Positions 1 to 64,000 of a stretch of DNA of 64,000 nucleotides are shown in pieces. Made by a program: the position numbers and the translations under genes. This DNA is from Pseudomonadota bacterium (GTDB lineage: Bacteria; Pseudomonadota; Gammaproteobacteria; Steroidobacterales; Woeseiaceae). The DNA lies in NCBI GenBank assembly GCA_027618995.1, contig JAQCGO010000003.1, forward strand, positions 62,001-126,000, read 5' to 3'. The notes beneath the pieces are model-generated. The model saw only the letters and a program-made list of their open reading frames with translations, was not told the DNA's origin and did no database searches. The stretch's first letter is position 1; each line of letters starts with the position of its first letter.

Positions 1-1089
1 GTCGGCGGCGGCGGTAGCAATGCTGTCGCGCATATGGTCGATGCCGGAATTGAAGGTGTCGATTTCATATGCGCGAACACGGATGCACAGGCACTGAAAA
101 ATGCTCGCGTGCGTACGGCCTTGCAAATCGGCTGCAGCATTACCAAGGGATTGGGTGCCGGTGCCGATCCCGACATCGGGCGCCAGGCCGCGATGGAAGA
201 TCGCGACCGGATACACGAGGCAATCAAGGGTGCCGATATGCTGTTCATTACCGCCGGCATGGGTGGCGGTACCGGTACCGGAGCGGCCCCCATTGTTGCG
301 CAGGTCGCCAAGGAGCTGGGCATATTGACAGTGGCCGTGGTTACCAAGCCATTCGAAATGGAAGGCACGAAACGCCAGTTGCTTGCGGAACAGGGCATTG
401 CCGAGCTTGGCAAGTACGTTGACTCTCTGATCACCATTCCGAACGAGAAGTTGCTGACGGTGCTCGGTGGCGAAACGACCTTGCTGGACGCTTTCCGCGC
501 GGCTAACCAGGTGTTGCAGGGTGCAGTGCAGGGTATCGCCGAGCTGATTACACGGCCGGGACTGATCAACGTTGACTTCGCCGATGTCCGCACTGTGATG
601 GCCGAAATGGGCATGGCCATGATGGGTTCGGGCGAGTCGTCTGGTGAAGGCCGGGCGCACGAGGCGGCCGAAGCGGCCATATCGAGTCCGCTGCTGGAAG
701 ACATCAATCTTTCCGGTGCGAAGGGTATTCTGGCCAACGTCACGGCCGGTGCGGATCTTTCGATCGGTGAGTTCCAGGAAGTGGGCAGGACGATCAAAGC
801 ATTTGCGGCCCCGGATGCGACCGTGGTTATCGGTACCGTGATTGACCCGGACATGGTTGACCGTATTCGAGTCACCGTGGTTGCTACCGGTCTGGGCAAC
901 AATGTGGTCAGCGCCGAGTCGCCAATGCGCATCGTGCGGCGGGCTACCGCGGTTGCCGAGCCGAACTATCATGGTCTCGACAAGCCGACTGTGCAGCGGC
1001 AACGGGCTGTGGGCGACGGCCTCGACCACAGTGGACTGCAGGAAGAGCTGCTGGACATTCCAGCCTTCCTCAGGCGCCAGGCCGACTGA
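1..1089 (+). CDS. ftsZ: Cell division protein FtsZ (5' end cut by window edge)
   Basis: Open frame from base 1 (VGGGGSNAV..), tubulin signature GGGTGTGAAP, C-terminal peptide LDIPAFLRRQAD. Confidence 0.98.
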   Translation, partial: VGGGGSNAVAHMVDAGIEGVDFICANTDAQALKNARVRTALQIGCSITKGLGAGADPDIGRQAAMEDRDRIHEAIKGADMLFITAGMGGGTGTGAAPIVAQVAKELGILTVAVVTKPFEMEGTKRQLLAEQGIAELGKYVDSLITIPNEKLLTVLGGETTLLDAFRAANQVLQGAVQGIAELITRPGLINVDFADVRTVMAEMGMAMMGSGESSGEGRAHEAAEAAISSPLLEDINLSGAKGILANVTAGADLSIGEFQEVGRTIKAFAAPDATVVIGTVIDPDMVDRIRVTVVATGLGNNVVSAESPMRIVRRATAVAEPNYHGLDKPTVQRQRAVGDGLDHSGLQEELLDIPAFLRRQAD

Positions 1090-1276
1090 CGACCCGCTAC
1101 GTCAGTACGGCCAGACCTCCGCTTCGCCGGCCCGGTTCGACCGGGCCGGCAACCTTCCTGCCGGTACACAGCAGCTCTTCATACGAAACCGATAGAACGT
1201 CTCTAAGGGACTGAATTCTTGAAGAGTTTTTCAAGTATATGTTAACCTTGCGCAACTTCGCTGATTCCGAATTTCC

Positions 1277-2185
1277 ATGCTGCGACAACGAACACTGAAA
1301 ACCACCATCAGGGCAACCGGCATTGGGCTGCATACGGGCGAAAAGGTCTATATGACCTTGCGTCCGGCGGCTGAAAATTCTGGAATTACATTCCGTCGAG
1401 TCGATCTCGATCACCCTGTTGATATCAAGGCTGACCCGCGTCTCGTCGGCGAGACCATGCTGGGCACGACTCTGGTCAAAAATAGTGTCAAGGTTGCTAC
1501 GGTTGAACACCTGATGTCCGCGCTGGCGGGCCTCGGTATCGACAATGTGTATGTCGATCTGTCAGCTCCTGAAGTGCCCATCATGGATGGCAGCGCCGGG
1601 CCATTTGTGTTCTTGCTGCAGTCGGCAGGAATTGAAGAACAAAATGCTGCCAAACGGTTTATTCGCATCAAGAAAAAAGTGCGGGTTGAAGACGGCGACA
1701 AATGGGCAGAGTTACTGCCGTTCAACGGCTTCAAGGTGAGTTTCGAGGTGTATTTCAATCACCCCGTTTTCAACAAGCTGGTGCAGCATGCGAGTATTGA
1801 TTTCTCGTCGACCTCGTTTCTCAAAGAGGTCAGCCGGGCGCGCACGTTCTGTTTCCTGCGTGATGTCGAGGCGCTGCGTGAGCGCAACCTGACGCTTGGT
1901 GGCAGCATGGATAACGCCATCGTTCTCGATGACTATCGCATTCTTAATGAAGACGGACTGCGCTATGGCAATGAGTTTGTCATCCACAAGATTCTCGACG
2001 CGATCGGCGACATGTACCTGCTCGGGCATTGCGTCGTCGGCGAGTTTCGCGCGTACAAGTCCGGACATGACCTGAACAACAAATTGCTGCGCGCTCTGCT
2101 GGAGCAGGAATCGGCCTGGGAAGAAGTGACTTTCAAGGATCCGAAGAAGGCGCCAGTTTCTTACGCGACGCCGTCTTACGCCTAG
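1277..2185 (+). CDS. lpxC: UDP-3-O-acyl-N-acetylglucosamine deacetylase
   Basis: [45 protein letters not shown]; follows ftsZ. Confidence 0.98.
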
Positions 2186-2186
2186 C

Positions 2187-2242
2187 CGTCGCCCGCATGG
2201 CGGCCTCCCACAGGCATCGCCCGCGTGGTGGCCTCCTACGAG
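2187..2242. repeat. Two tandem copies of a REP-like extragenic palindromic element
   Basis: cgtcgcccgcatggcggcctcccacagg / catcgcccgcgtggtggcctcctacgag; related copies at 7182 and 27228. Confidence 0.6.
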
Positions 2243-2542
2243 CTAGTGTCGGCCAACCCGTACGGAGCAGCTGAGCACGGTTTTTCCTGAGCCGCGGGCG
2301 GCCGCCATCAGGCGCTCGCTTTCAAAACGCAATCGAGCCGCCCAGGCCGATGAACTGGCTAGAACCACCAGGGTGCCATCGTCGCGAATGTTGGCGGCGC
2401 TAATAGCCAGAGCCTGATCTTCGGGCAGGGCCTTTTGCAGCGCCTGGACGAGGTCACCCATCTCCCGGGCATGCCGGATTATGTCTCCTAAGCCCCCGTT
2501 ATTGCTGAGCATTAGCAGCTTTTCGAGGCGTTTTTCGGTCAT
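2243..2542 (-). CDS. DciA-like DUF721 domain protein
   Basis: Small protein between lpxC and the M23/secA genes, LVVLASSSAWAARLRFESERLMAAAR resembles the DUF721 core. Confidence 0.7.
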   Translation of the reverse strand: MTEKRLEKLLMLSNNGGLGDIIRHAREMGDLVQALQKALPEDQALAISAANIRDDGTLVVLASSSAWAARLRFESERLMAAARGSGKTVLSCSVRVGRH

Positions 2543-2647
2543 TGAAGTGTGACGCAGTTAGCGATTTTGCAGGCTCCAGAGCGACTAAATGCCCGGTTCG
2601 GGCTGTGATTTCTTGTATTAAAAACCGACATTATGCATATTGTGCCT

Positions 2648-2734
2648 TCGATAAGGGCAAACCCGTTGAAAGACGGGGACGCAAAACCACCGGTCTAAGG
2701 GACTTGATCCTACGACAGCGGGGCTACCGAAGTG
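2648..2734 (+). ncRNA. Cyclic di-GMP-I (GEMM-I) riboswitch
   Basis: AAGGGCAAACCCGTTGAAAGACGGGGACGCAAAACCACCGGTCTAAGG...CCTACGACAGCGGGGCTACCGAAG matches the GEMM-I consensus (GGGCAAACC, GAAA tetraloop, GGGACGCAAA.CC, CUAA, AGCGGGGyUACCGA). Confidence 0.92.
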
Positions 2735-2832
2735 AAGATTGACAGCAGCTCCAGAACAATAAGAGTACGCCGCATTATGGGCGGCGCTGAATTGTCAACA
2801 ATTGATACGCAGGCACGCTCGAGGTTATCTCG

Positions 2833-3765
2833 ATGAATGTAGTTATTTTCGGCAAGGGCTTCGGCAAGCCCAGGCAACTTAGTCTGTCCGGCCTCTGGGT
2901 CTGGGCGGCGGCGGTTGGTATGGCGGCGATTGTATCTGCCGCAGGATTTGCCGGCGGCTACTGGCTGTCATCGACGACGGGTTCGGGAGTCAGCCAGAAC
3001 GAGGTGGCAAGTCTGGCCACCGAACTCGACCTGCAACGAGAGCATATTGCGACGATTAGGCAGTCGAGCGAAGACACACTGGATGCGTTGGCCATTCGCA
3101 TCGCTCAGATGAATGCGCATGTCATTCGACTTGATGCGCTGGGACGTCGATTGACGGGGATGGCCGATCTCGACGATGGCGAATTCGACTTCGATTCGGC
3201 GCCCGCGATGGGTGGTCCGGAGGAACCCGTCGCTACGGGTTCGAACATTACAGTCCCCGGGCTTGTCGACCACATGCAGGCACTTGACTACCAACTTGAC
3301 AATCGGGAATCGCAATTGCGCGTACTCGAAAGCATGCTGATGAACCAGAACCTCAAGGATCGTGTATATCCACAAGGGCGCCCCGTTGGCGCCGGCTGGA
3401 TCTCATCCTATTTCGGTAAACGGACCGACCCGTTTACGGGCAAGCCGGCCAACCACACCGGTATCGACTTCGCTGGCAAGTTCGGGGCGGAAGTGATCGC
3501 CGTTGCCGATGGCGTGGTTACCTGGTCCGCCGATCGCTACGGCTACGGCATGATGGTCGAAATCAATCACGGCAACAGCTACTCGACGCGTTATGCACAC
3601 AATTCCGAGAATCTCGTCGAGGTTGGTGACGAGGTAAAGAAAGGTCAGGCTGTGGCGCGGATCGGTGATTCCGGTCGTGCCACCGGGCCAAACCTGCACT
3701 TTGAGGTACTCAAGGGCGGCAGTCGCGTCAATCCGGTGAATTTCATCCGCGAATCCACGAAGTAG
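2833..3765 (+). CDS. M23 (LytM-like) metallopeptidase with N-terminal membrane anchor
   Basis: Single TM, HTGIDFA and NLHFEVLKGG motifs. Confidence 0.93.
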   Translation: MNVVIFGKGFGKPRQLSLSGLWVWAAAVGMAAIVSAAGFAGGYWLSSTTGSGVSQNEVASLATELDLQREHIATIRQSSEDTLDALAIRIAQMNAHVIRLDALGRRLTGMADLDDGEFDFDSAPAMGGPEEPVATGSNITVPGLVDHMQALDYQLDNRESQLRVLESMLMNQNLKDRVYPQGRPVGAGWISSYFGKRTDPFTGKPANHTGIDFAGKFGAEVIAVADGVVTWSADRYGYGMMVEINHGNSYSTRYAHNSENLVEVGDEVKKGQAVARIGDSGRATGPNLHFEVLKGGSRVNPVNFIRESTK

Positions 3766-3875
3766 TTCGCAAGTCCTGGCCGCCGCCAGGCATATCGATA
3801 TCCCGGAAATCGCCCTTAAATCGCCAGTTTCGATAGAATACCGGGCTTTCTGCGCCCATTAGTTCAGGAGCCCAC

Positions 3876-6779
3876 GTGGCAAATTTCTTGACCCGAATTT
3901 TCGGTAGTCGTAACCAGCGCCTGTTGCGCCAATACTCTAAAACCGTAAGCGGCATTAATACCCTCGAAGCTGGCCTGCAAGAACTTGACGACGCGAGTCT
4001 GCGCGCCAAGACCGACGAATTCCGCGCGCGCTACGCGGACGGCGAGACCTTGCAAGAGCTGTTGATTGAAACCTTCGCCGTCGCGCGCGAGGCGGCCCGG
4101 CGAACCCTGGGAATGCGTCCGTTTGATGTGCAGCTGATCGGAGGCATGGTACTGCAAGACGGCAATATCGCGGAAATGCGTACCGGTGAAGGCAAGACCC
4201 TGGTCGCCACGCTGCCGGCCTATTTGAATGCAATGAGCTCCAACGGTGTGCACGTCGTCACGGTCAACGAATACCTGGCGCAACGCGACGCAGACTGGAT
4301 GCGACCGGTTTACGAATTTCTTGGACTGACCGTTGGCGTGTCCAAAAGCGGCCAGATGCAGGAGGAGAAACGCGCCGCGTACAGCTGTGACATCACGTAC
4401 GCAACTAACAATGAACTCGGCTTCGACTACCTGCGCGACAATCTCGCGTTTTCGCTGCAGGACAAGGTGCAGCGCAAATTGAATTTCGCGATTGTCGACG
4501 AAGTCGACTCGATCCTGATCGATGAAGCGCGTACGCCGCTGATTATTTCCGGCCCGGCCGAATCCAGTACGGACCTGCACGGCCACATCAACAAGCTGAT
4601 TCCGAAGCTGAATAAACACGAGGAGTCGGAAGCGGAAAAGAATTTCGACATCATGGCGAAGCGCGTTTCGCTGCTCGACGAGAAAGGTAAAGCGATCAAA
4701 GTTGCGGGCGCAAACGGCGAGCAATCCGAGCTCATGAGTCTCGAGCAAGCTGTAGAAATCGGCGATCAACATGGTGCGGACGTTGTCGCGGTCGGTGAGG
4801 AGGGCAAGGCTGTAGCCTGCAAGCTGGTGCGGCGCGGTGATTACGTGACCGACGAAAAGGCCAAGCAGGCGCACATGACCGAGGATGGTCATCAAAAGGT
4901 CGAGTTGCTCATGGCGCGGGCGGGCCTGTTGCAGGAAGGCGAGAGCCTGTACGACGCCGGCAATATTCGTTTGCTGCATCACCTGAATGCAGCGCTTAGA
5001 GCGCATGCTATCTATCAGCGCGATGTCGAATACATCGTCAAGGACGGCGAGGTGGTCATCGTTGATGAATTCACCGGCCGTACGATGCCGGGTCGCCGCT
5101 GGTCAGACGGTCTTCATCAGGCGATTGAGGCGAAAGAAGGCGTCGCAATTCGGCAGGAGAATCAGACGGTCGCATCGATCACGTTTCAGAACTACTTTCG
5201 CCTGTACCAAAACCTCTCCGGCATGACCGGTACCGCGGACACCGAGGCGTTCGAATTTCAACAGATTTACGGGCTCGAAGTTGTCGTAATTCCCACAAAT
5301 CAGGCCATGGTTCGCATCGACTCGCCGGACCTGCTGTATCTGACGAAAACAGACAAGTTTGAGGCGATCATTGAAGATATTGTCGATTGCCGGGAGCGCG
5401 GCCAGCCTGTGCTTGTTGGAACCACCTCAGTCGAGGCCTCGGAATTACTGTCAAAACTGCTCACCGAACGCAAGATCGATCACGCGGTATTGAACGCCAA
5501 GCAGCACGAGCGTGAGGCTATCGTTGTCCAGCAGGCCGGTCGACCTGGTGCGATCACCATTGCGACCAACATGGCCGGTCGGGGTACCGATATCGTTCTC
5601 GGCGGCAACCTGGACGCGGAAATTGCCGCAGCGGGTGAGGGCGCCGATGTCGACAATATTCGTGCCGAGTGGCGGCTACGCCATGACGCCGTGCTGGCGT
5701 CTGGCGGCCTGCACATAGTTGGCACCGAGCGACATGAATCGCGGCGCATTGACAATCAGCTCAGGGGTCGATCCGGTCGGCAGGGCGATGCGGGATCCTC
5801 AAGATTTTACCTCTCGCTCGAGGATACGCTGATGCGTATTTTCGGTGATCCGGAGCGTACCAAGTCCTTGCTTGGACGGGCTGGCATGCGCCCGGGCGAA
5901 GCTATAGAAAGCAGGCTGCTGTCGCGGCAGATCGAGCGAGCGCAGCGCAAAGTCGAAGCGCACAACTTTGATATTCGCAAGAACCTGCTTGAGTACGATG
6001 ACGTTGCCAATGACCAACGCAGGGTGGTTTATCACCAGCGCACTGAACTGATGGCGGCAGAGGAGATCGAGGATTCGGTTGCGGCAATTCGCGACGAGGT
6101 CGTCGGCGGCCTGGTGCAGCAATACATCGCGCCGGGCAGCCTGGAGGAGCAATGGGATCCCGAAGGGCTGAATCAGGCCCTGACCGCCGATTTTGCTCTG
6201 CACGTGGACGTGGCACGTTGGATTCGCGAGGACAAGTCGCTTAACGCTGACGGCATTCGGCAACGCTGTATCGATGAAGCCGACAAAACATACCAGGCTC
6301 GAACCAGTGCGGTCGGTAGCGAACTGATGCGCAACGTTGAAAAGCAGGTCATGTTGCGCCAGCTCGATCACCATTGGAAAGAGCACCTTGCCGGCATGGA
6401 TCACTTGCGCCAGGGTATCGGTCTACGCTCATACGCACAAAAGAATCCGAAGCAGGAATACAAACGCGAGGCATTCGAAATGTTTGGCGCGATGCTGGAA
6501 CAAGTCAAGCATGACACGATCAGCATTCTCGCCCGAGTTCGGGTTCAGGGCGAGCAGGATCTCGATGATTCGGCCGAGCGGCGGCGCGCGGCGGCGGCCC
6601 TGAAATTCCAGCATGCGGAAGCCACGGCGCTCGGCGACGGCGTACCTCAGTCGCCAGCATCGCAACGACCGGAAGCAGTCGAGACGTTCAAGCGCGAATC
6701 ACCCAAGGTTGGCCGAAATGAAGCCTGCCCTTGCGGATCGGGCAAGAAATTCAAGCAATGCCACGGCAAACTTGCCTAG
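3876..6779 (+). CDS. secA: Preprotein translocase ATPase SecA
   Basis: [40 protein letters not shown]-terminal SEC-C motif [14 protein letters not shown]. Confidence 0.99.
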
Positions 6780-6791
6780 TCACAGCGGCGC

Positions 6792-7181
6792 ATGATTCGT
6801 TTACATGTTGCAGCCGGCATTCTGCGCAACGAGGCCGGTCAGGTACTGATCACTGAGCGCCTTTGTGACGGACCTTACAACGGTCTGTGGGAGTTTCCGG
6901 GTGGCAAGATTCGCACGGGCGAGTCGCCTGATGACGCATTGCGCCGGGAGCTGAATGAGGAGCTTGGTGTTGATGCGATAACCGTCGCTCCGTTCATGAA
7001 CTTGTCGCACACCTATCCGGATCGCTCTGTCGAGCTTGAGTTTTTTCTCGTCGACGAGTGGCGGGGTGAGCCATCCGGGCTCGATGGCCAGCGTATCCGC
7101 TGGGTCCCGGTTGCCGAGTTGGACATCGCTGAACTACTGCCGGCCGACGGCCCAATAGTCATAGCCTTGCAAGAGAGATAG
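6792..7181 (+). CDS. mutT: 8-oxo-dGTP diphosphatase, Nudix/MutT
   Basis: Nudix box GGKIRTGESPDDALRRELNEELG. Confidence 0.9.
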   Translation: MIRLHVAAGILRNEAGQVLITERLCDGPYNGLWEFPGGKIRTGESPDDALRRELNEELGVDAITVAPFMNLSHTYPDRSVELEFFLVDEWRGEPSGLDGQRIRWVPVAELDIAELLPADGPIVIALQER

Positions 7182-7206
7182 TCGCCCGCATAGCGACCTC
7201 ACACAG
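7182..7206. repeat. REP-like extragenic element
   Basis: gtcgcccgcatagcgacctcacacag, directly after the mutT stop and related to the 2187 and 27228 copies. Confidence 0.5.
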
Positions 7207-7211
7207 CCCAG

Positions 7212-8033
7212 TTAGCAGATGCTGAGCTGAAACGGTACGTCGTGGCCGGTCTGGACGGCGCGGCTGCCAACCGTTGACCATTCCAGAAATCGCACCGTGA
7301 AGCGATGTTGGCTGCCGCTGATCTCGGGATACAGTGCACTGGCCTCAAGTAAGTTCACGCGCAACAAGCGGCAATTCGCATCCTTTTGCGTGTTGTGTTG
7401 GTACATACCGTTGATTGCGAGCTTGTTCGATGGTTGCGCGCTTTCGCGTATCAGCCAGAGCACTTCCGTAACTGCATCGCATAGCGGTCGGATTGCGCCT
7501 ATCCAGGCATTCGTATCCTTGCAACGCCTGGCAAAAGACTGGCGTAGCCAGTGACTGTATTCGGGCAGATCGAATTCGCAGGTACCGCCAGGAATTGCAC
7601 TGCGATTCTTGATCGCATTCAGAAAGTCAGAGTCCTTCAGGGGTTGCAGGAACGCAACGCCAATGCCGCTGAGTTCGGCGCGACTCTGAATCAGGTTGCG
7701 TACCAGCACATCGAGGCGGCGTGTATCGACACCCGGCTGACTCTGGTAGCGCTGCAACATAGTCAGTTGCTGATCGAGTTCCTTGTGTACTTCGCTACGC
7801 ACGTCGCCCCGCGACAGGATCGCTATGATTTCCAACAGGCCTGAGATCGTCGCGCGAGTTGCCCAGTCGTTTTCCTGCTCGACGTTATGCAGCATCTGCT
7901 GATACAGAAATTCGAGTCGCATGAACATGCGCATGCGTTCAGATACGGGTTGCTCGTAGTAGGTCGGCTGGCCCGATACCGCTGGCGCGGTTTTGTCATT
8001 CGCAGGTTTTGGCATCGGGCTATTTTGCGCCAC
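7212..8033 (-). CDS. zapD: Cell division protein ZapD
   Basis: YEQPVSERMRMFMRLEFLYQQ; beside coaE and pilD. Confidence 0.92.
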   Translation of the reverse strand: MAQNSPMPKPANDKTAPAVSGQPTYYEQPVSERMRMFMRLEFLYQQMLHNVEQENDWATRATISGLLEIIAILSRGDVRSEVHKELDQQLTMLQRYQSQPGVDTRRLDVLVRNLIQSRAELSGIGVAFLQPLKDSDFLNAIKNRSAIPGGTCEFDLPEYSHWLRQSFARRCKDTNAWIGAIRPLCDAVTEVLWLIRESAQPSNKLAINGMYQHNTQKDANCRLLRVNLLEASALYPEISGSQHRFTVRFLEWSTVGSRAVQTGHDVPFQLSIC

Positions 8034-8035
8034 CC

Positions 8036-8650
8036 CTAGCTTGCAGGCAAATGAGCCAGTGCGGTGTAGGTGTCGTGCAATCCCGACACCTGGGCCGATA
8101 AAGATTCGACGTCCGAGTCGTTATGAACGACATCATCGGCAATCGCCAGGCGTTGTTCGCGGCTCGCCTGCGAAGCAAGAATGCGCCGCGCCTGTTCTTC
8201 CGACCCTGAATCCCGGGCCAGCAGACGCCTGATCTGGGTGTCCTCGTCGCAATCGACGACCAGGATGCGATCAACGTGCTCCCGAAGCAGTGACTCGCTT
8301 AATAGCGGTACGACGACCAGCAGGTAATCGCCGTTGGCTGCAGCGATCCGGCGAATCGTTTCCCGCTGGATTTTGGGGTGCAGAATAGCTTCCAGCCGAT
8401 GGCGAGCTGCAGCGTCCGCAAATACGTGCCGGCGCATGGCGCTGCGATCCAGGGTTCCATGAGCGTCAAATACGTCCGCACCGAACGCAGCGCGAATCTC
8501 AGCCAGGGCCGGTTGACCGGCCTGTACGACTTCGCGGGCGATAATGTCGGTATCGATCACAGTAACGCCGAGCGCGGCGAAAAGATTGGCAACCGTCGTT
8601 TTGCCGCTGGCGATCCCGCCGGTCAGGCCAATGCGTAGCGGTTTTGGCAT
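8036..8650 (-). CDS. coaE: Dephospho-CoA kinase
   Basis: IGLTGGIASGKTTVANLFAALGVTVIDTD. Confidence 0.97.
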   Translation of the reverse strand: MPKPLRIGLTGGIASGKTTVANLFAALGVTVIDTDIIAREVVQAGQPALAEIRAAFGADVFDAHGTLDRSAMRRHVFADAAARHRLEAILHPKIQRETIRRIAAANGDYLLVVVPLLSESLLREHVDRILVVDCDEDTQIRRLLARDSGSEEQARRILASQASREQRLAIADDVVHNDSDVESLSAQVSGLHDTYTALAHLPAS

Positions 8651-8660
8651 GGTCGAGCCT

Positions 8661-9545
8661 TTACATCATGGTGTCGAGATAGGCGTTCTTGATCGTATCG
8701 ACGCCGAGCATCATCGTCATCCACCCGGCGGCGGCCAAATAGGGCCCGAACGGAATCGGTAATTGCCGGTCCCGTCCGCGCAGCACGATGAGGCCGATGC
8801 CTGCAACTGCGCCCACCACGGCGGACATCAGAATAATGATCGGCACGGCTTCCAGCCCCAGCCACGCGCCGAGGGCGGCCAATAGTTTGAAGTCGCCGTA
8901 GCCCATGCCTTCCTTGCCGGTAGCCAGCTTGAAAAGCTGGTACACACTCCACAGGCTGAGATAACCGACCATCGCGCCCAGGATGCTATCGGCCGGCGAA
9001 ACGAACAGGGACTGGGCTGGCATCGGGTGCAACAAACTCATACCGAGTCCGACCCAGACCATGGGCACGACAATCGAGTCAGGAATCAGTTGATGGTCGT
9101 AGTCAATCACACTGATGGCAACCAGCGCGCAGGTCAGGCCGATCGCCATGAGTGCTTCCCAGCCGAAGCCAAATTGCCAGGCACAGGACGCTGCCAGGAT
9201 TGCACTCAGTGATTCGATCAGGGGATAACGTGTCGAGATCTTCTGTTTGCAGCCAGCACAACGGCCCCGCAGCATCAGGTAGCTGACTACCGGTATGTTT
9301 TGCCAGGCATTGATCTGCGCGCCGCACGACGGGCAGGCGGATCGGGGCAAAATGAGATTGAACGGAGCATCAGGTATCTCCGGTGCCGGCGTGCTTTGCA
9401 ATTCCGCACATTGCTCGCGCCATTCGCGATGCATCATGAGCGGCAGCCGGTAGATGACAACATTCAGGAAGCTACCGACCAGGAGTGCAAAAACGAACGC
9501 GACGGCGATAAAGAGTTCGGGTGACTGGGAGAATAGTTCAACCAT
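8661..9545 (-). CDS. pilD: Prepilin peptidase / N-methyltransferase
   Basis: Paired CxxC motifs CPSCGAQINAWQNIPVVSYLMLRGRCAGC; GMGYGDFKLLAALGAWLG. Confidence 0.97.
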   Translation of the reverse strand: MVELFSQSPELFIAVAFVFALLVGSFLNVVIYRLPLMMHREWREQCAELQSTPAPEIPDAPFNLILPRSACPSCGAQINAWQNIPVVSYLMLRGRCAGCKQKISTRYPLIESLSAILAASCAWQFGFGWEALMAIGLTCALVAISVIDYDHQLIPDSIVVPMVWVGLGMSLLHPMPAQSLFVSPADSILGAMVGYLSLWSVYQLFKLATGKEGMGYGDFKLLAALGAWLGLEAVPIIILMSAVVGAVAGIGLIVLRGRDRQLPIPFGPYLAAAGWMTMMLGVDTIKNAYLDTMM

Positions 9546-9577
9546 CCTGTTGCTCCGGAAAGTCCGTACCTGACACA

Positions 9578-9616
9578 AACAAAAACGGCGCTCGGAGTTT
9601 CCTCTGAACGCCGTTG
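9578..9616 (-). terminator. Rho-independent terminator after the first pilin gene
   Basis: Minus-strand AACGGCGttcagaggaaactccgagCGCCGTT followed by TTTTG. Confidence 0.75.
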
Positions 9617-9803
9617 CAATGCAATTGTGTGGCGGATGTGACCTATAAAAATGCCGCTCGATCGTGCCTGTGAGCATTACAGTCTCACTGATCCAAGTCC
9701 CCGGATCAACTCGATTTTGTGCAGCTTGTCACAGTTAAGGGAATTGATTAAGTCAAACCCCGAAAATAGTCCGGACAGACTATTTTGCTACGTAACTCAG
9801 GCC

Positions 9804-10301
9804 CTAATTCCTGCAGCTGGACGGCAGGTATCGCGTTTCGACGGTCGGTGCCTGGTGAGCAGAGCTTACACCCCCACCGCTCAATTCAACGGCACCTGCG
9901 GGTGCGCCCGCAGCTCCGCAGCGCCACATGACGCTGCCACTTTGTGACATGTAGGGCGTGAAAGAAATAGTGTCGTTCTGAATATTCTGGTGCGCGTCAT
10001 TGTTGAAGGTAACCTGGACCCGGCCATCAATGATGTCGACCTCGCTGACGTAACTGCCCTGGGTGTCAGCGGGCGCTGCTGTCATGCCGGCGGCCGATCG
10101 ATCCGCGGGTGGCCTGCCTTCCATATTGAATGCGTCAACGACTGGCGCCTTTGCGCCGGCCGCCATATTGATCGCCTCCGCCACCTGCGCACGCACTGTG
10201 TAGGTCTGATAGGCCGAAACAGCGATGGATGCCAGGATGACGATGATCGCCACAACGATCATTAACTCGATCAGCGTAAAACCTTGGTTCAGATTTTTCA
10301 T
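9804..10301 (-). CDS. Type IV pilin (PilA-like), copy 1
   Basis: [32 protein letters not shown] prepilin signal; C-terminal Cys pair. Confidence 0.92.
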
Positions 10302-10344
10302 GGGGTTCACCGGGCTTGATGTTACTGGATTCCCACTAGCGGCT

Positions 10345-10378
10345 GAAAAAAAGCCCCGAGCAGGCCGGGGTTTCTTGA
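10345..10378 (-). terminator. Rho-independent terminator between the two pilin genes
   Basis: Minus strand AAACCCCGgcctgctCGGGGCTTTTTTTC. Confidence 0.75.
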
Positions 10379-10414
10379 CTGACCACTTAGGCAAAAAGCA
10401 CTAAGTGTAAAGTC

Positions 10415-10849
10415 TTAGGTGCGGCAAGCCGCTGGCAGATGCTTGTTTAAAATCACCCCGCCAGCGCTGGTGCAAACCCACTGAACGCTGCCTACTGTCG
10501 CCGTGACCGGCGCGAGCTGGAGAGTCTGGCCCGCGATTACAGTATTCGCACTGTTGCCATAGGTCACGGTAATTATGCCGTTGGCTACGGTAACCAGCGA
10601 TACGTATTTGCCCTGGATTTGCGCAGCGAGAGCCAGCCCGGCAATGGTGTTGTCGACCGGCAAGGAGCCACGATCCTGGTAATACTTGGTAACGGCTGCT
10701 TTCGCGCCGTCGGACAGATTCAGGCCCTCAAAAACCTGAGCGCGAATCCTGATGTCCTGGTAAGCGGGAATAGCGATGGTCGCCAAAATACCGATAATCG
10801 CGACTACGATTATCAGTTCGATAAGTGTAAAACCCTGTTGCTTCTTCAT
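10415..10849 (-). CDS. Type IV pilin (PilA-like), copy 2
   Basis: [34 protein letters not shown]-terminal Cys pair. Confidence 0.94.
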   Translation of the reverse strand: MKKQQGFTLIELIIVVAIIGILATIAIPAYQDIRIRAQVFEGLNLSDGAKAAVTKYYQDRGSLPVDNTIAGLALAAQIQGKYVSLVTVANGIITVTYGNSANTVIAGQTLQLAPVTATVGSVQWVCTSAGGVILNKHLPAACRT

Positions 10850-10926
10850 TTGTCTGTCTCCGTGAAAATGAACGTTCTTGAATAAGGCGTCGTCGCCAGT
10901 TGTGTCGCGCCAAGCAGTTGAGCCGC

Positions 10927-11661
10927 TTAGTTGTTGTGTAAACGCACTTCATTGTTGGCGTCAATCACGATGATGCTTTCACGCAGGTGCTGCACGATGT
11001 ATTCATTGAGCTGCGACAGGTTCCTGAGGTCGATGCCGCGTTGCGCTGCCAGTGCTTCACTGGCCTGAATGCGCCAGCCCAGCGGGCGGGTTGCAAGCGC
11101 CATCGCAAAAATTACGGCACTGAGAATACCTGCCGCAGGATAGTTGATGTTGGCAGAAAACTCCGTCAGTTGGGTATAAACCTGCTCGCCCAGTATGGCG
11201 AACGTGGCCAGCGCGGCAAGGACCGTCAGAAACCGCAGCGGCAGCACGAGGCTGCCGGCACCGACAAATACAATCAGCAGGCCGCCAAGGCCGCTCTCAA
11301 TGCCGCCGCTCGCGTGCATCAGAGAGACTATCGCCGCGATATCGACCAGTGACTGTATAACCGATTGGACGCCAACAGGCAGCCAGCGCCTGTGCAAGGT
11401 CACCGCCGACCCTGCCGCGAATATCAGGTAGCCGGTGGCCGTGGCCAGGAACATCGTCGGATACGTCGCGCCGAAGACATGTGAATCGCCACCAACAAGA
11501 AACAATGCGATCAGGCCAGCCGCGATCAGAACACGCGCGACATTCAGAGTGGTTAGCACCCGCCTCGTGAGGTCAAGGTCCTCGGTAGCATGCTGCAGAA
11601 GCGCTTCGCGGCTGCCGCGAAAAGTCCTCTTGAGTTGGGGTTCGGAAAATGCGCGGTTCAT
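10927..11661 (-). pseudogene. PilS-like sensor kinase, N-terminal part only; kinase domains missing
   Basis: Multi-TM N-terminus, then PAS start ESIIVIDANNEVRLHNN*AAQLLGA; in-frame TAA at 10927-10929 and no HisKA/HATPase before the pilin gene. Confidence 0.75.
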
Positions 11662-11787
11662 TTCGGGGATTGTTGCCTGTTGCTGGCGCCATGTGCAATT
11701 GCTTTTGCGTCCACTGGAGCTTTACTCCAAAATACGCCGGTTCGTGCGCCCCGGTGCACCCCAAAAGACAATAAAGAAAAGCGAGCG

Positions 11788-12963
11788 ATGAATCTCCACG
11801 AATATCAATCAAAACGGCTGTTTGCCGAGTACGGCATTCCGGTACCACGCGGCATCGCCGTCAAGAGCCCGAATGCCGCGGCTGACGCGGCGAAAGAGCT
11901 GGGCGGCGACTTGTGGGTCGTAAAAGCCCAGATACATGCAGGTGGCAGGGGCAAGGCGGGCGGTGTGAAGCTCGCGCGCAGTCGCGGGGAAGTGCATGCC
12001 GCAGCGAAGGAAATGTTGGGAAAACAATTAGTTACACATCAGTCGGGACCGAAGGGTTTGCCCGTCAATGTAGTTTACGTGGAGGCCGGGTCTTTCATCG
12101 AGCGCGAGTTGTACCTGTCGATGCTGGTCGACCGCGAGGTGAGCAGGGTGGCCTTCATCGCCTCGGCTGCGGGCGGCATGGACATTGAAAAGGTTGCTGC
12201 CGAGACGCCCGAGAAAATATTTAAGGTCGCGATCGCACCCGATGCGGGCCTGCAGGACTACCAGGCCCGGCAGCTTGGCTTTGGGCTGGGCCTTAACGGC
12301 AGCCAGATGCGCCAGTTCACCGACCTGATCAGGAAGCTGTATCGCCTGTATGAGGAATGCGACGCGAGCCTCGTAGAGGTCAATCCGCTGATCGTAACGA
12401 AGGCCGGAGATATCGTTGCTCTGGACGGGAAGATCAATATCGATAGCAATGCACTCTACCGCCAGCCCAGGCTGGTCGAGTTGCGAGACATTACGCAGGA
12501 AGATGAGAAAGAACGCGAAGCGGCGGCCCACGATCTGAATTACGTGTCGCTGAATGGCGATATCGCATGCATGGTCAATGGTGCCGGCCTTGCGATGGCA
12601 ACCATGGACCTGATCCAGCTGCATGGCGGTGAGCCGGCCAACTTCCTCGACGTTGGCGGCGGTGCCACCAAGGAGCGCGTAGCTGAAGCATTCAAGTTGA
12701 TTCTGTCCAACCAGAATGTAACTGCAATCCTCGTCAATATTTTCGGCGGCATCGTACGCTGCGACCTGATCGCAGAAGGCATTATCAGCGCCGTCAAAGA
12801 AGTCGGTGTCAGCGTGCCGGTGGCAGTACGACTGGAAGGCACCAACGTGGAAAAGGGGCGCGAATTACTGGCTGGCAGCGGGCTCGCTATTATTTCGGCC
12901 GATGATTTGACCGACGCTGCGAAGAAAGTTGTCGCTGCTGCGGCCGAAAGTGAGCAACGATGA
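11788..12963 (+). CDS. sucC: Succinyl-CoA ligase (ADP-forming) beta subunit
   Basis: [40 protein letters not shown]. Confidence 0.98.
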
Positions 12964-13832
12964 GCATCCTCGTTAACAAGAACAGCAAGATCGTTTGCCA
13001 GGGCATCACGGGCAGCCAGGGCACTTTTCACTCAGAGCAATGTATCGCTTATGGTACGCAAATCGTTGCCGGTGTGACGCCCGGCCGTGGTGGCCAGCAG
13101 CACATCGGCGTGCCGGTGTTCAATACGATGCGCGAGGCGGTAGCCGAGACGGGTGCGGATGTCAGCATGATCCTGGTGCCTCCGCCATTTGCCGCCGACG
13201 CAATTCTGGAAGCTGCGGACTCCGGTGTCGGGCTGATCGTCTGCATCACCGAGGGCATCCCGGTCATGGACATGGTTCGGGTCAAGTCGGCATTGCGCGA
13301 CTATGACTGTCGCCTCATTGGTCCGAACTGTCCGGGCATCATCACACCGGAGCAGTGCAAGATCGGCATCATGCCGGGCTTCATTCACAAGCCCGGACGA
13401 ATTGGCGTTGTGTCGCGATCGGGTACTTTGACCTACGAAGCGGTCTATCAGACCACGGTCAACAACCTCGGCCAAACCACCTGTATCGGTATCGGTGGCG
13501 ACCCGGTGCGTGGCATGAACTTCATTGATTGCCTCGAGCTGTTTGAAGCAGACCCGGACACCGATGGCATCATCATGGTTGGCGAAATTGGCGGCACTGA
13601 CGAGGAAGCTGCGGCTGAATTCATCCAGTCGAATGTGTCCAAGCCCGTGGTCGCTTACATCGCCGGCGTTACCGCGCCGCCCGGCAAACGAATGGGTCAC
13701 GCCGGTGCCATCGTCGCCGGCGGCAAGGGCACCGCAGCGGACAAGTTCAAGGCACTGGATGCGGCCGGCGTTGCGACAGTCCGGTCACCGTCCGAACTTG
13801 GCAGCAAGATGCGGGAGATTCTTGGCGACTAA
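12960..13832 (+). CDS. sucD: Succinyl-CoA ligase alpha subunit
   Basis: [39 protein letters not shown]. Confidence 0.98.
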
Positions 13833-13835
13833 GCC

Positions 13836-15467
13836 ATGACCAATACTGTCACAATCGCTCTGGCGCAAATTGATCTAGCGGTCGGTGATGTTGCTGGCAA
13901 TACGGCAAAGATCCTTGACTACGCGACGCGGGCGCGTAATGAGCTGCGGGCAGATCTTGTAATTTTTCCAGAGCTGAGTGTCTGCGGCTATCCGCCCGAA
14001 GACCTCTTGTTTCACTCCGGATTGCGCAAACGCACCGAGCAGGCTGTGGCAGAAATTCGTGCGAGTGTGCGCGATATCGCGATTCTGATCGGCTTTCCCG
14101 AGTACGTGGATGACGATATCTACAACAGCTGTGCGGTCCTGAAAAACGGCCAGTTGCTGTGTAGTTATCGCAAACAATGCCTGCCGAACTACAGCGTTTT
14201 CGATGAAGAGCGTTATTTCGAGAAGGGCAAGAAAGCTGCGGTATTTCGCCTGAACGGTATCGCGTTCGGACTGACCATCTGCGAGGACATCTGGCAGACG
14301 GTGCCAACGCGGGCGGCACGTGCTGCGGGCGCGGAATGCATTCTTTCGATCAACGGATCGCCGTACGAATTGAATAGTCAGCAACGTCGCGAAACGGCGG
14401 CGCGCGCGCGCATCAGCGAGATCGGCGTGCCGATGGTCTATCTGAACATGGTCGGTGGCCAGGACGAACTCGTATTTGACGGCGGATCGTTTGGCATGCA
14501 GGCGAACGGCGACGTCGCATTTCGCGCTGCCGCATTCGAAGACAATTTGTGCCGCATCGAAGTACATGGCGGGTCGAGCGACGTAACCATCATGCCGGGC
14601 GCGGTCGCGGAACCGACATCTACGGAAGCGATTGTCTATGGTGCGCTGGTACGCGGCACGCGCGACTACGTGGACAAGCACGGTTTTCCAGGCGTAATCA
14701 TAGGACTTTCGGGGGGCGTCGATTCGGCGTTGGTTGCCGCGATTGCCTGTGATGCACTTGGCCCGAGCCGGGTGCGAAGCGTAATGATGCCATTCAAATA
14801 CACGGCGACTATGAGCCAGGAGGATGCCGCGCTGCTGGCAAAAGCGTTGGGTATTCGCTACGACGTGGTCCCGATCGGGCCGCTGTACGATGCGTCCGTA
14901 GCCCAGCTGGGCAAGCTGTTCACCGGTCTCGAGCCGGACGTTACCGAAGAAAACATACAGGCGCGCTGCCGGGGCTTGTTGCTGATGGCGATCTCAAACA
15001 AGACCGGGGTGATGCTGCTGACAACCGGCAACAAGAGTGAGATGGCGGTTGGTTACGCCACGCTGTACGGCGATATGGCCGGTGGTTTTGCGCCGATCAA
15101 GGATTGCAGCAAGACGCTGGTGTATCGCCTGGCCCGGTATCGCAATTCGATCAGCCCGGTGATTCCGGAGCGCATCATTACGCGGCCGCCGTCGGCCGAG
15201 TTGCGGGCGAATCAAAAAGACAGTGACTCGTTGCCCGACTACAACGTGCTCGATCCAATCCTCGAAGGATTTATTGAGGAAGACTTGTCCGTCGATGCGA
15301 TTGTCGCGCGCGGCTTCGACCGTGATGTAGTGATTCGGATTCTTGAGATGGTGAAGCGAAATGAGTACAAACGTCGTCAGGCGCCGCCGGGAGTTCGCAT
15401 TAGCAGTCGGGCGTTCGGTCGCGACTGGCGTTACCCGATAACGTCCGGCTACAAATTTCCGGAGTGA
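13836..15467 (+). CDS. nadE: NAD+ synthase, glutamine-hydrolysing
   Basis: N-terminal nitrilase-like domain, C-terminal PP-loop IIGLSGGVDSALVAAIA. Confidence 0.97.
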   Translation: MTNTVTIALAQIDLAVGDVAGNTAKILDYATRARNELRADLVIFPELSVCGYPPEDLLFHSGLRKRTEQAVAEIRASVRDIAILIGFPEYVDDDIYNSCAVLKNGQLLCSYRKQCLPNYSVFDEERYFEKGKKAAVFRLNGIAFGLTICEDIWQTVPTRAARAAGAECILSINGSPYELNSQQRRETAARARISEIGVPMVYLNMVGGQDELVFDGGSFGMQANGDVAFRAAAFEDNLCRIEVHGGSSDVTIMPGAVAEPTSTEAIVYGALVRGTRDYVDKHGFPGVIIGLSGGVDSALVAAIACDALGPSRVRSVMMPFKYTATMSQEDAALLAKALGIRYDVVPIGPLYDASVAQLGKLFTGLEPDVTEENIQARCRGLLLMAISNKTGVMLLTTGNKSEMAVGYATLYGDMAGGFAPIKDCSKTLVYRLARYRNSISPVIPERIITRPPSAELRANQKDSDSLPDYNVLDPILEGFIEEDLSVDAIVARGFDRDVVIRILEMVKRNEYKRRQAPPGVRISSRAFGRDWRYPITSGYKFPE

Positions 15468-15485
15468 GGCCGGCCTGCGCCTGCG

Positions 15486-16259
15486 CTAACTTTGGTTCGG
15501 GAAGTTCGCTTCCAGTACACGACGCGTGTCGACGGCGAGATCGTGCATACCCAATTCTTCGTAGGCTTCTGCCATGATCTGTAACGAACGCGCATTGCCC
15601 GCTGCGCCGTTGTAATTCTCGAGAGCGCTCTTGGCACGATTCAATGCCGCTACATAGGCGCCTCGGCGCAAATAGTAGTCCGCAACGTGATTCTCATAAT
15701 CTGACATGCGGTTCTTCAGGAACAGGAGCCGTTGCTCTGCGTCAGCCGCATATTCGCTGGCCGGATAACGTTCGACCAGTCTGCGCAAGCTTGAGTACGC
15801 TTCCTCGACGTCCTTGGGCGGTCGAAGACTGACGTCTTTGTTGAAGCGCCGCTCGATGAATCCGGCATCCTGCTCGAAGTACGAAAGACCCTTGATGTAG
15901 AGCGCGTAGTCCACCCGATCATGAATCGGATTTTCGCGGATGAAGGTATCTGCAGCCTCTATAGCTTGCTCGCGCTTGCCCGACTTGTAATAGGCATACA
16001 TGAGTTCGAGCTGCACCTGGCGACTGATGTCGCTGAACGGGTAACGCGCCTGGATGGCTTCGAAAATCTGTACACCGCGCGTGTAATTACCGAGCCCAAT
16101 ATTTTCCTGCGCTTCGGCATAAGCCTCAGACAGGCTCTCGATCTCGGTTTGCTGCTCATCATTTCCGGCACAGGCACCCAGCAGCACAAGGCCCGCGACG
16201 AGCATGGCCAGATTGGCCCGAAACCGGCCAAAGCGAGTTAAATGGGTGTTCTGTTTCAA
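15486..16259 (-). CDS. bamD: Outer membrane assembly lipoprotein BamD (TTG start inferred)
   Basis: Lipobox VLLGAC; TPR-like repeats; adjacent and divergent to rluD. Confidence 0.92.
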   Translation of the reverse strand: MKQNTHLTRFGRFRANLAMLVAGLVLLGACAGNDEQQTEIESLSEAYAEAQENIGLGNYTRGVQIFEAIQARYPFSDISRQVQLELMYAYYKSGKREQAIEAADTFIRENPIHDRVDYALYIKGLSYFEQDAGFIERRFNKDVSLRPPKDVEEAYSSLRRLVERYPASEYAADAEQRLLFLKNRMSDYENHVADYYLRRGAYVAALNRAKSALENYNGAAGNARSLQIMAEAYEELGMHDLAVDTRRVLEANFPNQS

Positions 16260-16317
16260 CGATTTCCTGCCTCTGGGTCGTTCCGATCGGCGAGTATACC
16301 GTAGACTTGGCAGCACA

Positions 16318-17265
16318 ATGAAAGCAGAGCCCAAAGTCATGTTGATTCCGTCGCAATTTGCCGGCCAGAGATTGGACCAGGCGCTTGCCCGGATGTTTCC
16401 GGAGTATTCCCGCAGTCGGCTCAAGACCTGGTTGTTGTCGGGCGCGATCACCGTAGACGGCAAATCGCCGCGGCCACGCGATCCGGTCGACGGCGGCGAG
16501 CGGGTCGAAGTCAATATTGTGGCGGAAAAGAACGTCGCGGCGGCGCCCGAGGCTATTGCTCTCGACGTTGTGTACGAAGACGAGGCGCTGATGGTGATTA
16601 ATAAGCCGGCCGGCCTGGTGGTCCATCCCGGCGCCGGCAACCCCCGGGGCACGCTGATGAACGGACTGCTGAATCATGCGAGCGAACTCAGACAGCTGCC
16701 ACGGGCCGGCATCATCCACCGCCTGGATAAAAATACGAGCGGCCTGCTGTTGATCGGTAAGACGCTTGAGACGCATACGGCGCTGGTGCGTTTGTTGGCT
16801 GAGCGCGAGATCGGACGCTTCTACGTGGCAGTGTGCAACGGTGTGCTGACCGGCGGCGGCATGGTTGATGAGCCGATCGGCCGGCACCCGGTCGATCGCA
16901 AGCGCATGAGTATCCGGCAGGACGGCAGGCCGGCGGTTACCCGCTATACGGTACTGGAGCGATTCCGTGCACATACTTATATAAGTGTCTCGCTGGAAAC
17001 CGGTCGCACGCACCAGATCCGCGTGCACCTCGCGCATCGACGGCATGCATTGCTGGGTGATCCGACATACGGCGGGCGACTTGCGTTACCGGCCCGGGCG
17101 AGTGATGCACTGATCGATGCGTTGCGGTCTTTCAAACGTCAGGCCTTGCATGCCACGCGCCTGGAGTTGATCCATCCGGTCAGCGGCGAGACGTTGCGAC
17201 TTGAGGCGCCGCCGCCGGCCGATTTTGAGGCCTTGCTTGCAATACTGCGCAAGGATGCCGCGTGA
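16318..17265 (+). CDS. rluD: 23S rRNA pseudouridine synthase RluD
   Basis: S4 domain, GIIHRLDKNTSGLLLIGKT. Confidence 0.96.
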   Translation: MKAEPKVMLIPSQFAGQRLDQALARMFPEYSRSRLKTWLLSGAITVDGKSPRPRDPVDGGERVEVNIVAEKNVAAAPEAIALDVVYEDEALMVINKPAGLVVHPGAGNPRGTLMNGLLNHASELRQLPRAGIIHRLDKNTSGLLLIGKTLETHTALVRLLAEREIGRFYVAVCNGVLTGGGMVDEPIGRHPVDRKRMSIRQDGRPAVTRYTVLERFRAHTYISVSLETGRTHQIRVHLAHRRHALLGDPTYGGRLALPARASDALIDALRSFKRQALHATRLELIHPVSGETLRLEAPPPADFEALLAILRKDAA

Positions 17266-17912
17266 ACGATTGGGTACTGCGGGCCGACTGGCCGGCACCG
17301 CCGAGCATCGTGGCCGGAACCACGCTGCGCAACGGCGGTGAGGCAGATCTTCCGGCGCCACCGCAATGGCTCAAACAGGTGCATGGTAATCGCGCCGTTG
17401 TACTCGGTTCGCCGGACTTCGAGGCAGGTGTGCCGGAGGCGGACGCGGTGATCGGCGGGCGGCCCGGGGATCTTTGTGTGGTGCGAACGGCGGACTGCCT
17501 GCCAGTGCTGCTCTGTTCGGAGGACGGGCAGGAGATCGCAGCCGTGCACGCCGGTTGGCGCGGTTTGGCTGCGGGTGTCATCGAGGCGGCCGTCGCGCGC
17601 TTTTCCGAGCCACCGCGAGGACTCCTGGCCTGGATCGGTCCGGCAATCTCGCAAGCGGCATTCGAGGTCGGCGACGAGGTGCGCGAGCAATTTGGCGGAC
17701 TCGGCGTCAATCCAGCTGATTATTTTGTCGCCAACGAGCGCGGCCGCTGGCAGGCAGATCTGGTGGGGCTGGCGCGGGCCCGCATGCGCGCCCTGGGGAT
17801 CACCTCAATTTTCGCGGCGAATGTGTGCACTTACACGGACGCGGCACGCTGTTTCTCGTACCGTCGCGACGGCGAAACCGGCCGGCATCTGAGCTTCATT
17901 TACCGCAAGTAG
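17262..17912 (+). CDS. pgeF: Polyphenol oxidase / purine nucleoside phosphorylase YfiH family
   Basis: ADCLPVLLCSEDGQEIAAVHAGWRGLAAGVIEAA; R-C-F-S-Y-R-R-D-G motif. Confidence 0.94.
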   Translation: MNDWVLRADWPAPPSIVAGTTLRNGGEADLPAPPQWLKQVHGNRAVVLGSPDFEAGVPEADAVIGGRPGDLCVVRTADCLPVLLCSEDGQEIAAVHAGWRGLAAGVIEAAVARFSEPPRGLLAWIGPAISQAAFEVGDEVREQFGGLGVNPADYFVANERGRWQADLVGLARARMRALGITSIFAANVCTYTDAARCFSYRRDGETGRHLSFIYRK

Positions 17913-17917
17913 GGGTC

Positions 17918-17937
17918 AGAGCCCGGTGGGGCTCTGT
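17918..17937 (+). terminator. Hairpin terminator-like structure after pgeF
   Basis: CAGAGCCcggtggGGCTCTG. Confidence 0.45.
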
Positions 17938-17961
17938 AAGCGATGGGTTTTCCGCAAAGGC

Positions 17962-17995
17962 CTTGAAAAACAGCAGGTTGGCGTCACCTCAGTTT
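17962..17995 (+). promoter_or_regulatory. Possible sigma-32 type promoter upstream of clpB
   Basis: CTTGAAA (-35-like) followed about 16 nt later by CACCTCAGT; the -10 match is weak. Confidence 0.35.
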
Positions 17996-18033
17996 GAGTT
18001 CTGGCGCCGGTATGATCGGCAAATGAGAAGCAA

Positions 18034-20613
18034 ATGCGATTAGACAAACTGACCAGTAAATTTCAGATGGCGCTTGCTGATGCGCAATCGTTGGCCGTCG
18101 GTCGCGACAAGCAACACATCTAGCCTGTGCATGTGATGCAAGTCTTGCTCGACCAGCAGGGTGGTTCCGTGCGCGGCTTGTTGACCAAGGCAGGCGTCAA
18201 CGCGAACCTGCTGCGCTCGCAGCTCGGCGACGCGCTCGATCGCCTGCCAAAGGTCGAGGGCGCGGGCGGCGATGTACATATTGCGAATGACCTGACCAGG
18301 CTCTTCAACCTGACTGACAAGCTCGCGCAGCAGCGCGAGGATCAATACATCTCCAGTGAATTGTTCGTGCTGGCGGCGATGGATGACAAGTCGCCGTTGT
18401 TGTCGATTCTGCAACAGGCGGGTGCCGTTCGCGGTGCGATCGAAAAAGCGATCGATGATCTGCGTGGCGGGCAACAGGTCAATGACCCGAATGCCGAGGA
18501 CACCCGCAAGGCGCTGGAAAAATTCACGATCGATCTCACCGAACGTGCCGAACAGGGCAAACTCGATCCGATTATTGGCCGCGACGATGAAATTCGCCGC
18601 ACGATTCAGATATTGCAGCGGCGCACCAAGAACAACCCCGTGCTGATTGGCGAACCGGGTGTCGGCAAGACCGCGATCATCGAAGGCCTCGCCCAGCGCA
18701 TCGTAAACAATGAAGTACCGGAAGGCCTGCGCGGCAAGCGTATCCTGTCGCTGGATATGGGCGCGCTCATTGCCGGTGCAAAATATCGCGGCGAATTCGA
18801 AGAACGGCTCAAAGCCGTGCTCAGCGATCTCGCGAAGCAGGAAGGGCCGATCATCCTGTTTATCGACGAACTGCACACGATGGTGGGTGCGGGCAAGGCC
18901 GAGGGTTCGATGGATGCGGGCAACATGCTCAAGCCCGCCCTGGCGCGCGGCGAGCTGCACTGCATCGGCGCGACGACACTCGATGAGTACCGGCAACACC
19001 TGGAAAAAGACGCGGCGCTCGAGCGTCGCTTTCAGAAAGTGCTGGTCGGTGAACCGACGGTCGAAGACACGATCGCCATTTTGCGTGGCCTCAAGGAGCG
19101 CTACGAAGTTCATCATGGCGTCGAGATAACGGATCCGGCCATTGTCGCGGCCGCGACCCTGTCGCATCGTTATATCAGTGACCGCCAGCTGCCGGACAAA
19201 GCAATCGACCTCATTGATGAGGCTGCGTCACGCATTCGAATCGAAATCGATTCGAAGCCGGAGGAGATGGATCGGCTGGAGCGTCGCATCATTCAGCTGA
19301 AGATCGAACGCGAGGCTTTGAAGAAGGAATCGGACGATGCCTCGCGCAAGCGACTCGGTGACATCAATATGCAGCTCGAGGAACTTGAAAAAGAGTTTTC
19401 GGATCTGGAAGAGATCTGGAAGTCGGAAAAAGCGGCAATGCAGGGTGCGACGCACATCAAGGAAGCAATCGAACGCGCCCGACTCGAGTTCGAAACCGCG
19501 CATCGCGCCAACGACCTGGTGCGCATGTCCGAGTTGCAGTATGGGCGTATTCCCGAACTTGAGAAGCAACTTGTCGGCGCCATGTAGCAAGAGCACGTGG
19601 CGACCACGCTGTTGCGCAACAATGTCACCTAAGAAGAAGTAGCGGAAATCGTCTCCAAGTGGACCGGCATCCCGGTTTCGAAGATGCTCGAGGGTGAAAA
19701 AGAGAAGCTGTTGCAGATGGAGTCGGCGCTGCAGGGTCGCGTCGTCGGCCAGCACGAGGCCGTGACCGCAGTTGCCAACGCGATTCGCCGCTCCCGCGCG
19801 GGCCTGTCCGATCCGAAGCGGCCGATTGGCTCGTTCCTGTTTCTTGGACCGACCGGCGTCGGCAAAACCGAGCTCAACAAGGCGCTTGCGAACTTCATGT
19901 TCGATACCGACGATGCCATGGTGCGGCTCGACATGTCCGAGTTCATGGAAAAACACTCGGTTTCGCGATTGATCGGTGCGCCGCCCGGATATATCGGCTA
20001 TGACCAGGGCGGTTACCTGACCGAGGCGGTGCGACGACGCCCGTATTCGGTCATTCTGCTGGACGAGATCGAGAAGGCGCATCCCGATGTATTCAATGTA
20101 CTGCTGCAGGTTCTCGATGATGGTCGCCTGACGGATGGTCAGGGACGAACCGTCGACTTTTGCAACACAGTCATAGTGATGACGTCGAACCTGGGCTCAC
20201 ACGTGATCCAGGAGATGACTGGCGAGGAGAACTACGCCGACATGAAGTCCGCCGTGATGGATATCGTTGGCACGCACTTCAGACCCGAATTTATCAATCG
20301 GGTCGACGATGTCGTCGTGTTCCATCCGCTCAGTCGCGAACACATTCGCAAAATCTTGGATATTCAGCTCGGCTATCTGCACGAGCGGCTGGCGGAGCGT
20401 GACATGCGCATCAATCTGTCCGATGCGGCGCGAGACCGCCTGGCCGAGGCCGGATTCGATCCGGTTTACGGCGCCAGGCCGCTTAAACGCGCCATTCAGC
20501 AGCAGATCGAGAATCCGCTGGCGAATGAGATCCTCGCGGGCAAGTTCCGGCCTAGTGATGTGATAGAGATTGGTGTTGCCGATAACGGCCTCGCATTCCA
20601 AAATGCTGCATAA
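18034..20613 (+). pseudogene. clpB: ClpB disaggregase with three in-frame stop codons and otherwise intact reading frame
   Basis: [34 protein letters not shown]...[13 protein letters not shown]...[41 protein letters not shown]...GPTGVGKTE; stops at 18121, 19585 and 19630 all in the same frame. Confidence 0.95.
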
Positions 20614-20640
20614 TGCGCTGAACCTGAGGAGTAAGACGCT

Positions 20641-20981
20641 TGCCGATTTATGAATACGCCTGTGACGCATGCGACCACCGACTGGACGCACTGCAAAAAA
20701 TGGCCGATGCGCCGTTGGCCGACTGCCCGTCCTGTGGAGAGCCCAGCTTGCAGCGATTGTTGTCGGCACCGCGCTTTCGGCTGAAAGGCCAGGGCTGGTA
20801 CGAGACCGATTTCAAAACGGACAAGCAGCGCAATATCGCCGGCGACAAAGAGCCCGCGAAAGCTGACGGCGGTAAGTCGGAAGCGGGCAAGCCGGAAGCC
20901 GGCAAGTCAGAACCCGGCAAAACCGAAAGCAAAGCGCCGGCCGCCGAAACCAGGAAAGTCGACACCAAGGATTCGGCATGA
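20641..20981 (+). CDS. FmdB-family zinc ribbon protein (TTG start)
   Basis: PIYEYACDACDHRLDALQKMADAPLADCPSCG; low-complexity GKSEAGKPEAGKSEPGKTE tail. Confidence 0.9.
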
Positions 20982-21631
20982 TGCTACGGCTGCGGCGTTA
21001 CCTGGTAGCCGGGTTGCTGGTCTGGCTGCCGCTCGGTGTCACAATCCTGATATTTCGAATCCTGATCGGCCTGATGGACAGGTCGCTGATCCTCCTGCCG
21101 CAGAAATATCATCCGGAAGTTCTGCTCGGTGTGAGTATCCCCGGGCTTGGAGTCATCCTGACGATACTGGTGTTGCTGCTGACGGGCGTACTGATGGCCA
21201 ACATCGTTGGCCGAAAATTCCTCGGCGGCTGGGAATCTCTGCTGGGCCGCATTCCGATTGCGAGGTCGATTTACTCGGCGTCAAAGAATTTTGCCGAGAT
21301 TGTTTTTTCGGATTCCGGCAAAGCTTTCAAAAAAGTGCTGCTGGTCGAATATCCGCGCAAGGGAATCTACTCACTGGCGTTTCAAACCGCCAGCGAGCTG
21401 GGAGAAGTGCAGGGCCGGACCGGCGAAGACGTCACTTGCTGCTTTGTGCCCACCACGCCGAATCCGACCTCAGGGTTTATTATCATAGTGCCAAAAGCCG
21501 ACGTCATCGAACTCGACATGACCGTCGATGAAGCGGCCAAGTTCATCATGTCACTCGGCGTCGTCGTTCCAACGTGGACGAAGGGACAAACGGCCGAGTT
21601 ACCCCTGAAATTACCCGGAGAGCAGCCGTAA
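20978..21631 (+). CDS. DUF502 family membrane protein
   Basis: Two TM segments, SIYSASKNFAEIVFSDSGKAFKKVLLVEYPRKGIYSLAF. Confidence 0.93.
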   Translation: MMLRLRRYLVAGLLVWLPLGVTILIFRILIGLMDRSLILLPQKYHPEVLLGVSIPGLGVILTILVLLLTGVLMANIVGRKFLGGWESLLGRIPIARSIYSASKNFAEIVFSDSGKAFKKVLLVEYPRKGIYSLAFQTASELGEVQGRTGEDVTCCFVPTTPNPTSGFIIIVPKADVIELDMTVDEAAKFIMSLGVVVPTWTKGQTAELPLKLPGEQP

Positions 21632-21706
21632 GCTGGGTGTTTTTCGACCGAAGTAAAGCGCAGCGGAGCGAGCCATGAGGGAGAGAAATACCCAGCTTAC
21701 GGCTGC
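21622..21706. repeat. 21-bp inverted repeat (20/21 match) with 43-bp spacer
   Basis: gcagccgtaagctgggtgttt ... aaatacccagcttacggctgc; left arm overlaps the DUF502 stop codon. Confidence 0.85.
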
Positions 21707-21775
21707 GGACGCGGTTGTATATTCACCGGGCAGGCCGTAAGATTCCGCCTCTTTTTCAGCCACATAAGCACGAAA

Positions 21776-23554
21776 ATGACGATGCGCAGCCACTATTGCG
21801 GAGAAGTTGACGAAAGCCTGGTAGGGCAGGAAATCGACGTCTGCGGCTGGGTGCATCGTCGCCGTGATCACGGTGGTGTGATCTTCATCGATCTGCGCGA
21901 CCGGGAAGGGTTGTTGCAGGTCGTTTTTGACCCGGATCGAGCCGCCATTTTTGCGGCCGCCGAGCGGATTCGCGGCGAGTATGTACTGGCCGTCAAAGGC
22001 GTGGTTCGACGACGCCCGGATGGCACGACCAACGCGAACATGAAGACCGGGCAGATCGAAGTCCTGGCGCATGAACTGACGGTCCTGAATCGCTCCGAAA
22101 CACCGCCGTTTCATCACGACGAAAATGTGAACGAGGAACTGCGCCTGACTTATCGCTATCTGGATTTGCGGCGTGAAAGCATGCTGGGCAATTTGCGCCT
22201 GCGGCATAGAGTTACGATGGCGATGCGCGCTTACCTCGATGCCAACGGCTTCGTCGATGTTGAGACGCCGATGTTGACGCGTGCGACACCTGAGGGCGCT
22301 CGCGACTATATTGTTCCCAGCCGGACCCACCCGGGAAAATTTTTCGCGCTGCCGCAGTCACCGCAGATCTTCAAACAGTTGTTGATGATGTCGGGGCTCG
22401 ATCGCTACTACCAGATTGTGCGCTGCTTCCGTGACGAAGATTTGCGTGCTGATCGCCAGCCGGAATTTACGCAGCTCGATATCGAAATGAGCTTTGTCGA
22501 CGAGCACGACGTCACCGGCAAGATGGAAGCGATGGTTCGGCACCTCTTCCGGCAGGTAATGGGCGTGGAATTGCCGGATCCCTTCCCGCGAATGAGTTAT
22601 GCGGATGCGATGCATCGCTATGGTTCTGACAAGCCGGACCTGCGCATCGATCTCGAACTGGTGGACGTGTCCGATCTGATGGCGGCAGTTGACTTCAAGG
22701 TTTTCTCGGGGCCGGCGAATGATGCAGAAGGCCGGGTCGCGGCATTGCGCCTACCGGCCGGCAATGAGCTGAGTCGCAAGGAGATTGACGACTATACGGC
22801 GTTCGTAGCCCGTTACGGCGCCAAGGGGCTTGCCTACATCAAGGTGAACGATGTCGCTGCCGGGCGCGACGGATTGCAGTCGCCTATCCTGAAATTCCTG
22901 CCGGATGACGCGGTCAATGGCATTCTGCAACGCACGGGTGCAGCGACCGGTGATCTTATTTTCTTCGGTGCGGACAAGGCGCGTGTCGTTAACGACGCAC
23001 TGGGTGCGCTGCGGGTCAAGCTCGGCCAGGATCGTGGGCTCGTCGCCGCCGGCTGGTCGCCACTCTGGGTGGTTGATTTCCCGATGTTCGAACAGGACCC
23101 GGCGACCAAGCGCTGGAGTGCATTGCATCATCCGTTTACGGCGCCCTCGATCAGCGATGCCGATGCTTTGCGAGCCGACCCGGGCCACGCCCTGTCACGC
23201 GCTTATGACATGGTGCTGAACGGTTCGGAGATAGGCGGCGGTTCGATTCGAATTCATGATCAGGTGATCCAGTCGGCGGTATTTGATCTGCTCGGCATCA
23301 GCAAGGCCGAAGCGGATGAGAAGTTCGGCTTCCTGTTGCGCGCTCTCGAGTTCGGTTGCCCGCCGCATGGCGGCATCGCATTCGGCCTGGATCGGATCGT
23401 GATGCTCATGGCCGGTGCCGATAGTATTCGCGATGTGATTGCGTTTCCGAAAACGCAGACCGCGAGCTGTCCGCTGACCAATGCGCCGGGCGTGGTTTCG
23501 GAGGAACAACTCAAGGAAACCGGTATCCGCCTGCGTGCGCCGAAGTCGTCGTAG
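21776..23554 (+). CDS. aspS: Aspartyl-tRNA synthetase
   Basis: [52 protein letters not shown]. Confidence 0.98.
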
Positions 23555-23564
23555 GCATGACGCC

Positions 23565-24002
23565 ATGGCGGTGACGGAATACCGCACGCCAGTTTCAGTT
23601 CTCATCGTCATCCATGCCGATGGCGGTAAGGCGCTGTTGCTGCGTCGCGTAAAGCCCTTCGATTTCTGGCAATCCGTCACGGGTAGTCTGCAGTCCGGGG
23701 AGAGCCACGCAGATGCAGCGCGGCGTGAATTGTTCGAAGAGACCGGCCTGCGCGACGAAGGAACGCTCGCCTACTCGGGCGTGAGTCGCCAATTTGCCAT
23801 TGATTCGCGCTGGCGGCACAAGTTCGCACCCGGCGTGGTCGAGAACGTTGAATTCGAGTGGCATTATCGATTGCCCGCGCCCATGGACATCAAGATCTGC
23901 AGCAACGAGCACTCTGAGTATTGCTGGCTGCCGTTTGCGGCGGCAACGGAACGGGTTTGGTCGTGGACCAATCGCGACGCACTCGCGAAATTGCATCGAT
24001 GA
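23565..24002 (+). CDS. nudB: Dihydroneopterin triphosphate diphosphatase-like Nudix hydrolase
   Basis: Nudix box GSLQSGESHADAARRELFEETG; downstream of aspS. Confidence 0.9.
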   Translation: MAVTEYRTPVSVLIVIHADGGKALLLRRVKPFDFWQSVTGSLQSGESHADAARRELFEETGLRDEGTLAYSGVSRQFAIDSRWRHKFAPGVVENVEFEWHYRLPAPMDIKICSNEHSEYCWLPFAAATERVWSWTNRDALAKLHR

Positions 24003-24652
24003 ACGGCATCGACACGGTCGTCTGCCTGCACGGAGTCTGGTCACACGGTGCCGGCATGTACCTGATCAAGCGCCGCCTGGAAAACGAGTACGGCATGCGT
24101 GCGCTGCTGTTCAGCTACCCATCTGTACGCGGCACACTGGACGAGAACGCGGCCGCATTGGCCGCTTTCATAGCGCGTAATGACATCGCGGGCACGCATA
24201 TCATAGGCCACAGTCTTGGCGGCGTAGTGGCATTACGCATGCTGGCCAGCTATCCGGATTCAGCGCCGGGCCGGCTTGTGTGTCTGGGCTCGCCACTGAC
24301 CGGGTCGCGCGCCGCAGATTTTCTTGGCCGGCAGGACTGGGCCGAATCTATCGTCGGACATTCGTTATCCAAAGGTGTAATCAGCGAGCCCGCCATCGCA
24401 TGGGCGAAGGATGTTTGCGCGGCTCGCGAGATTGGTGTGATCGCCGGCAAAACCTCCATCGGTCTGGGTCAGCTGCTGGCCGCATTCGATGAAGACAATG
24501 ACGGCGCAGTCGGCGTCTCCGAAACGCAGTTGCCAGGGATTCGCGATCACCTGATCATGCCGGTCAGCCATAACGGCATGCTGCTCTCACGCGGAGTGGT
24601 CGATCAGGCTGCCGCGTTCCTGCGGCGCGGCGAATTCCTGCGCGACACCTGA
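23999..24652 (+). CDS. Alpha/beta-fold hydrolase
   Basis: VCLHGVWSHG, HIIGHSLGGVVAL (GHSLGG nucleophile elbow). Confidence 0.88.
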   Translation: MNGIDTVVCLHGVWSHGAGMYLIKRRLENEYGMRALLFSYPSVRGTLDENAAALAAFIARNDIAGTHIIGHSLGGVVALRMLASYPDSAPGRLVCLGSPLTGSRAADFLGRQDWAESIVGHSLSKGVISEPAIAWAKDVCAAREIGVIAGKTSIGLGQLLAAFDEDNDGAVGVSETQLPGIRDHLIMPVSHNGMLLSRGVVDQAAAFLRRGEFLRDT

Positions 24653-27214
24653 TCAGCTGGATTTGAGCTTGTAGATCAGGGCGAGTGCGGCTTGCGGCGT
24701 CAGCGTGTCGGGATCGACCTCGTCCAGCAATTCGCGCAATGCATCAGCTGCCTGCGTTGCCGCGGGCATTTCGAACGATAGTTGGCCCTGCGGGCCGCTG
24801 TCCTGCGCGGCGCGCATGGCCTCGAGCCTGGTGAGATAACTGCGTGCTCGCTGAATGACCGACTTCGGGACGCCGGCGAGAACCGCCACCTGCAGCCCGT
24901 AACTCTGGTTGGCCGGGCCGGGCTTTACCGCATGCAGAAAGACCAGTTCGCCCCTGTGCTCGGTCGCATCCAGATGCACGTTGCGACAAGCGGGCAACTC
25001 ATCCGCGAGCGCCGTCAGCTCAAAGTAATGCGTGGCGAAAAGCGTAAACGCGTTGGCGGTCTCGCCCATGTAATGTGCTGCAGCCCAGGCCAGCGACAGG
25101 CCATCGAAAGTGCTCGTGCCGCGGCCGATTTCGTCCATCAATACCAGGCTTTGCTCGGTCGCGTTGTGCAGGATCGTGGCGGTCTCCGTCATTTCGACCA
25201 TGAATGTCGAGCGGCCGCCGGCAAGGTCGTCCGATGCGCCGATGCGCGTGAAGATTCGATCGATCGGGCCGATGCAGAGTTTTTCAGCCGGTACGAAGCT
25301 GCCGATATGCGCGAGGATCGCGATCAGGGCCGTCTGCCGCATGAACGTCGACTTGCCGCCCATGTTGGGTCCGGTGATCACGAGCAATCGCTGCGTATCG
25401 TTCATGCTGAGGTCATTGGCGACGAACGGCGCATCGATAACCTGCTCGACCACGAGGTGGCGACCACCACGGATCTCGATGCACGGTGTAGCGACGATTT
25501 CAGGCTTGCACAGGTTCAGAGTTCCGGCGCGTTCGGCAAAACATGTCAGCACATCGAGTTCGGCAATCGCGAATGCCGACTGTTGCAGCTCGGCCAGTTC
25601 GTTGTTGATTTCGTCGAGCAGGCCTTCATACAAAAACTTCTCGCGCGTCAACGCCCGTTCGTGCGCGCCAAGCACCTTGTCTTCAAATTCCTTGAGTTCC
25701 GGCATGACATAGCGCTCGGCATTCTTGAGCGTCTGTCGACGAACGTATTCGATTGGTGCCTTGTCGGCCTGCGCGCGACTGATTTCGATGTAGTAGCCGT
25801 GCACGCGGTTATAGCCTAGCTTTAACGTGGCAATCCCGGTCCGTGCTTTTTCGCGAGCCTCAAGGTCGAGCAGGTACTGATCCGCATTGCCGGCGATCGC
25901 TCGCAACTCGTCCAGTTGTTCGTCGTAGCCGCCCGCGATGACGCCGCCGTCGCGCAACAACATCGGCGGATTTTCGATGATTGCCTTCTGCAGCAAATCG
26001 CAATGCTGCCGGTGGTCGCCGATCTGTACCCGCAAATCCGCGAGTGCGGGTGAGGGCAGCCCATCGATTTGCCGGCGCAGTTCGGGCAGGCGCGACAACG
26101 CCTCGCCCAGTGCGCGCAGGTCGCGTGGCCGTGCCGAGCGCAGTGCGACGCGTGCCAGGACGCGTTCGACATCGCCGATGCCGTCGATTACGGCCTGCAC
26201 GCGGTCAAGTGTGCCGCTTGCCTGCAATGTTTCAACAGCCTGGTAGCGCCCTAGCAACGTCGCCGTATCGCGCAGCGGCCGTTGCAACCAGCGCCGCAAC
26301 AACCTGGACCCCATCGGGCTCTTGCAGCGATCCATGATGCCGGCGAGCGTGTGCTCATTGTGTCCGCTTAAAGATTCCTCGATTTCAAGATTGCGCCGTG
26401 TTGCTGCGTCCATGATCACGGCATCTTCATGTCGTTCGACCGCTATCGATTGCAGGTGCGGCAGACTGGTTTTTTGTGTGTCCTGCACATATTGCAGCAG
26501 CGCACCAGCCGCGACGATGCCGCGCGAGAATTCCGCGCAGCCAAAGCCACTGAGGTCACGCGTCGCAAACTGCGCACACAATAAACGCGTTGCGTTGTCG
26601 AGGTCGAAATGCCAGGGCGGCCGACGCGTCACCCGGATACGTGCCGCAAATGAGTCCGCGACCCCCAATTCCTCGTCGACGACGAGTTCGGCGGGGCGCA
26701 GGCGTTCGATTTCGCCGATGAGGGCCTCGTTATCGGGTACCTCAGTCAGCCGAAAGCGGCCACCCGCAAGATCGAGCCAGGCGATACCGACGCCGCTCGT
26801 GTCGGCGTGGATGGCAGCGACCAGGTTGTCGCGGGATTCTGCCAACAGGGCCTCATCGGTCAGCGTGCCCGGTGTGACGACGCGCGTTACTTTGCGCTCG
26901 ACCGGTCCCTTGCTGCTGGCCGGATCGCCGATTTGCTCACAAATAGCGACCGACTCGCCCTTGCGCACGAGTCTCGCGAGATACCCTTCGATCGCGTGAT
27001 ACGGTACACCCGCCATCGGTATGGCATTGCCACCAGACTTGCCGCGCGCGGTCAGCGTGATATCGAGCAGCCGCGCCGCACGCCGTGCGTCCTCATAAAA
27101 CAACTCGTAAAAGTCGCCCATGCGGTAGAGCACGAGCATGTCGGGATACTCGGCTTTGATGGCCAGGTACTGGCGCATCATCGGGGTGTGAACGGCGGCG
27201 ATATCGGCGGTCAT
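24653..27214 (-). CDS. mutS: DNA mismatch repair protein MutS
   Basis: [66 protein letters not shown]. Confidence 0.99.
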
Positions 27215-27227
27215 TGAGTTCTTTTAC

Positions 27228-27253
27228 GTAGGAGGTCGCCATGCGGGCGACGT
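27228..27253. repeat. REP-like extragenic palindrome
   Basis: gtaggaggtcgccatgcgggcgacgt with GTCGCC/GGGCGAC core. Confidence 0.6.
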
Positions 27254-27269
27254 CCTGTATTATTGGTCC

Positions 27270-28355
27270 ATGAAAATACTGCATGTCGAAACCGGGCGCC
27301 ATCTTTACGGCGGGCCGCAACAGGTGGTTTACCTGGTATCGGCCTTGCGGCAGCGCGGCCTCGACTGCACACTGCTTTGCCCGCCGGATACGGGCATCGA
27401 TTCGGCGGCACGCTCCGCCGGCATACCGGTGCGCAATCTCTTTTGTGCCGGTGAGCTTGGCCTGCCGTTCGCCTATCGCCTGACGCAGTACCTGCAGTCA
27501 ACCGCGCCGGACCTCCTGCATTGCCATAGTCGCCGTGGAGCGGACATGCTCGGCGGCCTCGCGGCCAGTTTTGCCGATGTACCCGCTGTGGTGTCGCGGC
27601 GCGTTGACAATACCGAGATGCGGGTGATGGCCGCGTTGCGCTACCGGCCGTTCCGCAAAATTATTGCGATCTCGGAAGCAATCGCCGCGGTGCTGCGCGA
27701 TCACGATGTCGCACCCGAGCGCATCGAGGTCATACGCAGCGCCGTTGATACCGCCCAGTTCGACGCGCCGGCCGACCGACATGCATTTCGTGCCGAGTAC
27801 GGTATTCCACGGGACGCACTGATACTGGGTGCAGCGGGGCAGTTGATTCCGCGCAAGGGGCACCGTTACCTGTTGCAGGCCGTCGCCGGTCTGCGGCGCC
27901 GGTACGGCAATATTCGGCTGATCATTTTTGGCGAGGGTTACCTGAACAACCAGTTGCGCGCACAGGCGATGGCCCTTGGCCTGGGCGATGTGGTGCAGTT
28001 TGCGGGTTTCCGTGACGATCTTGACGATTTCATGGGCTGTTTCGATATTTTCGTGCACCCGGCGCTGTCAGAGGGGCTCGGCGTCGCAACGCTGAAGGCG
28101 GCCGCCGCCGGCGTCCCGGTGGTTGGCTTCAATGCAGGCGGCTTGTCCGAAGCGGTGATTGACGGCGAGACGGGTATCCTCGTGGCCACCGAAGACGTGA
28201 TCTCGCTGCAAAATGCGATTGCCACCTTGCTGGAGAGTAAGTCGATGCGTCAGCGAATGGGCGAGGCCGGTCGCGAGCGGATGCAAAATGAGTTTTCGAT
28301 CGCTACGATGGCGGACAAGCACGTCGCACTGTACGAGGCGGTATTGCATGGCTGA
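27270..28355 (+). CDS. GT4-family glycosyltransferase
   Basis: LQHVETGRHLYGGPQQV-type N-terminus (MKILHVETGRHLYGGPQQV), VHPALSEGLGVATLKAAAAGVPVVGFNAGG. Confidence 0.93.
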   Translation: MKILHVETGRHLYGGPQQVVYLVSALRQRGLDCTLLCPPDTGIDSAARSAGIPVRNLFCAGELGLPFAYRLTQYLQSTAPDLLHCHSRRGADMLGGLAASFADVPAVVSRRVDNTEMRVMAALRYRPFRKIIAISEAIAAVLRDHDVAPERIEVIRSAVDTAQFDAPADRHAFRAEYGIPRDALILGAAGQLIPRKGHRYLLQAVAGLRRRYGNIRLIIFGEGYLNNQLRAQAMALGLGDVVQFAGFRDDLDDFMGCFDIFVHPALSEGLGVATLKAAAAGVPVVGFNAGGLSEAVIDGETGILVATEDVISLQNAIATLLESKSMRQRMGEAGRERMQNEFSIATMADKHVALYEAVLHG

Positions 28356-28851
28356 TCACGAGGCGATCGAAAAACTGGCGCGGGCACTGGTCGAGGAACT
28401 GACGGCGGCGGGCAAGGCGGTCTCGACCGCGGAGTCCTGTTCCGGCGGCTGGGTAGCCAAGGCCATCACGGATATCGCGGGCAGCTCGGCCGTATTCCAC
28501 TACGGCATCGTCAGTTATTCGAACGGCGCCAAGGAGTCGTTGCTCGGCGTGCGCAACGAGACCCTCGAGGAACATGGTGCCGTCAGCAAAGCCGTCGTCA
28601 TCGAGATGGCGGAAGGCGTACTCAATCTGAGCGTTGCGGACATCGCGGTCGCGGTTAGTGGCGTTGCCGGTCCGACTGGCGGCAGTGAACAAAAGCCCGT
28701 CGGCACCGTCTGGTTCGCCTGGATGGTCCGCGACGGTTCGAAACTTCGATCGACGACGAGTTGTGAGCATTTTGACGGCGACCGCGACCTGGTTCGTGAG
28801 TTGAGCGTGGTACACGCCTTGCAGGGTGTTCGGGAACGCATCGTTAAATGA
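28348..28851 (+). CDS. pncC: Nicotinamide-nucleotide amidase (CinA C-terminal family)
   Basis: VSTAESCSGGWVAKAITDIAGSSAVFHYGIVSYSN; VSGVAGPTGG. Confidence 0.95.
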   Translation: MADHEAIEKLARALVEELTAAGKAVSTAESCSGGWVAKAITDIAGSSAVFHYGIVSYSNGAKESLLGVRNETLEEHGAVSKAVVIEMAEGVLNLSVADIAVAVSGVAGPTGGSEQKPVGTVWFAWMVRDGSKLRSTTSCEHFDGDRDLVRELSVVHALQGVRERIVK

Positions 28852-29444
28852 CCACGAAAACCCTGCTGTTCGCGCTATGGCCCGATGACCGGCAACGGGA
28901 TCGAATGCGCGATTTCATTGTGCCGGTGACCAAGCTCATCGACGGGCGCGCGGTCGAGCGCCGCGAATGGCACATCACGCTGGTCTACATCGGCGGCCTC
29001 GACGAGCGTCATATCCCGGAATTGCAGGCTGCTGCGAAGGCGATCCGGTTTGATCCTTTCCGGCTGCGCCTCGATCGCATGGAATTCTGGCCACGGCCGA
29101 AGATTGCGGCGATGGTACCGCCGACAATTCCCCCCGAACTTGAAAGGCTCGTTCAGGATTTGAGCGGCATCGTCTTTGCGGCGGGCGTTGAAACCCAGGA
29201 AAGAGTCTAACGGCCGCATGTCACGGTGGTGCGCAATGCCCGGCCCTTCGAGACCGAGCGCCTGCCGCAATCCGCCAGTACGGACTGGTCGGGTTTTGAG
29301 CTGCTCGAGGTGCTGCAGGAGCGCGGCAGCACAACCTATCGCCCGCTAGACCTGGGGTTTCGGCTGAATTCCCCGGATTTCTTCAAATACTGCCGAAATT
29401 GGCCAAAAAAAAAGGCTGACGAAACTAAAGTGTTTGTGGAATAA
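28848..29444 (+). pseudogene. thpR: RNA 2',3'-cyclic phosphodiesterase (ThpR) with in-frame TAA
   Basis: Two HxTx motifs: WHITLVYIG before and RPHVTVV after an in-frame TAA at 29208-29210. Confidence 0.85.
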
Positions 29445-29447
29445 TCA

Positions 29448-29463
29448 CTGTTCATAAACACAG
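29448..29463 (+). promoter_or_regulatory. LexA (SOS) box upstream of recA
   Basis: CTGTTCATAAACACAG = CTGT-N8-ACAG, about 46 bp before the recA start. Confidence 0.9.
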
Positions 29464-29508
29464 TACTTCTGGATTCCCGCCTCAATACCCACAGGATGGC
29501 CACAAATA

Positions 29509-30558
29509 ATGGATGACAATCGTAAGAAAGCTCTCGCTGCAGCCCTGGGACAGATCGAAAAACAGTTCGGCAAGGGCTCCGTAATGCGTCTCGGCGACAA
29601 CCCCATGTCGCGCGACATCGAAGTCATTTCAACGGGTTCAATCGGGCTCGATATAGCGCTCGGGGTCGGTGGCGTGCCGAGAGGGCGCGTCGTTGAGATT
29701 TACGGTCCCGAAGCGTCCGGCAAAACGACCCTCACGCTGCAGATCGTGGCTGAAGCGCAGAAGATGGGAGGCACGGCCGCGTTTGTCGACGCGGAACACG
29801 CGCTGGACCCAAGCTATGCGGAGAAGCTGGGCGTGAATGTCGATGAGTTGCTGGTGTCGCAGCCCGATACCGGTGAACAGGCACTGGAAATTACCGACAT
29901 GCTGGTTCGATCCGGAGCCGTTGACGTCATTGTCATCGATTCCGTCGCGGCGCTGACACCGAAGGCCGAAATTGAAGGCGAGATGGGCGACTCACACATG
30001 GGTCTGCAGGCACGGTTGATGTCGCAGGCGTTGCGAAAACTGACCGGCAACATCAAACGATCGAATGCGACGGTGATTTTCATCAACCAGATTCGCATGA
30101 AGATCGGCGTGATGTTCGGCAGCCCGGAAACTACGACGGGCGGCAATGCATTGAAATTCTATTCGTCGGTACGCCTGGATATTCGTCGCATCGGCGCTAT
30201 CAAGAAGGGCGAGGAAGTCATCGGCAACCAGACGCGTGTCAAGGTCGTCAAGAACAAGGTCGCTCCACCGTTCAAGATGGCCGAATTTGAGATTCTTTAC
30301 GGATTCGGCATCTCGCGCGAGGGCGAGATAATTGATCTGGCCGTACAGCATGGCCTCATCGACAAAGCCGGGTCCTGGTACAGCTATGGTTCCGATCGTA
30401 TCGGCCAGGGCAAGGAAAATGTCCGCGAGCACCTGAAAGCGAATCCGGCCATGGCGGCGGAGATCGAGGGCAAGATTCGTGCGTTGCTGTTGTCGGGTAC
30501 AACCGTTACGCCGGTTGCCGCGGTGGACGATTCGGAGGAAGTGGCAGAGGAAGCCTAG
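29509..30558 (+). CDS. recA: Recombinase RecA
   Basis: [28 protein letters not shown]. Confidence 0.99.
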
Positions 30559-30565
30559 CGGCAGC

Positions 30566-30704
30566 CCTGTGGGAGGCTGCACTGTGGGAGGCCGCCCTGT
30601 GGGAGGCAGCCCTGTGGGAGGGACCCCCTCCCACTAGACCCCCTCTCACAAGATCCCAATCCACAAGATCCCAATCCACAAGACTCCTTCCCACAAGGCT
30701 CCCT
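30566..30704. repeat. 15-bp repeat array in two opposing orientations between recA and recX
   Basis: About four units CTGTGGGAGGCNGCM followed by about five units of the form CMWYCCACAAGAYCC (approximately the reverse complement), in 15-bp register. Confidence 0.85.
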
Positions 30705-30705
30705 C

Positions 30706-31170
30706 TTGAAAGACGACAAATTTTCCGACCCGATTGCAGCCCGCAAGAAGGCGATGGACTACCTCGCGCGTCGCGAACATGGGCGCGAGGAGTTGATCAA
30801 CAAGCTACGCCGAGCAGGCTTTGAGCACGATACCGTCAACGAAGCCGTAGCCCGGCTGGTTGCCGACCGGCTGCAATGCGATGCGCGATTTGTCGAAGCA
30901 TTCATTGCCGCGCGCATCAACCAGGGTAAGGGCCCACTGAGAATCTGTGCGGATCTTCGTGAGCGCGGCATCGCCGATGCAGCGATCTTCGAGGGACTCG
31001 AAGCTGCTGCACACGACTGGCATGCAGCGGCGCTCGAGGTGCGGCGAAAAAAATTCGGCGCGCGTCGGCCAGCTGACTTCAAGGACAAAGCGCGCCAGAT
31101 GCGTTTTCTGCAATCACGCGGATTCGATACGGACCAAATTCAGGCAGCTGTTTCAGCGCCTACCGAATAA
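30706..31170 (+). CDS. recX: Regulatory protein RecX (TTG start)
   Basis: AMDYLARREHGREELINKLRRAGFE; directly after recA. Confidence 0.93.
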   Translation: MKDDKFSDPIAARKKAMDYLARREHGREELINKLRRAGFEHDTVNEAVARLVADRLQCDARFVEAFIAARINQGKGPLRICADLRERGIADAAIFEGLEAAAHDWHAAALEVRRKKFGARRPADFKDKARQMRFLQSRGFDTDQIQAAVSAPTE

Positions 31171-31185
31171 GCTTAGAATCCCCCG

Positions 31186-33792
31186 ATGAAAATTATGACC
31201 AGCAACGAGCTGCGCCAGTCTTTCCTGGCGTTTTTCCGCGACCAGCAGCACGAGGTGGTCGCGAGCTCGCCGCTTGTGCCCGGTAATGACCCAACACTGT
31301 TGTTTACGAACGCGGGCATGGTGCAGTTTAAAGACGTGTTTCTCGGGAGCGACGAGCGCAGCTATAACCGTGCCGCGACCTCGCAGCGCTGTGTACGCGC
31401 CGGCGGCAAGCACAACGACCTGGAAAACGTGGGCTATACGGCTCGCCACCATACGTTCTTCGAGATGCTTGGCAATTTCAGCTTCGGCGATTATTTCAAA
31501 CGCGAGGCGATTCGGTATGCGTGGGAGTTCCTGACCGGCACTCTGGGGTTGGCACCGGAACGCTTGTGGATCACCGTTTTCAAGGATGATGACGAGGCCG
31601 CCGATATCTGGCTCAAGGAAATCAAAATTGATCCGAAGCGATTCTCGCGCCTCGGCGAAAAAGATAATTTCTGGTCGATGGGTGATACCGGACCCTGTGG
31701 CCCCTGCAGCGAAATTTTTTACGACCACGGTGCCGACGTGCCGGGTGGGCCACCGGGCTCGCACGATGCGGATGGCGACCGCTACGTTGAAGTATGGAAC
31801 CTCGTTTTCATGCAGTTCGATCGCTCCGCCGATGGCAGGATGACGCCGCTGCCGAAACCGTCTGTGGACACCGGCATGGGCCTGGAGCGCATCGCCGCCG
31901 TGATGCAGGGTGTGCACAGCAACTACGAGATCGACCTGTTCAGCAGACTCATAGACTCTGCGGCGAAACTGCTCGGCGTGCCGAACGACGGCTCAAGCTC
32001 GCTCAACGTTATCGCCGATCACATTCGGGCCTGTTCGTTCCTGATATGCGACGGCGTATTGCCGGGTAATGAGGGGCGCGGCTACGTGCTGCGACGGATC
32101 ATCCGTCGCGCCGTACGGCATGGTAAAAAACTCGGCGCCGACGACGCGTTTTTTCACAAGCTGGTGGCGCCGCTCGCAAAGGAAATGGGCGACGCGTATC
32201 CGGAACTGAAAAAGGCCAGGGCGCACATAGAAAAGGTATTGCAAAAAGAAGAGCGCCGCTTCGCCGAAACCCTAGACCAGGGGATGGAAATTCTTGAGGC
32301 GGCGATTGCTACTGTGACTGGCAAGGAAATTCCCGGCGAGGTCGCGTTCAAACTCTACGACACTTTTGGATTTCCGGTCGACCTCACAGCCGATATTGCG
32401 CGTGAGCGTGGTTTGTCGGTCGATCAGCGCGGTTTTGAGGTGGCGATGTCGGGGCAACGTGATCGCGCCAGGGCTGCCAGCAAGTTTACGGCGTCGAGCG
32501 GCGACTCAATCGCAACTGATGCTGAATCGGAGTTCCTCGGATACGAGGGCACTGACGGCTCGGGTACTGTGATCGGACTTTACAAGGACGGCGCATCCGT
32601 TGATGTCCTCGCCGCAGGTGAAGAGGGCGCAGTCGTACTCTCGGCGACACCGTTCTACGCCGAAAGCGGCGGGCAGATCGGGGATGCCGGCATTCTTGCT
32701 GATGACGGCAAGCTGTTTAATGTCAGCGATACGCAGAAAGGCGGTAAGGCAATCGTGCACTACGGGCTCGTCGAGGCGGGCGAGTTATGCATTGGCGATA
32801 ACATAGAGGCCATCGTGGATGCCGAGCGTCGCCAGGCAACCCGACTAAATCACTCGGTAACGCACCTGATGCACGCAGCGCTGCGATCGGTGCTTGGCGC
32901 ACACGTGCAACAAAAAGGATCGCTGGTAACGCCGGACAAATTGCGCTTTGACTTTTCGCATCTCGAAGCTGTGTCGGCCGAGGAGTTGCAGGCCATTGAA
33001 GACCTGGTCAATGAGCAGATTCGAAGCAATGTTGCTGCCGTGACCAATGTCATGAACTACGACGACGCGATTGGCTCAGGCGCAGTTGCACTATTCGGTG
33101 AAAAATATGGCGACAAGGTGCGGGTGCTGAATTTCGGTGAGTTTTCGGTCGAGCTCTGCGGTGGCACACATGTGAGTCGTACGGGCGATATTGGCCTGTT
33201 CAAGATCGTTTCTGAAGGCGGTGTCGCCTCGGGCGTGCGCAGAATTGAGGCCGTAACCGGAAAAGGAGCCCTGACCTGGCTCGCAGGCCACGTCGAATCC
33301 CTGCGTCAGATTGGAGGGCTGCTGAAGAGCCAACCGGACCAGGTCGGCGTCAAGGTCGAGCAGCTCTTGAAACGTAACAGGGAGCTGGAGAAGGAGCTCG
33401 CGGCGGCTAAACAGGCGATTGTGACCGGCAGCAGCGACGATCGATCGAACACCGTGCAGGAAATTGCCGGCATCAAACTGCTCGTCACGCGTATTGATGG
33501 CGCCGACGCCAAGACGCTACGCGACGCTGTGGATCGCTACAAAGACAAGCTTGAAAGCGCGATTGTCGTCCTCGGTTCGGTCGACAATGGAGTCGTTCGG
33601 CTGGCCGCGGGTGTTACGAAAGACAATTCGGAGCGCATCAAAGCCGGCGATCTGATCAAACCTATCGCCGAGATGGTCGGCGGCAAGGGCGGCGGGCGTC
33701 CTGATTTCGCGCAGGCCGGCGGCAACGACCCGGCTGCGCTGGATGCGGCCCTGGGGTCCGTCGCTGCGTGGGTAACGGCAAGACTTCGCTGA
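31186..33792 (+). CDS. alaS: Alanyl-tRNA synthetase
   Basis: [73 protein letters not shown]. Confidence 0.99.
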
Positions 33793-33907
33793 AATTCTTT
33801 ATTACATAATGGGCGTTCGCGCCAAAAATAGACTAGTATTACAGTGGTTTACAGACGTACGACGCGCAAAAAGGGAAGGGGCGGAGCCCCGGCAGGAGTA
33901 GGAAGTC

Positions 33908-34102
33908 ATGCTTATTCTGACGCGACGCGCTGGTGAGACGGTGATGATCGGGAGCGACGTAACCGTCACCGTTCTGGGGGTCAAGGGGAATCAGGTGCGG
34001 ATCGGGATCAATGCCCCGAAAGACGTAGCTGTGCACCGTGAAGAGATCTACGAGCGAATCCAGAGTGAAAAAGCCGACGGCGGGGCGGAACAGCCCGGTT
34101 GA
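33908..34102 (+). CDS. csrA: Carbon storage regulator CsrA
   Basis: [51 protein letters not shown]. Confidence 0.99.
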
Positions 34103-34200
34103 CGGTCGACTTTTGGCCCGATTCGGGCTTTACCTCATGTACCACTGTCAGTAATATGTCGGCCCCGCGGAGGCCCGCGGTGCAATGGGCATGACCATGT

Positions 34201-34291
34201 GGAGAGATGGCTGAGAGGACGAAAGCGCTCCCCTGCTAAGGGAGTAAGGGCTAATACCCCTTCGAGGGTTCGAATCCCTCTCTCTCCACCA
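34201..34291 (+). tRNA. tRNA-Ser(GCU)
   Basis: GGAGAGA/TCTCTCC acceptor stem, long variable arm, CTGCTAA anticodon loop, GGTTCGAATCC, CCA encoded. Confidence 0.96.
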
Positions 34292-34313
34292 AAGATTTCA
34301 GCAACGAAAATAC

Positions 34314-34390
34314 GCGCCCGTAGCTCAGTTGGATAGAGTACCTGGCTACGAACCAGGCGGTCGGGAGTTCGAATCTCTCCGGGCGCGCCA
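34314..34390 (+). tRNA. tRNA-Arg(ACG)
   Basis: GCGCCCG/CGGGCGC acceptor stem, CTACGAA anticodon loop, GAGTTCGAATCTC, CCA encoded. Confidence 0.96.
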
Positions 34391-34398
34391 ATAAAATC

Positions 34399-34433
34399 AA
34401 AGGGTTACATCACTAGTGGTGTAACCCTTTTTC
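34399..34433 (+). terminator. Strong Rho-independent terminator after tRNA-Arg
   Basis: aaagggttacatcac ta gtggtgtaacccttttt, near-perfect 12-bp stem and T tract. Confidence 0.85.
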
Positions 34434-34558
34434 CTTTGGGTAGCACAGTGGGTAGCAATTCGCGCTGAAGTGGTCTTGTTTGGGTACTGACAAAACGCGC
34501 GCCGCTGTCGGCGGTAGAATGGCCGACTTTTCTATTTCAAATTTAGAGCCAGGTTTGC

Positions 34559-36565
34559 ATGAGTAGCTACACAATCGGCATCGACACCGGCGGTACATAC
34601 ACCGACGCGGCCATCGTCGACGCAAAAAGCCACACGGTGATCGCTTCCGCCAAGGCATTGACCACTAAGGGTGATTTGTCGCTCGGTGTCGGCGAAGCGC
34701 TGGAAAAAGTGCTGGCGGCGGTCGGCGATACGTTTGATCGCAACCGCATCTCGCTGGTTTCGCTCTCAACAACGCTGGCAACCAATGCCCTGGTGGAGGG
34801 GCACGGCTCATCGGTCGCTACATTTTTGATCGGCTTTGACGACGGCATGACGCGCCGGACGAAAATAGACAAGGCTGTGCCGAGTGCGCAGATCGTGCGC
34901 ATTGCCGGCGGGCATTTGTACACCGGCCAGGAACAGGCGCCGCTCGATATCGAAGCCATCAAGGCCGCGCTCGACGGCGCTGCCGGCAAGGCCGACGCCT
35001 ACGCGGTGGCATCGCACTATTCGGTGCGAAATCCTAACCACGAGCGCCGCGCGGCGGACATCATTCGGCAAAAAACCGGCTGCCCGGTGACCGCGTCCAC
35101 CGATCTGTCCGATGCGCTAAACGGCCCCCGCCGAGCGCTGACGGCTACTTTTAACGCCCGAATTATTTCCCTGATCGTCGCGCTCGTGAGCGCGGTACAC
35201 AGCAGCATGCGGCGACTCGGTATCGATGCGCAGATCATGATTGTCAAGGGCGACGGCTCGATTGCCACCGCGGAGTCGGTAATCGCCAAACCCATCGAAA
35301 CAATTCTCTCCGGCCCGGCCGCCAGCGTCATCGGTGCGCGTTTTCTGACCGCCAAGAACGACTTCATCATCGCCGATATCGGCGGCACAACGTCGGATGT
35401 CGCTATCGTAAGAAATGGCTGGCCGGCACTAAACGAACATGGCTCGGACGTCGGGGGATTCCGAACGATGGTGCATGCGATTGATATGCAAACGGTCGGT
35501 CTGGGCGGCGACAGCGAGGTCGATGTCGATTTTAAGGGCAACGTGTCGTTGCGCACCAACCGCGTGGTGCCGCTGGCGCTGGTGGCCCATCAATGGCCGC
35601 ACGTCCTTAGCGAACTGGTCTCGGCCCTGGGCCAAACCGGCGGAATGCGCGAGGCGACCAACTACATCCTGTTTCCCCAAGGCGCCTCGGCCGGGGTGTT
35701 TCCTGACGATCTGAGCGCTGCCGATCGCGCCTTTCTGGACCGTCTCAACACCGATAAACCAACCCTCTACGGCGACGTAGTGTCTGGCGCGGCGGATCGC
35801 TCGCGGGTACCCCGGCTGGTCGATCGCGGCATCATCCAGGTGTCCGGATTTACCCCGAGCGACGCTGCCCATGTCCTGGGTTTGCAGTCGCAATGGTCAG
35901 AAAAAGGTGCACGCCTCGCCTGCGAGTTGATGGGCCGTGCCAGTGGCAAGATAGAAGGCGCCCGGGTTGAGTCGGACGTAGCCGCGTTCGCCCGCGACGT
36001 TCACGATGCGGTCGCGGCAAAAAGTGCAAGGCTGCTGCTGGAGCGCTTGTCCGGAAAAGTGTTTGCAAAGGATGATCCGATCGTCAATGCGGTGGTCAAC
36101 AACCAACACCGCGTCGGCGATATGAAAATCAGCCTGACACCGGATATTGCGATTGTCGCGGTTGGCGGGCCGGCGGCGGTATTTTATCCGGAGGTTGGCA
36201 GGCGGCTCGGTACCGAGGTCATAATTCCGCCGGGCAGTGAAGTGGCAAACGCCATCGGTGCGGCAATCGGCATGATCAAGGTGCGCGCCGTGGTGGAAAT
36301 CACCAGCAGCGAAGCAGGCGGTTATCTGATTCACCATCTGGGCGAGCCGGAGCTTTGTGAATCCGGTCCCAAAGCAATCGAGCGTGCGCGTGAATTGGCT
36401 CGCGATACCGCACAAAACGAATCCAAAATTATGGGCGGTCACGAGGTAGATATCGATGTGACTGTGGACCGCGTCGATATTCCGGGGCTCGGAGAGGAAA
36501 TCAGCCTGGTGGCGGCGACGGTTACCGCGGAGGTGGTCAGCGCTCCGGAGGGTACTGCCAGGTAA
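34559..36565 (+). CDS. Hydantoinase/oxoprolinase family protein (HyuA-like)
   Basis: IGIDTGGTYTDAAIVDA, LSTTLATNALVEG, IADIGGTTSDVAIV. Confidence 0.92.
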   Translation: MSSYTIGIDTGGTYTDAAIVDAKSHTVIASAKALTTKGDLSLGVGEALEKVLAAVGDTFDRNRISLVSLSTTLATNALVEGHGSSVATFLIGFDDGMTRRTKIDKAVPSAQIVRIAGGHLYTGQEQAPLDIEAIKAALDGAAGKADAYAVASHYSVRNPNHERRAADIIRQKTGCPVTASTDLSDALNGPRRALTATFNARIISLIVALVSAVHSSMRRLGIDAQIMIVKGDGSIATAESVIAKPIETILSGPAASVIGARFLTAKNDFIIADIGGTTSDVAIVRNGWPALNEHGSDVGGFRTMVHAIDMQTVGLGGDSEVDVDFKGNVSLRTNRVVPLALVAHQWPHVLSELVSALGQTGGMREATNYILFPQGASAGVFPDDLSAADRAFLDRLNTDKPTLYGDVVSGAADRSRVPRLVDRGIIQVSGFTPSDAAHVLGLQSQWSEKGARLACELMGRASGKIEGARVESDVAAFARDVHDAVAAKSARLLLERLSGKVFAKDDPIVNAVVNNQHRVGDMKISLTPDIAIVAVGGPAAVFYPEVGRRLGTEVIIPPGSEVANAIGAAIGMIKVRAVVEITSSEAGGYLIHHLGEPELCESGPKAIERARELARDTAQNESKIMGGHEVDIDVTVDRVDIPGLGEEISLVAATVTAEVVSAPEGTAR

Positions 36566-36721
36566 ACTGCAGCTTATCGATAATTTGCAGTATCTTCGAA
36601 AAAAATGAATAAAAAAGACTTGCACTGCATTCGCGGCAAAGTCACGCGAGCTTCAATCGGCGCGGCCGCCTGTGCTATCTTGCGTCCGCTGTATAGCCCT
36701 GAATTCCTTTGAGTTTGCCCA

Positions 36722-37618
36722 ATGAACCTGACCCACCTTGAACGCCTGGAAGCGGAAAGCATTCAGATCATGTGGGAGGTCGTCGCAGAGACGCAAAACC
36801 CCGTCATGCTGTATTCCGTGGGTAAGGATTCTGCCGTCATGTTGCACCTGGCGAGGAAGGCCTTCTTTCCCGCTGTGCCGCCATTCCCACTGTTGCACGT
36901 CGACACGACCTGGAAGTTTCAGAACATGTATGCGTTGCGTGACAAGGCCGCCAAAGCGGCGGGCATGAAGCTGCTCGTTTATCAAAACCCCGAGGCGCTC
37001 GAGCGCGGCATCAACCCCTTCGATCATGGTTCGCTACACACCGACATCTGGAAGACCGAGGGCCTGAAGAAAGCGCTGGATCTTTACGAATTCGATGCCG
37101 CGATGGGCGGCGCGCGGCGCGACGAGGAAAAAAGTCGCGCGAAGGAGCGCGTATTTTCGTTCCGTAGCAACAAGCATCGTTGGGATGCCAAGAATCAGCG
37201 GCCCGAACTGTGGAAGCTTTACAACGCCCGCAAGGCTAAGGGCGAGAGCATCCGTATGTTTCCGTTATCAAACTGGACCGAGCTCGATATCTGGCAGTAC
37301 ATCCACCTGGAGAAAATCGAGATCGTGCCGCTGTACCTCGCGGCTGAGCGTCCAACCGTGGAGCGCGACGGCCTGTTGATCATGGTCGATGACGATCGTT
37401 TTCCGCTCAAGAAGGGCGAAAAGCCAAAGTTGCGTTCAATTCGCTTTCGCACCCTGGGTTGCTATCCCTTGACCGGCGCCGTTGAGAGCAAGGCGACGAC
37501 GCTCACTGAAGTGATCCAGGAGATGTTGCTGACCACGACCTCAGAGCGCCAGGGGCGTGCTATCGACCACGACGCCGCGGCGTCGATGGAAAAGAAAAAG
37601 CAGGAAGGGTATTTCTGA
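36722..37618 (+). CDS. cysD: Sulfate adenylyltransferase subunit 2
   Basis: [36 protein letters not shown]. Confidence 0.98.
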
Positions 37619-39540
37619 TGAGCAGTAAGGAACAGAAATACAAAGCGGATGCGCTGATCGCCGCAGACATCGACGCTTACCTCGAGACTCACCAGCACAA
37701 GTCGATGTTGCGCTTCATCACCTGTGGCTCCGTCGACGACGGCAAGTCGACACTGATCGGCCGGCTGTTGTACGACTCGAAAATGATTTTCGAAGATCAG
37801 CTCGCTGCACTTGAAGCGGACAGCAAGAAGGTCGGCACGCAAGGGCAAAACATCGATTTCGCGCTGCTGGTCGACGGACTCGCGGCCGAGCGCGAGCAGG
37901 GCATAACGATCGATGTCGCGTATCGATTTTTTGCCACTGAGAAGCGCAAGTTCATCGTCGCCGATACGCCCGGGCATGAGCAGTACACGCGCAACATGGT
38001 TACCGGCGCGTCCACGGCGGATCTTGCGGTTCTGCTGATCGACGCGCGACAGGGGGTGCTTACACAGACGCGCCGCCACAGCTACCTGGCGCACCTGGTC
38101 GGCATCAAACACATCGTTCTGGCTGTCAACAAGATGGACCTGGTCGCTTACGAGCAGAGCCGGTTTGATCAGATCGTCGCGGACTACACGAGTTTTGCGA
38201 AAAGTATCGGTATTGACGCGTTTACGGCGATTCCGATTTCAGGGCTGGCGGGCGACAACATCACGCAGAGCTCCGGCAACACGCCCTGGTACAAGGGCCC
38301 GCCGTTGCTCGAGTATCTTGAAAATGTTGAGCTAAACGTCACGCGGGATCAGGACAAGCCGTTCCGCATGGCCGTGCAATGGGTCAACCGGCCCAATCTC
38401 GACTTCCGCGGCTTCAGCGGGCAGATCGCGACCGGCACCGCCAAGCCGGGCGACAAGGTTCGGGTTGTGCCTTCCGGCAAGACCTCGACGATCAAACGCA
38501 TCGTGACCATGCATGGCGATCTGGCGGAGGCGGTGGCCGGGCAGTCTGTGACCTTCACGCTGGCCGACGAAATTGATTGTTCACGCGGCGATGTGCTCGC
38601 GGCCGCGGATGACCCGCCGGAGGTTGCCGACCAGTTTGAAGCGACTATAGTCTGGATGGCGGAAGAGCCCCTGCTGCCGGGTCGCAGCTATTGGCTGAAA
38701 CTCGGTACGCAGACGGTATCTGCACATGTGCAGCAACCGAAGTACCAGGTCAACATCAACAACCTGGAACATCTGGCGATCAAGACGCTGAAGCTCAACA
38801 GTATCGGTGTGGCTGAAGTCGCGACCGACAAACCGATAGTCTTTGAGCCCTACGCGATCAATCGTGAGATGGGCGGCTTCATCCTTATCGACAAAATGTC
38901 GAACGCCACCATCGCGGCAGGCATGTTGCATTTCAGTCTGCGACGCGCGAAGAACGTACATTGGCAGGTCATAGACGTTGACCGCGATGCACACAGTCGC
39001 CTCAAGAATCAGAAACCGTTTGTGCTCTGGTTCACCGGCTTGTCCGGATCTGGTAAATCAACCATTGCCAACGAAGTGGAAAAACGGCTGCACATCATGA
39101 ACCGGCACACCTTCCTGCTCGATGGTGACAACGTTCGGCATGGATTGAACCGGGATCTTGGTTTTACCGATGCGGATCGCGTCGAAAACATTCGACGCAT
39201 TGGTGAAGTCGCCAAACTCATGACCGATGCCGGACTGATCGTCCTGACCGCATTCATCTCGCCGTTTCGCGCCGAGCGCCAGATGGTGCGCTCCATGCTG
39301 CCGGAGGGTGAGTTCATCGAGGTGTTTGTCGAAACGCCGCTCGCAGTCGCAGAGCAGCGTGATGTGAAGGGCCTGTACAAGAAGGCCAGAGCCGGCCAAC
39401 TGAAAAACTTTACCGGTATCGACAGCCCCTACGAAGAACCGTTGAATGCCGAGATCCGGGTCAATACGACGGAAAAGAGCGCCAAAGAGGCGGCGCAATA
39501 TATCGTCGACTGGCTGTTCGACCTGAACGACTCCCACTAG
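37618..39540 (+). CDS. cysNC: Fused sulfate adenylyltransferase subunit 1 / adenylylsulfate kinase (CysN-CysC)
   Basis: GTPase motifs [16 protein letters not shown] and [13 protein letters not shown]-terminal APS kinase [18 protein letters not shown] and [16 protein letters not shown]. Confidence 0.97.
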
Positions 39541-39836
39541 CCGCCTGAAATTGCCCCGATGATCATGAAGGCCTGGTCGCCATTCGCGATCGATCCTGGC
39601 AATTCTGCATCCGGTGATTCGTGCGACACATCTCTGCCTGCGGCAAAAAAACGCACACGTGGTCGACGCTTTAGCGTTACGTGCTCACGCACGGTGCCGC
39701 TCAGCATCGGATAGCGTGACTCCAGCGCATCCAGAATGCTGCGTTGCGTCAGCGGTCCGCGCACCTCGACCGAAACCTCGCGACCACAATTCGCGAGCGT
39801 CTGCAGGTGATGCGGCAGCGTGATGCGAATCATCAA
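39537..39836 (-). CDS. MoaD/ThiS-family ubiquitin-like protein with C-terminal GG
   Basis: 99 aa beta-grasp-like protein ending [13 protein letters not shown]; start overlaps the BNR gene stop. Confidence 0.82.
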
Positions 39837-41014
39837 ATTGTTTGCACCTCAACCGACAGCACAGCCGGCAGGTCGCGAACGATCGCCGTCCAGTGGTAGC
39901 CGTCGTCGCTGGACGCGTAGACCTGGCCGCCCGCGGTGCCGAAATAGATGCCGCAGGGTTGGGCCTTGTCGACGGCCATCGCGTCACGCAGGACGTTGAC
40001 ATAGCAATGTTCCTGCGGCAGTCTGTTCGTCAATGCTTCCCATTTTTCACCGCCCGTGCGACTCCGGTAAACACGCAGTTTGCCCTCGGGCGGGTAGTGC
40101 AGCGAGTCGCTCAATATGGGTACGACATAAATCGTGTCCGGGTCGTGTGAGTGTATGGCGACCGGAAAACCGAAATCGCTCGGCAGATTGCCACTGACCT
40201 CACGCCAGGTATCGCCACCGTCATCGCTGCGCATAACGTCCCAGTGCTTTTGCATGTACAGCGTGTTCGGATTGGCCGCATGAATGGCGATGCAGTGCAC
40301 ATAGTGACCGACTTCGGCAGTCGGGTCTGGAATGTGCTCCGAGCGCAAACCCTGGTTGATCGGCTTCCATGTGATGCCGCTATCATCCGAGCGGAACGCA
40401 CCTGCAGCGGAAATCGCGCAAAAGATGCGATCCTTGTTGCCTGGGTCCAGCGCGATCGTATGCAGGCACATGCCGCCGGCCCCGGGTGACCAGTTTGGTC
40501 CCGACTCATGGCCGCGCAAGCCCGCCAGCTCGTGTCAGCTGACGCCGCCATCCGTGGTGCGGAACAACGCGGCATCTTCAACGCTGGCATAACAGGTGTC
40601 CGGATCATCGTGCGATGGTTCGAGACGCCAGACACGCGCAAATTCCCACGGGTGCTGGGTGCCGTCATACCACTGGTGCGTCGTCAGCGGTTTGCCGGTT
40701 TTTTCGGACGTGTCATAGACGAACTTGTTGCTCTCGCCTTGCGGTATGCCCCCTGCAGCCTGTTCGGATTTGCCGTCCGAGCCGGGCTGCGACCAGGTCT
40801 TGCCGCCATCATCCGAACGCTGGATGATTTGCCCAAACCAGCTCGACGTCTGTGAAGCGTAGAGGCGATCCGGATCCGCCGGCGATCCGTTGATGTGGTA
40901 AATCTCCCAGCCAGCGAAATGCGGTCCGTCGACTTTCCATTTTTTTCGCTTGCTGTTGGAAGTAAGAATGAATGCGCCTTTGCGAGTGCCAACCAGTACA
41001 CGAATAGCGGCCAC
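39833..41014 (-). pseudogene. WD40/YVTN/BNR-like beta-propeller (exo-sialidase-like), interrupted by an in-frame TGA
   Basis: Asp-box/BNR repeats [76 protein letters not shown] at 40535-40537, same frame both sides. Confidence 0.85.
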
Positions 41015-41029
41015 AGTTTTTTTCCTTCT

Positions 41030-42127
41030 CTACGAACCTACATATTTTGCGAATACACTGCGCGCCACGCTGGCATCATTAGTGCCCTTGATAATGGCGC
41101 GCCCGTCATTGAATAAGGTGAGCTCGAACCTCTGACCATTATCGGTCAATTCGGTTCGCAGCATGAACTCGTTGCTGTTGACCGCGCCCTGCTTTCTGAG
41201 ACGAGTAGCCAGTGCATCGAGGTCGATACCGCCAGCCTGCTGGCGATGTCGCAACTGGACCGCGTTGCGCCCACAGAGCGTATCGGCACTCGAACCCGCG
41301 ACGCCATCGAGATACTCGTATTGCTGCCGCTTGCAGCAGGGGCAGTTGCCGCTCTCCCGGGCATCACTCACTTTGAGCTGCAAAATTTCGCTCGCCCAAA
41401 GATCGAGAGTCAGCAATGTGCGGCTGACGCGAGCATAATTACCGGTCAGGATCTTCAGTGCTTCGGCAACCTGCAGATTAGCGATAACGCCAACCGCCGG
41501 CCCAATGACACCCACCGTGTCGCAGGTGGCGCTGCTGCCGGGCGGCGGCGCTTCCTCGAACAGACAACGAAAACAGGGCGTTGCGAAGTTGTCCGGCTGC
41601 TCCCAGGCGGAGCTTTGCTTTGCCGTGTGCGGCAGAACCGGCATCGTCATGCCGGTCGTGCCCACGGCGGCCCCGTAGATGTACGGCCGGCCGCTTTTCA
41701 CGGCAAGATCATTGACGAGATATCGGGCCTCGATGTTGTCGAGTCCGTCGACGAACAGGTCGACGCCCGCGGCGTAGCGTTCAATATTGCCGTAGTTGAT
41801 GTCGTCAACGATCGCCGTGACCCGGATTTCTGCGTTGATGCTGGCGATTCGTCTCCTGGCGGCCTCTGCCTTCGGAATTCCTTCCTCGACATCGCGTTCG
41901 TCAAACAGCACCTGCCGTTGCAGGTTGGACAGTTCTATGTAATCGCGATCAGCGATGATGAGATGCCCAACACCAGCTCGTGCCAGCAGGTCGGCGACCA
42001 CGCATCCCAGCGCGCCACATCCCAAGATCATCACCGTTGACTCGAGCAGCCGCCGTTGCCCGCCTTCGCCAATGCCGGCAAGCAGCATTTGCCGTTGATA
42101 GCGTTCCAGGTCGTGGTTCATCGGCAA
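41030..42127 (-). CDS. ThiF/MoeB/HesA-family E1-like adenylyltransferase with C-terminal extension
   Basis: ILGCGALGCVVADLLARAGVG, SNLQRQVLFDERDVG-like motif, zinc Cys pairs CFRC/CPCC, TCDTVGVIGP catalytic Cys region. Confidence 0.9.
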   Translation of the reverse strand: MPMNHDLERYQRQMLLAGIGEGGQRRLLESTVMILGCGALGCVVADLLARAGVGHLIIADRDYIELSNLQRQVLFDERDVEEGIPKAEAARRRIASINAEIRVTAIVDDINYGNIERYAAGVDLFVDGLDNIEARYLVNDLAVKSGRPYIYGAAVGTTGMTMPVLPHTAKQSSAWEQPDNFATPCFRCLFEEAPPPGSSATCDTVGVIGPAVGVIANLQVAEALKILTGNYARVSRTLLTLDLWASEILQLKVSDARESGNCPCCKRQQYEYLDGVAGSSADTLCGRNAVQLRHRQQAGGIDLDALATRLRKQGAVNSNEFMLRTELTDNGQRFELTLFNDGRAIIKGTNDASVARSVFAKYVGS

Positions 42128-42188
42128 GACATTATCACGATCCGCATTCCATGGTTTAATGCGCGTTCTGAATCAGGAACGTACCGGC

Positions 42189-43475
42189 ATGAATAGCACC
42201 AGCGACACGACCTGGAGTACCGAAGACGTGGCTGATCACTATCGCATCGCCGCGTGGAGCGACGATTTCTTTGCCGTTAATGTCGCCGGCAACATGGCCG
42301 TGCAGCCCCTGGACGATAATTCACTGAGCATTGACATCATGGATGTGGTTGCGGAGCTGCGCAGTCGCGACGTTCGCTTTCCCGTGCTGCTGCGTTTTCA
42401 GGACGTATTGCGTGCGCGTGTGCGGCGGCTCAACCACGCCTTCGCAGATGCGATTCGCGACGCTGGTTACAAAAACGTCTACCAGGCAGTCTACCCAATC
42501 AAGGTTAATCAGCAGCACGAAGTGGTCGAGGAAGTCCTGGATGCGGGCAAGCCATTCAATCTGGGCCTGGAGTGCGGCTCCAAGGCCGAGCTGGTTGCGA
42601 CCGTGGCGTATCTGGAATCCGACGATACTCTGCTGATCTGCAACGGCGTAAAGGACCAGTCGATGCTGGCATTGATTTTGTCGAGCCAGCGACTCGGCAA
42701 AAACGTCATTCCGGTGATGGAGAAATTCACTGAATTTGAAGACCTGATCGCGCTGGCGGATGCGGTTGGCGCGACAACGCAATTCGGTGCGCGTATTCGT
42801 CTGCGGACCGCGGGTGCCGGCAAGTGGGCGGACTCGGGCGGCTATCATTCAAAATTTGGTATCTCGCTGCCGGAGCTGATGCGGATTGTCGCTGCGCTGC
42901 AAGCCAGTAAGGCCAAACACAAACTGGCGTTGTTGCATTTTCACCTGGGCAGCCAGATATCGCACATCAACCAGCTGAAGCAGGCGGCCAAGGAGTTGGC
43001 GCAGATCTATGCGGAGCTGATCATTCTTGGGCTGCCCATTCGTTACATCGATATCGGTGGCGGTCTCGGCGTGAATTACACGGGCGCGTTTGAGGAAGGT
43101 AGCATTCAATACAGTCAACGGGAATACGCCAATGCCGTCGTGTACTCGATCATGGATGTGTGTGATGCGCGCGGTGTGCCGCATCCAATTCTGATCTCGG
43201 AAAGCGGACGGGCCATGACGGCGCATCACTCAGTGCTCGTGGTGGAGACTCTCGGTGCATTCCGTAAAGATAATGCCGACAACGAGCATGGGTTGCCGTC
43301 AGACTCGCATCGCATCGTGCAAAACCTGAGTGAGATTTTGCGGCGCCTGCGCGAAGCTGCGTATGGGAAACTCGACGTCGATGAGTTGATAGAGGCTTAT
43401 CACGACGTCGCCGACATTCACCAGGAAGCAACAACCTTGTTCGCGATGGGCTATTTTCCTTTGCAGCAGAACTCG
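42189..43475 (+). pseudogene. speA: Biosynthetic arginine decarboxylase, 3' part missing
   Basis: YKNVYQAVYPIKVNQQHEVVEEVLDAG, RYIDIGGGLGVNYTG, SESGRAMTAHHSVLV; homology appears to stop near DIHQEATTLFAMGY about 430 aa in, where a full-length enzyme would be about 630 aa. Confidence 0.85.
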
Positions 43476-44531
43476 TTGGTGGAGTTATCAAAACGATCCA
43501 AGCGACTACGCGGTGCAGGGCTTTCCCTTTGGTGGCGAAGCCGGGCCGTTCGACGAAGGATTTGCGATCGGCGAGGCCGAGATCAATATCAGTGCGAACG
43601 TCGATGACAAATTCACCGCATGGCTGACGGCCCCGCTCGTCGTTGAAGACGGCGAGTCGGGCATAGAACTTGAAGAGGCCTGGATTGCGACCCTGGCTTT
43701 GCCGGTCGGACTGGCGGCGCGCTTTGGTCGCTTTTTCTCCGCTATCGGTTACCTCAACGGCAAACACGCGCACAGCTGGGATTTCGCGGATCAGCCATTG
43801 CCGTACCAGGCATTTCTGGGCGATCAGTTCCTCGATGACGGGGTGCAGCTGCGCTGGGTTGCGCCGACCGACCTCTATGTCGAAGTCGGTACCGAGGTGT
43901 TTCGTGGCAGTCGCTACCCGGCGTCCGGCGCGGCTGATTCGGGCTATGGAGCGAACAGCTTGTTCGTCAATATCGGCGGCGATGCTGGCAGTAACTCGAG
44001 CTGGCTCGCGGGTCTTTCGCACCTCAGTGCGACGAGCATTGACCGCGAATCCGGCGATGAAGACAACCCTTTGTTGTTCAGCGGCGATTCGGACACGACG
44101 ATTGCGCACTTCGTCTGGAAGTGGGCGCCGAACGGCAACTGGAAGCAGCGCAATCTCGCGATCCAGGGCGAAGCAATGTGGCGCAGCGAAGATGGTGACT
44201 ACACGCTGCCCGGCGGGCCCCGCTGACCTACGACAGCGAGCAACAAGGCTGGTACCTGCAGGCGGTCTATCAACCGTTTCCGCGCTGGCGCTTCGGCACG
44301 CGCGTTGACGGCCTCGCAATGGATCCGGTCGATTCCGTATTCGCCGGCAGTGCGCTGGCCGCGCCGGACGATGATCCGCTGCGCTTCAGCCTGATGACCG
44401 ACTGGTCGAATAGCGAGTTCAGCCGCCTGCGCCTGCAATACACGCGTGACGAGGCAGGCCCGAGCGACGACAGTCAATGGGGATTGCAGTACATCCTCAG
44501 CATCGGCGCCCATGGCGGACACAGTTTCTAG
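43475..44531 (+). pseudogene. Zinc-locus outer membrane porin-like protein, 5' part missing and frameshifted near 44209-44222
   Basis: Frame reads RWWSYQNDPSDYAVQGFPFGGEAGPFDEGFAIGEAEINISANVDDKFTAWLTAPLVVEDG; frame changes at cccggcgggccccgc, continuing as PLTYDSEQQGWYLQAVYQPFPRWRFGTRVD..QYILSIGAHGGHSF*. Confidence 0.75.
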
Positions 44532-44547
44532 GATTCGGTGACAGACG

Positions 44548-45444
44548 ATGAACTCGACAAGAATTGCGTTGCTCGCCATGCTGCTGCCGATTGCCGCGGA
44601 GGCCGATATCAGCGTCTTTGCCTGCGAACCCGAGTGGGCGGCTCTGGCGACCGAGATTGGTGGGGCCAAGGTCACCACGTATAGCGCGACCAACGCATTA
44701 CAGGACCCGCATTACATACAGGCCCGGCCCAGCTTGATAGCAAAGTTACGCACGGCGGACCTCGTCATTTGCAGTGGGGCAGACCTCGAGATCGGCTGGT
44801 TGCCCATGTTGTTGCAGAAGGCCAATAACTGGACAGTCATGCCAGGGTCATCGGGATTCCTCGAGGCCAGCAGCATGGTCGAGCGCGTCGACGCGACCGC
44901 GAATGTCGACCGGGCGAGTGGTGACATCCATCCGATGGGTAATCCGCATGTGCAGACGAATCCGCACAACATCGCGGCGATTGCCATAGTACTGGCCGAC
45001 CGCATGCGTGAGCTTGATGTGGCGAACGCTGCGATCTATGCCGCCGGGCTTGCCGAATTTCAATCGCGTTGGGCGGCCGCTATTCTGCAACGGGAATCGC
45101 GGGCTTCCGGTCTGAAGGGCAAGCAGGTCATTACGCATCACAAATCGTGGGTCTACCTGGAACGTTGGCTGGGTCTCGTCGAAGTCGCGAACCTCGAGGA
45201 AATTCCTGGCCTGCCGCCGACCGCGGGTCACCTGGGCAGACTCGTAGCGCGATTCGAGAATGGCGGTGCGGATGTCATTATCCGGTCGCCGTACCAGGAT
45301 GATCGCGCGTCCGAGTGGCTGGCGGAGCGTACCGGGATCACGGCCATCGTATTGCCGTTGACGGTGGGTGGAACAGACGAGGCGACCGACCTGTTCCAGT
45401 TGTTTGACGACATTATTGAACGATTACTGGGAGCAACGTTGTGA
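44548..45444 (+). CDS. Zinc/metal ABC transporter substrate-binding protein (ZnuA-like)
   Basis: Signal peptide, VFACEPEWAALATEIGG, GNPHVQTNPHNIAAIA, ITHHKSWVYLERWLGL. Confidence 0.9.
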   Translation: MNSTRIALLAMLLPIAAEADISVFACEPEWAALATEIGGAKVTTYSATNALQDPHYIQARPSLIAKLRTADLVICSGADLEIGWLPMLLQKANNWTVMPGSSGFLEASSMVERVDATANVDRASGDIHPMGNPHVQTNPHNIAAIAIVLADRMRELDVANAAIYAAGLAEFQSRWAAAILQRESRASGLKGKQVITHHKSWVYLERWLGLVEVANLEEIPGLPPTAGHLGRLVARFENGGADVIIRSPYQDDRASEWLAERTGITAIVLPLTVGGTDEATDLFQLFDDIIERLLGATL

Positions 45445-46214
45445 CCCTGGAGTTGCTGGACTGGACCATCATCGGTCCTGCATTTGTGGCCGGCCTGATC
45501 GTACTCAGCACGCACGTACCATTAGGCCATGAAGTTCTGAAGCGCGGCATCATCTTCATCGATCTGGCGATCGCGCAGATCGCCGGGCTTGGTGTGATCG
45601 CGGCGCATAGCATGAACTGGGATCAGGACGGCATCGAGGTACAGATCGCGGCCGTCAGCGCGGCGCTGATCGCGGCGGTTGGGCTGCACTGGACTGAAAA
45701 ACGCTGGGCGAGCAACCAGGAGCCGCTGATCGGCATACTATTCATACTCGCGGCCACGGGTGGAATCCTGCTGCTCGCCGGCAACCCGCATGGCAGCGAG
45801 CACCTGAAAGAGCTGCTGGTCGGGCAAATCCTCTGGTCGACCTGGACATCACTGCTGCCAATCGCAGCGCTATACGTCGGCCTGCTGGTAATCTGGTTTA
45901 CGACGCGCGAACGGGGCGGTCCGCTGGCTTTCTACCTGATCTTCGCCGTCGCTGTTACGGCATCGGTACAAATTGTTGGCATCTACCTGGTTTTTGCGAG
46001 CCTGATAATTCCAGCCCTGGCCACGCAGCATCTGCAGCATGGCCGACGTCTGACGGTTGGCTACGCCATCGGTGCGGTTTCGTACTTTGTTGGCATCGCG
46101 TTGTCAGCAATACTCGACTTCCCGACCGGTGCGATTATCGTCTGGACGATGGCGCTGGTGGCATTAGCGGCCGGTTTCCTCAAACCGGGTGCCGTGCCAA
46201 AGCGAGGCTCCTGA
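45441..46214 (+). CDS. Metal ABC transporter permease (ZnuB-like; GTG start)
   Basis: Multi-TM ABC-3 family protein overlapping the znuA-like stop. Confidence 0.88.
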   Translation: MTLELLDWTIIGPAFVAGLIVLSTHVPLGHEVLKRGIIFIDLAIAQIAGLGVIAAHSMNWDQDGIEVQIAAVSAALIAAVGLHWTEKRWASNQEPLIGILFILAATGGILLLAGNPHGSEHLKELLVGQILWSTWTSLLPIAALYVGLLVIWFTTRERGGPLAFYLIFAVAVTASVQIVGIYLVFASLIIPALATQHLQHGRRLTVGYAIGAVSYFVGIALSAILDFPTGAIIVWTMALVALAAGFLKPGAVPKRGS

Positions 46215-46224
46215 CAGGGCTTGT

Positions 46225-47232
46225 TCAATCGGGTAGCTCGGTCTCAAGCTCGAACATTTGGCCGAGGATGCGACGCCACTCGTCGTAGCGATCGGCCACC
46301 CAGCCCTTGAGTTCAAAGACGCGTGCCTCGATCGCGTTGATCGTTGGCGCCATTTCGTTTTCAAACCCGGCGGCCCACTTTTCCTGCTCCTGTACGGCTT
46401 GCCGGTCCCACTTGTAATTTTCGTAGTGGCTGCTGATAGCTTCAAAGCTGCCAGGCGGCGCGGTGCTCTGCGCGTTGGCAATGCGCTCCGCTTCCTGCGC
46501 CTGATAGCGGGAAAATTTCTGGCGATATTCGCGCCACACTTTATAGACGACCTCGATGTCAGCGCTTAGCTCGCGAAATTTGGCATCGATGGCATCCGTA
46601 AATACGTATTCGACATCGCGAATGCGCTCGATTCGAGCCAGCATCGGGTCGCTTTTGGCCGGGAGCCGTCGAATGCGCAACGTGCCATCCGCTGTGCTTT
46701 CAAGGTAGCCGTCGAAGGCTGCGGGCGCCAGTTGCTGGCCGTAGCGCAGCAGGGAAACCTCGATGACAGTGTTAAGTGACGGCATATCGCGACTGCTGCG
46801 AGCCGCGATCAGACTGGCGCCGAACTCAGCAAACAAGTCCTGCTGTGGTCCGCTGAAAATTTCGTTGAGCCACACGGTTCCGCTGGCGTCAGTAACCTGC
46901 AGGCGCAGTTGCAGGGTTTCGCCGTCGGAATTCAGGATTGTGCCGGACACCAGCAGTTCAGCCGCCGGATCGGACTCGGGAATTACTCGCACTGCGCCCC
47001 CCACGCGCGCGCTGACCAGCATGTCGTGTAATACGAAAGGCAGATAAAGTGCTTCGATCTCGCGTACGCGAGGGAATACCTGCAGCTTGCGGTGCAAGGA
47101 TCGATCCGCTGGAATGCCCGGGTCAAATATCGCGATCGAAATATTCAATCGCGTCGGATCGCGTCCGACATCGGCCAACACGTGTTGCCAGGCGGCCGAT
47201 AACAGGACGATGCAGAGCGCTGCCTTCATCAA
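46225..47232 (-). CDS. Conserved hypothetical exported protein
   Basis: Signal peptide, 335 aa ORF with normal codon use. Confidence 0.7.
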   Translation of the reverse strand: MMKAALCIVLLSAAWQHVLADVGRDPTRLNISIAIFDPGIPADRSLHRKLQVFPRVREIEALYLPFVLHDMLVSARVGGAVRVIPESDPAAELLVSGTILNSDGETLQLRLQVTDASGTVWLNEIFSGPQQDLFAEFGASLIAARSSRDMPSLNTVIEVSLLRYGQQLAPAAFDGYLESTADGTLRIRRLPAKSDPMLARIERIRDVEYVFTDAIDAKFRELSADIEVVYKVWREYRQKFSRYQAQEAERIANAQSTAPPGSFEAISSHYENYKWDRQAVQEQEKWAAGFENEMAPTINAIEARVFELKGWVADRYDEWRRILGQMFELETELPD

Positions 47233-47906
47233 GGGAATATCTCACCCGTGCTGCAGACCCGTTTCATGCTCAGTGTTTCGACGCAATTAAAGTCGGTCTC
47301 TGGCAGGTCAAATTTCATGTAGATACGATTCAGCGTGAATGGCGTTCTGGTGGAGCCGGACGAAACCGTTGTCGAGACGTGCAGGTTCCGGCCATCCGAC
47401 GAAATCGTGAAGCGGTGACTGATCAGCAGTCCATCGGGCAGAATCAGATGCGATTCGAGGCGATTGCCGTTCCAGTTGCACACCTCGGTACCGTACTCAC
47501 TTTGCGTTCGTTTGGCGTAGCCCTCGTAAAACTCACACAGCATGGAAAAGTCATTTTTCCTGGACACACTGATTTCGTATTCGGATTGTTCAATCGTCAG
47601 GACGTCCGGGCGTGTAATCAGCTCGGCGAGTCGCGCCAGCGCGACGATCTTGGAGAAGTCCTGCGTCGGTTGCGGCGCATTACCGGGATAGCCGGAGTCC
47701 GGAAGGGGGCGACTGATGCGTCGCAGCATGCTGTTGAGAACTGCCTGCGCATCATCCCCGCGTGAATAGTCGCGCTCCCAGGAACCACTCAGGTCGACCG
47801 GCATGCCGCCGGTGAAATTGCGCGTGCTGGTATCGGCGACCGGCTGGGTTGCGCAGCCTGCAAGCAGCAGGCACAGCGGGGCCGCGACGGTAACCGGTAA
47901 TCGCAT
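47229..47906 (-). CDS. Hypothetical lipoprotein
   Basis: Lipobox LLLAGC; stop overlaps the start of the next gene. Confidence 0.7.
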   Translation of the reverse strand: MRLPVTVAAPLCLLLAGCATQPVADTSTRNFTGGMPVDLSGSWERDYSRGDDAQAVLNSMLRRISRPLPDSGYPGNAPQPTQDFSKIVALARLAELITRPDVLTIEQSEYEISVSRKNDFSMLCEFYEGYAKRTQSEYGTEVCNWNGNRLESHLILPDGLLISHRFTISSDGRNLHVSTTVSSGSTRTPFTLNRIYMKFDLPETDFNCVETLSMKRVCSTGEIFP

Positions 47907-47919
47907 CGACTTCTACCAC

Positions 47920-49176
47920 CTAACCGGTGCGTCGCTTCCGGCGGGACTTCTGTGGTGGGCCCGCACGACGACTGCGCGGCTTCTTGTTCTGATTGCCTGA
48001 CGAACGGTTGCCACGACCTTTCGTCAGGGGCTCTGCCTTGATGCGCTGGTCGGGCTCATAGCCGGGCAAAATCTTCTTCTCGATTGCACAACCGAGAAGT
48101 TTTTCAATGTCGGCGAGCAAGTGCTGCTCGTCAACACAAACCAGTGATACCGCATGCCCGGACTGACCCGCGCGTGCCGTACGCCCGATGCGATGCACGT
48201 AGTCTTCCGCGACGAACGGCAGTTCATAGTTCACAACATGCGGCAGTTTGTCGATATCGAGTCCGCGTGCGGCGATATCGGTCGCGACTAGAACCCGGAC
48301 CTTGTTTGCCTTGAAGTCTGCCAGCGCGCGAGTTCGCGCACCTTGCGACTTGTTGCCGTGAATAGCGGCCGACGTAATGCCGTCGCCGGTCAATTGTTCC
48401 GCGAGACGGTTGGCGCCGTGCTTGGTGCGCGTAAACACGAGTACCTGGCGCCAGTTCTCGTTGCCGATGCGTTCCGAAAGCAGTTGCCGCTTGCGGAGCT
48501 TGTCGACCGGATGCACGACCTGCTTGACAAGATCGGCGGGCTTGTTGCGCTGCGCAGCTTCAATTTCCGTCGGCGAATTCAGCAGATCACTGGCAAGCCG
48601 CCGGATGTCATCGGAAAAAGTCGCGGAGAACAACAGGTTCTGGCGCTTGGCTGGCAGGGCCTTCAGGACCTTGCGGATATCGCGAATAAAACCCATATCG
48701 AGCATGCGATCGGCTTCATCCAGCACGAGGAACTCGACCTTGGACAGATCGATCGTTCTTTGCTGCATATGGTCCAGCAGCCGACCAGGGGTGGCGACGA
48801 CGATGTCGACACCTTTGCGCAACTTGTCGATTTGCGTGTTGATGCTCACGCCACCGAAGATGACCGCAGTCCGGAATGGCAGGTGCGCACCATAGTCACG
48901 CACGCTTTCCGCGACCTGCGCCGCCAGTTCACGCGTCGGCGTCAGGATCAGGGCGCGAATGCTGCGCCGGTTGTCCGGCGAAAGCTGCAATCGCTGCAGC
49001 ATGGGCAGAGTGAAGCCCGCTGTCTTGCCGGTACCCGTCTGGGCTCCGGCCAGCACATCGCGGCCTGCTAGAATAAGAGGAATGGCTTGCTGCTGGATCG
49101 GGGTAACTGTCTTGTATCCCTTTTCTTCGACCGCACGCAGCAATTCGGCCGTCAGGCCGAGCTGATTGAATAACAT
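47920..49176 (-). CDS. rhlE: DEAD-box RNA helicase (RhlE-like)
   Basis: [46 protein letters not shown], basic tail. Confidence 0.94.
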
Positions 49177-49442
49177 TGTTGTTTTGCTCCAGGCGCCTGA
49201 CTCGAGGGCGGCTATAAAGCCACGCAAGATTCGGTCCAGGCTGGTGTTTCAAGTGGCTCCGGGGCCCGCAAAAGCGCGGTTCGGAGTAGCTGGCGCAGAC
49301 CGAAGTGCGCCAAGACGCCGCGGACTATAACAGCTTGCGCGGCAAATGAAAGGACCCACTGCCGGAATCGCAACGCAATCCAGTGCAGGTATACTGCGGC
49401 GACGGCCAAAATATCATCAATAGCATTACGCCTGGGGATTTA

Positions 49443-49784
49443 GTGAGACCAGAAACCATCGCCATCGCTGCAATATTCCTTGGCTTCGCACTGGCCGAGT
49501 TTGTCCGCACAAACCTGTTTCACAAGGTGCGGCAGCGGCGCAAGGATGGGGTAGTCGAGGTCATCAGTACAGCGACTCTGGTTATGCTCACCCAGCCATT
49601 GGTGCTGCTCGCCGGCGGCCTGCTCGCAGCAGCGATCGCACCGGACGCGCGCGACAGCCTTGGTGGAATACCGCTCGTTGCCCAGGTGGCGCTGTTCCTC
49701 GTTCCGGACCGCGTCGGCGTCGAGAATCTTCCACCGGTCAGTGCTCAGCACCAGTTGCTGTGGCCGCTGGTTCGGGATCGCTAA
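49443..49784 (+). pseudogene. Sterol desaturase/fatty acid hydroxylase-like fragment, apparent internal deletion
   Basis: N-terminal TM region FLGFALAEF..VEVISTATLVMLTQPLVLLAGGLLAAAI..LVAQVALFLV then abruptly PDRVGVENLPPVSAQHQLLWPLVRDR*; no His-box motifs. Confidence 0.5.
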
Positions 49785-49790
49785 CCCGGC

Positions 49791-51119
49791 ATGTTCGAAT
49801 TTCTAGCAGGCTACTACGCCAAGAGCGCCTTGGTTGATCCACGCGACCCGACAGACCCGGCCGTGCAGCGCGAGTTGCGGCGACGCAGATGGTCGGCTTT
49901 TCTTGCCATAACCTTTGGCTACGGCTTCTATTATGTTTGCCGCCTCAGTTTCAGTGTTGCCAAGAAGTCCATGGCGGACGCGGGTGTGTTTAACGCCGAG
50001 GAGCTGGGACTCATCGGGTCCGCTGTCTTTTTCGCCTATGGCATAGGCAAACTGGTAAACGGTCTGCTCGCAGATCGCGTTAACACGCGCAAATTCATGG
50101 CGACCGGCCTGTTGGTCTCCGCCGCCATCAATCTGACCCTTGGGTTTTCAACGGCATTCACCGTTTTCCTGGTGCTGTGGGCAGCCAATGGCTGGTTCCA
50201 GTCCTTCGGTGCCGGCTCCAGTGTTGTCACCATCACACATTGGTACGACGGCAAACAACGTGGCACGTTTTACGGTATCTGGGCCAGCAGCCATAACATC
50301 GGCGAAGCGATCACATTCATCGGTACGGCGGTGATCGTAAGCATGTTCGGCTGGATGTGGGGATTTCGAGTTGCCGGCATAGTTTGTATCGTCACCAGCC
50401 TGTTCATATGGCGATTCCTGTACGAGCGGCCGGAAGCTTATGGGCTGCCGAGCGCTATTCGGGAGTCGGATTCGACCAGTCACCACAGCGTGAGCCAGAA
50501 GCAGTTGGCGGTTTTCAAGAACCCTGCAGTCTGGATTCTCGGCCTCGCCAGTGCGAGTTTTTATGTGACACGCTACGCCATCAACAGCTGGGGCGTGTTC
50601 TTTCTTGAAGCCGAAAAAGGTTACAGCACAATTACGGCCGGACAAATCCTCGCAGCGAATGCGGTCGCCGGAATTTTCGCAACATTTTTTTCCGGAATAT
50701 TGTCGGACAAGTATTTCAACGGCCAGCGTAATTGGCCCGCCCTGATGTTCGGGATTATTTTTGCAGTTGGCACGGCATGGTTTGTGCTCGGTCCCGCCAA
50801 TCTTTACGCCGACTACGCGGCGATGGTCCTGTTCGGACTTGGCGTTGGTGCGCTGATGGTTTACCTCGGTGGCCTGATGGCGGTGGATATCTGCTCCAAA
50901 GATGCTTCCGGCGCAGCGTTGGGCGCAATCGGCGTCGCGAGCTATATCGGGGCAGGTGTGCAGGACATCATCAGTGGCAGATTGATCAACGACGCCGCGA
51001 TTGTTGTGGATGGAAAGACGGTGTATGACTTTGATGCAGCCGGCATGTTGTGGATCGGCGCCACTGTTGTGTCGCTGATTCTCGCAACCTTTGTCTGGAA
51101 CGCGAAGTCGCCGGATTAG
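49791..51119 (+). CDS. MFS organophosphate:Pi antiporter family transporter (GlpT/UhpC-like)
   Basis: RRRRWSAFLAITFGYGFYYVCRLSFSVAKKSM; GWFQSFGAGSSVVTITHWY. Confidence 0.88.
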   Translation: MFEFLAGYYAKSALVDPRDPTDPAVQRELRRRRWSAFLAITFGYGFYYVCRLSFSVAKKSMADAGVFNAEELGLIGSAVFFAYGIGKLVNGLLADRVNTRKFMATGLLVSAAINLTLGFSTAFTVFLVLWAANGWFQSFGAGSSVVTITHWYDGKQRGTFYGIWASSHNIGEAITFIGTAVIVSMFGWMWGFRVAGIVCIVTSLFIWRFLYERPEAYGLPSAIRESDSTSHHSVSQKQLAVFKNPAVWILGLASASFYVTRYAINSWGVFFLEAEKGYSTITAGQILAANAVAGIFATFFSGILSDKYFNGQRNWPALMFGIIFAVGTAWFVLGPANLYADYAAMVLFGLGVGALMVYLGGLMAVDICSKDASGAALGAIGVASYIGAGVQDIISGRLINDAAIVVDGKTVYDFDAAGMLWIGATVVSLILATFVWNAKSPD

Positions 51120-51122
51120 CCG

Positions 51123-51710
51123 ATGCCAAAAACGATTCTCCTGCTCGATCTTGGTGGTGTGCTGGTCGATCTCGGCGACCCGGCCGGTGACATGAATCTT
51201 CCAATGAGCAACGAGCAGTTCTGGAAACTCTGGTTGTCCTCGCCGCTCGTGCATCAGTTCGAAACGGGGCAGCTTGATAGCGATGATTTTTTCGCGAGCT
51301 TTGGTGCCGATGTCGGCATTCCGGATGCTACGGATTTCGGGCTCCGTCTGGACCGATGGAGTTTGCCCCTGTTTGCGGGTGTTGAGCCGTTGCTTCGGTC
51401 GCTCGCCGGGACCAACGACATCGCATTGTTGTCGAACACCAATGAGATTCACTGGCAGCACGTGTTGTCGCAGACGGACGTTTTTTCGAGCTTTGCGCAT
51501 TTGTTCCTGTCGTTCGAGACGGGTAACGCCAAACCTGCGGCCGCGGCTTTCCTCGATGTCGTACAGCACTTTGCCTGCACACCGGTAGACATCGTTTTTT
51601 TCGACGACAATGTGAGTAACGTAGCGGTGGCGAAAGCGAGTGGATTGCGCGCAAAGCAGGTCCACGGTTTCGCGGAGCTCAGGCAGGCTGTGGCTGAATA
51701 CAGCGGCTAA
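51123..51710 (+). CDS. HAD-family hydrolase
   Basis: LLLDLGGVLVDL, LLSNTNEIH, VFFDDNVSNVAVAKASG. Confidence 0.9.
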   Translation: MPKTILLLDLGGVLVDLGDPAGDMNLPMSNEQFWKLWLSSPLVHQFETGQLDSDDFFASFGADVGIPDATDFGLRLDRWSLPLFAGVEPLLRSLAGTNDIALLSNTNEIHWQHVLSQTDVFSSFAHLFLSFETGNAKPAAAAFLDVVQHFACTPVDIVFFDDNVSNVAVAKASGLRAKQVHGFAELRQAVAEYSG

Positions 51711-52933
51711 TTCTTCAGGAGTTTTTCCACTCGCTGCGCCAGCCATCGGGATCGATTGACGGCGACGAAACTTGCGCGGAAATGATCGGCAGCAGCTCGG
51801 TCGCCCTTGCGATTCGCGGCGATGGTCAGGTAGGCCAGCATGTCAGCATCGCTGGCGCCGCCGTCGTTCTTCCGCCAGGCATCCGCCAGCAGATCGCCAC
51901 CCTCATCATATCGCCCACGCATTACCAGCGCCGCACCTTTCAGAGCGAGCAGACCCGCGGTTTTCCCTGTATCAGCCAGCGCTTTCTGCAGTGCGAGATC
52001 CAGGACCAGCCAGGACGGATCATCGGCATCAAGTTCGATCCGGGCTTGTGCCTGCAGCCATGCGCGGCGCTCCGCGAGCGCTAAATTCGGGTTGGCCAAT
52101 TGCTCACGAACATAATTGCGCGCCGCATCCGTCTGCCGATTCGCCGCCAGAGCTGCGGCGTAGCCGAGCCGCAGGGCAGGGTTGCCGGGAAAGCGCTGCA
52201 AACATTGCACTCCTGAAGCCAGCGCCGCTTCACTGTCGCCTGAGTCGAGCAGCTTCTGCATGGCGCGCAATTCGAAACCCAGCAGACGTAGCTGGATGGA
52301 CTCGTCCGTCATGAACGGGCTCGAGAGAATGCCAAGGCCGTCACTTACCGCACCTTCAGTCTGGAACGGCAACAAATTGAAACCTGCGCCAAGCAGTATG
52401 GCGATAGCCAGGCTCTGCACGGCTATCTGGCCAGTACCGAGCGCGGTGCCAAAGACGTAGTTCCAGCCAAGGGCCAGCAGCAATGCCGCGAGTAGCAGCA
52501 GCTCGGCGCCCGGTCCGGCGGCGTAGATCAGCATGCTCTTCCGTCGCATCTGCCGCGCGTCCGAAGGCGTCGGGAGTATGTATCCTTCAAGCGGCACCAG
52601 CTTGATACGTACAAGCGTCGCACCGCTTTGCCAGCAGCATAATTCGCGGCCGAAACCGATGACGATCTCGCGTACCTGCCAGCCAAGCAGCCGTGCAGCC
52701 AGGGCGTGCCCCAGTTCGTGCAAAACCAGCAAGGGCGCCCAGAACAAAATGATGAATGCGATGCTCAGGCGTTGTGCGGAATATTCCTCGAATGCCGCGG
52801 TGAGGATCATCAATGCGAACAGGGTGCCGAGGATCGTGGCAATACGGGCTTCCGCGGCTGCCAGCGGCCGTCGCCCGGCCGCAATTTTCAGGTCCGTGAA
52901 CATGGCCTGATTGTGCCCCATGCAAAAGGACAA
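51707..52933 (-). CDS. M50-family site-2-protease-like membrane protein with TPR-like C-terminus
   Basis: HELGHALAARLLGW zinc motif; TM segments; helical repeat C-terminus. Confidence 0.82.
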   Translation of the reverse strand: MSFCMGHNQAMFTDLKIAAGRRPLAAAEARIATILGTLFALMILTAAFEEYSAQRLSIAFIILFWAPLLVLHELGHALAARLLGWQVREIVIGFGRELCCWQSGATLVRIKLVPLEGYILPTPSDARQMRRKSMLIYAAGPGAELLLLAALLLALGWNYVFGTALGTGQIAVQSLAIAILLGAGFNLLPFQTEGAVSDGLGILSSPFMTDESIQLRLLGFELRAMQKLLDSGDSEAALASGVQCLQRFPGNPALRLGYAAALAANRQTDAARNYVREQLANPNLALAERRAWLQAQARIELDADDPSWLVLDLALQKALADTGKTAGLLALKGAALVMRGRYDEGGDLLADAWRKNDGGASDADMLAYLTIAANRKGDRAAADHFRASFVAVNRSRWLAQRVEKLLKN

Positions 52934-52966
52934 GCGCAGCCCCGGAGCCGTTTTCTGCTAGTCTTT

Positions 52967-53440
52967 ATGCAAGCACGCAAGGAAAAAATGATGGATCCAG
53001 TATGGATAAAGGTGTTCATTCTGACTTTGAGCGACTGCGTCGCTCCGGCCGGAAAAACGGTTTGTCAGGAGCACGAAGTCGAGATGCAGTTTCTCGCGCA
53101 GGCCGAGTGTGAGGTTGCGTTGCAGCAGCTCATTGCGCTGAAGAACCAGTCGGCAACTACGATCGTCAACGGCCAGGAGTCCGGTTGTGCGCCATCAGCG
53201 CGTCAGGTGCAGGCATACGCAAGTTCGGACGCGGTGAAGGCTGCCAGCAATGCCGGACAGTGGCACGAGCCGGCCGCAGCTACCGAGGACGCTGCGTCGA
53301 CGGTGTCCCACGCGGAGCGCCTCGCAAGCCTGAGTATCTGCGAGGAGTCTTTGGGAATCGCACCGTGCAGGCAGGGTGACATTATCGTGGAAGCAACGAG
53401 CAGCGGAATACCGGTAGAGATCTGGCGCCGCGACAACTGA
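52967..53440 (+). CDS. Hypothetical protein
   Basis: ORF with several Cys residues, divergent from the M50 gene. Confidence 0.5.
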   Translation: MQARKEKMMDPVWIKVFILTLSDCVAPAGKTVCQEHEVEMQFLAQAECEVALQQLIALKNQSATTIVNGQESGCAPSARQVQAYASSDAVKAASNAGQWHEPAAATEDAASTVSHAERLASLSICEESLGIAPCRQGDIIVEATSSGIPVEIWRRDN

Positions 53441-53444
53441 GTTC

Positions 53445-54203
53445 CTATAAAAGGAACGGTATCAATGCCTTACGACTCTTTGGATAGTCGGCGAATTCCG
53501 CCCGATACCAGCGGTGATTGGCAACTGCGCGCGGTAGCAGGTTAGCGACCGTAAATACGGCGAAGGCCAGGCCCGCCGTAGACCAGGTGACAACGGCCCA
53601 GCCGATCCACTCGAGCATTTCGCCGAGGTAGTTCGGGCACGAGATCCAGCGGTACAGCCCGCCATGCGGAACCCGGTAGCCCGATTCGTCCGCACCGCGC
53701 AATCGAAACAGGATCAGGTCAGCGTGCTGATTGATTACCCAGCCCGAAAAGAATGTCGCCACGCCGAGTATGAATGCGGGACTTGCCAGCCAGGCATGGT
53801 CATAGTCAGCAAAATGCGAAATCCAGCGCGCATTGACATAGGCGTTGATGCCGTTGAAGGCTATCGCCATGCTCACGATTGACAGGGGCATGCGGTGTGT
53901 CGTTTTTCGCAGCCGGAACGGATAGATCAACGTTCGATAGACGTAGTGAAACTGCCACAGGCACAGCAACAGCAGCGGTACCAAATTGGTCGCGTTGTCG
54001 CCGGCGGCGTAAATCCAAATGAATAACACGACCGTTGGGCTTTCCATGACGATCCAGCCCAAACGCGCGGGGATGGTCGGGCCCCAGCCGCTGCGCAAGT
54101 GCCTGCCGTAGGGCGCGGTGACAAAAAGCAACGCGATGAAGGTCAGACCGGCTGCCACGTAGACTGTAGCGACAAGCAGGTCGTGGAGTTCCGGTTCGGT
54201 CAT
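53445..54203 (-). CDS. 3-oxo-5-alpha-steroid 4-dehydrogenase-like membrane protein
   Basis: Multi-TM; YRVPHGGLYRWISCPNYLGEMLEWIGWAVVTWS C-terminal motif. Confidence 0.85.
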   Translation of the reverse strand: MTEPELHDLLVATVYVAAGLTFIALLFVTAPYGRHLRSGWGPTIPARLGWIVMESPTVVLFIWIYAAGDNATNLVPLLLLCLWQFHYVYRTLIYPFRLRKTTHRMPLSIVSMAIAFNGINAYVNARWISHFADYDHAWLASPAFILGVATFFSGWVINQHADLILFRLRGADESGYRVPHGGLYRWISCPNYLGEMLEWIGWAVVTWSTAGLAFAVFTVANLLPRAVANHRWYRAEFADYPKSRKALIPFLL

Positions 54204-54261
54204 GTCCTGTTGCCCGTCGACGCAAGGTCTGAAGTCTAGTACGTTTGGCCGGAGGCTTCAG

Positions 54262-55278
54262 ATGAAACGAATCGCAATTTTTGCCGATGGCACCTGGAAT
54301 TCGCCGAAAGACGGTGAGGCCACGAACGTGCTGCATATGGCACGCGCGGTAAGGCCCGATGTGGCCGGCACGAAGCAGGTCGCTTTCTATGACTGGGGTG
54401 TTGGCACCGACCGCTAAAAAATTAGCGGCGGCCTGACCGGTGCCGGTATCGACAAGAACATCCTCGATTGCTACCGCTTCCTGGTACACAACTATGCCGT
54501 CGGCGACCATCTGTTTTTCTTCGGCTTCAGCCGTGGTGCTTATACGGTGCGTTCGCTCGCCGGGCTGATCCGGAATTGCGGGCTGCTAGGCCGCAAACAC
54601 GTGCACAGAATTCCCGAGGCATTTCGCCTGTATCGCAAGCGCAGCAGCGCCAGCGGGCCGAATGAGTCAGTGGCGACGCAGTTCCGGAGCGACTTCGCTG
54701 TCGCCGATATTACGCCGATCGAATTCGTGGGCGCTTGGGACACGGTCGGTGCGCTTGGCATCCCGGTGCCGTTCTGGGGCACCCTCAACAAGCGCGAGTT
54801 TCTGTTTCACGACACCGAGCCGAGCAAGATCGTGCAGCATGCGCGACATGCGGTTGCGATTGATGAAAATCGGGAGGATTTCGCGCCGGTGCTCTGGAGC
54901 GACAAGCCAGGCGTTGATATTCAGCAGGTGTGGTTTGCTGGTGTGCACAGCGATATTGGCGGTGGTTATCGCGAAAGCGGCCTGAGCAACTGCGCGAGTC
55001 AGTGGATGCTGAATGAGGCGAACAAGTTCGGTCTGCAGTTTGAAGCGCATTTCCTTGATGCGGTAAGACCGGATCCGGCGGCCAAACAACACAACCAGCG
55101 CAAGGGAATCTATCTCGCGCGCGACGAACTGGTGCGCACCATTCGCGGACCAGTGCATCGCAGCGTCAAACAGCGTTGGGATCTTAACGCGCAGAACTAT
55201 CGCAAGAAAAGCAAAGCTCTCAGTCGCCTGCTCGACTCTGTCGATGGCGACTGGAGCAACATCGATATCGTCGACTGA
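54262..55278 (+). pseudogene. DUF2235 (alpha/beta hydrolase, T6SS phospholipase-like) with in-frame TAA
   Basis: MKRIAIFADGTWNSPKDGEATNVLHMAR...YDWGVGTDR*KISGGLTGAGIDKNILDCYRFLVHNY..FFGFSRGAYTVRSLAGLI; TAA at 54415-54417. Confidence 0.85.
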
Positions 55279-55294
55279 GCAAAAGGCCAGATTT

Positions 55295-55738
55295 ATGAAA
55301 GCAATCGTGAGGTTCGGATTTTTCCTGCTGTTCCTGGCCGGCATAGCGCTGGTCATGTTGCAGGGGCGTGAGATGGCGCGGCAGAATCTACCGGGAGGTG
55401 GTGCCGACATGACCGGGCACGAATGGCGACCCATCGTGCTGGGTGCGGAAATTCTGCCAGCCGACAGTGGCATGCATGTGGTTTTTGCAGTGGATGGCAG
55501 CATCAATGGCAACGGCGGTTGCAATAACTTTTTCGGCGCCCTTGAAAAGACCGAGGGTGGCATAAAGGTCGGCGAGCTCGGCGCCACGCGTATGGCCTGC
55601 CCGGAGACAGTCATGGACCGGGAAGGTGCCTACTTGCAGGCCTTGCAGAGGACGAGTCGATTCGAGCTCGGCGACCAGCGCTTACAGCTGCTTGATGCCA
55701 ACAACCAGTTGCTGCTGGAGTTCGTGGCTGAGGATTAG
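55295..55738 (+). CDS. META-domain protein
   Basis: Membrane anchor, INGNGGCNNFFGALE, TRMACPETVMDREGAYLQAL. Confidence 0.82.
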   Translation: MKAIVRFGFFLLFLAGIALVMLQGREMARQNLPGGGADMTGHEWRPIVLGAEILPADSGMHVVFAVDGSINGNGGCNNFFGALEKTEGGIKVGELGATRMACPETVMDREGAYLQALQRTSRFELGDQRLQLLDANNQLLLEFVAED

Positions 55739-56640
55739 GCCACGGCTGCGGCGTCGATGACGTCAGCAATCCGCTGCGAGCTTTGTGCCGGCGCCATGAT
55801 ATGCACGCCGGAAACGCCGGCCATCTCTCGGTAAGTATTGATGAGTTCGACACAGATCCGGTGACCTTCTGCAGCCTGGTTATCCGCAGCCTGCAGGCGT
55901 TGCATGACCGCATCTGGGATCGATACGCCGAACAGATGCTCGTTCATCCATTGTGCTGAACGCAGCGATGCGATCGGGCCGACCCCTATGATCAGCGCGA
56001 CGCGATCCAGCAGACCGTGTTGCTGCAGCCGCGATACGTAGCGTGCTGTGACAGCGGGGTCGTAGCAAAACTGGGTCTGGATGAATTGCATGCCGACCGC
56101 AGCGCGTGCGGCGAGCTTGGTCGGGCGCCAATCGGCCGGCGGGTCGAACGGGGCGTCGACGCCACCAATGGCAAAGTTGGGGCGATGGGACAATTCACGA
56201 CCCGAGCCGATCGTTCCTTGCTCGCTCATGCGTTTGGCGAGCGCCATGATCTCGCTCGCTTCGAAGTCGAACACACCCTTCGCGTCGGGCTCGTCGCCGG
56301 CGCCGGGATTATCGCCAGTCACAACGAGCACATTCTCAATGCCCAGCGCTGCGGCACCCAGCAGGTCTGCCGAAATAGCGATCCGGTTGCGGTCACGACA
56401 GTTCATTTGCAGGATCGGCTCAATGCCGTTGCGTTGCAAAAGGGCTGAGGCGGCAAGGCTCGACATCGTGACGCGTGCGCCCGCACCATCCGTTACGTTG
56501 ACTGCGACGACCCGGTTGCGCAGCGGCTCTGCCTGTTGCAACAGCTCGTCCGCATCGGTCGTCAGTTTTGGCGTGATCTCCGCTGTGATGAAGAATTTGC
56601 CGTCAGCAATAGCTGATTTGAGTTTGCCGCCTGGAGTCAT
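55735..56640 (-). CDS. Methylenetetrahydrofolate reductase-like protein
   Basis: FITAEITPKLTTDADELL, VLVVTGDNPGAGDEPDAKGVFDFEA, QTQFCYDPAV. Confidence 0.85.
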   Translation of the reverse strand: MTPGGKLKSAIADGKFFITAEITPKLTTDADELLQQAEPLRNRVVAVNVTDGAGARVTMSSLAASALLQRNGIEPILQMNCRDRNRIAISADLLGAAALGIENVLVVTGDNPGAGDEPDAKGVFDFEASEIMALAKRMSEQGTIGSGRELSHRPNFAIGGVDAPFDPPADWRPTKLAARAAVGMQFIQTQFCYDPAVTARYVSRLQQHGLLDRVALIIGVGPIASLRSAQWMNEHLFGVSIPDAVMQRLQAADNQAAEGHRICVELINTYREMAGVSGVHIMAPAQSSQRIADVIDAAAVA

Positions 56641-56895
56641 CGCCGAGCCTGTTTCGCGAGTGAAAGTCAGCAGCGGAGCTTAGTGCATAGCCAACATGGA
56701 TGTCCACGCGGCTTTTACGGAAGGAATCATGTTTTATTGGTGTACATCTTGCTCCCCCGAACAAAAAAAGAACTCGGCCCATTAAATGCCCACGGGACGC
56801 GGGCGTCAATTGCCGGGCAACCGAAACAGCCGATATTTGGGAATTCGGCCTGTGCTTGGTACCATGCACCGCTCTGGCCACTTCGTGAGACTTGC

Positions 56896-58086
56896 ATGCC
56901 CCACCTGCGCACAACGTGCAACGCCCTGTTGCTGCCGGCACTGAGCCTGTTGCTGGCAGTGGCCTGCGGCGACGCAGCCGGCACCGATCCGGACGACGAC
57001 GCGGCCAATTTCGGCACGATCGACAACATCCTGTTCTGGAGCGTGCCGGAAAAAGTGGCGGGATTTCGCAACATGCCGAGTCTGACGCCGACCCGCTCGA
57101 TCGCCGCCGGCGCAAACCCGTATCCGTTGCCACGCAAGGAATCGGATCTGTCCGGATTCACTTTCGTCTTCGACGACACTGAGTTGTCGATCGACGACTA
57201 CATTCGGCGGTACAACGTTGCCGGCCTCCTGGTGATCAAGGATGGTTTCGTAGTCTACGAACGCTATGAACTCGGCAATACGGCAGACAGCCGCTGGATG
57301 TCGTGGTCCATTGCAAAGTCGGTGACTTCGTTGCTGGTCGGCGCCGCGATTCAGGATGGGTACATAAAGAGCGTTGACGAAAAGGTCAGCGATTATTTGC
57401 CGCGGCTGAAAGATTCTTCGTATGACGATTTGTCGATCCGGGCGCTATTACAAATGGCATCCGGTGTTGCATGGAACGAGGACTACGCGGACCCGCAATC
57501 GGATATCAACACGATCAAGTGGGATACGTTGAGCGTCTATGAGTAGTTGCGGCACAAGCCGAGGTTCGCTCCGGCCGGTGACGTTTTCAATTACAACACG
57601 GCGGAAACGAACCTGGTCGGTACGTTGCTGCGTTCGGCGATCGGCAACAACCTGTCGACCTACCTGAGCGAGAAAATCTGGCAACCCTTCGGCATGGAAT
57701 TCTCAGCGAGCTGGAACCTGTCCGAGGCCGGTGGCGGCGAGTTCGGCGGCAGCAGTCTCAACGCCACTCTCAGGAACTACGCCCGGATCGGTCTGTTTGC
57801 GCTGAATAACGGCAAGCTTCGGGACGGAACTCAGGTCTCGCCCGAGGGATGGATGGCCGAGTCCACCGCGCCGTCGCAGGGGCTCGCCAGTTATGGCTAC
57901 CTCTGGTGGCTCATGGGCAATGGCAGCTACGCCGCGTCGGGCATTTTTGGCCAGGCAATACATATCGATCCTCTACACAACGTTGTGATCGCCCAGCACG
58001 GTGCGCGGGAGGCGGCGAGCCTGCCCGGCGACTGGGCTCTGCAAACGGCATTTTTCCACGTACTGGTGGCCGAGCTGTCGCGCTAA
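56896..58086 (+). pseudogene. Class C beta-lactamase-like serine hydrolase with in-frame TAG
   Basis: Lipoprotein signal LLAVAC; SIAKSVTSLLVG (SxxK); TAG at 57544-57546 then same frame LRHKPRFAPAGDVFNYNTAETNLVG. Confidence 0.85.
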
Positions 58087-58862
58087 CCGAATGCGGGGCG
58101 AGTACCGCGCAGGTATCCCTGGCGCATCTCGCCCTGGTCGATGACCAGTACCAGTACGCGCCAGTTTTCGACGCGGTAGTCGGCGTCTGCCTGGCCGAGC
58201 AATTCGACCATGCGTGGGTAGAGATCACCTTGCATCAAAGCGTATTCGCGCCGTGCTTCGACGCGGTACCAGTCGGTGGCGTCTCTCGCGCTCACCTGCT
58301 CGAAGCCAGCGTCGCGAATATGCTGTGCGTATTCCTCGAGCGTCTCGAGTCCGTAGGTGATGCCTTCCAGCTCGAACCAGTACTGCATGTCGTCAGAATA
58401 GTCGCCAGCATTTTTCAACCAGTCATAGCAGCGCAGCTCACCGCCGGGGCGCAGGACCCGCAGGCTCTCGCCGAGAACGCCGATCTTGTCGGCAACTTGC
58501 GTAAAGGCTCCGGAGCTGACGACGACATCAAATGAGCCGTCGTCGAAGGGCAGCGGACCGATCTCCACGGTCTGAAAGCTGCAGCGGTTTTCCAGACCAT
58601 GAACTTTCGCAGCGCGCTGTGCGCGCGCGATCAGCGGTGCTTCGAGGTCTATGCCAACCACTTCGGCACCATGCGTCCTGGCCATTTCGAATGCCGGTCC
58701 CCCGAGACCACAACCGATGTCGAGAATCCGTTTGCCATGCGTGTCGATGCTATCCAGCAGGTTTGCGACGTTGCCGGGGCCACCGGGTGCCATGTAGCCG
58801 TCGCCCCAGATCAGTTCGAGGCACTTGATCAGGCTGTCGGGATATTCGTTCTCGTGACTCAC
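58083..58862 (-). CDS. SAM-dependent class I methyltransferase
   Basis: ILDIGCGLGGPAFEMARTHGAEVVGIDLE. Confidence 0.9.
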   Translation of the reverse strand: MSHENEYPDSLIKCLELIWGDGYMAPGGPGNVANLLDSIDTHGKRILDIGCGLGGPAFEMARTHGAEVVGIDLEAPLIARAQRAAKVHGLENRCSFQTVEIGPLPFDDGSFDVVVSSGAFTQVADKIGVLGESLRVLRPGGELRCYDWLKNAGDYSDDMQYWFELEGITYGLETLEEYAQHIRDAGFEQVSARDATDWYRVEARREYALMQGDLYPRMVELLGQADADYRVENWRVLVLVIDQGEMRQGYLRGTRPAFG

Positions 58863-59335
58863 GTAATGTTCTCCGCTCGAAGATGATGCAACGGCAGCGC
58901 GGTAGTGTACTTGATGCGCTCCATACTGAAACTCGAAGAGACATCATACAGATCCACTTTCTCAATCATTTCTTTGTACATCTTGTCGTAGCTTTTCATG
59001 TCCGGAACAACCGCGCGAATCAGGTAGTCGATGTCACCGCTTAGCCGGTGTACTTCCATGACATTTTCCATGGCCGATACCATCTTGTGAAACTTCTGAA
59101 ACCATTGCGCCGTATGTTCGTGTGTGCGAATAGCTGAAAAAACGGTGAGGTTCAATCCAAGTTTCTCCTGGTTCAGCAGGGTTACGCGCGCGCCGATGAT
59201 GCCTTGCTCCTCGAGCAGCTGGATGCGCCGCCAGCAAGCGGACTTTGATAGTCCGACACGCTCGGATAATTCCGCGACGGTGAGCGTCGCGTCGTCTTGC
59301 AGTGCTTCGAGAACAGCCTTGTCGATACGATCCAT
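58859..59335 (-). CDS. Lrp/AsnC family transcriptional regulator
   Basis: MDRIDKAVLEALQDDATLTVAELSERVGLSKSACWRRIQLLEEQGII. Confidence 0.95.
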   Translation of the reverse strand: MDRIDKAVLEALQDDATLTVAELSERVGLSKSACWRRIQLLEEQGIIGARVTLLNQEKLGLNLTVFSAIRTHEHTAQWFQKFHKMVSAMENVMEVHRLSGDIDYLIRAVVPDMKSYDKMYKEMIEKVDLYDVSSSFSMERIKYTTALPLHHLRAENIT

Positions 59336-59512
59336 CGCGAAGTCCTTTGATCGATAGGAATGATGAAAAAAAGGAAAATATTTCAAAAGTATAAGTAAAA
59401 TCGAGAAAAAATACGAATATAGGCTAAATGCCAGGGAAATACGAAACCCTGTTCCTTGGCCCTGCCGTACACTGGTAGCCCTTGTCAGTGCCGGCGGCAC
59501 GGAGTTCTCGTC

Positions 59513-59923
59513 ATGCGCCATCGCGCGATATTCTGTGGTCTCTTTGCTGCCTTTGCGGTCTACTCGAGCTATGTCTACACGGCGGGGACCGAAACCGGTC
59601 ACATCGCTCCGATGAATGATGCCGAGCGCCGCGGCGCTGAAGTCTTTCAACAATACAACTGCGTCGCCTGCCACCAGTTCTATGGTCTGGGTGGCTACAT
59701 GGGTCCGGATCTTACCAACGTAATTTCCAATCGTGGTGCAGGCTATGCGCGCGCGTTTATCATGGCGGGGACTGCTGCCATGCCCAACCTGGGTTTGGCC
59801 ACCGACGAAATCGATGCGGTCATCGCGTATCTGGCGTTTGTCGACAAGACGGGTCGCTACCCGGCAGAAAACTACGACGTGCAGTGGACCGGGTCGGTCG
59901 CCTATCAGGATGATCCGCAGTGA
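59513..59923 (+). CDS. NorC-like membrane-anchored cytochrome c
   Basis: N-terminal TM, CVACH heme motif, TAAMPNLGL axial Met region. Confidence 0.87.
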   Translation: MRHRAIFCGLFAAFAVYSSYVYTAGTETGHIAPMNDAERRGAEVFQQYNCVACHQFYGLGGYMGPDLTNVISNRGAGYARAFIMAGTAAMPNLGLATDEIDAVIAYLAFVDKTGRYPAENYDVQWTGSVAYQDDPQ

Positions 59924-61254
59924 CAAGCCAGGATCATTCCGTGGTTGGCCTGCGGTTCATGCGCCTCGGCATGCTCGCTTTGGCCGTCGGCATGTTGTTT
60001 GGCGTTATCGGCGGCTTCCAGTTCCTGTTCCCTGAATTCCTGCGCGAATTGCTGTTTACCAAAACGCGACCTTTGCACGTGTCGCTGGTTGTATCCTGGA
60101 TTTTTCTCATCGCCATCGGTGGCATCTATTTCTATTTGCCGCGGCATTGTCACTATAAATTATGGTCAGAGCGATTGGCCAATACGCATTTCTGGGTATT
60201 CGTCGTCACCGGTGCGGCGATACTCGCCTGTTACCTGTCCGGAAAGTTTGGTGGTCGCGAGTATTTTGAATTTCCGCCGATACTGAGTATCCCGATCTTC
60301 CTCACATGGATACTGTTTGGCATCAATTACTTCATGACGGTGCGCCAGGAGAAAGAACCGTGGCCCGTGTACTACTGGATGTGGGGCACCGGGATCCTGT
60401 TCTTCTTTATCACTTACACCGAAGCGCACTTGTGGCTGATCCCGTATTTTCGCGAGACTATGGTTCGCGAAATAATAGTGCAGTGGAAGTCCTATGGTGC
60501 GTTAACCGGCTCGTGGAACATGCTGGTCTACGGCACGGCTTTGTATCTCGCGACCCGCATCAGTGGCAATGCCGAGTATGCGCGCTCGAAAATGGCGTTC
60601 GGGTTATACTTTCTCGGGCTCTTCAACCTGATGTTCGGCTGGGCGCACCATGCCTACCCGGTACCGTCGGCGACATGGATTCGAACATTTGCCTATTTCG
60701 TGAGCATGACCGAGTTGTTCATCTTCGGCAAAATCATCTGGGACTGGCGCGCCTCGCTCGAAGACTGGCAAAAAAATCGCTACTGCAATGCGTATCGCTT
60801 CCTGTTCGCGGCGGACATCTGGGTATTCGTCAATCTTGGACTGGCGCTGATCATTTCGGTACCGGCGCTGAATTTGATTACGCACGGCACCCACATCACG
60901 GTTGCGCATGCGATGGGTAGCACGATAGGCATCAATTCCATGATCCTGTTGGCTTCGATATTTTTCGTAATTCGCGAAGAATTGCCGACGGAGCTGCATG
61001 CGAAGTATTCGTCGCAAGTTCAATCCGGTTTCTGGATTGTGAATATCTCGCTTGCCGTATTTTTTACGGCGTTGGTTCTGGCTGGTATCGGCAAGGGCCT
61101 GTCCACAGCAGCATCATTTCAGGAAATGATGTTTTCGATTCGCCCGTTTCTGATCGTCTTCACGCTGTCGGGCGTTACCTTGATGCTCGGCATCTGGATC
61201 GTACTCTGGCACGCTTATCGTCTCATTGGCAAAGTGCAGCCCAACGCAGCCTGA
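59920..61254 (+). CDS. Heme-copper oxidase superfamily subunit I, NorB/CcoN-like, divergent ligand set
   Basis: 12-TM-type protein; TRPLHVSLVVSWIF, FGWAHHAYPVP, THGTHITVAHAMGSTIG; start overlaps the NorC-like stop. Confidence 0.85.
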   Translation: MTSQDHSVVGLRFMRLGMLALAVGMLFGVIGGFQFLFPEFLRELLFTKTRPLHVSLVVSWIFLIAIGGIYFYLPRHCHYKLWSERLANTHFWVFVVTGAAILACYLSGKFGGREYFEFPPILSIPIFLTWILFGINYFMTVRQEKEPWPVYYWMWGTGILFFFITYTEAHLWLIPYFRETMVREIIVQWKSYGALTGSWNMLVYGTALYLATRISGNAEYARSKMAFGLYFLGLFNLMFGWAHHAYPVPSATWIRTFAYFVSMTELFIFGKIIWDWRASLEDWQKNRYCNAYRFLFAADIWVFVNLGLALIISVPALNLITHGTHITVAHAMGSTIGINSMILLASIFFVIREELPTELHAKYSSQVQSGFWIVNISLAVFFTALVLAGIGKGLSTAASFQEMMFSIRPFLIVFTLSGVTLMLGIWIVLWHAYRLIGKVQPNAA

Positions 61255-61350
61255 GTCGGTAAACAGCGACAACAAAGAGCAGCACTGGGTCACCCTTATG
61301 TGTTATTGGATATGACACAAAGGTTGTCTGCCCGATCTTTGGAGTAGCTC

Positions 61351-62553
61351 ATGAAGCGATTTTTCGCCTGTGCCATTCTGATCATGCCAATTCTGTGCTT
61401 TGCGGACACCGTCGTGCCCGTCGACAGCGTAGAGACGCATGTCAATATTCGTCGCGCGTCGAACTCCGGTGCCGAAGTCGTCGGTCGCCTCGAGCAAGGT
61501 AAGGCATTGCCATTCGTCGCGAGTGCCGATGGCTGGAATGAAGTGCGACTTGCCGACGGTACTTCTGGTTTTATCAGCGCCGACTGGACGGTCGTCGTTG
61601 TCGACGCGCCGGTCGATGCGGAACCGGTCGCGGCGGAACCCAATGTAGTTGAGCCCGAGCTGCTGGCTGCGGAGCCTGTGACGATCGAGCCTGCGCCCGA
61701 GCCTGTCGTCGTCGAAGCCGAACCTGAGCTTGTTGCTATTGAGCCTGAGCCTGAGCCGGAGTCCCAGTCCCAGCCTGCCGGCGTGGCTATCGTTGCCGGC
61801 GTACCTGGCCCCATGGGACCGCCGGGTCCGAGCGGGCCACCAGGGCCAACCGGACCGGCCGGGCCGCCCGGACCCGAGGGTGCGGCTGGCGGTGGCGGCA
61901 CAGGATCGATCAAGGGTGATCCTGCCTACCTCGTCAAATTCAGGGACGAGACCACGGGTTCGTCTTCGCAGATTTATGACAATGGCAATAAAGTCGGCAT
62001 TGGTACGGCCGAACCAAAACAACGCCTGGAAGTTAACGGCAGCATTCAGATTCATGATCGCAACAGCGGTGTAGCCGGCCTGATGATGACGCAGTCGTCC
62101 GGCGATACCGGCTATGTAATGCACAACCGTGCGAGTACGCTGACGATCGGGGCGGGGTCCATGGACCGGATAACCATTACGAGTGACGGCAATGTCGGTA
62201 TCGGCGTATCTCGGCCCGCACATCCATTGGAGATGGCCAGCGGCGCGCACGTAACGGCTGGTGGCGCATGGACGAACAGCTCGTCGCGAGCGTTGAAAGA
62301 AAATATCAGCGAGCTGACGGTCGACGAGGCATTGGCGGCGCTGGCGGCGCTTGAACCTGTGCATTTCAATTATTTGCAAGACAGCTCTGAAGCGCACGTT
62401 GGTTTCATTGCCGAAGATGTGCCGGACCTGGTGGCGAGCAACGATCGTCAGGGGCTCAGTACGATGGACATCGTAGCGGTGCTGGCGCGCGTTATTCAGG
62501 CTCAGCAAGAGCAAATTGAACGGCTGCAGGAGCGACTTGACGTACCCGACTGA
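61351..62553 (+). CDS. SH3-like + Glu/Pro-rich + collagen-like + S74 intramolecular chaperone domain protein
   Basis: Signal peptide, VNIRRASNSGAEVVGRLEQGKALPFVA, GPMGPPGPSGPPGPTGPAGPPGPEG, SSSRALKENISELTVDEALAALAALEPVHFNY..VGFIAEDVPDLV. Confidence 0.9.
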   Translation: MKRFFACAILIMPILCFADTVVPVDSVETHVNIRRASNSGAEVVGRLEQGKALPFVASADGWNEVRLADGTSGFISADWTVVVVDAPVDAEPVAAEPNVVEPELLAAEPVTIEPAPEPVVVEAEPELVAIEPEPEPESQSQPAGVAIVAGVPGPMGPPGPSGPPGPTGPAGPPGPEGAAGGGGTGSIKGDPAYLVKFRDETTGSSSQIYDNGNKVGIGTAEPKQRLEVNGSIQIHDRNSGVAGLMMTQSSGDTGYVMHNRASTLTIGAGSMDRITITSDGNVGIGVSRPAHPLEMASGAHVTAGGAWTNSSSRALKENISELTVDEALAALAALEPVHFNYLQDSSEAHVGFIAEDVPDLVASNDRQGLSTMDIVAVLARVIQAQQEQIERLQERLDVPD

Positions 62554-62625
62554 GTATCGGTTCTGTGACGCTAATCAAGGGAAACGGGGCCGCGAAAGCC
62601 CACAATTCCCCTGATTGGAGCCTGC

Positions 62626-63108
62626 ATGAAGAAACTACTTGTAATCGGTGTGTTGCTGGTTGGCCTCAGCCCGGCGGCGTGGGCTGATGTCTGGAAGTGG
62701 GTCGATGCGCTCGGTAATACTCACTTTGTTGACACCATGCGGCCGATCTATACCTGGGTAGACGAAGAAGGCAAAGTGCATTACGCCGACCACCCGGAAC
62801 ACAGGAACGCGGTATCCGTACAGCTGGTCTGGGTTTCAAAGGACGCCCTGGAAGAAGTTTCAGATGGCGACCAAAAGGCCGATTCCGGCGGCTACGCCTA
62901 CCCGGGAGAAACGGCCGAACAGCGCGCGGAGCGAGAGCGCGCCGAAGCTTATTACTGTACCCGCGCCACCGAGATTTACGATTCCTATGTGAAGGCGCCG
63001 CAGCTGTACACGACCGATGCTCACGGTAAACGTGTATACCTTAGTGAGGCGGACGCTGCGAAAACTATAGCCGAGACGCGTGTCAGGAAAGACGAGCTTT
63101 GCAAATAG
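62626..63108 (+). CDS. DUF4124-type exported protein
   Basis: Signal peptide, DVWKWVDALGNTHFVDT and IYTWVDEEGKVHYADHPE. Confidence 0.75.
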   Translation: MKKLLVIGVLLVGLSPAAWADVWKWVDALGNTHFVDTMRPIYTWVDEEGKVHYADHPEHRNAVSVQLVWVSKDALEEVSDGDQKADSGGYAYPGETAEQRAERERAEAYYCTRATEIYDSYVKAPQLYTTDAHGKRVYLSEADAAKTIAETRVRKDELCK

Positions 63109-63118
63109 CGGAGCTCCG

Positions 63119-63895
63119 CTACTGGCTGCTTGCTCGCATCGTCGATTCCGCAAATATCCCGTGCTTTAGGAAATAACTCGTGTTGTGGATCACTACATCA
63201 CTTTCAGTGATGAAGTGATGCGAATTATCGACGATCAGGAAATCGGTCATGCCATCAATGCGCGTGCTGGCAACAGACACCTTGCCATCGTTGGGTTCCG
63301 GCAACATAGCCGACATGAAAAAGTTAACTGAACCCGTGCCGGCGATGACGCCAAGCTCAAAGTCGATTGGACCCAGCTGCCGCGGGATGCTGTCCGGATC
63401 GGTGCCGAGTTGCAGGCCGGCTTCGCCGGCAAAAATCTCCGTCGTTGGCCAGTTGCGCGTGATGTCGATGACTTCGCTGCCCTGATTCGGCGGCGCCAAC
63501 ATCACGACCCTGCCAAGTTCCGGAATCGGTGACGCCTGATGCGCGTAGCGCAACAAAATTCCGCCGATAGAATGGGTCACGAAATGAATACGATCGGCGC
63601 CGGCCTCACGACAGTCGGCAAGTCCCGTGTCGACCGCCATCGGTGCAAGGATCTCGATCGAGCCGGCCTGCGACGGGTAATCCACATTGACCGTCGAGAA
63701 GCCGGCCTCACGCAACGCTTCTGCCATGGGCTGCATGGCACGCCAACTTCGGTTCAAGCCATGTATCAGGACCACGCAGTCCGCGGCACCAGGTGCTTGG
63801 GCAAATGCCGTGCGCGGTGCGGTCACACAGGCTTCTAACGAAACCAGCAACAATGCCGCGGCGGCAGTCGAACCTGTGATGTAACGAATCTGCAT
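63119..63895 (-). CDS. Alpha/beta hydrolase (esterase/lipase-like lipoprotein)
   Basis: Lipobox-like SLEAC, VLIHGLNRSWRAMQPMAEALREAGF, HFVTHSIGGILLRYA. Confidence 0.85.
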   Translation of the reverse strand: MQIRYITGSTAAAALLLVSLEACVTAPRTAFAQAPGAADCVVLIHGLNRSWRAMQPMAEALREAGFSTVNVDYPSQAGSIEILAPMAVDTGLADCREAGADRIHFVTHSIGGILLRYAHQASPIPELGRVVMLAPPNQGSEVIDITRNWPTTEIFAGEAGLQLGTDPDSIPRQLGPIDFELGVIAGTGSVNFFMSAMLPEPNDGKVSVASTRIDGMTDFLIVDNSHHFITESDVVIHNTSYFLKHGIFAESTMRASSQ

Positions 63896-64000
63896 GCTGC
63901 GTATTCTGCCAAAAATTATTTGCGGTCGCATGCTTAATTGGACAATTTAGGCGCCGAAAGTGCCGTTCCGCCGCAAACTAGAAACTGCGTTTTGACTCAA

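Follow-up and report, generated by a model that had tools for sequence, protein, structure and literature searches.

The window (the whole 64-kb stretch of DNA that was analysed) carries a gene for a 310-residue protein with an M23/LytM domain at positions 2833–3765 of the plus strand (PF01551, E = 1.3e-31). Upstream lie lpxC (1277–2185, plus strand; PF03331, E = 6.6e-109) and a divergent DciA-family gene (2243–2542, minus strand; PF05258, E = 3.3e-12), and downstream lies secA (3876–6779, plus strand; PF07517, E = 2.3e-129). These Pfam matches confirm the gene order in the first-pass annotation, which had placed an M23 gene between lpxC/dciA-like genes and secA. (As read from the list of open reading frames, the window also has two tandem pilin-like genes on the minus strand, at 9804–10849 and 8661–9677, which adjoin a prepilin-peptidase-like gene.)

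Just upstream of the M23 gene is a c-di-GMP-I (GEMM-I) aptamer (2646–2731, plus strand). The covariance model RF01051 matches there over its full length with 84.2 bits (E = 3.9e-15; the gathering score is 35 bits), and this is the sole riboswitch that Rfam detected within the window. The annotation had called a near-consensus GEMM-I aptamer and suggested a covariance-model search, and the significant match bears the call out. Covariation in helices P2 and P3 agrees: across 22 relatives, 91% of cells are paired, versus 34–47% in slid registers. The outer helix P1 is weakly conserved. A P1 helix that encloses the start codon of the open reading frame described below is possible in the window, and across relatives only the first tested pair is well kept. 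We also saw an apparent co-variation of the P2 tetraloop with its receptor in P3: in one clade (L038, L044, L047, L064, L065, L069, L095, L096, and others), the tetraloop is GUGA, GCGA or GUAA, versus GAAA, and the receptor changes from UCUAAGG to a CCUGG-like sequence.

We then considered the ligand. The annotation's G at the position-20 contact is G2657, and it is invariant in the 22 aligned aptamers, as are the equivalents of A47 and C92, which the window also has. (Positions 20, 47, and 92 are approximate assignments to the Vc2 numbering.) Because these three bases are present and invariant, we expect the ligand to be c-di-GMP rather than cGAMP, which is bound by the G20A form of GEMM-I (PMC6274999). 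With a full aptamer and its ligand-contact bases, the element is, as judged from its sequence, a c-di-GMP-I riboswitch.

The aptamer stays with the M23 gene, which is what the annotation had proposed to check by comparative genomics. We gathered related loci by scanning GTDB genomes with the M23 protein and took the best 80, mostly from Woeseiaceae; aptamers were detected with covariance models, including one built from related aptamers. An aptamer of at least 56 bits lies just upstream of the M23 gene in 77 of these 80 loci. In two others (L125 and L128) the corresponding site holds a degenerate match, of about 25 bits, and the covariance models found no match upstream of M23 in L127. (The degenerate elements, L125:3055–3153 and L128:4688–4786, have apparently lost the A47 and C92 equivalents, by decay or for a new ligand.) In nine other families of the same order, the aptamer is present in 27 of 40 sampled genomes, and one of these order-level aptamers (L214) is of the c-di-GMP-I-GGC subtype. 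The 56 M23 orthologues taken from other parts of the class all lack the aptamer. G048 and G064, family members whose genomes measure about 1.5 Mb, have a single GEMM-I each, and it is the M23-linked one; in a genus with genomes of 1.1–2.0 Mb, we found neither a GEMM-I nor a clear M23 orthologue. Across the family, a genome can hold up to 21 c-di-GMP-I aptamers. The window's genome holds two, and the second (L002; G000:C76:476–574, minus strand; 65.4 bits) is near a contig end and is followed by an open frame that runs off the contig.

The aptamer's 5' edge, near position 2648, is probably where the transcript begins, because a promoter-like pair is conserved just upstream. In the window this pair is TTGTAT (2613–2618) and CATATT (2636–2641), 17 nt apart. 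A TTGTAW-17-CATAKT-like pair is found in 75 of the 78 aptamer-bearing loci, with a spacer of exactly 17 nt in 74. (The pair at 2613–2641 was not among the predictions of a generic sigma-70 scan.)

The aptamer ends at 2731 and the M23 gene starts with the ATG at 2833, about 100 nt away, as annotated. The tie between aptamer and gene holds, but the gap is not simply an untranslated platform: its main feature, which the annotation missed, is a conserved leader open reading frame that runs from the aptamer to the M23 start. This leader (2732–2836, plus strand) has 34 codons (VKIDSSSRTIRVRRIMGGAELSTIDTQARSRLSR, followed by a stop). Its GTG start at 2732 sits at the aptamer's 3' edge, three bases past the closing ACC, and its TGA (2834–2836) overlaps the ATG of M23 as ATGA.

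Counting the window, 77 of the 78 aptamer-bearing loci keep this arrangement: a start codon 3–6 nt past the aptamer, 31–50 open codons, and a stop that overlaps the M23 start. Such a frame arises in 3.6% of dinucleotide-shuffled gaps. In the first 73 loci counted, 65 of the overlaps are ATGA and 8 are TGATG or TAATG. Across gap lengths between 97 and 155 nt, the reading frame is always preserved. Fourteen loci no longer have a start codon in the usual position; each has one 1–3 nt away instead, placed to fit the length of its gap. (We rejected a start farther upstream, inside the aptamer: no in-frame alternative there is conserved.) In locus L119 (4798–5001), the aptamer is retained (66 bits), the leader is broken, and the gap is AT-rich.

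Chance or lineage inertia does not account for the leader, as judged by the shuffles and three other observations. First, the gap sequences of the related loci still form 25 clusters at 65% identity. Second, the arrangement recurs in 23 of 28 loci from the deeper families of the order (one of them has no more than a degenerate aptamer), versus 6.4% expected from shuffles. These leaders range from 14 to 90 codons, and five order-level loci have none. Where the second codon of M23 is incompatible with ATGA, the stop is mostly at ATG+7. Third, among aptamer-free M23 orthologues of the class, at least 30 open codons end at the start codon in 12 of 47, which is the chance value (26%). Nor did the arrangement turn up at the family's other GEMM-I loci (about 17), except perhaps at L004. 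Together with the chance-level orthologues, this means that the leader belongs to the pair of riboswitch and M23, rather than to the gene alone or to GEMM-I elements generally.

How might ribosomes reach the leader? The only Shine-Dalgarno-like sequence 5' of GTG 2732 is GGGG at 2720–2723, which likely serves the leader and which lies in the 3' strand of helix P3; the Rfam structure pairs each of its four G. Its spacing to the leader start is 8 nt in 63 of 77 loci, as it is for the dominant M23 ribosome-binding site. Within the leader there is a putative stem-loop (2740–2797; outer stem 2740–2743 with 2794–2797). One of its outer pairs is a standard pair in 17 of 19 sequences, with six types among them. 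RNAalifold did not call this stem-loop in the nearest clade, and it predicted a leader stem in another clade. Two other elements from the first-pass annotation are also within the gap. The cgccgc/gggcggcg hairpin is present, and by eye its GCC/GGC core can be seen again in sequences of the nearest clade. The window likewise contains the AATTGT/ACAATT palindrome, which is not conserved (the closest relative, L053, lacks it). Overall, the window's leader folds no more stably than its shuffles do (z = -0.5).

From these features, we think it likely that the riboswitch acts on M23 through the leader, and as an OFF switch. The aptamer, as the first element of the transcript, would govern translation of the 34-codon frame that starts at its 3' edge; we infer that this frame is translated. 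Ribosomes that finish the leader would stop at a codon that overlaps the M23 start and then reinitiate there, and M23 output would track leader translation, which would also open the stem-loop within the leader. Binding of c-di-GMP would block ribosome entry at the leader start, which would lower translation of the leader and, through lost reinitiation at the ATGA, of M23. We favor the OFF direction on two grounds: P3 locks up the one Shine-Dalgarno-like sequence that the leader has, and the footprint of a 30S subunit overlaps the folded aptamer. A 30S subunit at GTG 2732 and the folded, ligand-bound aptamer would exclude each other. A point against this OFF relay is that P3 should form without the ligand as well. 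The weak conservation of P1 also counts against it, as do L119 and the five order-level loci that have no leader. M23 might, moreover, be initiated independently, given a Shine-Dalgarno sequence of its own.

The same relay could run in the opposite direction, with c-di-GMP favoring leader translation, for example by preventing a CCCGY/GCGGG pairing. Both RNAalifold and the minimum-free-energy fold prefer this competing pairing over the native one. But the computed ensembles pair the GGGG in both folds, so folding energies do not fix the switching step or its direction, and the ligand-bound aptamer would occlude the site too. We consider an ON switch unlikely, although it fares better than any other alternative.

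The annotation's own model was an ordinary translational riboswitch, in which the aptamer acts on the M23 ribosome-binding site (GAGG, 2821–2824) via a small hairpin over it (2819–2833; CTCGAGG/CTCG), and the open frame in the gap would be incidental. The CTCGAGGttatCTCG hairpin, which was said to be able to hide that site, does exist in the window. In the nearest clade it shows weak covariation (three pairs, one of them double-changed), and in another clade it is not predicted. It would also be surprising for an incidental frame to stay open in 77 of 78 loci, and to do so whatever the gap length. There is perhaps a small chance that this model is correct.

Another explanation for the conserved frame is that it encodes a small basic protein, which the riboswitch would control and which would be co-expressed with M23. 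The peptide is indeed rich in arginine, with a net charge of about +5. Nevertheless, in 31 disjoint pairs of close relatives, a dN/dS-like ratio for the leader is 0.90 (95% interval 0.72–1.14, which includes 1), and the differences are spread evenly across the three codon positions (194, 214, and 224). The peptide has no match in Pfam, and its length across the order is far from constant, as given above. We therefore reject conservation of the peptide as the cause of the leader, and a functional small protein seems very improbable. Since the start, the frame, and the stop are kept and the peptide is not, the selected property appears to be translation of the leader in cis.

Translation in cis could also serve transcription. 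Translated leaders can act by shielding RNA from Rho, and c-di-GMP would then set the balance between termination and read-through. An intrinsic terminator search gave three weak candidates, none of them convincing between the aptamer and M23 on the plus strand, which fits; yet shielding would leave unexplained the constant overlap of the leader's stop with the M23 start, which coupling predicts, and we give this explanation very little weight on its own. A Rho-type effect may act in addition to the relay.

In our comparison with known systems, the closest precedent for such a relay is the B12 riboswitch and uPPE2 of Mycobacterium tuberculosis. Experiments showed that ppe2 is controlled by a B12 riboswitch, with reinitiation after uPPE2 at an AUGA overlap, as an OFF switch (PMC11260477). 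Both systems have a riboswitch followed by an out-of-frame upstream frame whose stop overlaps the target's start as AUGA, an anatomy that holds for 77 of 78 loci in all, the window included. In M. tuberculosis, the target depends on uPPE2, mainly by termination-reinitiation, and the switch is OFF (PMC11260477); the likeness here is one of anatomy. The ppe2 system also has features of its own: a B12 aptamer, a host from another phylum, a partially conserved uPPE2, and masking by a separate anti-initiation stem (PMC11260477). Here we have instead a c-di-GMP-I aptamer, a Shine-Dalgarno-like sequence inside P3, and conservation across the order.

Other riboswitches share single features with this one. 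Well-studied c-di-GMP-I examples are terminator-based (such as Cd1, an OFF switch; PMC9262584), whereas here the leader comes next and no separate expression platform is evident. In the SAM-II riboswitch of Sinorhizobium metA, a Shine-Dalgarno sequence within the riboswitch is required for initiation at a more distal start, but the second AUG is in frame and 74 nt downstream, a terminator intervenes, and there is no overlapping out-of-frame leader (PMC9373788). In a search of the open-access literature, we found no report of a coupled leader behind a c-di-GMP riboswitch. Slightly short of an even chance, in our estimate, is the fuller proposal that there is no separate expression platform because a strand of P3 is itself the leader's ribosome-binding site, that the peptide is irrelevant, that the relay runs from stop to start, that it is order-wide, and that two streamlined family members have retained it as their only GEMM-I.

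Searches of riboswitch leaders usually look for terminators and hidden ribosome-binding sites. Here the output layer would be a reading frame, one that is conserved yet would be missed by annotation pipelines, and comparison of about 100 genomes suggests that what counts is its being translated, not its peptide. It would be a natural and easily tested relay, which could exist behind other riboswitches. It would also tie c-di-GMP to a LytM-domain envelope protein from the lpxC–secA region of widespread, largely uncultured bacteria.

Finally, we examined the M23 protein. It has an N-terminal hydrophobic stretch that resembles a membrane anchor and a C-terminal M23/LytM domain, which it shares with ShyA, MepM, EnvC, and NlpD. 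It scores below every NCBIfam equivalog cut-off. The zinc ligands of the HxxxD motif and the second histidine of HxH are present: H208 and H289 are kept in 78 of 78 relatives, and D212 is present in the window's protein and in the orthologues inspected. H256 is retained as well. The first histidine of HxH is not; asparagine (N287, window 3691–3693) replaces it in 78 of 78 aligned relatives, and the same holds for two aptamer-free family members. Class-level orthologues and ShyA keep this histidine. The annotation's M23 domain is real, but because of this asparagine, activity as a peptidoglycan peptidase is doubtful. It is possible that the protein is a non-catalytic LytM factor that, like EnvC or NlpD, has a role in regulation.
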